Positions 1 to 49,014 of a stretch of DNA of 49,014 nt are shown here, in pieces. How positions within the stretch are numbered: the first letter of the stretch is position 1; each line of letters opens with the position of its first letter. The stretch covers positions 1 to 49,014 of the IMG/VR virus record IMGVR_UViG_3300017963_000355; one strand, written 5' to 3'. The notes beneath the pieces were generated by a model, which saw only the letters and a list, made by a program, of their open reading frames with translations, made no database searches and was not told the origin of the DNA. The translations under genes and the position numbers were made by a program. This DNA is from a virus.

Positions 1-7
1 CAGGGCC

Positions 8-610
8 ATGGGCCGCGAGGCTCACCGGCTCCATGGGATCATTGTCAAGGGCTTCAACTCCCAAGGCCCCAAGGGGGTCAAGTGGAAGAAGCTGGCCAGG
101 ATGACGATCGCCCTCCGGAGGGCCGTCCACGGCCGGAGGGGGACCAAGGCCCTCATGTTGTCCGGAGACATGAGAGCGTCCGTGAAGGTGGTTCAAGAGG
201 GTGAGGACTGGTTCGTGGGTGTCCACCGTTCCGAAAAGGGGAAGGGGGGAAAGTCCATGGTGGACATAGCCTCCGTCCATGAGATGGGCTCCAAGAAGCC
301 CATCCGGATCAAGGTGACCCCCAGGATGAGGGCCTTTTTCATGGCCATGTTCCTGAAGACCACCACCCCAGCCCATCGGAAACGGATGGCCCGGTCCAAG
401 CGGTCCGGCAAGCCAGGCCGGGGCCGTATGCCGAAATACGCGATCCTCCCCCTGGCCAAGTCCACCAAGGTCATCGTGGTCCGTATCCCGGCCAGGCCGT
501 TCATCGGCCCGGTGTGGGAGGCGGAGAAGGACAAGTCCGCGGCCAACATCATCAACGGGACCCTGGCCAGTATGGGGATGGGGAAGTATGTCAAGGGTCT
601 GAGACGCTAG
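8..610 (+). CDS. Tail completion / virion morphogenesis protein (gpS-like)
   Basis: Predicted 200-residue basic protein of the phage virion morphogenesis family (P2 gpS or Mu gpG type), which finishes the tail at the head-proximal end. The N-terminal third has the family pattern of a short helix, a GVKWKKL stretch and then GTKALMLSGDMRASV. A basic region follows and then a second beta-rich part ending in ARPFIGPVWEAE. Its place shortly before the sheath gene fits the usual order completion protein, neck protein, sheath, tube. The reading frame stays open to the left edge of the window, so the true start could lie upstream. Family assignment is by motif and context only. Confidence 0.65.
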   Translation: MGREAHRLHGIIVKGFNSQGPKGVKWKKLARMTIALRRAVHGRRGTKALMLSGDMRASVKVVQEGEDWFVGVHRSEKGKGGKSMVDIASVHEMGSKKPIRIKVTPRMRAFFMAMFLKTTTPAHRKRMARSKRSGKPGRGRMPKYAILPLAKSTKVIVVRIPARPFIGPVWEAEKDKSAANIINGTLASMGMGKYVKGLRR

Positions 611-624
611 CCTGTGGCCCTGGC

Positions 625-650
625 GGCCTCCAGGAGTCCGGCTGGAGGCC
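625..650. other. Perfect 9-bp stem-loop after the completion gene
   Basis: GGCCTCCAG (625-633) and CTGGAGGCC (642-650) form a perfect stem with an 8-nt loop, just after the stop at 610. There is no T tract after it, so it is not a classical intrinsic terminator. It could be an RNA processing or stability hairpin. The rest of the 611-782 gap is GC-rich; a TAGGCT hexamer at 764-769 sits just before the next start. Confidence 0.4.
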
Positions 651-782
651 CGGAGGTATGTTGGGCCGTCCGATCGTTCCGAGGCTCCACGGGCCTCCTG
701 GCGGCCCTCCTGGCCGTGGACCAGCCACACCCCCTTGTCCTGTTCGGGTGGGGTGTGGTGTGGTAGGCTAAGGTCCGACACC

Positions 783-1748
783 ATGACGGCCCCAACGATA
801 GCCACGATCACCCCCACGGAAGGCCACCCTGGGGGGACCTATGTCCTCCGGGTGGAGGGGGCGGACTTCCAGCTCCCACCAGCTCCGGCGGCCTCCGGCT
901 ACGTGGGAGGGGACGTCCCTGTGTCCATGGAGCTGGAGGTCAACGGTGTCCAGGCGGAGGAGGTCAAGGTGTTCTCCACCAGCCTCCTGACGGCCCTGGT
1001 CCCGGCCTTTGAGGGAGACCCCGGGGACCTGGAGACCGGCCTGGCCGTGGACGTCACCATCCGGAACCTGGACTCCGGTCCAGGGCCGGAGGAGACAACC
1101 TACACGGACCTGTTCACCTATCGCCGGACGGCCCTGGCCGGCCGGGAGGGGATCGTGGTCAGGGTCATCCGGGAATTCATCCTGTCCCTCCGTCGCCAGG
1201 TCCTGGACAACGTGGCCCTGGCCACGGACACGGCCTATGACCCGGAGACGGGTGACGCCCTGGACACGGTGGCCCTGGCGGACACCCCAGGGATCGCCCT
1301 GTTTGGTCCGTCCCTGACGGAGGACCTGTTTCGGCGGAGGCCCACGGGGGAGGCTCCCCAGGATGCCGGCCTGACGGAATACACCAGGTTCAGGGAGTCC
1401 AGCTACATGGTCCTGGGCTTCGATGGAGCGATCGTGGTCAGGGACTCCATGATTGAGCTGGTCCAGCTCCAACAGGAGGTGGTCCTGTTCTTTCGGCGGA
1501 ACCCGGACCTGGTGGTGGCCGTTGACCCTGGGGACGCCAGCCTGGGGAGGGCCAAGCTGGAGCTGTGGCTAACGGCCCCACCCACGGTGACGGACAACGT
1601 CAACCTGGGGGGGACGCGATCGGCCTCGTTCTCGTGCGAGATCCGGAGCGTTCCGGTTGATGATGATACGTGGCTCCCGGTGGAATGGGGGACCGTCCTG
1701 GCGGACCCGGCGGACCTCAACATCCTGACCGGACAGGTGGAGGAATGA
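783..1748 (+). CDS. Neck/tail-terminator-position protein with N-terminal TIG-like domain
   Basis: 321-residue protein. Residues 1 to about 115 look like an IPT/TIG immunoglobulin-like fold: it opens with PTIATITPTEGHPGG and has alternating beta strands ending near TYTDLFTYRR. The remainder (from VVRVIREFILSLR) contains helices and a beta-rich C-terminus and has no family I can name. An in-frame ATG exists at 735, but the ATG at 783 begins where the TIG-like fold begins and follows a TAAGG-like ribosome site, so 783 is preferred. It lies between the gpS-like gene and the sheath, where myoviruses encode neck or tail-terminator proteins. A structural role is inferred from position. Confidence 0.5.
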   Translation: MTAPTIATITPTEGHPGGTYVLRVEGADFQLPPAPAASGYVGGDVPVSMELEVNGVQAEEVKVFSTSLLTALVPAFEGDPGDLETGLAVDVTIRNLDSGPGPEETTYTDLFTYRRTALAGREGIVVRVIREFILSLRRQVLDNVALATDTAYDPETGDALDTVALADTPGIALFGPSLTEDLFRRRPTGEAPQDAGLTEYTRFRESSYMVLGFDGAIVVRDSMIELVQLQQEVVLFFRRNPDLVVAVDPGDASLGRAKLELWLTAPPTVTDNVNLGGTRSASFSCEIRSVPVDDDTWLPVEWGTVLADPADLNILTGQVEE

Positions 1749-1749
1749 C

Positions 1750-2043
1750 ATGGCCAAGGTGACCCTGATCGGGTTGGCCCGGAGACGGCAACAATTCCAG
1801 CTCCCCCATGGCGTCTACTGTGAGGCGGCTGGGGAGTGTCGGTGTCAGGACGTGACGGTCCGGACCCTGGTCCTCAACCCCAAGACAGGGGAGCGGCTGA
1901 CCAGGATGGTGAGCCACCGTGTCCCCGGGACCATTGAGGTCCCCTACAAGGGCCAGGTGGAGATCGATGAGGCCATCCTCCGGTGTCCCGGGGTCAGGGC
2001 GGCCCTCAACTCCAGACCACGAAAACTCCGGCTCACCAGGTGA
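1750..2043 (+). CDS. Small conserved-position structural protein, function unknown
   Basis: 97-residue protein that starts one base after the previous stop, so it is probably translationally coupled. It is beta-rich and basic at the C-terminus (ending RPRKLRLTR) and has two close cysteines in a GECRCQD turn. I do not recognise the family. Its place immediately before the tail sheath suggests a neck or sheath-terminus role, but that is positional inference only. Confidence 0.5.
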   Translation: MAKVTLIGLARRRQQFQLPHGVYCEAAGECRCQDVTVRTLVLNPKTGERLTRMVSHRVPGTIEVPYKGQVEIDEAILRCPGVRAALNSRPRKLRLTR

Positions 2044-2054
2044 GTCCGGCTACC

Positions 2055-2062
2055 AGGTAGAG
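2055..2062 (+). promoter_or_regulatory. AGGTAGAG leader motif upstream of sheath gene
   Basis: One of the recurrent AGGTAGAG octamers of this genome. Here it lies about 38 bases before the sheath start, while a separate GGAGGAG ribosome binding site (2092-2098) sits directly before the ATG at 2101. So at this gene the motif is not the ribosome site itself. Confidence 0.4.
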
Positions 2063-2100
2063 GACAGGCGGAGCCCACAGTGAGCCAATAGGAGGAGACA

Positions 2101-4329
2101 ATGGCGAACGCGCAACTTCTCGCCAGCAAGATCGTGGTGACGGAGGAGGAGCCCAGACTCCGGACCATCCCGGCGGCCCCCACGGCCGTCATCGCGGCCA
2201 TGGGTGTGGCGGAGCGGGGACCCGTGAGGACTCCCACCCTGGTCCAGTCATGGGAGGACTTCCTCAACACGTTCGGCGGATTCATCACGGACGGCGATCT
2301 GGCCATGGCCGTGTATGGGATCTATCGCCAGGACCCCGGGGCCTCCGTGTGGGTCACCCGTGTGGTCCACTACGATGACCTGACGGACCCGGACAACCCG
2401 GACAGCTCCGCCGCCACGGTGGACCTGGACGGGACCACGGCCACGGCCGTGGGTGGGGCCGTGACCTCCGGGAATGCTGGGCCGTTCAACCTGGAGCCTG
2501 GACAGACCCTGGTCATCCACTGCGATGAGGATGGAGGCGGCCCGGACACGGTGACGTTCAACGCCACCAGGGCCACCGTGGCCGGAGCCGGCCTGGCCAT
2601 CGTGGACCTGACCGGCCTCACCCTGGTCATCACCGTGGACGGTGGGGACCAGCAGATCATCACCTTCGCCGGGACGGAGGCCACGGCCCAGGACGTGGCG
2701 GACACCATCAACGCCAGCCTCCTGGGGGGTGTGGCCATCGTCAACGCTGGGGAGGTGGACCTCTACGGGGACGTCCGGGGAGCTGGTGGCAACATCACGA
2801 TCGATGCCAGCTCCACGGCCCTGGCGGAGATCGGCCATTCTGCCGGCTCCACGGACGGGACCGGGACCTCCGGCCTCCTGGACATCAACGCGGTGACGGC
2901 GGCGGAGGCCAAGACCATCATTGAGGCCGGGGTCACCAATCCCGTCACCGGTGTGACGGTGACGGAGGAGACGTCCGGGGCCATCACCATCACGTCCAAC
3001 ACCACCGGGGTGGCCAGCTCCGTCCAGGTGGAGGTGGCCTCCACGGCGGCCGGGTTCGGGTTTGACAACGATCTCCACCAGGGATCGGCGGAGTCCACCG
3101 GACCCGTGGTCACCGTGGACGGCAAGTATCACGGGACCTATGCCCAGGACCTCACCGTGGACGTGGAGGAGGCCACCAACGGGGACGCGGACTACTTCAA
3201 CCTGTCCGTCAAGACCAGTGACGGCCTGGTCCTGGAGATCTTCCCCAACCTCCAGGTGGCCGATGACACGGCGGCGGACTTCATTGAGGCCGTGGTCAAC
3301 GCGGAGACCGGCGGATCGCGCTACATCACCGTGACGGACCTGGGGACCACCAACAGGCCGGACGATCAGTCCGTGGTCCCGGCCGGCGGAGACGATGGGA
3401 TCACCAGCCTGGCCCCGGCGGACTTCGTGGGGGACTCGGCTGGCGGGACCGGTGTCCACGCCTTTGACACCGTCCAGCTCATCACCCTCCTCATCGCCCC
3501 TGGCCAGGCTTCCGCGGCCGTCCAGAACAAGCTGGTGGAGTATTGTGAGTCCGAGCGGCAAGGGTTCTGCCACGCCCTCCTGGACTCGCCGGAGGCCAAC
3601 ACGGCGGCCCAGGTGGTGGCCTACATGACCAGCTCCGGCCTGAAGAACCTGTCCGAGCATGGCTCCATGTATTGGCCCTGGATCAAGGTCCTCAACGTGG
3701 ACAAGACCGTGTTCGGATCGGAGGAGGAGATCACGGTCCCGCCGTCCGGCTGGATCGCCGGGGTCATCTCCAGGACGGACGCCAGCTCCCCCGGCGGGAT
3801 CTACCAGCCGGCGGCTGGAATCGAGCGGGGACGGATCTTTGGCTGTCTCGGGTTTGAGACGGATGATGTCCTCCGTGAGGAGGTCCGGGACCTGGTCTAC
3901 CCGGAGCGGATCAACCCCATCACCACGGAGCCGGGACTCCCGCGCTACCTGGACGGGATCTGGACCCTGAAGGGTGGGGGAAACTTCCCCACCGTCCCGG
4001 AGCGGAGGGCTGCCAGCTACATCGAACGCCAGGTCAAGTCCGGCCTCCAGTTTGCGCGACACAGCAACAACGATGAGGCCCTACGGGCCAGGGCCTTCCG
4101 GACCGTGTTCGCGTTCCTCTACACACAGATGAACCTGGGGGCCTTCCGGACCCGGGTCCCGTCCACGGCCTTTTTCGTGGACTTCTCGGAGGCCCTGAAC
4201 CCCCCGTCCGAGATCAACCAATACAAGCTCAACGGCCGGATCGGCTTGGCCACACAGAAGCCGGCGGAATTCATCGTCCTGAAGTTCTCACAGGACACCA
4301 GGGCCTTGGAGGAGGAGCTGGCCGGCTAG
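2101..4329 (+). CDS. Contractile tail sheath protein
   Basis: 742-residue tail sheath subunit that polymerises around the tail tube and contracts during injection. The N-terminal domain (about 1-95) has the sheath pattern of VVTEEEPRLRTIP, then ERGPVRTPTLVQSWEDFLNTFGG. The C-terminal domain (about 600-742) has IERQVKSGLQFARHSNN, RTVFAFLYTQMNLGAF and a final KPAEFIVLKFSQD, all typical of sheath proteins that bind the tube. Between them, residues about 100-450 are an unusually large, acidic, Thr/Gly/Asp-rich beta region with repeated DVADTINASL-like segments. This is probably an inserted surface domain, which makes the protein longer than T4 gp18. The tube gene follows directly. Confidence 0.92.
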   Translation: MANAQLLASKIVVTEEEPRLRTIPAAPTAVIAAMGVAERGPVRTPTLVQSWEDFLNTFGGFITDGDLAMAVYGIYRQDPGASVWVTRVVHYDDLTDPDNPDSSAATVDLDGTTATAVGGAVTSGNAGPFNLEPGQTLVIHCDEDGGGPDTVTFNATRATVAGAGLAIVDLTGLTLVITVDGGDQQIITFAGTEATAQDVADTINASLLGGVAIVNAGEVDLYGDVRGAGGNITIDASSTALAEIGHSAGSTDGTGTSGLLDINAVTAAEAKTIIEAGVTNPVTGVTVTEETSGAITITSNTTGVASSVQVEVASTAAGFGFDNDLHQGSAESTGPVVTVDGKYHGTYAQDLTVDVEEATNGDADYFNLSVKTSDGLVLEIFPNLQVADDTAADFIEAVVNAETGGSRYITVTDLGTTNRPDDQSVVPAGGDDGITSLAPADFVGDSAGGTGVHAFDTVQLITLLIAPGQASAAVQNKLVEYCESERQGFCHALLDSPEANTAAQVVAYMTSSGLKNLSEHGSMYWPWIKVLNVDKTVFGSEEEITVPPSGWIAGVISRTDASSPGGIYQPAAGIERGRIFGCLGFETDDVLREEVRDLVYPERINPITTEPGLPRYLDGIWTLKGGGNFPTVPERRAASYIERQVKSGLQFARHSNNDEALRARAFRTVFAFLYTQMNLGAFRTRVPSTAFFVDFSEALNPPSEINQYKLNGRIGLATQKPAEFIVLKFSQDTRALEEELAG

Positions 4330-4389
4330 ACGCGGCCCATGACGATGGCCGGGGCCGTCCAGGCGGCCCTCCGGCCCAGGAGGTGACAC

Positions 4390-4854
4390 ATGGCGGTCCT
4401 TGGTGAGGTGACGCGGTTTCAGCACAAATACCGCTTCGACGTCCAGATCGATGACTTCCAACACGCAAGGTTCCAGACCTGTTCGGAGCTGTCCGTGGAG
4501 GCGGCCAAGATCGAACATTGGGAGGGGGGCTCCCTCATCCCCTACAAGGAACCCGGCCGGCTGACCTTCACGGACGTCACCCTGGAGCGGGGGGTCACGG
4601 TGGACCGTGACCTCTATGACTGGTTCCTGGAGGTGGCGGACGCGGTGGCCAACACCGGACGGGTGATCCCCAAGTTCAAGCGAGACGTGGACATCGTCCA
4701 ATACGGCCGAAACGGATCAGTCCTCCGCCGGTGGACCCTCCTGGGGGCCTGGCCCGTCAAGTTTGTGGCCGGGGAGTGGTCCAACGATGATGACGGGGTG
4801 GTCATCGAATCCCTCACCCTGACCTTTGACCTGTTCAAGCGTCCGGAGGACTAG
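4390..4854 (+). CDS. Tail tube protein
   Basis: 154-residue protein of the T4 gp19-like tail tube family, which stacks as hexamers to form the inner tail conduit. Diagnostic features are FDVQIDDFQHARFQTCSELSVE near the N-terminus, where the strand leads into the ring, a KIEHWEGGSLIPYKEPGR loop, LTFTDVTLERGV, and a C-terminal SLTLTFDLFKR strand. Length and position after the sheath are standard. An AGGAGGTGACAC ribosome site precedes the ATG. Confidence 0.88.
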   Translation: MAVLGEVTRFQHKYRFDVQIDDFQHARFQTCSELSVEAAKIEHWEGGSLIPYKEPGRLTFTDVTLERGVTVDRDLYDWFLEVADAVANTGRVIPKFKRDVDIVQYGRNGSVLRRWTLLGAWPVKFVAGEWSNDDDGVVIESLTLTFDLFKRPED

Positions 4855-4939
4855 GCCCTCCTGGACATGACCCCCAACCGATTGGACGGGGGAACAGGCG
4901 GAGGCCAGTCCCCGTCCAGGTAGAGGAAAGGCAAGGACC

Positions 4940-5839
4940 ATGAGCAATCACGCCAACCACCAGGCTGATCCCCTTGGAGCTGAGGAGGCGGCCCTCCGGG
5001 CGGCCCAGGAGGCTCCAGGAGGCCCGGAAGGCCGGGAGGACCCCAGGCCCGTGACGTCCAGCTCCCTGACCGTGGAGGCCCCGTCCGGCCTCACGGTGAG
5101 GGTCCGGAGGCTCAAACTCCGGGAGCTGAACATCCTGGCCAACCGAAAACTGGCCAAAAAGGGGACATCCATCACGGAGCTGTTGAGGTCCGTGTGGGAG
5201 GAGACCCTGGACCCGGGGATCTACCAGCCCCCCTTTGTGGAGTGGCCGGAGAACAGCTCCGGCCAGGTGGTCCCCAGGTGGGACCAGGTTCTGATCGGGG
5301 ACCGGACACACATCCTCCTGGCCATCCGGGAGCTGTCGAGGGGGCCGGAGTATAGCTTTGAGGTCACGTGTCAGGGTCCGGCCTGTCGCCGGACGATTCC
5401 CTGGACGGTGGACCTCCGAAAGCTGGAGCGTCATGGCCTGTCCGATGAGGCCAGGACCAAGCTGACGGGGGATGGGGAAAACCTGTTCTACCGGGACCTC
5501 CCCTACTCCGGACACAAGGTGGCGTTCCGCCTCATGACCGGGGCCGATGAGGCCCAGGTGGCCAAGGTGGCCTCACAGGACGGAGGGGAGGCCATGGTGT
5601 CCGCCTCCATCCTCCTCCGGCTCCCCTACGTCTCCGGAGCTACCAGCCCCCGGGAGCGTAGGGACTTCGTGGAGGACATGGACCTGGAGGATGCGGCCTG
5701 GCTCCAGGACCAATGGGAGGCGGCGGACGTCATGGTCCAACAGGAGATGGAGGTGGAGTGTCCACATTGTTGGAGGACCCAACGTGTGGCCATCCCCTTT
5801 GACGCGGATTTTTTCTGGCATCGCTCATCCCGGGGCTGA
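4940..5839 (+). CDS. Tail assembly chaperone, zero-frame product
   Basis: 299-residue protein between tube and tape measure, the position of the G-type tail assembly chaperone in tailed phages. The N-terminal 35 residues are Ala/Glu/Pro-rich and probably disordered. Two cysteine pairs (Cys144 and Cys149 in CQGPAC; Cys274 and Cys277 in ECPHC) look like one split zinc knuckle, as in gp26-like baseplate/chaperone proteins of large myoviruses. It stops with a short tail after FDADFF. The codons for the two Phe are a slippery site that feeds a longer -1 product (see 4940-6021). It is preceded by AGGTAGAG at 4918-4925. Confidence 0.75.
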   Translation: MSNHANHQADPLGAEEAALRAAQEAPGGPEGREDPRPVTSSSLTVEAPSGLTVRVRRLKLRELNILANRKLAKKGTSITELLRSVWEETLDPGIYQPPFVEWPENSSGQVVPRWDQVLIGDRTHILLAIRELSRGPEYSFEVTCQGPACRRTIPWTVDLRKLERHGLSDEARTKLTGDGENLFYRDLPYSGHKVAFRLMTGADEAQVAKVASQDGGEAMVSASILLRLPYVSGATSPRERRDFVEDMDLEDAAWLQDQWEAADVMVQQEMEVECPHCWRTQRVAIPFDADFFWHRSSRG

Positions 5840-6021
5840 CGGACCTCCGGGAGCTGGCGTTCCGCCTCCTGTGGTTTCAGCATGGGGGCTCCGGTCTCAA
5901 CGTCACGATGGATGACGTGATGGACATGGAGCTGGAGGAGGCGGAGTGGTGGGCTGAACGGGTCCAGGATGAGCGGAGGATAGAGGCCAGGGAGATCAAG
6001 GCGCAAGCCAGGAGGAGGTAG
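4940..6021 (+). CDS. Tail assembly chaperone, -1 frameshifted long product (G-GT type)
   Basis: A -1 slip at the heptamer T TTT TTC (5809-5815) joins residues 1-292 of the short chaperone to a 68-residue extension encoded from 5815 to the stop at 6019-6021. The extension reads LASLIPGLTDLRELAFRLL, then an acidic MDMELEEAEWWAERV helix and a basic end. It has the genome's normal codon use, no good start codon of its own at the junction, and ends 3 bases before the tape measure ATG. This matches the conserved G/GT frameshift arrangement of tailed phages, where the minor long form recruits the tube protein to the tape measure. The frameshift is predicted, not demonstrated. Confidence 0.8.
5809..5815 (+). 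promoter_or_regulatory. Programmed -1 ribosomal frameshift site, TTTTTTC
   Basis: Zero-frame codons are GAT TTT TTC TGG, so T TTT TTC fits the X XXY YYZ slippery rule. After a one-base backward slip both tRNAs can re-pair, and translation continues CTG GCA TCG. The zero frame ends 24 bases later at 5837-5839. I did not identify a clear downstream pseudoknot. Confidence 0.8.
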
Positions 6022-6024
6022 GAC

Positions 6025-8460
6025 ATGGCCGGAGGTATAGACCAGGTTGGGCTGGGGATTCTTTTCTCCGCCAGGGACATGGCCTCCGGGCCTGTGGGCC
6101 TCCTCCGTCGCAACTTCACGGGCCTCCAACAGGCCGTCACGTCCGGGGCGGCCAGGATCGTGGCCGGGTTCGGGATCGTGGTGGCTGGAGTGACCAGCCT
6201 CCGGGCCGGCCTGGACCTCCTCCGTGGGAGCTTCAACCTGGCCGTGACGGCCGGCCAATTCCAACAAACCCTGGTGGCCGTGGGGGCTGTAACGAGGGCC
6301 ACCACGGAGGACATGGAGAACCTGACGGAGGCGGCCGTCCAGGCCGGTATCCGGACCCAATTCTCCCCCCGTGAGGCGGCGGAGGGCCTTCAGTCTCTGG
6401 CCACGGCCGGCCTCAACGCCACGGCGGCCACGGAGGTCCTGAACCCGGTCCTGGACTTGGCCACCGGCTCCCTGGGCCAGCTTGGGGTGGCCGGGGCCGC
6501 GGAGACCGTGGTGGGTACACTCAACGCCTACCAAATGTCCGCAAGTGAGGCCACCAGGGTTACGGACCAGCTACTCCGGACAACACAGCTCACAAACTTT
6601 CAGGCCAGGGACTTCCAGGTTGGCCTGTCCCGGTCCGCGGCGGCCGGAGCCCAATTCAACCAACGGTTTGAGAACACCCTGGCCGTGATGGGCCTCCTCC
6701 GGAACGCCAACATTGAGGCCAGTGTGGCGTCCACGTCCTACCGGGAGGCCGTCCGCCGTGTGTTCACGGACCAACAGGCCCTGGAACAGCTCCGGCGGCT
6801 GGGGGTCCGGAGCTTCGACGCGGAGACGGGAGCGGCCCGGGACGCGGCGGCCGTCATGTATGACGTGGCCTCCGCCACCGGGGACATGACCGATGAGGAG
6901 CGGTCCGCCATCATCACCAGGATCTTTGGTGTCCGGGGGATGATCGCCTACAACGCGGTGGCCCAGGCCCAAACGGAGGTCCTACGGGACGGGACCAGGG
7001 TGACCCTCACACAGGCTGAAGCCTACAACCACCTGTCCGGTGAGATCCGGGAGGCGGAGGGGACGGCCACGGAGTTTTCGGACGCGGTCCTGGGGACGTT
7101 CCAGGGACAGATGGTCCTCCTGACCGGGACCATTGAGACCCTCCAGACTGTGGTGGGTGACACGTTCGCTAAGGTGTTCCGTCCCGTGGTCAAGCTGGTC
7201 ACGGACACCCTCAACGCCTTCATCCGTGTGTGGCAAGCGATCCCGGAGCAAGCCAGGTTCGTGGTGGCCGGCCTGGTCCTGTTTACGTCCGCCCTCCTCA
7301 TGGGTGGTGGTGCGCTGGGGGTGGTGGTTGGAGGGATCGTCCTGGTGGTGGCCCTCCTGGGGGAGCTGTTACTGGTCATCCTGGGGGTGATGGCGGCCGT
7401 GGTCCTGGCCATGGCCCCGGTCCTGGCCGTGTGGGCCGCCATGATCGCGGCCGTGGTGGCCGTGTATTACGCATATCGCCAGAACCTGGGGGGGATCGCG
7501 GACTACGTGGACGGGTGGGTGGCCAGGGTCCGCCTGGCATGGGACGCCCTCCGGACCCTGTTCTCCGGTGGGGACTTGTCGGACGCGATCATTGACCAGC
7601 TCAACTCCGCGGAGAACGAGGGGGTGTCAGCCTTCGTGTGGGGGGTGTGGAGGGCCTGGCAACGTCTCCAGGAGATATGGATGGGGATCAGGGCCGGGTT
7701 CCGGTCCGTGTGGGAGGGGATGGCCCCCGTGTTCCAGGAGCTACAGGGGGCCTTTGCTGAGGTGGTGGCGGCCGTCCGGGAAGTGTTCACGGCCCTGGGG
7801 ATGGACCTCCCCACGGAGGGCTACTTCAACCTGGGCCAAACGATCGGCCGTGTCCTGGGGGGAGCCCTCCGCCTGGTGGTCCAGGGTGTGGTGGTCCTCA
7901 TCCGGTTCGTGGCCAGGCTGATCCGGATATGGGAGGGCCTACGGCCCGTGGTCATGCCACTACTCCGGATCTGGCTTGGGAAGTTCCGGCTGATCTGGGG
8001 AATCCTTGGCCCCATCCTCCGGGTCCTGGGGGCTGTCCTCTACGTGGCCAACATGATCCTGAACCCGTTCATTTGGCTGTTCCGGATCATTGAGGGGATC
8101 GCCAACATCTCCCGCCGGCTCCGGGGACTCCCGGAGACCACGGAGGGGATGGGGGCGGACGCCAGGGAGCGGGAGACGTGGCGGACCAGGGAACAGGGGA
8201 TCTTCTCCAGGGAGGAGTCCCGGCGGCGGACGGAGGCCGGGACGGACCGTCCGGCGGCGGCGGCGGCCGGGGCCAGTGATGAGATGGTCAGCCTCCTCCG
8301 ATCGATCGATGAGGAGATCGGCGGAGGCCGTGGCCGGGATGAGGGACGGCGGACGGAGATCAGGACCACGGTGGAGCTGGACGGAGACGTGGTGGGTGAG
8401 TCCGTGGAGGAATGGTTGGACCGCCAGGAGGCTGGTGAGGGACAGACCATTCTGAGATGA
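6025..8460 (+). CDS. Tail tape measure protein
   Basis: 811-residue tape measure protein that sets tail length and later leaves through the tube. Residues about 60-370 carry the TP901-type core, with [35 protein letters not shown] and [14 protein letters not shown] segments. Residues about 412-482 are a long hydrophobic stretch, probably two to three membrane-spanning helices. Residues 560-690 hold further amphipathic helices. The last 110 residues are charged, Arg/Glu-rich and probably extended. It follows the frameshifted chaperone by 3 bases. The length is on the short side for a tape measure, implying a fairly short tail. Confidence 0.9.
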
Positions 8461-8470
8461 GGGAGGAGCT

Positions 8471-9130
8471 ATGACAGAGGAGCGGAGGGTCCCACCGGAC
8501 CAGGCCAACGATGACCAGGGGGGTGGGCTCCGTCCGCTCCCCAGGTCCCTGGCCATCAACCTGAACAACCCCCCCAAGGCCATGATCGTCAACCTGGCCA
8601 CCAACGAGCGTTTCCGGCTCCCCTTCAACCCCACCGTCCTGGAGGAGGCCGTGGAGGCCAGGTTCAACAGGGTGTCCGTCCCTGGCCTGTCCCACCAGCG
8701 TCTCCAATACCAGGGGACCTCAAACAAGACGATCCCCCTGGAGCTGTTCATGAGCCAACTGTCCGTGGACCTCCGGAGGGAACGGGTGGGTGAATCCCCC
8801 TACGTTGCCACCACCATGAAGAATTTTCTGGAGTCCCTGGTCTACCCCCAGGGGGACCGTGAGTCCGGCCAACAGGGGACGCCCCGAATCCTGTTCGTGT
8901 GGCCCAGGATGGTGACGATACAGGCCAGGGTCACCAAGATCACGTTCCTCCATCGGCAATTCTCCAGCAACACCGGAGCCACCACCATGTTGGTGGCCAA
9001 GCTCACCCTGGAGGAGGACCGTGACATGGCCATCCTCATGGCGGAGGTCCGGGAGCAAGGTGGCCAACACTACCAGGGGGGAATCCCGGAGGAGGGGAGT
9101 GAGATCGCGATCGGGGGAGGAGGGTCCTGA
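8471..9130 (+). CDS. Baseplate tube-cap protein (CIS tube/LysM-associated family)
   Basis: 219-residue protein resembling the contractile-injection-system tube protein N-terminal domain, which lies between tube and baseplate hub. Supporting features are KAMIVNLATNERFRLPFNP near residue 40, VPGLSHQRLQYQGTSN, PLELFMSQL and the acidic C-terminal LTLEEDRDMAILMAEVR. A strong GGGAGGAG ribosome site is 2 bases from the start. The downstream neighbour is a LysM-like protein, the common partner. The assignment rests on motif and synteny. Confidence 0.65.
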   Translation: MTEERRVPPDQANDDQGGGLRPLPRSLAINLNNPPKAMIVNLATNERFRLPFNPTVLEEAVEARFNRVSVPGLSHQRLQYQGTSNKTIPLELFMSQLSVDLRRERVGESPYVATTMKNFLESLVYPQGDRESGQQGTPRILFVWPRMVTIQARVTKITFLHRQFSSNTGATTMLVAKLTLEEDRDMAILMAEVREQGGQHYQGGIPEEGSEIAIGGGGS

Positions 9131-9132
9131 TC

Positions 9133-9480
9133 ATGCCACCGTTGCTCAACAGCCGATACGAACGGGCCTATGGTGTGGAGGATGATGACGGGGTCCTCTA
9201 CCTGACGGAACGGGAGCCGTTCCGGTATGACAAGGGCCTCCCCGGGACCCGTCGTCACGTGGTGGCCTTGGGGGACAGCCTCCAGGTCCTGGCGTTCCGC
9301 TACTTCCAAGGGTTCCGCCTCCCCGGGGGGCTTGGACCTGAACACCTGTGGTGGGTGATCGCGGACTTCCAACCGAATCCCATCCTGGACCCCACCATTG
9401 ACCTGGAGGTGGGGAGGGTCCTCTACATCCCCTCCCTCCAGGTGATCAAGCGGAGGGTGTTCGGGGGAGTGAGGAGCTGA
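9133..9480 (+). CDS. LysM-like baseplate protein (gpX/gp53-like)
   Basis: 115-residue protein with a LysM-like pattern: HVVALGDSLQVLAFRYFQG, then a tryptophan-rich loop HLWWVIADFQPNPILDP, and VGRVLYIPSLQVI. P2 gpX and T4 gp53 carry similar LysM folds and help attach the hub to the tube. It starts 2 bases after the preceding stop and is followed by the gpD-like hub gene, the usual order. Confidence 0.75.
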   Translation: MPPLLNSRYERAYGVEDDDGVLYLTEREPFRYDKGLPGTRRHVVALGDSLQVLAFRYFQGFRLPGGLGPEHLWWVIADFQPNPILDPTIDLEVGRVLYIPSLQVIKRRVFGGVRS

Positions 9481-9484
9481 CAAC

Positions 9485-11029
9485 ATGCCGGCCTTGGACC
9501 CGATCATCAACGTGTCATGGGAGTCCGCCACGGTCCGGGGCCGTCCTGAAACGCTCCCCACGGACCTCCGGGAACGTCTCCTGTCCGTCAAGTTTGTGGA
9601 CAAGGTGTCCGGGGCCTCCAAGCTGGACGTCCAGCTAGACAACGCGGACCTGTCCCTGTTCGATGAGCCCAGGCTGGCGGAGGGAAACAAGCTCCACGTC
9701 CAATGGGGATACGCCAACGATCTGACCCCCACCCACGTGGTGACCATCAAGTCCGTCAAGGGCTGGCGGACCCTCACCATTGAGGGGGAGTCCACGGAGG
9801 AGCTGGCGGCCGTGGCCCTCCAGCGGACCAGACTGTGGGAGAACGCCACGGAGTTTGAAGTGGCGGAGGAGCTGGCCAGGGAGCTGGGCTACACGGCGGA
9901 AAACCAACGGGACATCCGTCCGCCGGAGGGATGGGAGGAGGAGCGGCGGGACATCCAACAGGCCGGGGAGACGGACATGGCGTTTCTGACCCGGCTGGCC
10001 GGCCGGCTGGACCTCCACTGGTATATCCAAGGCGGCCGGTTTCACTTCCACCCCCCCAACGATGACCAGCCCCCGGCCCATGTCCTCCGGTATTGGGACG
10101 ATCCGGAGGGAGTGTTCGCCGGGGAGCCCTCCATCACGGAGGGGACCCTGGGCCTCCCTGGCCGTGTGACCAGGCGGAGCCACAGCCCCCGGCAACGGAG
10201 GAGGGTCACCGGCTCCGCCGGGAATGACACGGACACGGACCGGCCGGTCATGGGGGAGGATGCTCCCCTCCGTGATCCTGGGGAGCCGGCGGCCCTGACG
10301 GAGGCGGAGCGGTCCGCGGCGGCGGACGATGACTACTTCTTCCGGTGGGCACAGGGCCGGGAGAACCAGACTGTGATGGACCCCGTCCAGGACCAGGTGG
10401 AGGCCGGGACGGACGGGACCGATGGCCAGGCCAGGAACAGGGCCAGGTCCGGGTTCCGTAGGGCGGAGCGGAAGGCCATCAAGCTCACCCTCCCCCTCAT
10501 CGGCCTCACGTGGCTCAAAGCTGACATGACCATCCGCCTGGAATTCGGGGTGGAGAAGCTGGACGGCAACTACCTGGTGGAGGAGGTGGCCCACACGGTG
10601 GGGAACGGCTACGTGTGTCGGGCCACCGTCAAGCGGAACGCCAGCTCCAGGTCCTCCGCCGGGGCGGCCAGGAACAGGGCCTCCACGGCCCAGGCGGAGG
10701 CCAGGATCAGGGCCAACATCGAAAGGCTCAATGAGCTGTTCACGTCCGGCCGGATCAACCGGGAGACCTATGACCGGAGGTGGTCCAGGTGGAACGAAAG
10801 GCTGGAGGAGCTGAGGTCCGCCAGGAGGGGAGCTGGAGCCAGGGATAGCTCCGGCCGGCCCAACACGGGGGACGTCCGGCCGGACGGTGAGCTGGAGGCC
10901 CGGAGCGGGACGGACGCGGACACCGGTGGCCGGAGGGTGGACTACAACAGGAGGGGGGCTGACGATGACTTCAGTCTGGACTTCCTGGCCGATGAGCCAC
11001 GGTGTGAGTCCGTGTTTGAGGGGAGCTGA
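9485..11029 (+). CDS. Baseplate hub protein, gpD/gp27-like
   Basis: 514-residue protein of the phage late control D (gp27/VgrG hub) family. The N-terminal beta domain has VKFVDKVSGASKLDVQLDNADL and LHVQWGYANDLTPTHVVTIK. The second has WENATEFEVAEELARELGY and ETDMAFLTRLAGRLDLHWYI, the family signature. Residues about 330-390 complete the barrel with a final NYLVEEVAHTVGNGYVC. The last 130 residues are an extra Arg/Ala-rich coiled segment plus an Asp/Gly-rich tail that ends where the spike gene starts, and they are unlike P2 gpD. They may bind the spike or another hub partner. Confidence 0.85.
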   Translation: MPALDPIINVSWESATVRGRPETLPTDLRERLLSVKFVDKVSGASKLDVQLDNADLSLFDEPRLAEGNKLHVQWGYANDLTPTHVVTIKSVKGWRTLTIEGESTEELAAVALQRTRLWENATEFEVAEELARELGYTAENQRDIRPPEGWEEERRDIQQAGETDMAFLTRLAGRLDLHWYIQGGRFHFHPPNDDQPPAHVLRYWDDPEGVFAGEPSITEGTLGLPGRVTRRSHSPRQRRRVTGSAGNDTDTDRPVMGEDAPLRDPGEPAALTEAERSAAADDDYFFRWAQGRENQTVMDPVQDQVEAGTDGTDGQARNRARSGFRRAERKAIKLTLPLIGLTWLKADMTIRLEFGVEKLDGNYLVEEVAHTVGNGYVCRATVKRNASSRSSAGAARNRASTAQAEARIRANIERLNELFTSGRINRETYDRRWSRWNERLEELRSARRGAGARDSSGRPNTGDVRPDGELEARSGTDADTGGRRVDYNRRGADDDFSLDFLADEPRCESVFEGS

Positions 11030-11031
11030 CG

Positions 11032-11796
11032 ATGGTGGAGCGGCGGGACAGGGACCGGAGGGACCGGAGGTTCATGGGCCTCTACGTGGGCCAGGTGGTG
11101 GACCGTGATGACCCGGAGGGCCTTGGCCGTGTCAAGGTCAACGTCCCCGGCCTCCTGGAGCCCAGCTCCACCTGGGCCTGGCCCCTGGGCTCCCCAGGCG
11201 GAGGGACGGCCCAACGCGGGACCTTTGATCCCCCGGCCGTGGAGGCCACCGTGGGGGTCCTATTCAACCAAGGTGAGGTGGAGGAGCCCTACTACATGAC
11301 GGGTCCCTGGGGAGCCCCTGGCGGGACCAGTGACATCCCCACCGGAGCCCAGGTGGGTGAGGGTGATGACCTCCGGGACCGCCAGGTGGCCGTCCAGGAG
11401 GATGGTGAGTGGCGGCTGACCAGGGACTCCAGGACGGCCTCCGGCGGCCAACGGTGGCTGTTGGAGCACATAGGGACCGGCCTGTCCGTGTTCCTGGACG
11501 GGGCGGCGGACAAGCTCCACCTGGTGGACCCTGGAGCTGACCAGGCCCTGGTCCGCGGGACGGAGTACAGGGCGGAGGAGGCCAGCCTCCTCACGTCCAT
11601 CAAGACGGCCCTGGACGCGGCCGGTGGTAGCCTGGACACAGCCGGGACGGACCCCACCCTGGTGGGCCTGGCCTCCCTGGCGGCCGGGGCCTTGGAGGCG
11701 GCCGGGGCCAGCCTGAAGGCGGCGGCCACGGCCATTGACGGGAGTGACCTGACCACGGCCTCCTGGGCCTTGTCGGACAAGGCGTTCACGGAGTAG
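11032..11796 (+). CDS. Baseplate spike protein, gpV-like with OB fold
   Basis: 254-residue baseplate assembly protein V-like spike. After a charged N-terminal decamer, GLYVGQVVDRDDPEGLGRVKVNVPGL is the start of the OB fold. PAVEATVGVLFNQGEVEEPYYMTGPWG continues it and is diagnostic for gpV/gp5-type proteins. From about residue 165 the sequence becomes Ala/Gly/Leu-rich (AAGGSLDTAGTDPTL and similar), possibly trimerising helices rather than the usual beta-helix needle. No PAAR or lysozyme domain is visible. Two bases separate it from the hub gene. Confidence 0.8.
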   Translation: MVERRDRDRRDRRFMGLYVGQVVDRDDPEGLGRVKVNVPGLLEPSSTWAWPLGSPGGGTAQRGTFDPPAVEATVGVLFNQGEVEEPYYMTGPWGAPGGTSDIPTGAQVGEGDDLRDRQVAVQEDGEWRLTRDSRTASGGQRWLLEHIGTGLSVFLDGAADKLHLVDPGADQALVRGTEYRAEEASLLTSIKTALDAAGGSLDTAGTDPTLVGLASLAAGALEAAGASLKAAATAIDGSDLTTASWALSDKAFTE

Positions 11797-11799
11797 ACG

Positions 11800-12219
11800 A
11801 TGGCCGATCAAGCGATCCTTGGATATGGACTCCTGGCTCCCTTCCGGAGGGGAGCCAATGACTTTGTGGCGGCCGGAGGGGAGGAGCTGATCAAGTCGTC
11901 CATCCGGACGATCCTGGGGACCCGGTGTGGTTCCGCCACCACCTCCGGGGAGGTCCCGTTCAACCAATCCCTGGGGAGCCTCCTCTACCTCCTCCGCCAT
12001 GAGAACATGGACGATCCGGCGATCGATGAGCTGGCCCGCTACTACGTGGTGGACGCGATCCGCCGGAATGAGCCCAGGGTCCGCCTGAAGGTGGTCAGGT
12101 TCATCAAGGACCCCAGGGCCTACAGCTACACCATCACCATCCGCTACGATGTCATTTCGCGGAACGTCCCCGGGAACCGTGTGGTGGTCCGGGACGTGTC
12201 ACAGGAGGTCACGGTATGA
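11800..12219 (+). CDS. Baseplate wedge protein gp25/gpW-like
   Basis: 139-residue protein of the gp25-like lysozyme-fold family, which forms the inner baseplate wedge and nucleates sheath assembly. The family marks are EELIKSSIRTILGTRCGSA, FNQSLGSLLYLLRHENMDDPAIDEL and the C-terminal RAYSYTITIRYDVI. The stop codon overlaps the start of the gpJ gene by 4 bases, indicating translational coupling. Confidence 0.88.
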   Translation: MADQAILGYGLLAPFRRGANDFVAAGGEELIKSSIRTILGTRCGSATTSGEVPFNQSLGSLLYLLRHENMDDPAIDELARYYVVDAIRRNEPRVRLKVVRFIKDPRAYSYTITIRYDVISRNVPGNRVVVRDVSQEVTV

Positions 12220-13766
12220 CCACGATCCCCAGCCCTCCGGACTACACGGACAAGGACTTCGCCTCCATCCGTCAACGGATCATCACCCACCTGGTGGCCC
12301 TGTTCCCCAGGTGGACGGACTACAACAGGTCCAATTTCGGGACGGTCCTGATAGAGGCTTTCGCCTACGTGGGGGACATCCTGGCCTACTACCAGGACGC
12401 CCAAGCCAGGGAGACCAGGTGGTCCACGGCCGTCCGTAGGGCCTCCATCATCTCCCTGGCCAGGCTCATCAACTACACCCTGGACGGGGCCGTGGCGGCC
12501 ACGGTGGACATGGACGTCACCATCACCAGGCCGGTGAGCCCAGGCGGCCAGGTGACCATCCCGATCGGGACCTTCGTGAAAACGGCGGAGCTGATCGATC
12601 CGGTCAGGTTCCAGGTGGTGACGGCGGACCTGGTGATCGCCCCCGGGGACACGGCCGGGATCATGACGGTGGAGAACAGTGAGACCCATGAGGATGTGTT
12701 TGAGGCCCGTGGGGAGAATGGGGAGGAATTCACCCTGTCACAGGTTCCGTTCCTTGATGACTCGGACGTCATGACCATTGACGCCCTGGCCTGGACCAGG
12801 GTGGACAGTTTCCTGGACTCGGACCCCACCGATCGCCACTACGTGGTCCTGGTGGATGAGAACGATCGGGCCACGTTCCGGACGGGGGACGGGATCAACG
12901 GAGCTGTCCCTCCGGCCGGGGGGACCGTCCTGGTCAGCTACAAGACGGGCGGAGGTGATGACGGCAACGTGGAGGCCGGGACGATCACCAAGTTTGAGCC
13001 GGGGAGCTGGACGGACAGCCTGGGGAACCCTGTGGTGGTCACCGTGACCAACCCCTTGGCGGCCTCCGGAGGCTATGACCGGGAGACGGTGGCCAGGGCC
13101 AGGGAGCTGGCCCCCAGGTCCCTCCGTGTCCTCAACCGGTGTGTGGCCCGGAGGGACTTTGAGGACCTGGCCGTCCAGGTCCCTGGGGTGGCCAGGGCCT
13201 TGATGCTCACCAAGGGTGAGGATGTGGCCGTCCCGGACTTCAACTATGGTCTCCTGTTCGTGGTCCCCACCGGCGGCGGGACCCCCACCGGGGTCCTCCT
13301 CACGGCCGTGGAGGACTACATCAACGATGGGTTCCCCACCATGTTGACGTTTGGGTGGGAGGCCAGGGTCCCGGTCTACAACACGATCAACGTGGTGGCC
13401 ACGGTCTACCTGGCCCAGGACGCGGAGGAGGACACGGTGGCCACGTCCGTCCGCCAGGCCCTGTCCGACTTCTTCGCCCCCCTCAACGCGGACGGGTCCA
13501 CCAATGAGCTGGTGGACTTTGGCTACAACTACAAGGACAAGGACGGGGACCCGGACCCTATGGTGGCCCTGTCGGACATCAAGAACATCATCAACGACAC
13601 CACCGGGGTCCGGAGGCTGGGGACTCCGGACGATGGTGAGGGGGTGACCCTCGACGGGGCGGAGGACAACGTGGACCTGATCCTCCGGGAGTTTCCGGAG
13701 GCCGGGACCCTCACCCTCATCAACGGGGACACGGCCGGGACCTTTTACTCCGGCCCGATCGATTAG
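12216..13766 (+). CDS. Baseplate J-like protein (gpJ/gp6-like wedge)
   Basis: 516-residue baseplate wedge protein. The N-terminus PPDYTDKDFASIRQRI, NRSNFGTVLIEAFAYVGDILAYYQD and RRASIISLARLINYTL are classic gpJ/gp6 segments. The middle has DRATFRTGDGINGAVPPAGGTVLVSYKTGGGDDGN in pieces typical of the J barrel. RETVARARELAPRSLRVLNRCVARRDFEDLAVQVPGVARA is the conserved C-terminal region. It is expected to bridge hub and gpI. Confidence 0.9.
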   Translation: MTTIPSPPDYTDKDFASIRQRIITHLVALFPRWTDYNRSNFGTVLIEAFAYVGDILAYYQDAQARETRWSTAVRRASIISLARLINYTLDGAVAATVDMDVTITRPVSPGGQVTIPIGTFVKTAELIDPVRFQVVTADLVIAPGDTAGIMTVENSETHEDVFEARGENGEEFTLSQVPFLDDSDVMTIDALAWTRVDSFLDSDPTDRHYVVLVDENDRATFRTGDGINGAVPPAGGTVLVSYKTGGGDDGNVEAGTITKFEPGSWTDSLGNPVVVTVTNPLAASGGYDRETVARARELAPRSLRVLNRCVARRDFEDLAVQVPGVARALMLTKGEDVAVPDFNYGLLFVVPTGGGTPTGVLLTAVEDYINDGFPTMLTFGWEARVPVYNTINVVATVYLAQDAEEDTVATSVRQALSDFFAPLNADGSTNELVDFGYNYKDKDGDPDPMVALSDIKNIINDTTGVRRLGTPDDGEGVTLDGAEDNVDLILREFPEAGTLTLINGDTAGTFYSGPID

Positions 13767-13786
13767 AGGACCTGGAGGAGGACACC

Positions 13787-14911
13787 ATGGCGATCGAAGT
13801 CTATCAAAGCCAATACGCTGGGGACGATTACAACAACTGGCCCCGTGAGGCTTTCGAGCTGGCCAGTTTTTTCTCAGGGTCCAGCCACTTCACCATCATT
13901 GACAGCTACACCACCCATTGGTGGGAAAACCGACCGTGGGATGGACCACTCCCCACCCCATACGCCAGCTATGTGGGCCACCGATACAAGGGGGACCCGA
14001 TCGCGGACACGGAGGCCAGGCCATCCGGATCTGGTGGCCCCTATCGGGTGTGGGAGGACACCACGGACATGGGGTCAGCCAATGACTGGTTCGTGATCCA
14101 GTGTGAGACCACCATCCATGGGTCCTACGGCCTCCCCAAGTGGCAAGCCAAGATCCAATGGACCAACTCCACCGGGTTCGATGATGTCTCCGGCCTGAAC
14201 TATGGGACGGAGGGTTCCACCAGGAGGTTCAATGTCCGGTTCTCCCCTCACGGTGGGTGGAACCTGGCGGACACCAACCCGGACTTTGACCCGGCTGGCC
14301 AGTCCTACAGGTCCTCACAAAACCATATGTATACGTTCGGCCACGGCGGCTCCGGGAATGACACCAGGTGGATTCTGGTGGCGGATGACGGCCAGCTTTG
14401 GAAGATGAACAGGAGGAACCAATCCGCCTTTGATGCGATCTACTTTGAGGGCTACATGGGGGACATTGTCCCGGTAGCTCCGGCTGGTGACCAGCCTGTC
14501 CCCAGGGTGTTTCACTGGGGTGGGGCCGATGTGGATTATGTCTACACCAACGGCTACCTTCCGGAGGATTCATATGTCACCGGCCCGTCCGACACCTACG
14601 GGGGGCTGGCCTTTGAGGATGAGTCCGGCTTGTGGGTTGAGGAGGGCTTCAGGCTCCCGGACGGCCAGCGGATGGCCAGCTACTTGACACAGCCCAACCG
14701 TCACGCGGCGGACCTCCTCTCACAGTATGAGATTGACGTCCTTCCCTACTACCTGATCGGTTCCACCAAGGGGATGATCGGGACGGTCCCCCTGGTGGGC
14801 CGGTCCTACATGCCGGGGTTCATGCTGATCGCCAACAAACAGATCCTTTGCACCAAGGCCGGCTATGGGGTCCTGGTGAAGTGGGACGGGTCCACGGACC
14901 TGAACTTCTGA
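13787..14911 (+). CDS. Baseplate/fibre-associated protein A (paralogue of next gene)
   Basis: 374-residue Trp-, Tyr- and Asp-rich protein that I cannot place in a known family. It is inserted between gpJ and gpI, where phages keep receptor-binding or baseplate-decorating proteins. It shares a pattern with the next gene: a DWFVIQ...PKWQAKIQWT block, a RFSPHGGWN block and a RWILVADDGQLWK...YFEGYMGD block, each aligning with a counterpart there. High aromatic content and no signal peptide fit a secreted-face virion protein that binds surface sugars or proteins. The function is inferred. Confidence 0.55.
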   Translation: MAIEVYQSQYAGDDYNNWPREAFELASFFSGSSHFTIIDSYTTHWWENRPWDGPLPTPYASYVGHRYKGDPIADTEARPSGSGGPYRVWEDTTDMGSANDWFVIQCETTIHGSYGLPKWQAKIQWTNSTGFDDVSGLNYGTEGSTRRFNVRFSPHGGWNLADTNPDFDPAGQSYRSSQNHMYTFGHGGSGNDTRWILVADDGQLWKMNRRNQSAFDAIYFEGYMGDIVPVAPAGDQPVPRVFHWGGADVDYVYTNGYLPEDSYVTGPSDTYGGLAFEDESGLWVEEGFRLPDGQRMASYLTQPNRHAADLLSQYEIDVLPYYLIGSTKGMIGTVPLVGRSYMPGFMLIANKQILCTKAGYGVLVKWDGSTDLNF

Positions 14912-14924
14912 GGAGGAGTCCACC

Positions 14925-16019
14925 ATGTCCGGAACAATGCAATATCGAGTTAACAGGGTGTGGGACTCCACGATCCAGCCCAACGTGTCCCCGGCCAGGT
15001 TCCTGTGGGAATGGTTGAATTTCATCAACGACCACCCTGGACTCACCGTTGTGGAGTGTGGGACGGGGACCACCAGCCACGGGTCATCCATCCCGGTTGA
15101 GTGGTTGTCATGGGACGGTGTGGCTGATCCCTCCACCCTGTCTCCCACCCCGTTCCTCCCCAATTCGTGGGTGGTGTTCCGGGCTGTCAATGCGGACGCC
15201 CTCCTTGACGGTGGCGGAGGTATGCCGTGGGAGGCCAAGGTCCAGGGGACATGGGGAGGGACCAACTATGACGATCCGTCCGTTACGGACTACGGCCAAG
15301 ACGGGAACGCGGACAGGGTGGTCCTCCGGTCCTCGCCTGCTGGCGGCTGGACCGGGGCTTCTGTGTTCGATTTCTCCCCAAACACTGGTGAGGCCGTGAG
15401 CCAGGACATGGCCATCTACTCCGGAGCGGATAAGGACTTCTGGCTGGATCTGGTGGGTGATGATGACACCCTGTTCTGGAAAGGCGCGGCCGGGGACTGG
15501 CCCACCGATGACCCCAAGGCACGGAGCCGGGGTGGCTACCTGGGGATGTTCCAGCGGAGGTCCCCGGCCATCAAGTGGCCGTTTTGGATGACGGCCGGTC
15601 AGATCCTGGACGCTACAGCCGGAGGGTCTTATCCGGTCAACTCCAAGCGGACCACCAACGGCTATTATGTGTGGGCTCCCAACTACTCCTGGAATTGGCC
15701 GTCCTTCAGCCTGGGGAGGGATGACACGGCCGTCCAGGGCCACCGGTGTGACACGTGGTCCTATGTGGTCATCAACGCTATGAACCCTTGCATCTACACG
15801 GGGGAGGATGTTCTCCCGGCCATCCTCATCCGTGAGAACGCCACACCGGACTACTATGACGTCCTGGGGGAGCTGAGGTTCTTGGTCACCGTCAAGAACG
15901 CCTATGGACAGAACACGGTCCTGGGGAGCAACGGTGACCTGATCCAGATCTGTGTGGACCATGCCAGCTATGGGGGGATCGCTATGCCGTGGCCCTCCGG
16001 TGTGATCCCGTCCTGGTAG
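14925..16019 (+). CDS. Baseplate/fibre-associated protein B (paralogue of previous gene)
   Basis: 364-residue protein that appears to be a diverged tandem duplicate of the preceding gene. NSWVVFRAVNADALL...PWEAKVQGTWGG, VVLRSSPAGGWTGASVFDFSP and DFWLDLVGDDDTLFWKG...GGYLGMFQR match the corresponding blocks in order and spacing. The C-terminal 120 residues differ. The same Trp/Asp-rich composition and the same gene neighbourhood suggest a second receptor-binding or baseplate surface protein. A GAGGAGTCCACC ribosome site precedes the ATG. Confidence 0.55.
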   Translation: MSGTMQYRVNRVWDSTIQPNVSPARFLWEWLNFINDHPGLTVVECGTGTTSHGSSIPVEWLSWDGVADPSTLSPTPFLPNSWVVFRAVNADALLDGGGGMPWEAKVQGTWGGTNYDDPSVTDYGQDGNADRVVLRSSPAGGWTGASVFDFSPNTGEAVSQDMAIYSGADKDFWLDLVGDDDTLFWKGAAGDWPTDDPKARSRGGYLGMFQRRSPAIKWPFWMTAGQILDATAGGSYPVNSKRTTNGYYVWAPNYSWNWPSFSLGRDDTAVQGHRCDTWSYVVINAMNPCIYTGEDVLPAILIRENATPDYYDVLGELRFLVTVKNAYGQNTVLGSNGDLIQICVDHASYGGIAMPWPSGVIPSW

Positions 16020-16034
16020 AGGGAGGAGGAGCCC

Positions 16035-16946
16035 ATGGCGTTCCTAGCACATTGGAAGATCGGCGGAGCCCCCGGGGACGCCATGAACGGCCAGGCGGCC
16101 GTGGACTCCGCGGCCGGTGGCTCCGGAGCCCATGATGGGACCTATGTCCTCAACGCCCTGGGGGGTTCCCTCCTCAAAGGGTTCGGGACGGATGAAGGGC
16201 TCCACCTCCAGGCCAGCTCATATTGGAATTATGGCTACATCCACAACATGGCCAACGTGGCGGACCTCCGCCTCCAAGGCTTGATGACCGTGGCGGCCTG
16301 GTTCCGCAAGCTGGACAACTACGCGGTGGAATCCGGCCTCTATCTGGCCAACTGTGGAGGCTCCGCCGGGACACAGGCGGAGAATCGTCAATGGACGCTG
16401 GAGGCCAGGGCCGGAGGTGGGCTCCGGATGTTGTGGGAGAACGGGGTGGGGGTGAACGTGGACGTCCAGTCCATCTCTGGAATCCTCCCGGTGAGGACCA
16501 GGTGGGTCCACGTGGCGGCTGTCCGCTATGAGGTAACCCCGGGGTTCTACGGGGTCAGGTTCTACGTGGACGGGGTCCTGGCGGACACACAGGACAACAC
16601 CGGCTCCGGCTGGGCTCCGCCTGACGGCGGCGGATCATCCCCGGTCTACATCGGCCGGTGGGCCGGTGGACAGCCGGCCCGTGGCTTCGCTGTTGACTCC
16701 GTCCGCCTGTATGACTCCGATGAGGGGGCCAACCTGGCGGCCATCGTGGCGGCGGAGGCTCCGGCCTTTCAGCCGGTGGGCCAGGACGTCTCCCCCAGCC
16801 TTCGCCTGGACGGCCAGGGGAGCCAGATCGTGGGTGGGAGGGACCTTGATCCCAGCCTCACCCTGACGGGCCAGGGCCATCACTTGGGCCGGATGGTCTA
16901 CACGGGAGAACGGTCCGGCCGGCCCAACGCGGGGTTCCACCAATGA
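16035..16946 (+). CDS. LamG/concanavalin-like virion protein
   Basis: 303-residue protein with a LamG-like jelly-roll: MTVAAWFRKLDN at about residue 85, then RWVHVAAVRYEV, VRFYVDGVLADTQDN, SPVYIGRW and FAVDSVRLYDSDE. This order is the signature of laminin-G/concanavalin folds that bind glycans. Residues after about 240 form two short repeats, VSPSLRLDGQGSQIVGG and LDPSLTLTGQGHHLG, which look like a small tandem motif. Its 3' end overlaps the gpI-like gene by 4 bases. A role in recognising host surface sugar is likely but not proven. Confidence 0.7.
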   Translation: MAFLAHWKIGGAPGDAMNGQAAVDSAAGGSGAHDGTYVLNALGGSLLKGFGTDEGLHLQASSYWNYGYIHNMANVADLRLQGLMTVAAWFRKLDNYAVESGLYLANCGGSAGTQAENRQWTLEARAGGGLRMLWENGVGVNVDVQSISGILPVRTRWVHVAAVRYEVTPGFYGVRFYVDGVLADTQDNTGSGWAPPDGGGSSPVYIGRWAGGQPARGFAVDSVRLYDSDEGANLAAIVAAEAPAFQPVGQDVSPSLRLDGQGSQIVGGRDLDPSLTLTGQGHHLGRMVYTGERSGRPNAGFHQ

Positions 16947-18373
16947 CGGAGACCTATTGGAACCACTACGGGGACCCCAACAGTCCCCCCACCATCTATG
17001 ACGGTCTCCCCGTCCAACAGGATGAGGACCGGGACGTCCCGGTGTCATTCGTGATCGGGGACCTCCAGGACAACGTGGACCTGTCCACCCTCAGTGTGGT
17101 CCTGATCTTTGACCTCCAAGGGTCCAATGAGACGTTCTATCCCGTCATTACCGGTGGGGTGTGGGAGTCCGGCTACTCCGGGACCATCACGGCCAACGGG
17201 GTGGGGGGCTATGACGTCGCCGTCACCACACACCCTGACTTCGCTGAGGGGAGCTGGGCCGCCACGGTCTACGTGGAGGACACGGTGGGGGAGCCCGGGA
17301 CGGCCTTCTGGACGTGGGGGGTGGTGTTCCGGGCCAGGCTCATCTCCGTCAAGGCCGTCAAGCGGAGGGAGCTGGAGCTGACATGGGACGCCCCGGTCCG
17401 TGTCCGGGCGGAGGCCATCCTCCTCCAGGACCCGGACGTGGAGGACCGCTACACTCCGGTGGACTGGACAGGCCGTGGAGGCCAGGCCAGTGACGCGGCC
17501 AACCCGGACAACTACACCCTGTCTCGTCCTGGCTCCGGTGACCTGACGGAGGCCGGTGAGGCGGCCCCCATCGCGGCCACGTGGGCCTATGAGCTGGACG
17601 GGTCCTGGTTCGTCTCCGGTGGGGTGGTCTACTCCACCAAGGTCCGGGTGGTGACGGACTATCAGATGACGGCCAGGGCGGCCTATCACATCCTGGTGTC
17701 CGGGGTCATCGGTGAGACCCCCAACGTGATGACGGACACGGACGTTGACTTTGAAGGTTTCATCGTCTCCCACGTGGTCCGTGGCTCCCTCCACCTGTGG
17801 GACCTGGTGTCCGGCCTCCACCGGCGGGATGACACGGACGGGACCGGTGACCTGGCCAAGCTGTTCACGGCCCTCCAGGAGGTCCTGGACCGGCTGATAG
17901 AGGATATTGACGCTTTCTTCCTGGAGCTGTGTGACATTGACAAGCTCCGGGAGGACTTCCTGGACACCCTCCTCCATGACCTGGGGAATCCCTTTGAGGG
18001 GATGTTCGTCCTGTCCCCCATCAAAAAGAGGAGGCTGGCCTCCATCCTGGTCCAGATCTACCGGGAGAAGGGGACGTGTCAGGGAATCCTCAACGCGGTC
18101 CTGTTCTTCGTGGAGGTGGCCCTGTCGTCCTGTTTCGAGCCCTGGCAAGCTGACACGTGGAGGCTGGCCGGGGGGAGCTATCCGTCACCCACGGGGCCGG
18201 ACCAGGATGAGCTGGGCCTGGACACCATCCTGGGGGGAGACACAACGGAGATCTACACGTTCCGGCTGGTGAGCCCAACCGTCCTGACGGTGGAGCAACG
18301 ATCGCAGATCAACGCGATCGCGGACTACATGAAGCCGGCTAACACCGTCTATCGCGGGATCATCGAACCCTGA
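16943..18373 (+). CDS. Tail protein I-like with N-terminal beta domain
   Basis: 476-residue protein. Residues about 1-140 resemble a BppU-type immunoglobulin-like fold (VPVSFVIGDLQDNVDLSTLSVVLIFD, then GVWESGYSGTI and EGSWAATVYVEDT). The C-terminal half is a P2 gpI-like tail protein: LFTALQEVLDRLIEDIDAFF, LDTLLHDLGNPFEG, KRRLASILVQIYREKGT and the final IADYMKPANTVY. gpI binds gpJ and attaches the fibres. The N-terminal fusion is larger than in P2 gpI. The fibre gene follows. Confidence 0.78.
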   Translation: MTETYWNHYGDPNSPPTIYDGLPVQQDEDRDVPVSFVIGDLQDNVDLSTLSVVLIFDLQGSNETFYPVITGGVWESGYSGTITANGVGGYDVAVTTHPDFAEGSWAATVYVEDTVGEPGTAFWTWGVVFRARLISVKAVKRRELELTWDAPVRVRAEAILLQDPDVEDRYTPVDWTGRGGQASDAANPDNYTLSRPGSGDLTEAGEAAPIAATWAYELDGSWFVSGGVVYSTKVRVVTDYQMTARAAYHILVSGVIGETPNVMTDTDVDFEGFIVSHVVRGSLHLWDLVSGLHRRDDTDGTGDLAKLFTALQEVLDRLIEDIDAFFLELCDIDKLREDFLDTLLHDLGNPFEGMFVLSPIKKRRLASILVQIYREKGTCQGILNAVLFFVEVALSSCFEPWQADTWRLAGGSYPSPTGPDQDELGLDTILGGDTTEIYTFRLVSPTVLTVEQRSQINAIADYMKPANTVYRGIIEP

Positions 18374-18398
18374 CCAGGTAGAGGGGAGGAGGACTTCC

Positions 18399-20057
18399 AT
18401 GGACCGATCGGATTTCTACTACAGGCAGATCGTCACACAGGCGGAGATGGACCAAGCCTTTGACGATCCGGAGGCGGCCATCCGGGCCATCACCGGGGAC
18501 TATGACCTCCAGGTGGGGGTGGCGGCCGGGATGGAGGTCCAGGAGACAAGTCCCGTCTCCGGCTCCGTGGAGGTCACCACCGGGGCGGCCTATGACTCAC
18601 AGGGCCGGAGGGTACCGGTCCTCACCTTGGGGACCATTGACCTGTCCTCCCTTATGCCGGACATCAACCCTCGCTACGTCCGGATCTATGCTGAATTCGG
18701 CCGGACCATGAGTGACCCCAGGCTGGACGGCAACAATGACCCGGTGGACTATCGACAGACGGAGGAGGCCGTCCTGTCCTACGTGGCCGGGGTGGCGGCC
18801 GGCTCCCCCGTGAAGCCGACGATCGATCCCACCAAGGTCCTCCTGGCCACCATCCTGATCGGGGACGGGAACACTACGATCACGGACTCGGACATCTCCA
18901 TGTCCACGGACCTGTCCAATGGTGGGGTGGACCCGGACCGCCAGGAATGCGGTGTCCTCATCCATCGTGGCCGGATGATCGGGGACGATCTCTACTTCGA
19001 TGAGACGGAGGACCTGGCCATCAAGGGGATTTATCGTCTCTACCTGAAGGCCGGCTCCGCCGGGTTCCTGGGGGCGGATTTTGGGGACCGCTACCTCACA
19101 AACATTGGCCGGATCTACATGGGCCAGAATGACATTGTGGGGGTGGACCAGCTTGTCATGGACTCCGGTGGGGGCTCCGATCCGGCCATCGACATGAACG
19201 GCCGGAACATTGGGGAGATCGGGGTCCTTGATGACGTGAGTGAGATCCAAATGGCCTCCACGGGACCCTCCTCCTGTATCGACACCAACGGCCGGAACAT
19301 TGTCACGGAGGGTGGCTCCATCGACACCACCGGGGGGAACCTGTCCAACGTGGGCTCCGTCTCCGGTGTGGGGGGTGTGGACGTCTCCGGGTTCAGGGAC
19401 GGGTCATTCTCCAGGGACCTGGACTGTGGGACCCTGACGGCCACGGACTCCGTGGACACCACCAACGGTCCGGTCCGGGCCAACGGGGCCACCGGTGAGG
19501 TGGTGGCGGCCCAGGACGTCAAGGCGGCCGGTGAGGTCATCGCGGACAGCGGAGGCTCCGGCTCCGGTGATTTCAAGTTCGGGGCCTCCAGGAGTTACTT
19601 CACCTACCTCCGGCCGGCGGACTTCACCCCGTTCAATGACGCCTATGGAATCCCGGCCAACCTGATCCGGGACATCCACTGGATCAGGGCCTTGGCGGCC
19701 GGGACCTATGTCCTCCACGCCCCGATCAACTTTCCTGACGGAGCCCTCCTGGCCAACCTGGTGGCCAAGCTCAATCAAGCGGCGGCCAGCTCCATCACCG
19801 TGGAGCTGTTCCGGATCAACCATAACCTGGGGAACCCCACAACTAACCCCAGCTACTCCAGCCTGGCTCAAATCAATCCGGTGGCCCCAACGGGGAGCTG
19901 GACCTCAGCGGCGGCTTCATTCACTCACACCGTCAACCTGTCCCTCTACACCTATATGGTGTGGATCGCCCTCACACAGGTGGATGACTACGTGGGGCCG
20001 ATTCGTGTTGAATATGGCCTGGACGAATTCCGATCCAGGAACGTCCAGAAGATCTAG
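18399..20057 (+). CDS. Tail fibre protein
   Basis: 552-residue protein that begins with a baseplate-attachment-like segment (MDRSDFYYRQIVTQAEMDQAF). The middle is a repetitive Asp/Asn/Gly-rich shaft (DMNGRNIGEIGVLDD, DTNGRNIVTEGGSIDTTGG, NLSNVGSVSGVGGVDVSG) typical of beta-helical fibres. The C-terminal domain (about 400-552) is a beta-rich tip, with TYLRPADFTPFNDAYG and AASFTHTVNLSLYTYMVWIAL. It comes last in the tail block apart from the lipoprotein protease. An AGGTAGAG motif (18376-18383) and GGAGGAGG precede the start. Confidence 0.75.
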   Translation: MDRSDFYYRQIVTQAEMDQAFDDPEAAIRAITGDYDLQVGVAAGMEVQETSPVSGSVEVTTGAAYDSQGRRVPVLTLGTIDLSSLMPDINPRYVRIYAEFGRTMSDPRLDGNNDPVDYRQTEEAVLSYVAGVAAGSPVKPTIDPTKVLLATILIGDGNTTITDSDISMSTDLSNGGVDPDRQECGVLIHRGRMIGDDLYFDETEDLAIKGIYRLYLKAGSAGFLGADFGDRYLTNIGRIYMGQNDIVGVDQLVMDSGGGSDPAIDMNGRNIGEIGVLDDVSEIQMASTGPSSCIDTNGRNIVTEGGSIDTTGGNLSNVGSVSGVGGVDVSGFRDGSFSRDLDCGTLTATDSVDTTNGPVRANGATGEVVAAQDVKAAGEVIADSGGSGSGDFKFGASRSYFTYLRPADFTPFNDAYGIPANLIRDIHWIRALAAGTYVLHAPINFPDGALLANLVAKLNQAAASSITVELFRINHNLGNPTTNPSYSSLAQINPVAPTGSWTSAAASFTHTVNLSLYTYMVWIALTQVDDYVGPIRVEYGLDEFRSRNVQKI

Positions 20058-20066
20058 GAGGAGACG

Positions 20067-20708
20067 ATGAGGCGGAGCTGGACGTGGAGCTGGGCCGTGG
20101 TGGCCCTCCTGGGCCTCCTGGCGGCCTGTGAGGGCCAGGAGTGTGGCCCGGTGACCCTGGAGGACATGGACCGTGGGAGGCTCACCAGGGACGGCCTGGA
20201 GCTGGTCCCGGACGCCCTCCCGTGGGTGGTGGTGGCCTGTGACCATGAGGAGCTACCGCGGGACGTGGTCCAGGAGGCCATGGCCTGGTGGAATGACCAG
20301 GTGGGTGAGGACCTGTTCGTGGGTGGTGTGGACCAGGAGGAGCTGGACCGGCTGGAGTGGTTGGACGTCCAGGACCGGCCTGGGGTGGTCACCGTCAACG
20401 TGGAGGCCATCCTGTGGGAGGGCTGGACGGTGGACGATGATGACCCCAACGCCAACGGGGTGGCGGTCCTCCACAGCTCCCCCCTGGGGTTCATCACGGC
20501 GGCGGACGTGGTCCTGGACTATGAGATCAGCTACCACCTCCCCACCGTCCGGCTCACCCTAATCCATGAGCTGGGCCACACCCTGGGCCTTGATGACGAT
20601 GAGGGACCCCCCACCACGGTGGACCTCAACTCCTGTATGGGGAGCCCAACACCCCCCGGCTGTGAGCTGACGGACCAGGACCTCCAGCTCATCCTGGACC
20701 TCCTGTAG
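20067..20708 (+). CDS. Secreted lipoprotein metalloprotease with metzincin signature
   Basis: 213-residue predicted lipoprotein. Residues 1-20 form a signal peptide (two Arg, then a hydrophobic core) ending in the lipobox LLAAC, so mature Cys would be lipid-anchored in a diderm envelope. The zinc site is HELGHTLGLDD, with His167, Glu168, His171, Gly174 and Asp177 in HExxHxxGxxD spacing. A CMGS sequence at Met191 fits a Met-turn. An Asp third ligand is known from snapalysin-like metzincins. It follows the fibre gene by 9 bases with a GGAGGAG ribosome site. A role in lysis, in modifying the host surface or in superinfection exclusion is possible; none is shown. Confidence 0.75.
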   Translation: MRRSWTWSWAVVALLGLLAACEGQECGPVTLEDMDRGRLTRDGLELVPDALPWVVVACDHEELPRDVVQEAMAWWNDQVGEDLFVGGVDQEELDRLEWLDVQDRPGVVTVNVEAILWEGWTVDDDDPNANGVAVLHSSPLGFITAADVVLDYEISYHLPTVRLTLIHELGHTLGLDDDEGPPTTVDLNSCMGSPTPPGCELTDQDLQLILDLL

Positions 20709-20747
20709 GCCCTCCTCCACCCTCCTTCACAGCCCCCCGGCCGGTGT

Positions 20748-20831
20748 CCCTCATTGGGGCCTCCGGCGGCCCTCATCGGGGCCTCCTGGGCTCCCCCAGG
20801 GTGACCCTCCGCGGCCCTCATCGGGGCCTCC
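20748..20831. repeat. Three copies of a 17-bp CCCTCATCGGGGCCTCC element
   Basis: Copies at 20748-20764 (one mismatch, T for C at the eighth base), 20770-20786 and 20815-20831 lie directly after the protease gene. Spacing between starts is 22 and 45 bases. They lie outside any convincing coding frame, which suggests protein-binding or RNA structural elements at the end of the tail operon. Confidence 0.65.
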
Positions 20832-21021
20832 ATCTACGTGTCACGAATGACACAGCCACCATCCGGACGGGTCCTCCCTGTGTCGGAATATGTAGGACAC
20901 GGGGTCACATTTCTGGCGAAAGTGATGATCTCTCGAAACGGCCAACAGCCGATCCCAGGGCCTGGAGGGGGGTTCTGACGGCCGGGAGAATCCCTGGTGT
21001 CATCCATCCTAGAATCTTTTT

Positions 21022-21041
21022 TCAGCGATTCTCAGCGATTC
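21022..21041. repeat. Perfect tandem decamer TCAGCGATTC x2
   Basis: Two adjacent identical copies (21022-21031, 21032-21041) follow a short T tract at 21017-21022. It is a potential operator or binding site for a dimeric protein. Confidence 0.6.
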
Positions 21042-21300
21042 GGTGTTTCCTGGGCCTGTGATGGCCCTGTGAGGGCCGTTAGGCGAAACCCCCTCCCCCT
21101 GGGCCGTCCCGGCCTTCCGGCCCTTAGAGGGCCATTCTCGCGGCCCTATGAGCGAATGTGCTTTTCCCGCAGAAATTGGGGGCCGGTCCCCCCGTTTTTC
21201 TGGCACGGACCCTGCTTCACCCCGTGGGGAAAAGTCATGTGATGTGAACCATTTGGAGCTGTGAAACCCACACGTGGTGATGTGTCGCCATAGGTGGCCA

Positions 21301-21769
21301 CGGTGGGGCCGTGTTCCCTACGTTGCCCACACGGTGGGGCCGTGTAGGACAAGGTGGCCACCGTGGCCACAGGACCTCCGGTGTGTGGAATGTGGCGGCG
21401 GAGGTGGTCAACGCGGGGACAGATCAACCACCTTGGAGCCAAACGTGGGACGGTGTGTGGAACGTGGCGGCCGGTGTCCCTCGAGGTGGGGCCGAGTAGG
21501 ACGTGTCCCACATGGTGGGATGGTGTGGCCGTTGTGGTGACACGGCCTCCACCTGTGCTCCGCCTGGCCACCTTGGAGCTACAGGTGGGAGCCTGGAGGA
21601 CACGGCCGCCACGTGTGGGACACCATGAACATCCACCTCCGGTGTGGCCAGTTTGGCCACCATTGCATCCAAGGTGGGAGCCTGGTGGACATGGACGCTA
21701 CAGGTGGGAGCTGTCCCACCTTGGGGCCGTGGGTGGGACAGGTAGGACCTCCGCCTCCAGGGTGGGAGC
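21301..21769. repeat. Clustered iteron-like repeats (GTGGGGCCGTGT, GTGTGTGGAAYGTGG, GGTGGGAGC)
   Basis: CGGTGGGGCCGTGT occurs at 21301-21314 and 21332-21345. GGTGTGTGGAAYGTGGCGGC (one variable base) occurs at 21380-21399 and 21452-21471. GGTGGGAGC occurs at 21584, 21673, 21703 and 21761, two of these inside the longer GCTACAGGTGGGAGC. TAGGAC recurs at about 21344, 21497, 21743 and 21793. The repeats are degenerate, mostly in the same orientation and packed into about 470 bases, a pattern seen at origins and regulatory regions. Confidence 0.6.
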
Positions 21770-21922
21770 TGGGCTCACCGTGGAGGCGGAGGTAGGACAC
21801 GGCCTCCAGGTGGAGCCGGCGGGAGGAGGTCCCCTCCGGCCGGAGGCGGAGCCGGAGGTCCGGCCAGGGACCCCGGCCAGGGGGAGGGGGCCGTGGCCTT
21901 GGAGGCCGGGGCCGTCTCCGGG

Positions 21923-21965
21923 CCTCCGGCCGGCCGGAGGGGGGCTTGGGGGGTGGCCCCCCAAG
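21923..21965. other. 18-bp perfect palindrome plus 9-bp G6/C6 hairpin
   Basis: CCTCCGGCCGGCCGGAGG (21923-21940) is a perfect 18-bp palindrome. Five bases later CTTGGGGGG (21945-21953) and CCCCCCAAG (21957-21965) form a perfect 9-bp stem with a TGG loop. There is no T tract, so a Rho-independent terminator is not clear. They may pause polymerase or mark a structured DNA site. Confidence 0.55.
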
Positions 21966-22145
21966 GTGCCACAGAAGAACATCAAGACCATGACCACGTT
22001 CATGTTGTGGTGTCTTCTATATAGACGTTCATAGGTGTTTCGCGTAGGCCGGCCCAGGCCATCATGATCGTTGGCCTTTCGGCCGAATCCTCCGGGCAAC
22101 CATGGCGGATGACCGTGTGGAGGACAGGAGGGGGATCTCCGGGCC

Positions 22146-22300
22146 GTCCGTGGTGATCTCTCACGGACCATCCAAAACCTGATTAGATTCACAAAGTTAT
22201 CGTGACCAGTCCGGAGACCGTCAGAAGTTTTTTCGCGCCCATCCGTTTTTTTCTCCCCACCGTCCGGATTTATCGTCTAAGAATATATCGTCTAAGAATA
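22146..22300 (+). promoter_or_regulatory. Probable regulatory region before the small-gene block
   Basis: This AT-richer stretch begins with a 7-bp stem-loop (GTCCGTG 22146-22152, CACGGAC 22162-22168). T tracts follow at about 22228-22233 and 22245-22251. It ends with a perfect tandem 15-mer TATCGTCTAAGAATA (22271-22285 and 22286-22300) directly before the first small gene. The tandem repeat is a good candidate operator. A related TATCCTCTAAGG lies upstream of the 25 kb operon. No convincing -35/-10 pair could be fixed. Confidence 0.5.
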
Positions 22301-22306
22301 GGGGTG

Positions 22307-22441
22307 ATGACGCGCTACCTCCTGACCCTGACCTGGACAGCCCTCCTCCTGGCCACGTGGCCCATGGGAGGGGAGCTGGACGAAGCCCCCCAACTTGATG
22401 GGGTGGCCCAGGTCCTCATGGTCCGGAGGGAGGAAAGGTAG
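22307..22441 (+). CDS. Small membrane or exported peptide, 44 residues
   Basis: It starts MTRYLLTLTWTALLLATWP, a hydrophobic helix that could be a signal peptide or a single membrane anchor, followed by an acidic stretch and a basic end. A GGGGTG sequence before the ATG at 22307 is a plausible ribosome site. The final codons AGG TAG form part of the AGGTAGAG motif used by the next gene. An in-frame ATG at 22202 is less likely because that segment is AT-rich non-coding sequence. Function unknown; it is the first gene after the non-coding region. Confidence 0.5.
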   Translation: MTRYLLTLTWTALLLATWPMGGELDEAPQLDGVAQVLMVRREER

Positions 22442-22447
22442 AGACCC

Positions 22448-22780
22448 ATGGCCAACGCCACCACGATGACCACCCTGATCGCCTACACAATCGCCAACAC
22501 CACCCTGTCCGATTGGGACCTTGTGGTGGCTTGCCTGTCCACGTCCGGGGACTTCCGGGACGCCTTCTCCCCCAGGGAGCAAGGCCGGATCAGGGAGCTG
22601 GCGGACGGGTTCGGCAACGTCCGGAGCCTCCCGGCTCACCAGCGGTTTGACCTGGTGTGGGACTGGTCCCACGTCCGGGACTCCAGCGATGAGGCCGTCA
22701 CCAAGATGGCCGGGGTCATCAAGGCCAAGGCGGCCAGGTTCCTCCTCCAGGACACCATCCGCCAGGCGGAGGGGGAGTAG
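22448..22780 (+). CDS. Hypothetical helical protein, 110 residues
   Basis: I do not recognise this family. The protein is largely helical, with SDWDLVVACLSTSGDFRDAFSP, then REQGRIRELADGF and a C-terminal KAKAARFLLQDTIRQAEGE helix. The start is set by AGGTAGAG (22436-22443) four bases before the ATG. It shows normal genome codon use and sits first in a run of small co-directional genes. Confidence 0.6.
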   Translation: MANATTMTTLIAYTIANTTLSDWDLVVACLSTSGDFRDAFSPREQGRIRELADGFGNVRSLPAHQRFDLVWDWSHVRDSSDEAVTKMAGVIKAKAARFLLQDTIRQAEGE

Positions 22781-22896
22781 TGGACCGGGGCCTCAACAGC
22801 CCCCAGGAGGGCCAGGCCGGGGTCACCGGCTCCGCCCTGACCCTCCTGGGGTCCGTGGAGGGCCTGGACATCAACCAAGGTAGAGGAGGCTTCGAC

Positions 22897-23085
22897 ATGA
22901 CCGGACGCATCAACCAAGACACCGTGGCTCACACCCTGGACACCATCCCGGAGGGGACCCTGGTCCTCATCGTCCACCTGTCCGTGGACGTGGCGATCGT
23001 GGAGCTGGACGGAGACACCCTCCAGGTGGAGCCGGAGGCCGTGGACGGCCCCACCCTCCACGTCATCCATGAGGAGGTGGCGTGA
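22897..23085 (+). CDS. Hypothetical small beta-rich protein, 62 residues
   Basis: A short acidic protein with strands LVLIVHLSVDVAIVELDGDTLQVEPE. The ATG at 22897 follows AGGTAGAGGAGG (22878-22889), which decides the start. A longer version from a GTG at 22780, overlapping the previous stop, is open but lacks a ribosome site. If the later start is right, about 115 bases before it (22781-22896) are untranslated leader. Function unknown. Confidence 0.5.
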   Translation: MTGRINQDTVAHTLDTIPEGTLVLIVHLSVDVAIVELDGDTLQVEPEAVDGPTLHVIHEEVA

Positions 23086-23504
23086 TGACCAGCTCCATCT
23101 ACATGGCCAAGGCCCAGCTCATCGTGGAGATCGGCAACATGGAGGCGGCCCTGGACACGGCCAGGAGGTGGGAGCTGGAGGAGGGACCAGGCCACCACAG
23201 GGCCATCCGTGTCCTCCTCCGGACGGTCAAGCTCCAGGTCACCAAGGTCCTCCGGCGGACGGCCCCGGAGGCCATGGAGCGGGCCAGGCTACGCAACATC
23301 CATACCCTGGTGGACTCCAGGCTGGGCCGGTTCCTGTCCGAGGCGGACCGGGAGGTCCTGGCCGGCCAGGTCAACCACGTCCTGGAGACGGAGGCCAGGA
23401 GGGTGGCGATCCTGGAGGCGGCGGCGGACGTCCCCACCATCCGGCCGGAGGGACCGTCCCGTGGCTTCGCCATCCCCCTCCCCTCGGACGCGGAGGTGGC
23501 GTGA
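23085..23504 (+). CDS. Hypothetical helical protein, 139 residues
   Basis: The start overlaps the previous stop region (GTGATG). The protein is helical and charged throughout: MAKAQLIVEIGNMEAALDTARRWELE, RAIRVLLRTVKLQVTKVLRRT and DREVLAGQVNHVLETEARR. No catalytic motif is visible and the family is not recognised. Its stop overlaps the next start by one base (TGATG), pointing to coupled translation. Confidence 0.6.
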   Translation: MTSSIYMAKAQLIVEIGNMEAALDTARRWELEEGPGHHRAIRVLLRTVKLQVTKVLRRTAPEAMERARLRNIHTLVDSRLGRFLSEADREVLAGQVNHVLETEARRVAILEAAADVPTIRPEGPSRGFAIPLPSDAEVA

Positions 23505-23794
23505 TGGCGTTCAACGCTCGACACTTCCAGGCCGGTGACGGGTGGTCCTGTGGCCGTCACCGGAGGGTCCAGGGCCGGAAGTCCACGGACGCCACCACGG
23601 ACCCCGTGATGGTCAACTGTTTCCTGTGCCACCGGACCAGGGCCTACAAGGCGGCGGCGGCCAAGGTGGCCATGGAGGAGGAGGCCCGACACACCAGCCT
23701 CCGCCAGGCCGGCCTTGACCCGGCCAAGCCTGTGGCGGAGATGACACCGGAGGAGATCTTGGCCTACATGGCCACGGTGGGGGATGTTGGCTGA
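23504..23794 (+). CDS. Small zinc-finger-like protein, 96 residues
   Basis: It has a potential metal site formed by CGRHRR near residue 16 and CFLCHR near residue 38 (Cys, His, Cys, Cys spacing). A helical tail with AKVAMEEEARHTSLRQAG and EMTPEEILAYM follows. It begins at an ATG coupled to the previous stop. Probably a nucleic-acid or protein-binding accessory factor; the function is not known. Confidence 0.55.
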   Translation: MAFNARHFQAGDGWSCGRHRRVQGRKSTDATTDPVMVNCFLCHRTRAYKAAAAKVAMEEEARHTSLRQAGLDPAKPVAEMTPEEILAYMATVGDVG

Positions 23795-23848
23795 CATGGA
23801 TGGACACAACGATCGTGACTGAGGCTCCAGGTGATCGGCCGTAGGAAT

Positions 23849-24133
23849 ATGGACGGCCGGGGCCTGGCGGCCTCCAGGAGGCCCGGGGAGCTGGAGGAGG
23901 GACACCGGCCCTTCCCGTCCACTCCGGACCTCCTGGAGACGGCCAGGGCCGCGGACAGCCTGGTCAAGGTGTGTTCGTGGTGTGGCCGATGGTGGGACGG
24001 GTCCTCCTGGGCCTCCTGGGAGCCGGGGCCAGGGGTCCAGTCCCATGGGATGTGTCCGGCCTGTCACCGGACGATGGAGGCGGAGCTGGAGCCAGCGGAG
24101 ACCGGGGCGGACGGCCACCGGTCCAGGAGGTAG
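23849..24133 (+). CDS. Small zinc-ribbon protein, 94 residues
   Basis: Two CxxC pairs, CSWCGRWWDG and CPACHRTMEAE, separated by about 25 residues, make a probable zinc ribbon. Alternative starts are the GTG at 23831 and the ATG at 23849; neither has a strong ribosome site. Its last codons AGG AGG TAG overlap the AGGTAGAG leader of the next gene. The 23795-23848 gap holds only an 8-codon frame. Function unknown. Confidence 0.5.
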   Translation: MDGRGLAASRRPGELEEGHRPFPSTPDLLETARAADSLVKVCSWCGRWWDGSSWASWEPGPGVQSHGMCPACHRTMEAELEPAETGADGHRSRR

Positions 24134-24137
24134 AGAC

Positions 24138-24638
24138 ATGACGGACGAACAGAGCAAGGCGGCGGAGGCGGAGCCACGGACTATCCTGGTCCTTGTCCTT
24201 GGCCGGTGTGTCCTCCAGGGCGGCAAGCCTGGGGTGGAGCTGGCGGAGGTCACGGAGGAGGAGCTGGAGGCGGCCAGGGACGGGGTCAAGCTGGAGCCCA
24301 GGGAGTCCATGGTCTACGGCCGGCCCTCCCTCAAAGCGTTCCAGGCCGGGGCCGGGAGCGTCTACAAGGTGGAGTCCCCCAAGGACGGGACCATCATCCC
24401 CAGCTCCGCCACGTTCCGGGGGCTGTGGCCGGATGAGGCCCACCGGGTCCTCCTCCAGGTCAAGGACAGGGCCTCCAGGACGGAGCTGGAGCGGCGGAAG
24501 GCGGAGGCCAAGGCCAGGAGGCTCACTGGCCTGGAGGGCCTGGAGCCCATCCGGGACGCCTACCGTCAGGCCCGTGGCGTCCACAAGTCCATCATCCTGG
24601 CCCAGGTGGTGGCCTACATCACCGGAGGTGGACGGTGA
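24138..24638 (+). CDS. Hypothetical protein, 166 residues
   Basis: Acidic N-terminus, then TILVLVLGRCVLQGG and a glutamate-rich helix. The middle is beta-rich (SVYKVESPKDGTIIPSSATFRGLWPDEAHRVLLQVKD), and a long basic helix ELERRKAEAKARRL precedes a final VHKSIILAQVVAYITGG. The start is fixed by AGGTAGAGACATG, the commonest leader arrangement here. The family is not recognised. The stop overlaps the next start. Confidence 0.6.
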   Translation: MTDEQSKAAEAEPRTILVLVLGRCVLQGGKPGVELAEVTEEELEAARDGVKLEPRESMVYGRPSLKAFQAGAGSVYKVESPKDGTIIPSSATFRGLWPDEAHRVLLQVKDRASRTELERRKAEAKARRLTGLEGLEPIRDAYRQARGVHKSIILAQVVAYITGGGR

Positions 24639-24757
24639 GGCCCCGGGAGCCACGGCCCTGGTCCCTCATGTTGGACCTGGTGGCCCCCCTGGCCGGTGTC
24701 CTCCTGGGCCTGTCCATCGTGTCCTCCGTCCTGACCATCCTCCGGTCCTGTCACTGA
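24635..24757 (+). CDS. Small membrane protein (40 residues), holin-like candidate
   Basis: GTG start overlaps the previous TGA (GTGA at 24635-24638). After a basic head (RPREPRPW), one transmembrane helix runs LDLVAPLAGVLLGLSIVSSVL and the protein ends ILRSCH. One-helix peptides of this size serve as pinholin-like, spanin-like or host-membrane factors in phages. It is the last gene before an intrinsic terminator. The coding call rests on the coupled start, the codon pattern and the clear membrane segment. Confidence 0.5.
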   Translation: MRPREPRPWSLMLDLVAPLAGVLLGLSIVSSVLTILRSCH

Positions 24758-24928
24758 AACCACCGATTATCACAGTGGTTCAAGGCGAAGTCCCCCACCC
24801 GATCGTCCTGAGGGTCCGTGTGGAGGACATCCGGCCGGCCGGGAGTGATCTCCACCACAGGTCACCCTGGCCGTCAGAAAGGCCAGTGAAGTCAACAGCC
24901 TCCGTCCGGAGCGTTCCGGATGGTGACC

Positions 24929-24957
24929 AAACACGTCCAGCCGGCCGTGTTTTTTTT
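24929..24957 (+). terminator. Intrinsic terminator
   Basis: AAACACG (24929-24935) pairs with CGTGTTT (24946-24952), and T residues continue to 24957, with a second T7 tract shortly after. It is preceded by smaller stem-loops (for example 24867-24886). It ends the 22.3-24.8 kb gene run. The A tract on the other side could also make it work on the minus strand. The rest of the 24758-25043 gap is non-coding. It contains TATCCTCTAAGG at 24976-24987, similar to the 15-mer before the previous block, and a lone TTGACA at 25003. Confidence 0.7.
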
Positions 24958-25043
24958 CTTGTTTTTTTCGGGACCTATCCTCTAAGGTCAGGGCTGGACC
25001 TATTGACAACGTAGATGAGGCCCCACGGGGCCGGGAGGTAGAG

Positions 25044-26219
25044 ATGGCACGGAACACGGACACCAACGGCAAGGCGGCCACCAAGGCCAAGGGACGCGGC
25101 TCCAGGGCAAAGAAGGCCAAGGCCACCAAGGCCACCAAGGCCCCGGCCCAGCCCTCCACACCGATCCAGGACTTCAAGGCCACCGTCTCCGGTGAGGGTG
25201 AGGTGGTCAGCTACATCCTGGGCTGGGCCTTGAAGGGAGCCCAAGGGGACTACAACCACCTGGAGGAGCTGGCGGCCAAGGCCGGCCTGGACAGCTACCT
25301 CCCCTCCTGTCCCACCCATGAGGCCAGGCTCCGCCGGACCCTCACCAAGATCAAGTCCGGCCACGGGGTGACCTTCAAGCGGATGGACAAGGACCCGGAC
25401 GCCCCCGGCTGGATCACCTACCGGCCGGAGAAGATCAAGGCCAAGGTCATCTCCAAGGCCACGGACGCCAGGTTCCGCCAGGACCAGGCCATCAAGACCG
25501 GCCGGGGTGTGGCCATCAACACGGACACCGGGGAGATGGTCCTGGAGGACACCGGCTCCGATCTCTTGAAGGCCGTGGCCCAGGTCTACGGGGACCTGGA
25601 GGGCCAATTCAACCATGACACCGTTTCCGGGTGGCTCCACCGGGTGATGGAGCGTCACTTCAACGCGGCCCCGTTCCCGGCCACCGGCGGAGCCCACATC
25701 ATCCCGGCCGGCCCCAACACGGGGGAGGAGCTGGCGGCCCTCCGCGGGATCGTTGAGTCCATCGGCCGGTCCACCTTCGACTATGAGGACTTCCGGAAGG
25801 CCACGGCCATGGCCTCCAACGCGGCCCAGGGCCTCCTGGGGGGACAGTGGACCAGCATGGTGGAGGAGCTGGAGGGGTTCCTGTCCAGCTCCCTGGAGGG
25901 TGACTTGACCCACCCAACCGGGTTCACGGCCAAGCTGGCCCAGGCGGAACAGCTCCGGAACAGGATGGCCCTCTACGGGAAGATCCTGGACACGGACAAG
26001 GCCGGGATGGAGAAGGCCCTCCAGGCCATGACGGACGCCACGGCCACCCTCCTGAAGGCCACCACGGAGGCCCGGTCCCTGAAGAAGGCCAAGGGGAGTG
26101 AGCTGGCCTCCAAGCTGGCCAAGGACACGGTGGACCAGGCGGCCAAGGACGCGGAGACCAAGCTCCAGGAGGCCAAGGCCCTGTGGTCCCCCGTCCACGG
26201 CAACGGCAACGGCAACTAA
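25044..26219 (+). CDS. Unknown protein with H1-like basic tail, first gene of MoxR-VWA operon
   Basis: 391 residues. The first 40 are a Lys/Ala/Thr-rich histone-H1-like tail (repeats such as KKAKATKATKAP). A folded region of about 40-240 includes VVSYILGWALKGAQGDYNHLEELAAKAGL, YGDLEGQFNHDTVSGWLHRVME and GGAHIIPAG. The C-terminal 150 residues are helical. The layout vaguely recalls phage proteins of the DUF6744 type, with low certainty. It sits just upstream of a RavA-like ATPase and a ViaA-like VWA gene, so it may be a substrate or partner of that pair. AGGTAGAG directly abuts the ATG. It ends in TAA, a stop rarely used here. Confidence 0.65.
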   Translation: MARNTDTNGKAATKAKGRGSRAKKAKATKATKAPAQPSTPIQDFKATVSGEGEVVSYILGWALKGAQGDYNHLEELAAKAGLDSYLPSCPTHEARLRRTLTKIKSGHGVTFKRMDKDPDAPGWITYRPEKIKAKVISKATDARFRQDQAIKTGRGVAINTDTGEMVLEDTGSDLLKAVAQVYGDLEGQFNHDTVSGWLHRVMERHFNAAPFPATGGAHIIPAGPNTGEELAALRGIVESIGRSTFDYEDFRKATAMASNAAQGLLGGQWTSMVEELEGFLSSSLEGDLTHPTGFTAKLAQAEQLRNRMALYGKILDTDKAGMEKALQAMTDATATLLKATTEARSLKKAKGSELASKLAKDTVDQAAKDAETKLQEAKALWSPVHGNGNGN

Positions 26220-26245
26220 GGACACGGAAAGGTAGAGGTAGAGAC

Positions 26246-28243
26246 ATGGCAACCAAGACCAAGACAACCAAGGTGAATGAGACCAAGGCCCTGGCCTCCC
26301 TGGCGGACCTCCGGAGCCAGCTCCCCCAGGCCGTGATGGAGCGGCGGGACGTGGCGGACGGCCTCCTCATCTCCCTCCTGTCCGGGACCCACATCCTTCT
26401 CCTGGGCCTCCCCGGGACGGCCAAGTCACTCATCATCCGGCTCACCTGCAAGGCCATCACGGGAGCGGAGTGGTTCTCCTGGCTGTTGACCAAGTTCTCC
26501 ACCCCGGAGGAGATCTTTGGACCCTACGATCTCCAGGGTCTCAAAGTGGGGAGCTACAAGCGGATCGTGGACGGCAAGCTCCCCACGGCTCACGTGGCCT
26601 TCTTGGATGAGATTGACGGCGCTTCGGCGCGACAGGTCTCCTTCGCCCGGTAACGGACGATGAAACAAGGCGGCTATATGCTGGAACACCCGAGTATCCG
26701 AAGCTACCTGAGCCTTACCAGCTCCGCTGTGGTGACAATGCTTCGGTGCGGACAATCAGCCGGGAAGTCGTGGTTGACCCCTCAGAGACTACACGCCGCC
26801 CCCCTTGCGAAGCATTCGAGCATGGCAGTTGACACAGAGTCCGTGGCCCTGGTGGCGACGGTCTTTTGTCCCACACTCAACGCAGCAATCGTAATCCCTG
26901 GACCAGTATCCGTTGGCTCGTGTCTTCTTCGAGGCCATCAACTGACCTCGGTGTTGGTTGATGTGACAAGACCGACAGGACGGGACGAGTCTTTCAGGAT
27001 CGTGTCCAGGCTGGAGTCCCATCGCCTCGTTTGTGCGTCCGTCTCCATCAAGGTGGTGGACGATCTCAGCCTTGGCTCCACAGAAATGACAGCGACCATC
27101 TGTTGTGGACAGGATGTCCTCACGGTCGGTTCCAAAGTGACGGGTTTCTCGTCTTTCCTTGGTTGTATCCTTGAAGGACGGATCATCCTTCATGTTGTCG
27201 TATCGAGCCTTGGCTTTGGACTTGAGCTTGTCAGCGTTTTTTCTGTAGTAATCACGATTGTAGCTGCGTTGATCGAAAGCCATGATACCTCCGTTGCATC
27301 ATTGAATAACGCTACCACGAACGCAACGGTCTGCAAGGGTGAAGATATAGTCCAGTCCCCATGGCGACATGGGGTGGCCTACTGCTTCAAGGCCAACTCC
27401 GCCATCCTCAACGCCCTCCTGACCATCCTGGAGGAGCGGCTGTTCCACGATGGGACGGCGGCCCACCGGACCCCCCTCCTGACCCTGGTGGGGGCCTCCA
27501 ATGAGCTACCGGAGGATGAGTCCCTGGCGGCCCTCCATGACCGTTTCCTCCTCCGGTTCTGGACGGACTACCTCCAGGACGATGACAACTTCGTGGACCT
27601 CCTGGACCCGGCCTTTGACCCCACAACCAAGGTCACGGCCACCATCTCCCTGGAGGAGCTGGCCCACCTCCAGGCCAAGGTCCGGACCGTCACCGTCAGC
27701 CGGGAGATCCGTGAGACCATGCTGGCCATCCGCCGGGACCTGGCGGCGGACGGTGTGGTGGCGTCCGATCGCCGGTGGAAGGCCGCGATCCGGGGCCTCC
27801 AGGCCAAGGCCCTCCTGGAGGGACGTGACCACGTGGTGACCAGTGACCTCCTCCTCCTCATCAACATCCTGTGGGAGACCAGGGATGAGCTGGCCAAGGT
27901 CCGGGACGTGGTGGGCCAGGCGGCGGACCCGATCCTGGCGGACGCCCTGGAGCTGGCCGATGACGCCAAGGCCACCCTGAAGGACATCCGGGACCAGGCC
28001 CCCCAGGACGCCAGCTCCCTGGACGATCGGCTGGCCTTTGTCAAGGTCATCATGGAGGGCTCCGGCTCCCTGAAGGCCACCACGGACGCGATCTACTCCC
28101 GCCTGGGCCGGAGTGGCATGACCCTGGACACGGCCACCCCGGAGGTCCAGGAGGCCATGGGCTCCGCCCTCCGGACACAGGAGGAGCTGGAGCGGATGGC
28201 CATGGCCTACTCCATGGGCCAGGTCAACGGGGTGGCCCGATGA
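26246..28243 (+). CDS. RavA-type MoxR AAA+ ATPase, split by a group I intron
   Basis: Exons 26246-26613 and 27385-28243 join in frame to a 408-residue MoxR-family AAA+ ATPase, closest in motif to RavA. Walker A is GLPGTAKS (residues 54-61). KFSTPEEIFGP follows. Walker B is FLDEI joined across the splice to FKANSAILNALLTILEER. Sensor 1 is LVGASNELPEDESLAALHDRF. The C-terminal 150 residues are helical and carry no sensor-like residues I can name. Such ATPases remodel protein complexes with a VWA partner, encoded next with a 4-base overlap. Two overlapping AGGTAGAG motifs (26230-26243) precede the start. Unspliced RNA would stop at 26651-26653. Confidence 0.85.
26614..27384 (+). mobile_element. 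Group I intron (771 nt) with antisense HNH gene
   Basis: Removing it restores the RavA-like reading DEIFKANSAIL. The exon ends in T (26613) and the intron ends in G (27384), as group I introns require. R-like CAGAGACTACACG (26783-26795) and S-like AAGATATAGTCC (27342-27353) give P7 pairing GACTA/TAGTC (26787-26791 with 27348-27352). Exon GAGAT can pair with GTCTC (26636-26640) as P1, closed by a C(UUCG)G hairpin (26619-26630). A P9-like stem CCCCATG-GCGA-CATGGGG with a GNRA loop lies at 27357-27374. GACAATCAGCCGGGAAG (26751-26767) resembles the Q region. The motifs look like subgroup IA. Confidence 0.88.
26789..27283 (-). CDS. HNH homing endonuclease, antisense within the intron
   Basis: 164-residue HNH nuclease, the only convincing minus-strand gene in the window. 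It has a basic Tyr/Lys-rich N-terminus, then CHFCG, the HNH core VHHLDGDGRTNEA and LVPSCRSCHINQHRG, and a C-terminal zinc module (CCVECG and CVNCHAR). The start is supported by a GGAGGT ribosome site 3 bases upstream on the minus strand. The gene occupies the P8 loop. Its stop codon TAG is the complement of CTA inside the intron's own P7 strand, so catalytic RNA and coding end overlap. It presumably cuts intronless alleles of the ATPase gene. Less GC-rich than neighbours. Confidence 0.87.
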   Translation of the reverse strand: MAFDQRSYNRDYYRKNADKLKSKAKARYDNMKDDPSFKDTTKERRETRHFGTDREDILSTTDGRCHFCGAKAEIVHHLDGDGRTNEAMGLQPGHDPERLVPSCRSCHINQHRGQLMASKKTRANGYWSRDYDCCVECGTKDRRHQGHGLCVNCHARMLRKGGGV

Positions 28244-29802
28244 CCCCCAGGGACGCCAGGGCGGAGCGGGAGACCCGGAGCCAGGTCCTCCACGGTGAAG
28301 ACCTGTGCTACCGGACCTCCAGGCTCCAACGTCGCCACTACCAGGCCGTCCGGACCACGGCGGACGGTGTCCGCCAGGCGGAGGCCCAGGGCCGGGACAA
28401 GCTGGGGACCTATCCCACGTTCCTCCGTGAGACGTTCGCGGACCTCTACTCCGGCGGACGGTTGTCCAAGGTGGAGCCCTCCACCGGTGACCCGGCGGCG
28501 GCCACCGTGTCCAAGCTCCACCAGCTCCGGAGCCAGGTCCCGGAGATGGAGCGGCTGGCGGCCCGTTGCCGGGGTGATAATTTCAACGCCACCCTGGCCA
28601 CCACGGCCGTGGCCCAGGGCCTTGTGGACCAGGTCCCGGAACACACCAAGGACGTCCAGAAGGCCCGTCAGTCCCTCCAGGCCCTCCAGGCCCTCCAGGC
28701 GGACGGACAGGACCTCCCCCAGGACCTCATGGACCAGGCCCAGGCGGAGGTCCAGGCGGCGGAGATGGAGGCCACGATGGCGGCGGAGGGCCTGGACGAA
28801 GGCTCCATCCGGGTGGCCCTCCGCCAAGCCGTGGACCAGGCGGCCGATCAGATTGAGGCCATGGATACGGCCCTCCAGGTGATGGGATGGGGGACCGGGG
28901 CCGGGACCCCCTCCGATGGTGAGGCGGCGGAGACCAAGGCCCAGGTGGCCAAGGCCCTCCAGGACGCCCCCAAGCTCCGTGACCTGTTTGAGCTGGCCGG
29001 CCGGATGAGGCTGATCGCCAGGCGAGTCCAGGCGGAGAAGGTCCGTCACGGAGCCGGTGAGCTGGCCAACGTGGAGACCGGGGCGGACGTGGCCAGGATG
29101 CTCCCGTCCGAGGCCATGATGATGGTGGACTCGGACCTGGAGGCCCTGTGGCTGAAGTCCTACGCGGAACGCGGCCTCCTCCAATACCAGCTCCAGGACA
29201 AGGACCCGGCCGGCAAGGGTCCCGTGGTGGTCCTGGTGGATGACTCCGGCTCCATGGGTGGCCGGCCGGAGTGTTGGGCCAAGGCCCTGGCCGTGGCCCT
29301 CATGGACCTGGCCCGGGACCAGGGCCGGAGCTTCGCCCTGGGGACGTTCTCCAGCTCCATGGGAGTCAAGATCGTGGAGACGGACGCGGACCGGCTGGAC
29401 ATCCCGGCCACCCTCCGAGCCCTCACCCCGTTCATCGGCGGCGGGACCAACTGGTCCGCCCCCTTGGCCTGGGGGCTGGAGGTCATCGAAGGGGAGCGGG
29501 ACCTCCGTGAGGCGGACGTCATCCTCATCACGGACGGCCTGGCCAGGCTGTCCCCCCAGGAGGCCCAGGTGGTCCGTGACAGGGCCAAGGCCCTGGACGC
29601 CAACATCCTGGGGATCGTGGTGGAGAACCCCAGGGGGGACTCCCCAGGCCAGGCCGGTGAGCCCTCCGGCCCGATCGCCAACGCCCTGGGGGCCTTCTGT
29701 GACCAGGTCCACACCCTGGCCGGCCTGGTGTCCGAGGATGGCCAGGACACCAAGGGCCGTCCCCGTGACGGCCAGGTCCTCCACGCGGCCCTGTCCATCT
29801 AG
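28240..29802 (+). CDS. VWA-domain protein, ViaA-like partner of MoxR ATPase
   Basis: 520-residue protein overlapping the ATPase stop by 4 bases. The N-terminal 300 residues are helical and Ala/Gln/Glu-rich. From about 325 a von Willebrand A domain follows with a full MIDAS: DDSGS (Asp334, Ser336, Ser338), a GGGTNWS threonine motif and LITDGLARLS. The C-terminal part continues ALDANILGIVVENP. A RavA-like ATPase followed by a VWA protein is the ravA-viaA arrangement, where the pair acts on membrane or metal-enzyme targets. In a phage the target is unknown; possible roles are virion assembly, DNA-complex remodelling or host takeover. Confidence 0.82.
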   Translation: MTPRDARAERETRSQVLHGEDLCYRTSRLQRRHYQAVRTTADGVRQAEAQGRDKLGTYPTFLRETFADLYSGGRLSKVEPSTGDPAAATVSKLHQLRSQVPEMERLAARCRGDNFNATLATTAVAQGLVDQVPEHTKDVQKARQSLQALQALQADGQDLPQDLMDQAQAEVQAAEMEATMAAEGLDEGSIRVALRQAVDQAADQIEAMDTALQVMGWGTGAGTPSDGEAAETKAQVAKALQDAPKLRDLFELAGRMRLIARRVQAEKVRHGAGELANVETGADVARMLPSEAMMMVDSDLEALWLKSYAERGLLQYQLQDKDPAGKGPVVVLVDDSGSMGGRPECWAKALAVALMDLARDQGRSFALGTFSSSMGVKIVETDADRLDIPATLRALTPFIGGGTNWSAPLAWGLEVIEGERDLREADVILITDGLARLSPQEAQVVRDRAKALDANILGIVVENPRGDSPGQAGEPSGPIANALGAFCDQVHTLAGLVSEDGQDTKGRPRDGQVLHAALSI

Positions 29803-29884
29803 CCTCCTCCTCCTGATACCTCCCGATATTGCCAAGAAAACCCGGACCGGGACCGGATCTGTCCGGACGGTGTGGTTGAATCTC

Positions 29885-29915
29885 TTGACACGGCCAGGGT
29901 GGCCCGTGCTAGTGT
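29885..29915 (+). promoter_or_regulatory. Sigma70-like promoter for the XRE regulator
   Basis: TTGACA (29885-29890) is a perfect -35. An extended -10 TGCTAGTGT (29907-29915) follows with 19 bases before TAGTGT. The spacer is longer than ideal, and GCTAGT at 17 bases is the alternative. It lies 22 bases before the regulator ATG, in a 134-base intergenic gap with lower GC, and GGAGGAGG provides the ribosome site. Confidence 0.5.
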
Positions 29916-29936
29916 CCATGGAGGAGGTGGAAACGT

Positions 29937-30191
29937 ATGGATGCCATTGAGATCATACGGCAAAACGTCAAGATTAGGGCGGCCTACTTGGACCGGAGCA
30001 TGGCGGACTTGTGCCAGGCTGGCCAGGTTGACGCCAAGGCTGTGTCCGGGTGGCTCCGCCACGGCAACCCCAACCTGTCCAACCTGGCCACGATCGCCAC
30101 GGTCCTCCGTGTCCCGGTCCACGCCCTGTTGGACCCTAGCTTTGACCCCAAGGACCACCCCGTCCTGGAGGAGGACCACCTTGGGTTCTAG
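29937..30191 (+). CDS. XRE-family HTH transcriptional regulator
   Basis: 84-residue Cro/C1-type helix-turn-helix protein. The pattern is RQNVKIRAAYLDRSMADLCQAGQV, recognition helix DAKAVSGWLRHGN, then LSNLATIATVLRVPVHALLD, the canonical closing helices of the fold. It has its own promoter, separating it from the MoxR-VWA operon, and is followed after 31 bases by the Cas4-like nuclease gene. It may control the recombination/replication block or its own promoter. No operator could be assigned. Confidence 0.82.
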   Translation: MDAIEIIRQNVKIRAAYLDRSMADLCQAGQVDAKAVSGWLRHGNPNLSNLATIATVLRVPVHALLDPSFDPKDHPVLEEDHLGF

Positions 30192-30222
30192 GACCTGACC
30201 AGGTGGAGGAAAGGTAGAGACG

Positions 30223-31428
30223 ATGGGAACCAAGCAACGTGAGACCAGGGTCCTGACGGACAGCCTCCTGAAGGCCGTCCGTCGGTGTCCCCGGCTGTAT
30301 TGGCTCCGCTACACCAGGGAGCTGGTCCCGGTCCGGACGGCCGTCCCGTTGGTGTGGGGGACCCTGGGCCATCTCCTGGTGGGCAAGCTCTATGAGCTGG
30401 CCAGGGACAACACCCCGGCGGAGGCCAAGGTGATGGCCCCCAAGGCCGTGGTGGCCACGGCGGATCAGTGGCTGGAGCGGATGGTCCAGGAGGCCCGGGA
30501 GGTCATGGCCTCCAAGGCGTTCGGCCTGGACGGGAACCTGGAGGCGGAGACCCATGAGGCGGCCTCCAAGATGAGGGAGGAGGCCCTGTCCGTGGTGACC
30601 CACTACATGGGCTCCACGTGGCTGGAGGACCTGGACCGGTGGGAGGTCCTGTTGGTGGAGGTCCCGTTCCAGGTCCCCCTCCCGGACGCCCTGGATCGCC
30701 GTCACCCGTGGTGGGTGTTCCGCGGCAAGATCGATCTGGTGGCCAGGGAGCGGGACACCGGCCTGGTGGTGATGGCGGACCACAAGTTCACCAGCCGGGA
30801 GGCGGAGGGCTACGCGGCGGAGCTGGACACGGACACACAGCCACAGGGCTATCTCTACGCGGGGACCGTCCTGGCCACCACCCCAGCCCATCTCCGGCGG
30901 CCCGGGGACGCCCCGGACTGGCCTCCGGTGACACCGGCCCCGTCCCGGTTCGTCCACAACATCATCCGGCGGACGGCCCCGGCGGAGCCTCCCCTCCTCA
31001 AAGGCCGGAAGAAGCCTACCCTGTCACAGGCCCGGACCCTGGTGACCACGGAGGCCCTATACCGGAAGGCCCTGGACCGTCACGGCCTGGACCCGGAGCC
31101 CTACCAGGAGACACTGGACCGGCTCCGGAAGGCCCCCCATGCCTTCGTCTATCGCCGGTCCCCCAACATCGGCCCGGAGGAGCTGGTCCGGTGGGCCAGG
31201 GAGGCCCTGGTCACGGCCCGGACGGTGGCCAAGGTGGAGCGGGACGGAGACCAGGCGGCCGTCCGCCATGAGGGGACGTGCCGACAGATCGCCAAACGGT
31301 GTCCCTACATCCCCCTGTGTTGGGGCCAGGAGGAGGCGGCCCTTGTTCACTTCCGTCATGAGGTCCGCCACGTGGAGCTGGAGCCGGAGGAGGACCCCCC
31401 GGAGGCGGAGGGTGGTCATGGGTGGTAG
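30223..31428 (+). CDS. Cas4/RecB-like PD-(D/E)XK exonuclease with Fe-S cysteines
   Basis: 401-residue nuclease. A motif LLKAVRRCPRLYWLRY at the N-terminus holds Cys22. The catalytic core is GKIDLVAR (Asp171) followed by MADHKF (Asp186, Lys188), with TQPQGYLYAG as the QxxxY motif. Three C-terminal cysteines, Cys353, Cys360 and Cys366, together with Cys22 reproduce the one-plus-three arrangement that binds [4Fe-4S] in Cas4 and AddB. It would resect DNA ends for the Sak4/SSB recombination module just downstream. There is no CRISPR array or other cas gene. AGGTAGAG (30212-30219) precedes the start. Confidence 0.85.
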   Translation: MGTKQRETRVLTDSLLKAVRRCPRLYWLRYTRELVPVRTAVPLVWGTLGHLLVGKLYELARDNTPAEAKVMAPKAVVATADQWLERMVQEAREVMASKAFGLDGNLEAETHEAASKMREEALSVVTHYMGSTWLEDLDRWEVLLVEVPFQVPLPDALDRRHPWWVFRGKIDLVARERDTGLVVMADHKFTSREAEGYAAELDTDTQPQGYLYAGTVLATTPAHLRRPGDAPDWPPVTPAPSRFVHNIIRRTAPAEPPLLKGRKKPTLSQARTLVTTEALYRKALDRHGLDPEPYQETLDRLRKAPHAFVYRRSPNIGPEELVRWAREALVTARTVAKVERDGDQAAVRHEGTCRQIAKRCPYIPLCWGQEEAALVHFRHEVRHVELEPEEDPPEAEGGHGW

Positions 31429-31787
31429 GCCCAGGGACACGGCCCACGGCCGGGAGCTGGTGATGGTGGTATGGATGGAGCCTGGAGCCCAGGCCGTCTC
31501 CACCCTGGCCTACCACAACGGCAAGGGCCTGGTGAGGGTCTACCTCCGGGACCTCTATGACCCCAGGCTGGACGCGGGACGGGACGCCCCCCCTCCCCTA
31601 CCAGGCCACGGCCCTGGACGCCCTCCTGTGGATGGGCCGTCACCGTGGGGACCAGCTCCAGGTCCCCCTCCGTGTGGGGGTGGAGCTGGGGTGGGGCCGG
31701 GGGGAGATGGCCCAGGAACCCGGATTCGTGCCGCGAGAAGCGGCCCAGGAGGCCCGGGGGGGACCGTCCGAGGGCCAAGACACGTGA
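31418..31787 (+). pseudogene. Small gene apparently split by a +1 frameshift at a C7 run
   Basis: From the ATG at 31418 the frame reads MGGRPRDTAHGRELVMVV to LYDPRLDAGRDA with normal codon use. After the C7 run (31587-31593) that frame becomes Pro/Gly-rich nonsense. Skipping one base gives PLPYQATALDALLWMGRHRG and a sensible reading to a stop at 31785-31787. Either the real gene needs a +1 shift, or one C is an indel from mutation or sequencing. The intact product would be about 122 residues, family unknown. Its start overlaps the nuclease gene end by 11 bases. Confidence 0.5.
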
Positions 31788-31859
31788 GATTCTTTCGGCC
31801 GTTAGGAGGCGTCCTGGCGGCCTAGAAAAAGGAACGCAGCGAAAACAAGGACTTACGAA

Positions 31860-31875
31860 GGGGGCTAAGGCCCCC
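31860..31875 (+). promoter_or_regulatory. Leader hairpin before the Sak4-like gene
   Basis: GGGGGC (31860-31865) and GCCCCC (31870-31875) form a 6-bp stem with a TAAG loop, flanked by similar ACGAAGG and ACGAAAGG. It lies 21 bases before the gene start in a noticeably AT-richer leader (31788-31896). There is no T tract, so RNA stability or translation control is more likely than termination. This gene uses a variant AGGTGGAG before its ATG. Confidence 0.4.
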
Positions 31876-31896
31876 ACGAAAGGCAAGGTGGAGACG

Positions 31897-32886
31897 ATGG
31901 GAATCCTTCAACGTGTGGTCAAGGCCCAGGAGATCAAGGGCCAGGACCGTCTCAAAATCCTGGTCTACGGCCTGTCCGGATCGGGCAAGTCCAGCCTGGC
32001 CGGGACCTCCGGCCTCATGGACGCCATGGGCCGTGTGGGTGAGGACCGGGACCCCGACCTGGGCCGTATGCTCTATGCCTGGACGGAGGCCAACGGCAAG
32101 CTGTCCGTGAGCCGGCTGGGGACGGACTGTGACATGGTTCACATCAAGTCCGTGGACGATCTCCGGGACCTCCTGACGGAGCTGAAGGCCGGCAAGCCGG
32201 ACAAGGACGGCCTGGTCCACGGCTACCACACCCTGGTCCTGGACAGCCTGACGGAGCTTCAACGGCTCATCATGGATCAGTACAAGGACCGGAGCGGCGG
32301 CAAGGCCAAGGACTCCATCTCCATTGCACAGTGGGGGGAGATCATCGATCGGACCCTTCAGATGGTCCGGTCATTCCGGGACCTCCCCCTCCACATCATC
32401 GTCACGGCCCTGGCGGCGGAGACCGTGGTGGATGAGTCCGCGGATGAGAAGCGGCGGATGGTCCGGCCGGAGGTCAAGGGCCGGTCCCTCCCGTCCGAGC
32501 TGGCCCAATTCTTCCACGTGGTGGGCTATTCATTCCGCCGGCTCCGGGAGGGGATGGCGGACTACAGGGTCCTCCTGGAGGGCCGTGAGGACTTCCTGAC
32601 CAAGCCGTGTCCCGGCCTGGCTTACCAGGAGGTCCCGGACTTCCCCTACATGGTCCGGACGGTCATCCACGGTGAGGCCCCCAGGGACCCCAAGGCCAGG
32701 ACGGCCCAGGTCCCTGGACTGGCCCCCCCGGTGGAGCCGGAGGCGGAGGTGGACGCGGAGGCGGAGGCGGCCCCGGAGGAGACCCCGGAGCCGGAGACCA
32801 AGGACAAGGCCAAGGCCGGCAAGGCCAAGGCCACGAAGAACGGCAAGGCGGCCGGCAAGGACAAGGCCGGCAAGTCCGGTAAGTGA
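31897..32886 (+). CDS. Sak4-like RecA-fold ATPase (single-strand annealing/recombination)
   Basis: 329-residue P-loop ATPase. Walker A is GLSGSGKSS at about residues 25-33. YHTLVLDSLTELQRLIMD is the Walker B strand. DLPLHIIVTALAAET and RSLPSELAQFFHVVGY follow, as in phage AAA_24/Sak4 proteins that help anneal single strands. The last 55 residues switch from Glu/Pro-rich to a Lys/Ala/Gly histone-like tail, which may bind DNA. Position between a Cas4-like nuclease and an SSB-like gene supports recombination. Upstream in-frame ATGs exist, but 31897 has the ribosome site and begins the homologous region. Confidence 0.82.
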   Translation: MGILQRVVKAQEIKGQDRLKILVYGLSGSGKSSLAGTSGLMDAMGRVGEDRDPDLGRMLYAWTEANGKLSVSRLGTDCDMVHIKSVDDLRDLLTELKAGKPDKDGLVHGYHTLVLDSLTELQRLIMDQYKDRSGGKAKDSISIAQWGEIIDRTLQMVRSFRDLPLHIIVTALAAETVVDESADEKRRMVRPEVKGRSLPSELAQFFHVVGYSFRRLREGMADYRVLLEGREDFLTKPCPGLAYQEVPDFPYMVRTVIHGEAPRDPKARTAQVPGLAPPVEPEAEVDAEAEAAPEETPEPETKDKAKAGKAKATKNGKAAGKDKAGKSGK

Positions 32887-32905
32887 TCGGACGGAGGGTA
32901 GAGAC

Positions 32906-33481
32906 ATGGCGGATTATTCCAACTTCGACTGGACCCAACATGATGACGGTGAGGGTGGCGGCGGCCTGGTCCCGCCGGGTGACTACCTGGTGGCCGTGAA
33001 GGGGTTCAAGAGGGTCCAACGCGGCCGGGACACTCACCTGGACTTCCGGATGGCCATCCTGGTGGCCGTCACCGTGAACGAGCTGGAGGCCGGTGAGGTG
33101 GTGTCCGGGAGCTTCTTTGAGACCGTGGTCCTGGCGGACCGCGGGATCTGGAAACTGGTGGAGATCTTCAAGGCCCTCCAGGCCCCCACCACCATCAACC
33201 TCAACTCGGACGGTGAGCTGGCCAAGGCCACCAAGTCCAAGCCGTTCCTGGCCTCCATCTATCAGGACGAATACAACGGGAAAACCCGGAACAAGATGGA
33301 CCACGCCCTGGTGATGACCCCCCAGGCCAAGGCCCTGGTGGACACGGCCATGGAGGCCCTGGGCTCCGGCTCCAACGGTGGGGGCCACGGTGGGGGCTAT
33401 GACCCCGGTGACCCCGGGGTGGAGGACCGGGCCGGCTCCGGTGGCAGAGGGGGCTACACGGACGATGACGTCCCTTTTTGA
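32906..33481 (+). CDS. SSB-like protein (DUF669-type) with acidic tip
   Basis: 191-residue protein resembling phage DUF669 single-strand binding proteins: GLVPPGDYLVAVKGFKRV, HLDFRMAILVAVTVNELEAGEVV, then SKPFLASIYQDEYNGKTRNK. After a Gly-rich linker it ends DDDVPF, the acidic tip that in SSBs recruits replication partners. GGGTAGAGACATG is a one-base variant of the genome's leader motif. It forms a module with the nuclease and Sak4 genes before it. Confidence 0.82.
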   Translation: MADYSNFDWTQHDDGEGGGGLVPPGDYLVAVKGFKRVQRGRDTHLDFRMAILVAVTVNELEAGEVVSGSFFETVVLADRGIWKLVEIFKALQAPTTINLNSDGELAKATKSKPFLASIYQDEYNGKTRNKMDHALVMTPQAKALVDTAMEALGSGSNGGGHGGGYDPGDPGVEDRAGSGGRGGYTDDDVPF

Positions 33482-33525
33482 TCGGTAGTTTCTCCCGTCA
33501 CACCACGGTGTGATAGGCTGGTGAC

Positions 33526-34098
33526 ATGGGACATTCTCACGGAATACGTTGGTCCACGGAGCTGATCCTAAAAACCCTATCTCCCATCGTTGAGGAGCTG
33601 GGGAGGATGCCTTCGACGGCGGAGCTACAGGACCGCGGACGGAATGACTTGGCCTGTGTCATCTCCCGGCGGGGAGGCTTTCGATCGTGGGCCTCCGTCC
33701 TTGGGGTTCAACTCAAAGGGACGGAGACCCACAGGGCCATGGAGGTGGAGGACATGGTGGAGTCCAAACTGGTGGGAGCTGGATTCAAGGTCCAGCGACA
33801 GACCACCAGGGCTCCCTATGACCTCCTGGTCAACGGTCACAGGGTGGACGTCAAGTCCGCCAGGCCGGGGGTCTACGGGAAGGGTCGCGGACACCGTCAC
33901 AGGTATGTGGGGTGGATGTTTCACCTGGCCAAGGTCCCGGCCACGTGTGACCACTATTTCCTGGTGTGTCAGGACAAGGACGGTGAGGTGGTCCGGAGCT
34001 ACGTTGTCCCGGCCGATGAGGCCAGGGTGACCATGCTGACCATCACACCGGACGGAAAGTATGAGAGGTTCAGGGACGCCCTGGACCTATTGACGTGA
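33526..34098 (+). CDS. PD-(D/E)XK endonuclease-like protein, stand-alone
   Basis: 190 residues. The N-terminal half has ILKTLSPIVEELGRMPSTAEL and ACVISRRGGFRSWASVLG, a helix-turn-helix-like region seen in homing and restriction-like nucleases. The C-terminal half has APYDLLVNGHRVDVKSAR (Asp then Asp-x-Lys), a core PD-(D/E)XK motif, and YFLVCQDKD. Codon use is less GC-biased than in neighbours, and it is flanked by its own upstream gap and by a promoter plus hairpin. This suggests a later-acquired cassette. GTGTGATAGGCT lies directly before the ATG and no good ribosome site is seen, so a leaderless message is possible. Confidence 0.65.
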   Translation: MGHSHGIRWSTELILKTLSPIVEELGRMPSTAELQDRGRNDLACVISRRGGFRSWASVLGVQLKGTETHRAMEVEDMVESKLVGAGFKVQRQTTRAPYDLLVNGHRVDVKSARPGVYGKGRGHRHRYVGWMFHLAKVPATCDHYFLVCQDKDGEVVRSYVVPADEARVTMLTITPDGKYERFRDALDLLT

Positions 34099-34141
34099 TG
34101 TGTTGGTTGGGGCCTGGGGGCCGGGGTTATTTGGCGACAGA

Positions 34142-34170
34142 TTGACGGACCGGCTCCCGGCCTCTACCAT
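34142..34170 (+). promoter_or_regulatory. Sigma70-like promoter for the replication block
   Basis: TTGACG (34142-34147), a 17-base spacer and TACCAT (34165-34170) make the best promoter in the window. Transcription would start near 34177 and run into the hairpin at 34205-34242, then the loader and primase-helicase genes. Confidence 0.6.
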
Positions 34171-34176
34171 CACAGG

Positions 34177-34246
34177 GCTGTGGTCAGGACGACGACAAAT
34201 ACACGAAAGCCCCGGGTGGCCACCAACCGGCCCGGGGCTTTCATAA
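34177..34246 (+). ncRNA. Candidate short leader RNA ending in a 12-bp hairpin
   Basis: GAAAGCCCCGGG (34205-34216) and CCCGGGGCTTTC (34231-34242) are perfect inverted repeats with a 14-nt loop. Only CATAAGGG follows, so termination would be weak. With the promoter at 34142-34170 this makes a roughly 65-nt structured RNA or an attenuator before the replication genes. Whether it ends there or reads through is not decidable from sequence. Confidence 0.45.
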
Positions 34247-34256
34247 GGGATCTCCG

Positions 34257-34334
34257 ATGGGCAAGAGTAGCAACACCACCCTGTATGTCAACCCGCTACC
34301 TCTAACCACACGGTCCCACAATGGGGTCATGTGA
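34257..34334 (+). CDS. Possible 25-residue leader peptide
   Basis: ATG at 34257 opens a 25-codon frame beginning MGKSSNTTLYVNPLPL. Its TGA shares one base with the ATG of the loader gene (TGATG at 34332-34336), the coupling style used elsewhere here. TAAGGG lies before it. It is between the leader hairpin and a replication gene, so it could couple translation of that gene. Codon use is atypical, so the call is weak. Confidence 0.3.
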   Translation: MGKSSNTTLYVNPLPLTTRSHNGVM

Positions 34335-35371
34335 TGGCAAGGTGGTTGGATAGCTCACAGGCTAGGAAACTTCTGGAGGCAAGCAAGGCGGCCCATACAG
34401 TGGCCCTCCACCTGATCGGCTGGGGGACTATCACGGGGTCCCTTCGTCAGCTACGGGAGATCCATCCGGCCTCCAACGCTGGGGACCAGGCTGTCCTGTC
34501 CGTCCTGACGGAGCTGGAGGAGCTGGGCCTGGTGGAGCTGGCGGAGGACCGTGGACGCTACACGGTTCAGTGGAGGTCCCCGGAGGCTGACCTCCCCCTC
34601 CCCCCATACCCCCCTCCCTCTCTTTCTAAGGACCCTCCGGGTCCTCCTCCCTCCGGGTCCTACGGACCCTCCGGTCAGGGTGTAGGGGTCTCCCCTGTTC
34701 GGGGAGACCAGGCGGAGGCGGCCCTCCAGGGGACCGGACAAGGTGGCCCCCAGGAGGGGACCAACAAGCCCCCACAGCTTGGCCTCCCCGGCCTGGTCAA
34801 GGACAAGCCCACCCCCAGGAAACGCAAGCTGACCAAGGGTCAGGCCCAATGGGCCAGGACGGACAAGCTGGTCCGCCTGTGGGTGAGCCGGACGGGGCGG
34901 CCGGAGTCGGACGTCAAGGTCACACCCTACCGGATCAAGCTGGTCCGGGACCGGATGGCGGAGGGCTACACGTGGGAGGAGCTGGCCATGGCCGTGGCGG
35001 GGATCGCCTACTCCCCGTGGCACAGGGACCACGGCAAGGACCTGTTTGAGCTGGCCGTGGGTGAGGGCCAGGTGGACAAGGCCAAGGGCCTGTGGTGGAG
35101 CCACGCCCCGGTGGAGGTGGTGAGGGACTACCAGGAACGGACAGGCCACACCCCCCCGGCCAGGGAGGCGGACCTCCAGGCGGCGGACCGGGAGGACCAG
35201 GTAGAGGAGGCGGACAGGGAGCGATGGACCAGGACCTCACGGGAGGCGGCCAAGCTCCAGGACACCAGGCGGAGACAGGAGGAGGCCCAGGCGGCGGAGT
35301 CCGCCAGGTGGGCCGGTGTGTTCACGGACGATGACCAGGGGGACAAGGACCAGGAGGCGGCTGAATGTTGA
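34334..35371 (+). CDS. Replication protein, DnaD-like/helicase-loader type
   Basis: 345-residue protein. Residues about 1-85 look like a winged helix (SKAAHTVALHLIGWGTIT, then VLSVLTELEELGLVELAED). A Pro/Ser/Gly-rich linker follows. Residues about 175-270 contain RTGRPESDVKVTPYRIKLVRDRMAEG and YSPWHRDHGKDLFELA, reminiscent of the C-terminal domain of phage replisome organisers. The end is a charged helix. It overlaps the primase-helicase gene by 7 bases, the usual place for a helicase loader. The alternative GTG start at 34331 adds one residue. Confidence 0.65.
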   Translation: MARWLDSSQARKLLEASKAAHTVALHLIGWGTITGSLRQLREIHPASNAGDQAVLSVLTELEELGLVELAEDRGRYTVQWRSPEADLPLPPYPPPSLSKDPPGPPPSGSYGPSGQGVGVSPVRGDQAEAALQGTGQGGPQEGTNKPPQLGLPGLVKDKPTPRKRKLTKGQAQWARTDKLVRLWVSRTGRPESDVKVTPYRIKLVRDRMAEGYTWEELAMAVAGIAYSPWHRDHGKDLFELAVGEGQVDKAKGLWWSHAPVEVVRDYQERTGHTPPAREADLQAADREDQVEEADRERWTRTSREAAKLQDTRRRQEEAQAAESARWAGVFTDDDQGDKDQEAAEC

Positions 35372-37236
35372 CGGAGCTGGCGGAGTATCTGCGGGACAAG
35401 GGATGGCGGACCAAGGAACGGGGCCGCCATGTGGTCCTCCTGGACCCGTGTCCGTGGTGTGGTGGCAAGGGGAAACTGTCATTCATGGCGGAGCGGGGGA
35501 CCTGGCGTTGTGTCAAGTGTGATGAGTCCGGGAACGTCTTGACCATGAGGCGGAGGCTGGGGGACCTGGAGGAGACCGTCAAGCCCCTCCATGGGTTCTA
35601 CTACGGCCCCCAGGACGCCAGCTCCGCCGGCAAGCCCACCGGCTCCCGGCCCCCCAAGGGCCTGGTGGAGAAGTGCCAGGCCAAGCTCCAGGAGGACCCG
35701 GACGCCCTGGACTACCTCATGGGCCAACGCGGCCTCACGATGGAGACGATCCAACACTTCCGCCTGGGGAAGGCTGAAAAGAACGGGGTCCGCTACCTGG
35801 TGATCCCTCATGTCCAACGGGGCCAGGTGGTCAACGTCAAATACCGGACCCTCCCCCCGGCGGAAAAGAGCTTCGCTAGGTGGCCGGGGTGTCCCTCCGT
35901 CCTGTTCAATGGGGACGCCCTCCTGGAGCTGGCCGGCAAGCCGGCCCGGGAACGGGTGGTCACGGTGTGTGAGGGTGAGACGGACGCCATGGCCCTCCAC
36001 CAGGTGGGCCTCCCCCACGTGGTGTCCTCCACGGCCGGAGCTGGAGCCTGGCCGGAGGAGTGGTTGGGCCTCCTGGAGCCGGCCACCACCATCCTCCTGG
36101 CGTATGACTCGGATGAGGCCGGTGAGCTGGGGGCGGAGAAGGCGGCGGCCACCCTGGGCCGTTGGCGTTGCAAGCGGATCACCCCCAGGCTTCACGACTT
36201 CAACGACATGATCGCGGCCGGGATGGGACGCCAGGAGGTGGACCAGTGTGTCCTCAAGGCCCGGGAGTATGGGGACGACACCATCCGGACCCTGTCCAGC
36301 CTGGCGGATGAGATGGTGGCCAGGCTCCAGGGGGAGCGTCCCCGTGGCCGGCCCACCGGGTGGCTGGAGCTGGACGTCATCCTGGGGGGGCTCCGGGACG
36401 GGGAGTTGACCGTGGTGACGGGTGACACAGGGAGCGGAAAGTCCACGTGGACCACGGCCTTGGCCCTCCACCAGCTCCAACAGGGAGCCGGTGTCCTCAT
36501 CGCCCCCTTTGAGCAACGGCCTTGGGAGGTCATGTCCAAGATGGTGTCCATGTCCTCCGGCCGATCGGTCTATGACATGGCCCAGGACCAGGTGGAGGGT
36601 GGCCTCCAGAAGATCCTGGGCCTCCCCTGCTACCTCCTGGACAAGCATGGACCCACCCCACTCCCGGTCATCCGGGACGCGATCTACCACTCCCGCCATA
36701 GGTTCGGTGTGGAGATGGTGATCCTGGACCACCTCCACTATCTCCTGGGGGCCGGGGTGGACGATGAGCGGAAGGCCATTGACGCGGCCGTCCGGGAGAT
36801 CAAGGGCTGGACGGTGGACCTGGGGGTCCATGTCCTCCTGGTGGTCCATCCGGCCAAGCTGGAGCTGGACCCCAGGACGGGGGCCGTCCGAAAGCCCTCC
36901 CTCAATGATCTGAAGGGGGCCAGCTCCATCAAACAGGAGGCGGACAACGGGATCAGGGTGTGGCGACACAGGGACCCGGACACCCTGGAGGACCAGGGCC
37001 TGGCGGAGATCGCGGTCCTGAAGTGCCGATCGCCGGCCGGGACGGAGGGGGCCATGTGGGCCTACTTTGAGTCCGGGGCGGAACGCTACACGGGAGGAGC
37101 CCAGCCACCCCGTCCGCCACGGCGGCGGAGGCGGAAGGCCAAGGCCCAGGAGGAGGAGGCCCCCCAGGCCCCGGCCGGCAAGGACGCGGCGGCCGGTGAG
37201 GGCCAGGAGGATGACGGGTGGATGGACGCCTACTAG
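35365..37236 (+). CDS. Primase-helicase (T7 gp4-like)
   Basis: 623-residue bifunctional replication enzyme. The zinc-binding domain uses Cys29, Cys32, Cys49 and Cys52. The TOPRIM core has VCEGETDAMALHQVG at about 200 and LAYDSDEAGELGAEKAA at about 250. The DnaB/RecA-type helicase domain has Walker A GDTGSGKS (353-360), IAPFEQRPWEVMSKM, Walker B VILDHLHYLLG and KGASSIKQEADNGIRVWRH. The last 50 residues are Arg/Lys then Glu-rich and probably disordered. It would prime and unwind at the phage fork; the polymerase is not in this window. Confidence 0.92.
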   Translation: MLTELAEYLRDKGWRTKERGRHVVLLDPCPWCGGKGKLSFMAERGTWRCVKCDESGNVLTMRRRLGDLEETVKPLHGFYYGPQDASSAGKPTGSRPPKGLVEKCQAKLQEDPDALDYLMGQRGLTMETIQHFRLGKAEKNGVRYLVIPHVQRGQVVNVKYRTLPPAEKSFARWPGCPSVLFNGDALLELAGKPARERVVTVCEGETDAMALHQVGLPHVVSSTAGAGAWPEEWLGLLEPATTILLAYDSDEAGELGAEKAAATLGRWRCKRITPRLHDFNDMIAAGMGRQEVDQCVLKAREYGDDTIRTLSSLADEMVARLQGERPRGRPTGWLELDVILGGLRDGELTVVTGDTGSGKSTWTTALALHQLQQGAGVLIAPFEQRPWEVMSKMVSMSSGRSVYDMAQDQVEGGLQKILGLPCYLLDKHGPTPLPVIRDAIYHSRHRFGVEMVILDHLHYLLGAGVDDERKAIDAAVREIKGWTVDLGVHVLLVVHPAKLELDPRTGAVRKPSLNDLKGASSIKQEADNGIRVWRHRDPDTLEDQGLAEIAVLKCRSPAGTEGAMWAYFESGAERYTGGAQPPRPPRRRRRKAKAQEEEAPQAPAGKDAAAGEGQEDDGWMDAY

Positions 37237-37279
37237 CCGTCCAGGCGGCCCGTAGAGGCCCCCAAGGTAGAGGAGACCC

Positions 37280-37960
37280 ATGGCAAGGCGGAAACAAACC
37301 AAGGCCCCCAGGAGGCCGTCAGGCGGCAATGGTGACGGATTCCAGCTCACCCCCCTGGGGGAGCCCAACGATGAGAACCCGTTCGGGGAGCCGGAGGCCA
37401 AGCCCAAGCCCAGGAGGCGGACCTCCAAGCCCAAGGCCCAGGAGGCCAAGCCTACCCCCAACACATCCCCCAAGGACCACTGGCCAGCTCCCCTCCACAC
37501 GGAGCTGGAGTGTCCGGCCTGTGGGGCCGTGGTGTTCCTGGACAGCCTCCCCGGCGGAGGGGACCTGTGGCTGGAGCGTCAACGTAGGATCATCGTGTTC
37601 GCCGGACCCTACACGGACCACCCCTACACGGACCCGGAGACGGGGGAGGAGGGTGTGGCCCAGCTCCCCGTCCAGGGGATGACCCTGTGGGAGGAGGGGA
37701 CCAACCGGCTGGTCCTGGGCCGGCCAGCCACGGAGGAGGAGCGGGACCACTTCAAGGCCCATCGGTCCCTGGACGGGGTGGTCCCCTGGACCATCGGCCA
37801 TGAGGGTCACCTGGCCCGGTGTCCCCGGCTGGACAGGTGGATGTCCGGGGCGGCCCACCTCCGGAGGGCCAGCCTGGACGTCACCAGGGACGGCCGGTCC
37901 TACTACCGGCTGTCCATGCCACAGGCGGACGCGGCGGCCAGGGAGGAGGCCAGCCCATGA
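37280..37960 (+). CDS. Unknown protein with basic N-terminus and CxxC motif
   Basis: 226 residues. The first 75 are Lys/Pro/Arg-rich and probably disordered (KPKPRRRTSKPKAQ). ECPACGAVVFLD then supplies one CxxC, with an isolated RCPRLDRW later. The folded part also has VVPWTIGHEGHL and ends SYYRLSMPQADAA. AGGTAGAG (37265-37272) precedes the ATG, and the stop overlaps the RuvC-like gene by 4 bases. Likely a DNA-associated accessory protein, on context and charge alone. Confidence 0.55.
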   Translation: MARRKQTKAPRRPSGGNGDGFQLTPLGEPNDENPFGEPEAKPKPRRRTSKPKAQEAKPTPNTSPKDHWPAPLHTELECPACGAVVFLDSLPGGGDLWLERQRRIIVFAGPYTDHPYTDPETGEEGVAQLPVQGMTLWEEGTNRLVLGRPATEEERDHFKAHRSLDGVVPWTIGHEGHLARCPRLDRWMSGAAHLRRASLDVTRDGRSYYRLSMPQADAAAREEASP

Positions 37961-38532
37961 CGGTCCGGACCACAGTCCCTCCCCTCATCCTGTCCGTGGA
38001 CCCCGGCTCCACCTCCGGGTGGGCCATGTATCGCCCTGGTGAGGACAGCTACACCCTCCACAGGTTCGGCCTGGTCCGGGAGACAACCGGGGCCAAGGCG
38101 GCCAGGATCATCCGGAGGGCCATCAAGGCCAGGCCGGACGATGAGGTCCCCGTCCTGCTGGTCATCGAACGCCAATACATTCCACGGCCCGATCAGGCCG
38201 GACGATCTGACAAGGTCCTGTCATCGGCGGCCCTGGAGGGCCTGTTCATGAACAGGGCCAGGTGGCAAGTGGTGGCGGAGCTGTTGGCCCTGGAGGTGGA
38301 CGTCCACGGGGTCAAGCCCCAACAGTGGCAAACCCCGATCATTGGAGCCGGCCGTGGCGTCAAGCGGAAGGAACGGAAGCGGAGGGCCAAGGCCGTGGCG
38401 TCCAGCTACTTCCCGGGGGCCGTGTTCACGAACGATGAGGCGGACGCGGTCCTCATGGGCCTCCATGAGGCCAGGCTCCAGGTCTTGGCCATCTCCAGGG
38501 AGGGCCATCCGCTCAAAGGGGAGCGGCTGTAA
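37957..38532 (+). CDS. RuvC-like Holliday junction resolvase
   Basis: 191-residue RNase H-fold nuclease. Acidic catalytic positions: Asp15 in SVDPGSTSGWA, Glu71 in LLVIERQY, and Asp160/Asp163 in TNDEADAVLMGLHEA. VHGVKPQQWQTPIIGAGRGVKRKERK is the conserved basic region between them. It resolves branched recombination or replication intermediates before packaging. The ATG at 37957 overlaps the preceding stop (ATGA). It is one of few genes ending in TAA. Confidence 0.85.
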   Translation: MTVRTTVPPLILSVDPGSTSGWAMYRPGEDSYTLHRFGLVRETTGAKAARIIRRAIKARPDDEVPVLLVIERQYIPRPDQAGRSDKVLSSAALEGLFMNRARWQVVAELLALEVDVHGVKPQQWQTPIIGAGRGVKRKERKRRAKAVASSYFPGAVFTNDEADAVLMGLHEARLQVLAISREGHPLKGERL

Positions 38533-38566
38533 TGCTATGCTCCCCCCCTTTGAGAGGAGGTCCACG

Positions 38567-39328
38567 ATGACCATCAAGCGGAACATCATCACCATCCTGG
38601 CCGGCCTTGTAGTGACCATGGCCCTGGGGATCGCCATTATCGTGGCGGCCCAGGTGGTGTCCTGTCCTGTCCACGCGGAGGAGGCTCCGCCGGTGACGGA
38701 GGATGATGACCTGGAGCTGAACGCGGACCCACCGTGGGACATGGAGGCCAGGGCGGCCGTCATCCGGGCGGAGGAGGCGGCCAAGCTCCAGGCCAGGGTG
38801 GAGGCTAGCCGGACAGCTCCGGAGCCTCCTGACCCCCTCCTGGACGCCCTGACGGCCGGGGTGATCAAGCTCCAGCCCTACCTCTACGGGGAGGGGAGTC
38901 CGGAGGCCAGGAGGCTGGCGGCCCTCATCCGTCGCCAGGCGGAGGCTCACCAGGTGAGTCCGTGGCTGGCCCTGGCCGTGGCCAGGAGGGAGTCCAGCCT
39001 CCACCCCAGGGTTGGACGCGGCCACCAGGTGGGGACCCTGGGGGAGGTGGGATACTTCCAAGTGATTCCAGGTGGAGCGGCGGAGCGGACGTGTGGACGT
39101 GGCTGTGACCAGGCGGAGCCGGAGTGTAACGCCAGGACGGCCATGTGTTGGCTGGCCCACAGCCGGACGGAATGTGGGACGGACCCATGGGTCTACGTGG
39201 GGGCCTATGGGCGGAGACGGTGTCCACGGAACGCGGCGGAGGCCAGGAGATGGCCGGAGGTCCGCCGGGCCAGGGGGTTCCTGTGTGAGGCCATGGGGGC
39301 CTCCTGTGTGACCACCTGGCCGGAGTAG
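38567..39328 (+). CDS. Signal-anchored lytic transglycosylase (endolysin candidate)
   Basis: 253 residues. Residues about 7-28 (IITILAGLVVTMALGIAIIVAA) form a signal anchor. An acidic and helical linker runs to about 110. The SLT-type domain has SPWLALAVARRESSLHP with catalytic Glu142, then GEVGYFQVIPGGAA and a cysteine-rich loop (CGRGCDQAEPECNARTAMCW) unusual for the family, probably disulfide-stabilised in the periplasm. It would cut peptidoglycan at lysis. A signal anchor suggests SAR-type control. GAGAGGAGG sets the start. Confidence 0.8.
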   Translation: MTIKRNIITILAGLVVTMALGIAIIVAAQVVSCPVHAEEAPPVTEDDDLELNADPPWDMEARAAVIRAEEAAKLQARVEASRTAPEPPDPLLDALTAGVIKLQPYLYGEGSPEARRLAALIRRQAEAHQVSPWLALAVARRESSLHPRVGRGHQVGTLGEVGYFQVIPGGAAERTCGRGCDQAEPECNARTAMCWLAHSRTECGTDPWVYVGAYGRRRCPRNAAEARRWPEVRRARGFLCEAMGASCVTTWPE

Positions 39329-39347
39329 ATGGAGCGGAGGTAGAGGC

Positions 39348-39980
39348 ATGGCGAAGGACAAGGCCAAGGCCAAGGACAAGGCCAAGCCGGACTCACAGTC
39401 CAAGCAAGCGGCGGCCAAGACCAAGGCGGCCAAGGGTGGCGGCAAGGCCAAGGCCCCGGCCAAGAAGCGGGGGACCAAGGTCCCGGCGGCCAAGGCCCCG
39501 GCCCCGGCCAAGAAGGGGAACGCCAAGGCCAAGCCCAAGGACCCACCCCCCACGGCGGAGGAGCTGAGGGAGGAGGCGGAGGAGCTGAGGGAGGCCGTGG
39601 CCAACCTCCAGCCGGCGGAGGCCAAGGCCCTCCTGGACAAGATCGTCCCGGCCCGGGAGGAGATAGACGTCCTGAAGGCGGAACGGGCGGAGGAGGTGGG
39701 CAAGATCACGGCCTCCATCACGGCCGTCCGGGGACAGATCGATCGCAAGCTGGAACACGTCAAGGCCGGCCAGGACGATCACCGTCACAAGGTCACCCCG
39801 GAGCAAGCGATCGCCGTCATCGATCGCCATTGGCGAAAGCTGGGGGTCCTGGAGGATGAGCGGGACAAGCTCCGGAAGTCCTACAACAAGCGGATCAAGG
39901 CGGCGGAGAAACGCTACAGGGACGCCCTGGACGGTATCCGTCAACGAGAGCTACCGTTTGGGGAGGAGGAGGCGGCCTGA
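39348..39980 (+). CDS. Lys/Ala-rich H1-like protein with coiled coil
   Basis: 210 residues. The first 65 are a histone-H1-like tail made of AKAK, KAAK and PAKK repeats. From about 68 a long coiled coil follows (EELREEAEELREAVANL, KALLDKIVPAREEIDVLKAERAEEV), then VIDRHWRKLGVLEDERDKLRK. It probably condenses or coats DNA or bridges DNA-bound proteins. AGGTAGAG (39338-39345) precedes it and the methyltransferase starts 3 bases after its stop. Confidence 0.6.
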   Translation: MAKDKAKAKDKAKPDSQSKQAAAKTKAAKGGGKAKAPAKKRGTKVPAAKAPAPAKKGNAKAKPKDPPPTAEELREEAEELREAVANLQPAEAKALLDKIVPAREEIDVLKAERAEEVGKITASITAVRGQIDRKLEHVKAGQDDHRHKVTPEQAIAVIDRHWRKLGVLEDERDKLRKSYNKRIKAAEKRYRDALDGIRQRELPFGEEEAA

Positions 39981-39982
39981 CG

Positions 39983-40783
39983 ATGGACTCCACCGTGGTC
40001 AACGCGGACTCCGTCCGGCTCATGACGTGGCTGGTGGCCCAGGGCGGAGCTGGCGGGATGGTGGACGCTATCCTGACGGACCCCCCCTACAAGCTGTCCA
40101 GGCCGGACATGACCAAGCCGGACGGGTCCACGTTGACCAGGGACTACCAGGAGACGGAGGACCCCCTCCCCATCCATGAGCTGGCCGTGGCCTTTGACCA
40201 CCTCCTGACCGCGGACGGGTCCGTCCTGGTGTGGTGTGCAGATCACCAGGTGACCACGTGGCTGGAGGCCCTGTCCGATCGGATGGACAAGGTGATGACG
40301 GGGGGCTGGATCAAGACCAACCCGGCCCCCAACATGAGACGGCGGACGTGGACCTCCACCCTGGAGCTGTGGGTGTGGGGAGCCAGGGGGGACTGGACCT
40401 TCAACTGGCCCGGACACCGGGCCGGGTTCAACACGGTGGCCGGCCCCCACCTGGCGTCCGGTGAGGCGGAGTATACGGGCCACCCAAACCAGAAGCCCCT
40501 GGCCATCGTGGAGCCTCACGTCCGGGTGATGACCCGGCCGGGTGACCTGGTCCTGGACCCGTTCGCTGGGTCCGGGTCCTACGTGGTGGCGGCCCACAGG
40601 ATGGGCCGGAGGGCTGTGGGATTCGAGCTGGACGCGGACAGGGCCAAGGTGGCCCAGGACAGACTCCGGTCCGTGGTCCCCCAGGAGGAGTTGTTCCGGG
40701 AGGCGGAGCCCCCCAGGAGGCGGCCCTCCAAGCGGGACCAGGCGGACCTGTTCCAGGACATGACAGAGGGAGGTAGAGGATGA
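39983..40783 (+). CDS. DNA methyltransferase, DPPY class
   Basis: 266-residue S-adenosylmethionine-dependent DNA methyltransferase. The catalytic DPPY is at residues 33-36 and the AdoMet-binding DPFAGSG is near 191, giving the beta-class order (catalytic motif first). HPNQKPLAIVEPHVRV before the AdoMet motif is also typical. DPPY favours N6-adenine over N4-cytosine. No cognate restriction gene is adjacent, so it is likely protective or regulatory. The next gene is ParB-like, a frequent partner of phage methyltransferases. Overlap 4 bases. Confidence 0.88.
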   Translation: MDSTVVNADSVRLMTWLVAQGGAGGMVDAILTDPPYKLSRPDMTKPDGSTLTRDYQETEDPLPIHELAVAFDHLLTADGSVLVWCADHQVTTWLEALSDRMDKVMTGGWIKTNPAPNMRRRTWTSTLELWVWGARGDWTFNWPGHRAGFNTVAGPHLASGEAEYTGHPNQKPLAIVEPHVRVMTRPGDLVLDPFAGSGSYVVAAHRMGRRAVGFELDADRAKVAQDRLRSVVPQEELFREAEPPRRRPSKRDQADLFQDMTEGGRG

Positions 40784-41469
40784 CCAAGCAAGCGGACGGT
40801 GGACTGGCCTCCGGGCCAGGACCACGTGGGAAGTGTCGCCGGTGCAAGCCGGAGGACCTGGACATGGAGCCGGCCTGGGGACGTGTCTCCCCTCCGCCGG
40901 AGGTGGCCAAGGTGTTCCGGCGGATCAAGGCCGTCATGGCGGAACAGGGACAGGTGGTCCCCATCACCGTCAGAACCAAGCCGGACGGGTCCGGCTATGA
41001 CGTCCTGGACCCGGACGGCCAGCTCCGGCTGAAGGCCGCGGAGGAGCTGGGGTGGGACCAGGTGGACGTCTACCTGGTCCAGGGGGAGGTCACGGACCTG
41101 GAGGCCAGGGAGCTGGCGATCGGCCTCATCGGGGCCAGGGCGGACGCGGACAAGAAGCTGTTGGCCACGGCCCTGGAGTCCCTGTTGGACGCCTACGATG
41201 AGGACCCGGATGAGATCGCCAGGCTGGCCAGGGTCCTCCCGTTCCGGTCCAAGGACCTGGCCAAGGTGGTCAAGCGTCTCCGGGGGGAGACCAAGGCCCA
41301 CACCACGAAGAAGGCCAGCCACGTGGACCTCCGGTTCCGGCTCCCTCCGGACGCGGCCAAGGTGGTTGGGGAGGCCGTGGACCACGTGGTGGCCAACAAT
41401 GAGGGGGTGAGCCGGGACCGGGCCGTGGAGCTGATCGCGGCGGACTACATGGCCGGGGTGACGTCATGA
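40780..41469 (+). CDS. ParB-like nuclease/partition-domain protein
   Basis: 229 residues. A short CRRCKPEDL head precedes a ParB/Srx-type domain (PPPEVAKVFRRIKAVMAEQGQ, VVPITVRT, then DPDGQLRLKAAEELGWDQVDVYLV). A helical region continues with EIARLARVLPFRSKDLAKVVKRL, like the ParB helix-turn-helix. The C-terminus LRFRLPPDAAKVVGEAVDHVV resembles a ribbon-helix-helix. It probably binds DNA with the methyltransferase. AGGTAGAGG adjoins the ATG; the stop overlaps the next start. Confidence 0.7.
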   Translation: MTKQADGGLASGPGPRGKCRRCKPEDLDMEPAWGRVSPPPEVAKVFRRIKAVMAEQGQVVPITVRTKPDGSGYDVLDPDGQLRLKAAEELGWDQVDVYLVQGEVTDLEARELAIGLIGARADADKKLLATALESLLDAYDEDPDEIARLARVLPFRSKDLAKVVKRLRGETKAHTTKKASHVDLRFRLPPDAAKVVGEAVDHVVANNEGVSRDRAVELIAADYMAGVTS

Positions 41470-41810
41470 TCATGGTCCACCTCATCGTCCAGCTCCACCA
41501 CGGCCATGAGCTGGACGCCTACGTCCCGTGGCCGGGGACGGAGGTCCCGTCCCCCAGGGAGCTGGCGGCCCAGGTGATGGAGGGTGACCTGGAGGGGTTC
41601 CGCCTGGGGGCGGAGAGGATGGCCCCGTCCAGGATCACGTGGGACCCCCATGAGGCCGTTTCCACCGTGACGGAGCTGTCCACCCTGGAGGTCCCGGACG
41701 GGGTGGTCACCAGGGAGGGGATCGTGTGTCAGGAGTGTGGGACTCCGGCCGTCATGGGCCTGGAGTGTGGGGAGTGTGGGACCCTGGTGTCCGGGGAGCC
41801 TCCCCGATGA
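41466..41810 (+). CDS. Zinc-ribbon protein, 114 residues
   Basis: The N-terminal part begins MIMVHLIVQLHHGHELDAYVPW. It ends in a zinc ribbon with CQECGTPAVMGLECGECGTL, two CxxC pairs. The family is not known. Coupled by 4-base overlaps to both neighbours. Confidence 0.6.
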   Translation: MIMVHLIVQLHHGHELDAYVPWPGTEVPSPRELAAQVMEGDLEGFRLGAERMAPSRITWDPHEAVSTVTELSTLEVPDGVVTREGIVCQECGTPAVMGLECGECGTLVSGEPPR

Positions 41811-41899
41811 CGGCCCGGGAGCTGGCGGCGGAGGTCCTTGGTGGCCTCCTCCTCATGGGTGGCCTGGTGGCCGTGGTGTGGGGGGTGTTCGCGCTATGA
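41807..41899 (+). CDS. 30-residue single-pass membrane peptide
   Basis: ATG at 41807 overlaps the previous TGA (ATGA), and its own TGA overlaps the next ATG (ATGA at 41896-41899), strong evidence for a real gene. The peptide MTARELAAEVLGG continues as a hydrophobic helix LLLMGGLVAVVWGVFAL. It is a candidate pinholin-like or membrane-regulating peptide. The transglycosylase is about 2.5 kb upstream. Confidence 0.55.
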   Translation: MTARELAAEVLGGLLLMGGLVAVVWGVFAL

Positions 41900-42309
41900 G
41901 ACGGCGGGACCCTGGGCCGGTCATCCTGGAGGGCCTTGGCCCCGTGGACGTGTGTGGCCTGTGTGAGGCCCCACGGCCACGGTGTCACTGTGTGGTGAGC
42001 CGGGGGAAGGCCCTGGCCAAGGTGGCCCCCAGGTGGAGGTCCCGCCACTATCTCACGTTCATCCGTGGGCTCCCCTGTAGCGTGGAGGACTGTTCCACCG
42101 GAGCCCACATTGAGGCGGCCCATTTCGGTCCAAGGGCCGCGGGACGAAAGGTCCATGACTTCCTGGCGATCCCTCTATGCCGTGTCCATCACGGGGAGGC
42201 TCACCAGGAGGGGAGGGCCTGGAGACACTATCCGTCCATCAACCTGTGGCAACTGAGGACCATGGCGGCGGCCATCGTCTCCGGGGCCTTGGTGTGTTCC
42301 AAGGGATGA
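41896..42309 (+). CDS. HNH nuclease-like protein (DUF968/NinG type)
   Basis: 137 residues. CGLCEAPRPRCHC is an N-terminal zinc-like cluster. The core is RHYLTFIRGLPCSVEDC, GAHIEAAHFGPRA, then DFLAIPLCRVHHGEAHQEG, matching the Cys4-HNH pattern of phage recombination-associated proteins such as DUF968 and NinG. It sits after the methyltransferase/ParB genes, so a role in recombination or DNA processing is more likely than homing. Start coupled by ATGA. Confidence 0.68.
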   Translation: MRRRDPGPVILEGLGPVDVCGLCEAPRPRCHCVVSRGKALAKVAPRWRSRHYLTFIRGLPCSVEDCSTGAHIEAAHFGPRAAGRKVHDFLAIPLCRVHHGEAHQEGRAWRHYPSINLWQLRTMAAAIVSGALVCSKG

Positions 42310-42340
42310 CCGGACGGGACAAGGTAGAGGGAGGAGCAAC

Positions 42341-42808
42341 ATGAGCCTGATCGTGACGGACAAGCTGACGAAAAAGGACCTCCTGGCCCACCGGCCGGAC
42401 GTCTATCTCATCGCGGTGGATAGCCTGGAGCGGGACGTGGGTGAGGTGGCCCAACAGCTCCAGGCCGTCCTGGACATCCGCAAGGAACGCAAGCGGCCCA
42501 AGGTGGTGGCCATGACGTTCACCGGGTTCGATGAGGACCACAGGGAGCTGGACGCTATCCCGGAGGTGGGGGCTTGGTGTCGCCGGTTCCTGGACTCCGT
42601 CACCAGCTCCACCCTCATGGCCCTCACCGATGAGCGGCGGCCCCCCATGAACCCGTTCCACCGGGAGGCCCTGGCCGGGGCCATCGGACGGGCCAAGTTC
42701 GTGGCCCTGGCCGGCTATGGGAAACGGGACGGCCACCACCTGGCCCTCACCGTGGAGGGGGTCATGGTCCTGGAGGCCCTGGCCGGTCATCACCAGGGCC
42801 GATCGTGA
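42341..42808 (+). CDS. Hypothetical protein, 155 residues
   Basis: Family not recognised. Helices and strands alternate: DVYLIAVDSLERDVGEVAQQL, PKVVAMTFTGFDEDHREL, and KFVALAGYGKRDGHHLALTVEGVMVLEAL. AGGTAGAGGGAGGAG precedes the ATG, combining the genome leader motif with a standard ribosome site. Stop overlaps the next start (TGATG). Confidence 0.55.
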   Translation: MSLIVTDKLTKKDLLAHRPDVYLIAVDSLERDVGEVAQQLQAVLDIRKERKRPKVVAMTFTGFDEDHRELDAIPEVGAWCRRFLDSVTSSTLMALTDERRPPMNPFHREALAGAIGRAKFVALAGYGKRDGHHLALTVEGVMVLEALAGHHQGRS

Positions 42809-43041
42809 TGGAGGAGATGAGGACAGGCTGTTGGTGGTGTGGACGGCGGACGTCCATGTCACTCCCGGCCTACCTGGACGGCCAGCTCATCTCCGTGGAC
42901 CTGTGTCCCCGGTGTGAGCTGGTGACCCGGGAGATCCGGAGGCGGCCCACCGTGGACGCCCTGGACCTCCGTGACGCCCTGGCCGTGGAGGGGGAGCCGG
43001 AGCCGGCCTCCCTGACCGCGGACCTGGGCCTGGACCTGTAG
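42808..43041 (+). CDS. Small zinc-ribbon protein, 77 residues
   Basis: Two CxxC pairs (CWWCGRR at about residue 9 and CPRCE at about 32) form a probable zinc ribbon, followed by an acidic helical tail. The start shares a base with the previous stop. Function unknown. Confidence 0.5.
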   Translation: MEEMRTGCWWCGRRTSMSLPAYLDGQLISVDLCPRCELVTREIRRRPTVDALDLRDALAVEGEPEPASLTADLGLDL

Positions 43042-43047
43042 ACCGGA

Positions 43048-43145
43048 CCCGTGGGCCTCCCCAGGGAGGTCCCCAAGGCCGTCACCCCGGGGTTCCCCCC
43101 CACCCTGGACGCGGTCCTGGGGGCCTCCCTGGGGGAGCCCACGGG
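43048..43145. repeat. Long-range imperfect inverted repeat, 19-bp arms
   Basis: Left arm CCCGTGGGCCTCCCCAGGG (43048-43066) and right arm CCCTGGGGGAGCCCACGGG (43127-43145) are complementary except around the ninth and tenth bases, with about 60 bases between. It lies between two small genes, directly before an AGGTAGAG leader. It could fold the message or act as a processing site. Confidence 0.5.
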
Positions 43146-43155
43146 CCGGAGGTAG
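43051..43155 (+). CDS. Possible 34-residue peptide in an inverted-repeat region
   Basis: GTG at 43051 opens a frame with the genome's codon style, VGLPREVPKAVTPGFPPTL and on to GEPTGRR, ending AGG TAG within the next leader motif. No ribosome site is visible. The same DNA carries a long imperfect inverted repeat, which might instead explain its conservation. Confidence 0.3.
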   Translation: MGLPREVPKAVTPGFPPTLDAVLGASLGEPTGRR

Positions 43156-43166
43156 AGGAGCCAACC

Positions 43167-43412
43167 ATGGCAACCATGACGGACGGACAGGAGACGGTGA
43201 GGCCCCGGGACAAGCTCCCCAAGGTTGAGCTGGTCCTGTGTGGTGAGGATGGGAACGGGGCGGCCATCATCGGCCGGTTCAGGCGGAACGCCAGGAGGGC
43301 CGGCTGGACCACGGAGGAGGTCAACTGGTTCACCAGGACGGCCACGTCCGGGAGCTATGAGGACCTGTTGGCCCTGGTGATGGACCTGTCCGATGAGCCG
43401 GAGGGGTGGTGA
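43167..43412 (+). CDS. Hypothetical protein, 81 residues
   Basis: Small protein: basic centre (PRDKLPKVELVLCGEDGNG, then RFRRNARRAGWTTEEVNWF) and acidic C-terminus. AGGTAGAGGAG (43150-43160) precedes the ATG. Family not recognised; it may be a small regulator. Confidence 0.55.
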   Translation: MATMTDGQETVRPRDKLPKVELVLCGEDGNGAAIIGRFRRNARRAGWTTEEVNWFTRTATSGSYEDLLALVMDLSDEPEGW

Positions 43413-43416
43413 GGTC

Positions 43417-44319
43417 ATGACCTATTTCTCCAACGGGACGGAGGGGGACTTGTGGGAGGACCACAACTGTCCAGGCTGTGTCCACCACCAGGCGGAGGCC
43501 GGCTGTCCGGTCCTGGTGGCCCACCTCATCGGCAACCATGATCAACACGGTGAGGACCCCAAGGCCAAGGTGGTCAAGGACGTCCTGGACACCCTCATCC
43601 CCAGGGAGGGGGTCTACTCCGGCCCCTGTTCCATGAGGGTCCCTGTGGACGGACGTGAGGCCCAGGCGGCCATGGTCCTGGCCCAGGAGGAGCTGGTCAT
43701 CAAGACCAGGGAGGCCGGGTGGCTCCGCCGGAGGCTGGACAACGCGGAGGCGGAGGACAGGGCGGCGGAGCTGGCCCAGGCCGGGGAGGACCCCGGGGAC
43801 ATCCCCATCACCCTCCGCCAGCTCCAGGACAGTCAAGCCAGGTGGAGCCAGCTCCGTCACACGGAGGAGGCCAGGCGGAACCACTCCGCCAGGCTCCACC
43901 ACCTCCAGGAGGAGCTGGGGGAGCTGGCCAGGGTGGACCGGTGGGAGGCGGATGACCTGGACGGCCGGCTGGACAGGGCGGCCATGGACCACTCCCGGCG
44001 GGACGCGATCGGGGACGTGGCCATCCTCCTGGCGGCCTATTGCACGGCCCGGGGGCTGGACCTGGAGGCGGCCGTCCACCAGGCCATCCGGGTCATCCGG
44101 GAGCGGCCGGAGCTGGAGCCCAGGCCCAGCCTCCCGGCCTCCTGGATCAAGGGCTCCAACCCGGCCTCCACACCGGAGGCCGGTGGAGATAGGGCGGAGG
44201 CCGGACCACGTGGTGACGGGGAGGTGGACGGTGGGGATGGTGACGGGGGACGGGGAGGATGGGCGGACGTGGTCCGGTCCCTGTCCGTTGACGCGGACGG
44301 GGACGATGGGGAAGGGTGA
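43417..44319 (+). CDS. MazG-like nucleotide pyrophosphohydrolase-domain protein
   Basis: 300 residues. The N-terminus has a CPGCVHHQAEAGCPV metal-like cluster and a long charged helical region to about 160. Then come HHLQEELGELARVD (the EExxE motif) and RRDAIGDVAILLAAYCTARGLDLEAAV (the ExxD-type second motif, here with Asp in place of the first Glu), the alpha-helical MazG pattern. MazG-like enzymes hydrolyse NTPs or alarmones. The changed residue makes activity uncertain. The last 60 residues are Gly/Asp-rich. Start at 43417 chosen for the first ATG after the preceding stop. Confidence 0.6.
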   Translation: MTYFSNGTEGDLWEDHNCPGCVHHQAEAGCPVLVAHLIGNHDQHGEDPKAKVVKDVLDTLIPREGVYSGPCSMRVPVDGREAQAAMVLAQEELVIKTREAGWLRRRLDNAEAEDRAAELAQAGEDPGDIPITLRQLQDSQARWSQLRHTEEARRNHSARLHHLQEELGELARVDRWEADDLDGRLDRAAMDHSRRDAIGDVAILLAAYCTARGLDLEAAVHQAIRVIRERPELEPRPSLPASWIKGSNPASTPEAGGDRAEAGPRGDGEVDGGDGDGGRGGWADVVRSLSVDADGDDGEG

Positions 44320-44515
44320 CCAGCTCACCCTCCTCCAGGATGACCCTCCGTGGGATCGGACGTGGGGGGTGAGGACCAGGCTCCCGGAGCGATTCGGTGA
44401 GCTATGCCGGGTCCTGGCCAAGGGTGGACGACAGACGGCCCTGGTGGAATTCAGGGACGGGTTCAAGGTCCTGACCTCCTGGCGATACACCAGGCTGATC
44501 AAGGACCGGAGGTAG
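44306..44515 (+). CDS. Hypothetical small protein, 69 residues
   Basis: Overlaps the end of the MazG-like gene by 14 bases. It reads MGKGDQLTLLQDDPPWDRTW, then ERFGELCRVLAKGGRQTALVEF and a basic end. A GACGATGG context precedes it, and its AGG TAG end is the leader motif of the next gene. Function unknown. Confidence 0.5.
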   Translation: MGKGDQLTLLQDDPPWDRTWGVRTRLPERFGELCRVLAKGGRQTALVEFRDGFKVLTSWRYTRLIKDRR

Positions 44516-44519
44516 AGAC

Positions 44520-44723
44520 ATGGCGGAGCGTATGACCAAGGCGGAGCTGGTCCGGAACATCCGGACAGCCGGGACGGACCTCCAGGCAGTCATCCGCCGG
44601 CTGGACAAGGGGGACCCCAACAGGGTGTCCCTCAAAGCGATCAGGGCCAGGCTGTTGGACGCGGCCGTGGTGGCGGAGCTGGACACGGAACCCCCGGTCC
44701 AGGAGGGGGGGTCCCATGGGTGA
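44520..44723 (+). CDS. Hypothetical small helical protein, 67 residues
   Basis: Reads MAERMTKAELVRNIRTAGTD and LKAIRARLLDAAVVAEL: two helices, possibly a small DNA-binding or coiled-coil adaptor. AGGTAGAGACATG fixes the start. It overlaps the long coiled-coil gene by 8 bases. Confidence 0.55.
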   Translation: MAERMTKAELVRNIRTAGTDLQAVIRRLDKGDPNRVSLKAIRARLLDAAVVAELDTEPPVQEGGSHG

Positions 44724-46506
44724 CCCTACCAGGACAGACCAGGAGGACCCGGGGATGGCCCCGGCCAGGTGTGGCCGGTGTGGCTGTTCTTGCAACGTCC
44801 GGGACATCATCCCGGTGTGTCGTGGCTGTGTGAGCCGGTGGGACCAGGAGACCCGTGGCCTCCTCCGTGACCTGGACCACACCAGGGCGGCCCTCCGGTC
44901 CGCGGACGATGAGCTGGAGCCCCTACGGGAGCGGCTGGCCCTGAAAGAGCTACAGGCGGAGGCCATCGCGGCCAAGCTGGACCAGGTCCTCACCGGCCAA
45001 CACCAACAGGTGGCGGCCCTCATGGACCAGCTCCGGGAGGCGGAGGCCAGGGCCACCAAGGCGGAGGAGGAGCTGGCCACGTGGACGGGGAGCCACCAGG
45101 GACAGGCCGTGGCCAAGCTCCGGACGGAGCTGGACCGTCACCGGGAGGCCGTGTCCCTCCCGGACAAGGCGGCCCAGCGGGATCTGGTGGAGCGGACAGG
45201 CCAGCTCCGGGACGCCAGGGCCAGGGTCAACAGCCTGGAGGCGGAGGTGGCTACCCTCAAAGGCCAGGCCCCGGAGGGTGGGGACACCATGGTCATCCAC
45301 GTCCAGGAGATGGACCGTCTCCAGGACAAGCTCCGGGCCTACAAGGTCCACGTGGAGGAGATGGAGGGCCGGCTGGCGGCCACGGAGTCCAAGCTACGCC
45401 AGGCGGAGGCCACCAGGGACCGCCACCACCAGGACCGGATGGCCCTCCAACGGGACAGGGACGGCCACGGTGAGGAGGCCGGACGTCTCCGGGTGGAGCT
45501 GGGCCGTGTCCAGGAGGAGGAGGAGGAGGCCCGGGACAACCTGGCGGCCATCGGCCGGGAGCTGGGCCTGGAGGACCCCAAGGACATGGAGGCCATCCAC
45601 CGGGCCATCCACCAGCTCCAGGAGGAGGCGGAGTCCGGGGCGGCCCAGCTCCACCGGACGCGGGAGGCCATCGTGGACAAGCTGTCCGTGGACTCACCGG
45701 CCCACGTGGTCCTCCGTGACGGAGCCCTCCTGGAAGAGGTGGTGGCGGCCGTGGTCAAGGACCTGGAGGTGGTCCGATCCAGGGAGGCCACCGTCCACAC
45801 CAGGCGGACGGAGGCTGAGGTGGACCGGGGCCTCATCCTGGAGCAACTGAACGCCATTGGAAGGGAGCTGTCCGTCTCCGAGCCCATCACCCCCAAGGGG
45901 ATTGTCAGCAACATCCACCAGCTCCAGGGGGAGGTGGACGCCCTGGTGGCGGACCTCCGCCGGGTGAGGGCTGACCGTGACAGCCAACAGGACCAAGCCC
46001 AGGTGGCCGTCCACGCCCTGACCAGGCTGGCCTTGTCCGGCTATCTCCATGAGGAGGTCCTGGAGGACTGTGGCTGTGAGGATTGCCAGGAGGCCCTGGC
46101 CAAGCTCCGGGAGCTGGGATACCTCCGGGCCGTGGCGGAGACGGAGGAGGCCATTGAGGATCCGGAGCTGGTGGACCGTATTGAGGGCCACCTGTCCAGG
46201 CGGCCCAAGGTCAAGGACCTCCGGGCCGGTGGGGCCATACCGTCTCCGGTTGTCCCGCCGGGGTGGAAGGCCAAGTGTTTCAACGCGGACGTCCGTGTCC
46301 CGGTGGAGGACCTGGACGGAGTGAGGCGGACCGGCGGCCTGGACCACGGCGGCCGTGAGTCCATCGGCCGGATGACAGGACCGGACCGTGGTGAGCTGGA
46401 GCGGACGCGGACCTGTTCCTGTGACGGGGACACCGTGTGTGACCTGTGCCGATCACAGGGCCACCCCATCCCCAGGAGGGAGGCGGACGATGAGGGAACG
46501 GAGTGA
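44716..46506 (+). CDS. Long coiled-coil protein with zinc motifs at both ends
   Basis: 596 residues. The N-terminal CGRCGCSCN and CRGCVSRW form a probable zinc site. Residues about 50-430 are almost continuous heptad-type coiled coil, rich in Glu, Arg, Leu and Gln, interrupted near 190. A small globular part follows with CGCEDCQEAL, and the C-terminus carries CSCDGDTVCDLCRSQ. It resembles the rod part of SMC/SbcC proteins but has no Walker A or B, so it is not an ATPase. It may be a scaffold or DNA-bridging protein. Confidence 0.65.
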   Translation: MGDPTRTDQEDPGMAPARCGRCGCSCNVRDIIPVCRGCVSRWDQETRGLLRDLDHTRAALRSADDELEPLRERLALKELQAEAIAAKLDQVLTGQHQQVAALMDQLREAEARATKAEEELATWTGSHQGQAVAKLRTELDRHREAVSLPDKAAQRDLVERTGQLRDARARVNSLEAEVATLKGQAPEGGDTMVIHVQEMDRLQDKLRAYKVHVEEMEGRLAATESKLRQAEATRDRHHQDRMALQRDRDGHGEEAGRLRVELGRVQEEEEEARDNLAAIGRELGLEDPKDMEAIHRAIHQLQEEAESGAAQLHRTREAIVDKLSVDSPAHVVLRDGALLEEVVAAVVKDLEVVRSREATVHTRRTEAEVDRGLILEQLNAIGRELSVSEPITPKGIVSNIHQLQGEVDALVADLRRVRADRDSQQDQAQVAVHALTRLALSGYLHEEVLEDCGCEDCQEALAKLRELGYLRAVAETEEAIEDPELVDRIEGHLSRRPKVKDLRAGGAIPSPVVPPGWKAKCFNADVRVPVEDLDGVRRTGGLDHGGRESIGRMTGPDRGELERTRTCSCDGDTVCDLCRSQGHPIPRREADDEGTE

Positions 46507-46834
46507 GGGCCACGGCGGAGCTGTGGTGGAGCTGGACGTGGTGGTCTACCTCCCGGTGACGGTGAGGGTGGAGGCCATGTGGAGCCAGGCCCAGGAGGTG
46601 GCGGAGGTCCATGAGGCCACCCCCCTGTCCGTCCCGGCCATCACCCCGGAGGGCCTGACGGAGGCCATGGGGGAGGAGGGCCAGGCGGACCTGGACGGAC
46701 GGGTCCTGGCGGCCCTGTGGCGGAGGCCGGCTCCACCGTGGCCCTGTGGCCGGTGTGGTGAGCTGACCAGCCGGATCGGATCGGAGGGCTCCCCGGAGTG
46801 TCCGGGGTGTGACGGACAGGAGGTGGGCCTATGA
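46490..46834 (+). CDS. Hypothetical protein with C-terminal zinc ribbon, 114 residues
   Basis: Overlaps the previous gene by 17 bases. It begins with strands VVELDVVVYLPVTVRVEAM and ends with CGRCGELTSRIGSEGSPECPGC, a four-cysteine ribbon. The stop overlaps the ADP-ribosyltransferase-like gene by 4 bases, suggesting joint expression. Confidence 0.55.
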   Translation: MRERSEGHGGAVVELDVVVYLPVTVRVEAMWSQAQEVAEVHEATPLSVPAITPEGLTEAMGEEGQADLDGRVLAALWRRPAPPWPCGRCGELTSRIGSEGSPECPGCDGQEVGL

Positions 46835-47559
46835 CACGGAGGCGGAACAGGCGGAGGAGGCGGACGGTGTCCTCCACCCGATCAATCGGAGGCTATAAGC
46901 CAAGGGCCAAGGCGGAGCCCATGGAGGTCAAGCTGGTGTGTCCGGCTTGCAAGTGGAGGGACCCGGGGACCGTCAAGCTGGACGGCCGGGTTTTTGGCTG
47001 TCCCCGGTGTGGGACCCGGGTTTTCGGGTGGGACGGGACCCCGGTCTATCTCCACGGGGGCCAACGGGGCCTGGAGGTGGGGAGCTACCTCCTCCCCCCG
47101 GACGTCACCAAGGCCAAGGGGACCATCCGTGAACAGGCTGTCCGGATGGGCCTGGCCACGGACGGGGTGTCCCGTGGGGACCGGGTCTACATGACCACCC
47201 GGTGGGAGGCGGCTGTCCTCTACGCGGCCCTCCACCCCAGCCTGGGCCAGGTCTACGTGGTCACCCCGGAGGGTGAGCTGGAGGAGGACCCGGACTGTAA
47301 CGAGGGGGGGATCAGCTACCAGGCCCCCAAGGCCCTCATCACCAGGGCCGTGGACCTCCACCCCAGGGAGGTCATGGCGGCCATCAAGACGATGGAACAC
47401 TACGGGGTGGCGTTCGGCCACCAGGCGGAGGAGACGGATGACGGACAAGGACAAGCGGACGGACCGGCGGCGGAGGTCCCGGCCAAGCTCACAGCGGAAG
47501 GCCCCACCCACCAAGGGGAGGCCCGTCCTGGACCAGGTGATGGAGGCCAAGCCGGATGA
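46831..47559 (+). CDS. Zinc ribbon fused to Arr-like ADP-ribosyltransferase domain
   Basis: 242 residues. An Arg-rich head (TRRRNRRRRRT) is followed by a zinc ribbon (CPACKWRDPG to CPRCG, residues about 37-61). Residues about 70-185 match the rifampin ADP-ribosyltransferase (Arr) fold: VYLHGGQRGLEVGSYLLPP, RVYMTTRWEAAVLYAA, QVYVVTPEGELEEDPD and SYQAPKALITRAVDLHP. His75, Tyr120 and Asp153 align with the His-Tyr-Asp residues reported for Arr. The last 45 residues are low complexity. It might ADP-ribosylate a host protein or nucleic acid; rifampin resistance would be incidental. An internal ATG at 46921 would remove the basic head. Confidence 0.72.
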   Translation: MTRRRNRRRRRTVSSTRSIGGYKPRAKAEPMEVKLVCPACKWRDPGTVKLDGRVFGCPRCGTRVFGWDGTPVYLHGGQRGLEVGSYLLPPDVTKAKGTIREQAVRMGLATDGVSRGDRVYMTTRWEAAVLYAALHPSLGQVYVVTPEGELEEDPDCNEGGISYQAPKALITRAVDLHPREVMAAIKTMEHYGVAFGHQAEETDDGQGQADGPAAEVPAKLTAEGPTHQGEARPGPGDGGQAG

Positions 47560-47887
47560 GGCCGTGGGGATGGCCCTGGCGGCCATCCTCCCCCACGTGA
47601 CCAGGTCCCCCCTCCTCATCGGCCCCGTGGCCACCCTCCTGGCGGCCAGGCTGGTGACGGCCGGGATGGTGGAGCTGGCGGAGGCCGTTCGGGCCATCGG
47701 CCACGTGGAGGTCAGCCTGGCCGGCCTCAGTGAGCTGGCCGTGGCCCTCAACGGCCTGGACGGCCGGCTGGCCTCCATGACCCCGGCCAACCTGGCGGAG
47801 CTGACGGCGGCCGTCACCAGCCTACGGGACGCGATCAACAGTGGAGCCGGACACGGCCTGGGGGAGCCCAGGGGGCTGGCTCAATAG
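47438..47887 (+). CDS. Hypothetical Ala/Leu-rich helical protein, 149 residues
   Basis: Begins inside the previous gene and overlaps it by 122 bases in another frame. The overlapping part is a basic, disordered head (DKDKRTDRRRRSRPSSQRK). The folded part is hydrophobic and helical: AVGMALAAILPHVTRS, LLIGPVATLLAARLVTAGMVELAEAV and LAELTAAVTSLRDAI. A start at 47539 (internal ATG) would shrink the overlap to 21 bases. Family unknown; a membrane or oligomerising role is possible. Confidence 0.5.
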   Translation: MTDKDKRTDRRRRSRPSSQRKAPPTKGRPVLDQVMEAKPDEAVGMALAAILPHVTRSPLLIGPVATLLAARLVTAGMVELAEAVRAIGHVEVSLAGLSELAVALNGLDGRLASMTPANLAELTAAVTSLRDAINSGAGHGLGEPRGLAQ

Positions 47888-47900
47888 AGCGGAGGACACG

Positions 47901-48371
47901 ATGGACAAGGTAGAGGCGGAGCCAACCAGGGTGGTGGAGCGGATCAAGGTCTACAACAGTCGGGCCAAGGTGATCGTGGAGGTGGCCGTCCGGGTGACGG
48001 ACGGAGGCCGGGACGCGGTGGACCGGTTCGGCACGGTGGACGCCCTGGTCCGCCGGACCGTGGCGGACACGGTCAACAGGGAGCTGGAGCTGGCCAAGGC
48101 GGCCCTGGACGGCTCCGGAGTCAAGCTCCGGTTCGGGACGGCCGTGGTGGAGGAGAAGGCCCTGGACCTCAACGGGACGGACTCCCTCCACCGGCTGGCC
48201 AGGGAGCTGGGCCGGACCATCATGGACCTCCAGGAGGGGAGGGTCATCCCCGGACACGGTGAGCCTGGCAAGCTCCCCGGAGTGGACCTGGACTACCGGC
48301 CTCGGGTGAGGCTGTGGGCCAACACGGAGGGGGAGGCCCTGGGCTCCGTGGACGTGGAGGTGATCCCATGA
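47901..48371 (+). CDS. Hypothetical protein, 156 residues
   Basis: Alternating strands and helices: VVERIKVYNSRAKVIVEVAVRVT, LVRRTVADTVNRELELAKAAL, VKLRFGTAVVEEKALDL, then LARELGRTIMDLQEGRVIPG. The ATG at 47901 is preferred over an upstream in-frame one because the segment before it is the previous gene's end. Function unknown. Stop overlaps the next ATG. Confidence 0.55.
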   Translation: MDKVEAEPTRVVERIKVYNSRAKVIVEVAVRVTDGGRDAVDRFGTVDALVRRTVADTVNRELELAKAALDGSGVKLRFGTAVVEEKALDLNGTDSLHRLARELGRTIMDLQEGRVIPGHGEPGKLPGVDLDYRPRVRLWANTEGEALGSVDVEVIP

Positions 48372-49014
48372 CGGCGGACAGGGACTTCCTGGAGCTGACC
48401 AGGCGGATGGACAAGCGGATGGACGCCCTCCAGGATGGGACCTCCTCCCTGTCCTCGGAGGTGGATGGCCGGCTCAACGCCCTGGAGCGGGACAGCCACG
48501 TCCACAAGGACCCGGACACCATGGTCCCCGGTGAGCCCACCCCGGAGGTGGCGGCCATCGTGGCCAGGCTCCAGGCCGTGGAGGGTGAGCTGGAGGAGGA
48601 CAACCTGGACGCCAGGACCACGGCCCTTGAGGAGCGGTTTCTGGAACTGGAGGCCCACCTCCGGACCATGGAGGCCAGGCTCACGGCTATCCCGGACCAG
48701 GACGAACGTGACCAGCTCAACGCCAGGGTGGACGGCCTGGCCCGGAGCCAGGAGGCCCTGGAGGCTGGCCTGGACACCCTCACCCCCCAGGGGACCACCA
48801 CGGAGCTGGCCTCCCGTGTGGCGGCCGTGGAGGCCCAGCTTGGTCAGAAGGCCAACGCGGGGGCCGTGGCGGCCGTCTCCCGTCAGCTTGGGGCCATGGT
48901 GGACCAGGCGGATGAGGCCAACCTGGACGGCCGGCTCACGGGCCTCCTGGACCGGCTGGTCCAGGCGGAGCGAACCTTGCTCAGTGTGACGTCCAGGATG
49001 GACGCCCTGGAGGA
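48368..49014 (+). CDS. Coiled-coil protein, partial (runs off the window)
   Basis: Open frame from the ATG at 48368 (ATGA overlap with the previous gene) to the right edge, at least 215 codons. The sequence is repetitive heptad coiled coil with recurring RLNALE, RVDGLARSQEALEAGLDTL, RVAAVEAQLGQK and RMDALE units of roughly similar spacing, like a fibrous or scaffold protein. No domain beyond the coil is visible before the edge. Confidence 0.65.
   Translation, partial: MTADRDFLELTRRMDKRMDALQDGTSSLSSEVDGRLNALERDSHVHKDPDTMVPGEPTPEVAAIVARLQAVEGELEEDNLDARTTALEERFLELEAHLRTMEARLTAIPDQDERDQLNARVDGLARSQEALEAGLDTLTPQGTTTELASRVAAVEAQLGQKANAGAVAAVSRQLGAMVDQADEANLDGRLTGLLDRLVQAERTLLSVTSRMDALE

Follow-up and report, generated by a model that had tools for sequence, protein, structure and literature searches.

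The window analysed here is the whole of IMGVR_UViG_3300017963_000355, a linear virus record in IMG/VR, 49,014 bp long, with a G+C content of 0.67. Its genes for tail sheath, baseplate and tape measure proteins mark the source virus as a contractile-tailed phage. These genes, as well as those for a primase-helicase and for recombination, are on the + strand, as are all the main ORFs checked. The record is metagenomic, and pattern searches of IMG/VR returned no second contig with the same locus.

A MoxR-type (bpMoxR-type) AAA+ ATPase gene of this phage is split into two exons. Exon 1 (26246..26613, + strand; 368 nt, i.e. 122 codons plus 2 nt) carries the Walker A (LLGLPGTAKS) and Walker B (VAFLDE) motifs and matches Pfam PF20030 (4e-26), AAA_5 (2e-11) and PHROG 19600 (positions 49-156). 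Exon 2 (27385..28243, + strand) continues these profiles, with matches to PHROG 19600 positions 158-387 and PF20030 positions 107-204 (2e-23), and also matches AAA_lid_8. In PHROG 19600, PF20030 and NCBIfam RavA alike, exon 1 runs to position n and exon 2 starts at n+2, the one profile position in between being absent because the split codon falls there. That codon is number 123 (AT before the interruption, C after it), directly past the Walker B acidic pair. When the exons are joined, the frame passes from ...VAFLDEI into FKANSAILNALLTILEERLFHDG... and terminates at TGA, the joined ATPase sequence being VAFLDEIFKANSAILNALLTILEERL. An earlier note on this DNA had claimed that deleting 26614-27384 restores a conserved sequence and that the interruption lies within codon 123 at Walker B, and had proposed an alignment with intronless homologues. 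The joined exons do give DEIFKANSAILN, and the exon profiles and the homologues agree on the position: the ATPase gene is contiguous at codon 123, without insert, in 4/4 homologues (the IMG/VR contigs L420, L421 and L422, and L423, which is Moorella phage MTATph1).

The next gene (28240..29802, + strand) overlaps the ATPase stop and encodes a VWA protein, the partner of the ATPase (PF13519, 2e-9; ViaA-like, 5e-21). Thus, the features by which bpMoxR is recognised among MoxR-VWA systems are all found here: PF20030 on both exons, Walker A and B motifs, and an adjoining VWA gene. Against the RavA equivalog NF010054, exon 2 scores 124 bits and does not reach the curated cut-off of 681. Judged from its sequence, the split gene product is a bpMoxR/AAA_5 ATPase; the earlier description as a RavA-like ATPase gene of a phage stands for the MoxR-type ATPase and for the phage, and for RavA only loosely. 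The literature searched gave no relevant case of a MoxR gene with a group I intron, in agreement with the note on MoxR/RavA genes, and the MoxR-type ATPase is apparently a new host gene for such introns. This is unsurprising, because group I introns commonly sit in conserved catalytic codons. A 391-aa gene without family matches precedes the ATPase and VWA genes (25044-29802), and in the IMG/VR relatives L420-L422 long ORFs flank the ATPase on both sides. The 391-aa, ATPase and VWA genes may form a conserved three-gene module.

The interrupting element is 771 nt long (26614..27384, + strand) and is supported by RF00028 and the family alignment. Both splice-site rules hold, as had been claimed: T26613 precedes the intron and G27384 ends it. 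A lax Rfam search matched the group I model RF00028 over its full length to 26599-27374 on the + strand (40.6 bits, E=1e-8), so that the covariance check proposed earlier did return a match, though one below the Rfam gathering score of 50 bits. A whole-window Rfam search at the gathering score gave no matches because the intron scores below it. Against the same model, relatives whose P8 loops are loaded reach 37-49 bits (L016, 37.4; L221, 40.3), and the long P8 insert probably depresses the score here.

All the elements of the ribozyme lie on the + strand. Read from the sequence by eye, P1 (26609..26640) pairs exon GAGAU (26609-26613) with the IGS GUCUC (26636-26640), places a U26613.G26636 pair at the 5' splice site and encloses an inner hairpin, GCGC-UUCG-GCGC (26619-26630). 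P2 (26647..26656) is the hairpin CCG-GUAA-CGG, also read by eye, and GNRA loops cap both P2 and P9. Helices P3-P9 are all consistent with an alignment of 51 introns. In that alignment, P3 (26669-26673/26796-26800) and P5 (26690-26692/26749-26751) show several compensatory pair types, and compensatory changes also back P8, with its 5' arm CCCUUGC (26802..26808) and 3' arm GCAAGGG (27333..27339), and P9, the hairpin CCCCAUG-GCGA-CAUGGGG (27357..27374). P4 (26680-26684/26756-26760) and P7 are invariant, and P6 occupies 26762-26781. The P7 5' strand GACUA (26787..26791; the same in 51/51) pairs with UAGUC (27348..27352), which lies within GAAGAUAUAGUCC. On this sequence evidence, 26614-27384 is a group I intron, as the earlier note had read it.

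That reading, a ribozyme inserted in Walker B, stands, but it had overlooked an antisense HNH gene in P8. An ORF of 164 aa (26789..27283, - strand) sits in the P8 loop and runs opposite to the ribozyme and to the ATPase gene. Its translation matches the PHROG HNH families 589, 119 and 8048 (3e-5 to 6e-5) and carries CHFC...IVHHLDGD...LVPSCRSCHINQH, which is a canonical HNH layout, with another zinc ribbon towards the C terminus. The frame is intact over the 164 aa and includes the catalytic motif residues and the Zn pairs. The Pfam HNH model gave no match to the ORF at E<=0.1, and a single-sequence AlphaFold model of the protein was poor (pLDDT 46). A ribosome binding site, GGAGG (27288..27292, - strand; sequence AACGGAGGTATCATG), is located 4 nt before the ATG, and CUA in the P7 5' strand supplies the stop codon TAG as its complement. 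ORF length alone is modest evidence, because shuffling the intron gave an ATG ORF this long in 35/5000 shuffles. A scan of the - strand found no sigma70-like promoter, other promoter types being outside the scan's coverage, and a minus-strand transcript is not automatic since the main ORFs checked elsewhere are all +. No second copy of the HNH gene is present elsewhere in the 49,014-bp record, peptide-pattern searches of IMG/VR returned no relatives of the HNH protein or of exon 2, and tblastn of the HNH protein against named phages gave nothing below 1e-5, the weak matches being to phiH and mycobacteriophage HNH. Most likely, 26789-27283 (-) encodes a putative HNH homing endonuclease.

The intron belongs to a recognisable family. 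Its P6-P7 core shares 45/46 nt with the nrdE introns of Lactococcus phages LW81 and P1048 (L001 and L002), which likewise have an HNH gene in the P8 loop; there, however, the HNH gene is sense, is unrelated by tblastn to the 164-aa HNH and lies in another host gene. The exact core pattern had no match in IMG/VR, but looser patterns did, and the core pattern was found at 17 IMG/VR loci and 57 genome loci, the latter mostly Patescibacteria with some DPANN archaea. CPR rRNA introns (23S/16S) with LAGLIDADG genes have been studied (PMC11270868). Among the genome loci (L141-L197), 17 have an endonuclease-sized P8 ORF; these CPR rRNA introns resemble the present one in belonging by pattern to the same core family and in holding the ORF in P8, and differ in that they are mostly from Patescibacteria, that the ORF is sense in 17/17 and that in 15 it ends on the TAG of P7 3'. 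The G+C content of the intron is 0.55 versus 0.67 for the phage genome, and GC3 of the HNH gene is 0.59 versus 0.86 for phage genes; these low values are consistent with a recent arrival of intron and HNH gene by horizontal transfer. Three further loci with the same core (L005, L018 and L020) have a 317-nt P8 loop with one ORF on each strand (sense, 102 aa; antisense, 116 aa), and neither ORF is recognisable as an endonuclease.

Among the loci fetched, the best relative of the HNH protein is encoded at L122 (IMGVR_UViG_3300037195_001026; E=8e-10, 26% over 125 aa), in an intron of a metallophosphatase-like gene. The Rfam match to the L122 intron is weak and falls into two parts (27.7 and 24.3 bits), but inspection by eye clearly shows the core motifs, P9 and the interrupted exons. 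Both HNH proteins match phrog_119, 589 and 8048, both genes lie in P8 and end on a P7-derived TAG, and the P8 arms are alike (CCCCTTG/CAAGG in L122, CCCTTGC/GCAAGGG here). The L122 gene differs in being sense and in taking its stop from the P7 3' strand. Read on the other strand, P7 5' (GACTA) gives TAGTC, the same sequence as P7 3', and therefore a P8 gene that runs into the core meets TAG either way. With a TAG at the core edge in both directions, a backwards endonuclease gene in P8 can spare the ribozyme. Among sense ORFs, the stop falls exactly at the P7-derived TAG in 10/41 viral cases, alongside the 15/17 in genomes, while the opposite-strand P7-derived stop is seen in the 164-aa HNH ORF and in L221. 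The two P8 arms form an inverted repeat and would still pair if the DNA between them were flipped, so that a change of orientation in P8 would be mechanically easy.

Antisense endonucleases were surveyed in a set of 310 distinct introns with a recognisable core, in which the longest P8 ORF was scored if it reached 100 aa. Sense predominates, being the orientation of the longest P8 ORF in 41 viral and 17 genome introns; it is antisense in the present intron and in 4 other viral introns, and three of these four ORFs are recognisable endonucleases. These are an HNH in L221 (Pfam HNH, 9e-10), a GIY-YIG in L391 (1e-5) and a LAGLIDADG in L417 (LAGLIDADG_3, 5e-9), with host genes that are interrupted on both sides and that by eye, from their translations, are metallophosphatase, class I glutamine amidotransferase-like and major capsid-like, respectively. 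In all three, RF00028 matches the strand opposite the endonuclease ORF. L221 shares the present layout, with an antisense P8 HNH gene whose stop is at the same P7 position, and differs in its HNH subfamily and host gene. The unselected antisense count is 3 of ~44 viral P8 ORFs, the present intron having itself been chosen, and sense ORFs were checked only partly by profile, with motif scans missing some endonucleases. L005 was excluded from the count, its longest P8 ORF being antisense but without an endonuclease motif.

Antisense genes are also found outside P8. In L231, a viral tmRNA gene (4030-5140) is split in the T arm by a group I intron with an antisense HNH (ORF 4572-5078, - strand) on its 3' side, and the 3' acceptor end of the tmRNA gene lies past the ORF. 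In L017 (copy L021), a capsid-like gene is interrupted by an intron whose 5' domain holds an antisense LAGLIDADG-like ORF (PHROG 5046, 2e-15). At least five further viral introns (L221, L391, L417, L231 and L017) thus have putative antisense homing-endonuclease ORFs, the cases being confirmed by Pfam or PHROGs for the ORF and by Rfam for the intron strand. An antisense LAGLIDADG at L046 was dropped, as it is upstream of its intron and outside it; large antisense ORFs across the motif in L044, L055, L073 and L085 appear to be ordinary genes that match the motif by chance. At L340, an antisense LAGLIDADG ORF (4482-5330) overlaps P7 3' with its C terminus; the 3' exon was not located in L340, which may be another intron of this kind. 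Closely spaced group I introns at L307 (3073-7150) carry several sense HNH ORFs, with one antisense HNH between them (5111-5548). L231 also contains a weak match to the type-P1 twister ribozyme (1694-1745; 43.4 bits, gathering 67.2).

Nuclear rDNA introns of myxomycetes (Dir.S956-2 and Dsq.L2066) carry antisense endonuclease genes, for which antisense expression is reported (PMC9548176, PMC3679873). As in the present intron, the endonuclease gene opposes the ribozyme strand and lies in a peripheral loop; unlike it, they are eukaryotic introns of groups IE/IC1 in nuclear rDNA, with His-Cys box enzymes, spliceosomal introns and polyA signals, whereas the phage intron has an HNH gene within a protein gene. 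A term search of open-access papers, reviews and databases among them, found no mention of an antisense gene inside bacterial, archaeal or phage introns (PMC3984707, PMC11835236, PMC6125680, PMC2988022, PMC11878797, PMC11270868), and earlier reports elsewhere are possible. In the literature searched, antisense intron endonucleases are described only for nuclear rDNA introns. The locus holds an ordinary phage group I intron with an unusual antisense endonuclease, part of a wider pattern that is seemingly unreported.

In our preferred reading, to which we assign a probability of about 0.8, the group I intron is mobile and its endonuclease gene has a transcript of its own, read from the opposite strand; splicing, expression and homing are the predicted steps. 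The + strand RNA, in which the core is seen in sequence, would fold into the ribozyme, and the intron would leave the ATPase mRNA by two guanosine-initiated steps. The HNH protein would be made from its own ribosome site and a putative - strand promoter, apart from the ATPase message. It would most likely nick or cut the intronless ATPase gene near the junction of GATGAGAT and CTTCAAGG, and repair of the cut would copy the intron into the intronless allele. The HNH transcript, being complementary to P3, P7 and P8, could disturb splicing.

It is also conceivable, if rather unlikely, that the intron splices while the antisense HNH gene has decayed or fallen silent and is a mere relic; the intron would then be immobile or mobilised by an endonuclease encoded elsewhere. 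Degenerate, silent intron endonucleases are common, and the empty sigma70 scan of the - strand and the weak profile scores of the ORF would fit with one here, but the intact frame, catalytic residues, Zn pairs and good ribosome site argue for a working gene, as does the lack of a second HNH gene copy in the record. An assembly chimera, in which a minus-strand HNH segment was wrongly joined into the intron, is very improbable: the locus does come from a single metagenomic record for which no second contig was found, yet the P8 arms match one another and lie exactly on either side of the ORF, which ends within P7, and L221 repeats the layout with the same stop position. The + strand is itself open from 26660 to 28243 (527 aa), through the intron and into the exon 2 frame, 771 being divisible by 3, and the chance of such openness given the GC3 of the HNH gene is ~0.025. 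Both observations would suit an insert that belongs to the translated ATPase, either as an in-frame insertion or as an intein-like element. However, unspliced translation from exon 1 stops at a TAA in the P2 loop, upstream of P3 (26651-26653), which separates the + ORF from exon 1, and ribosomes should therefore not traverse the ribozyme core. With that TAA and the covariation of the core, the intein or read-through reading was rejected; the ATPase homologues without insert also speak against it, and we give it next to no credence. Because it aligns codon-on-codon opposite the HNH gene, the 527-aa ORF is most simply the shadow of that gene, a reading that leaves its low odds unexplained.

For the mobile intron with a separately transcribed endonuclease, the antisense layout could have arisen by inversion of the P8 loop between the P8 arms of an intron with a sense endonuclease. 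L122 points in this direction, since its P8 loop holds the nearest HNH relative found as a sense gene, with similar arms and a shared P7-derived TAG, but the proteins are only ~26% identical, the arms are just 7 bp and independent invasion in either orientation is equally possible, so that we regard an inversion as doubtful. Less likely still is the broader proposal that phage introns take endonucleases both ways, P7-P8 being palindromic, with loop flips that keep the P7 stop and antisense RNA that also tunes splicing of the host gene.

In accounts of phage and bacterial group I introns, the endonuclease genes are treated as sense passengers. With three endonuclease families antisense in P8 and others on the 5' or 3' side, it would follow that orientation is free. 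The antisense cases would mean that endonuclease expression is separable from the host transcript, and they link the symmetry of the ribozyme (P7) with the structure of the gene (stop codons) in a simple, testable way. Annotation pipelines that consider only the sense strand would overlook part of the mobile introns. At 26660-28243, automatic callers would likely annotate a truncated ATPase with a false N terminus.
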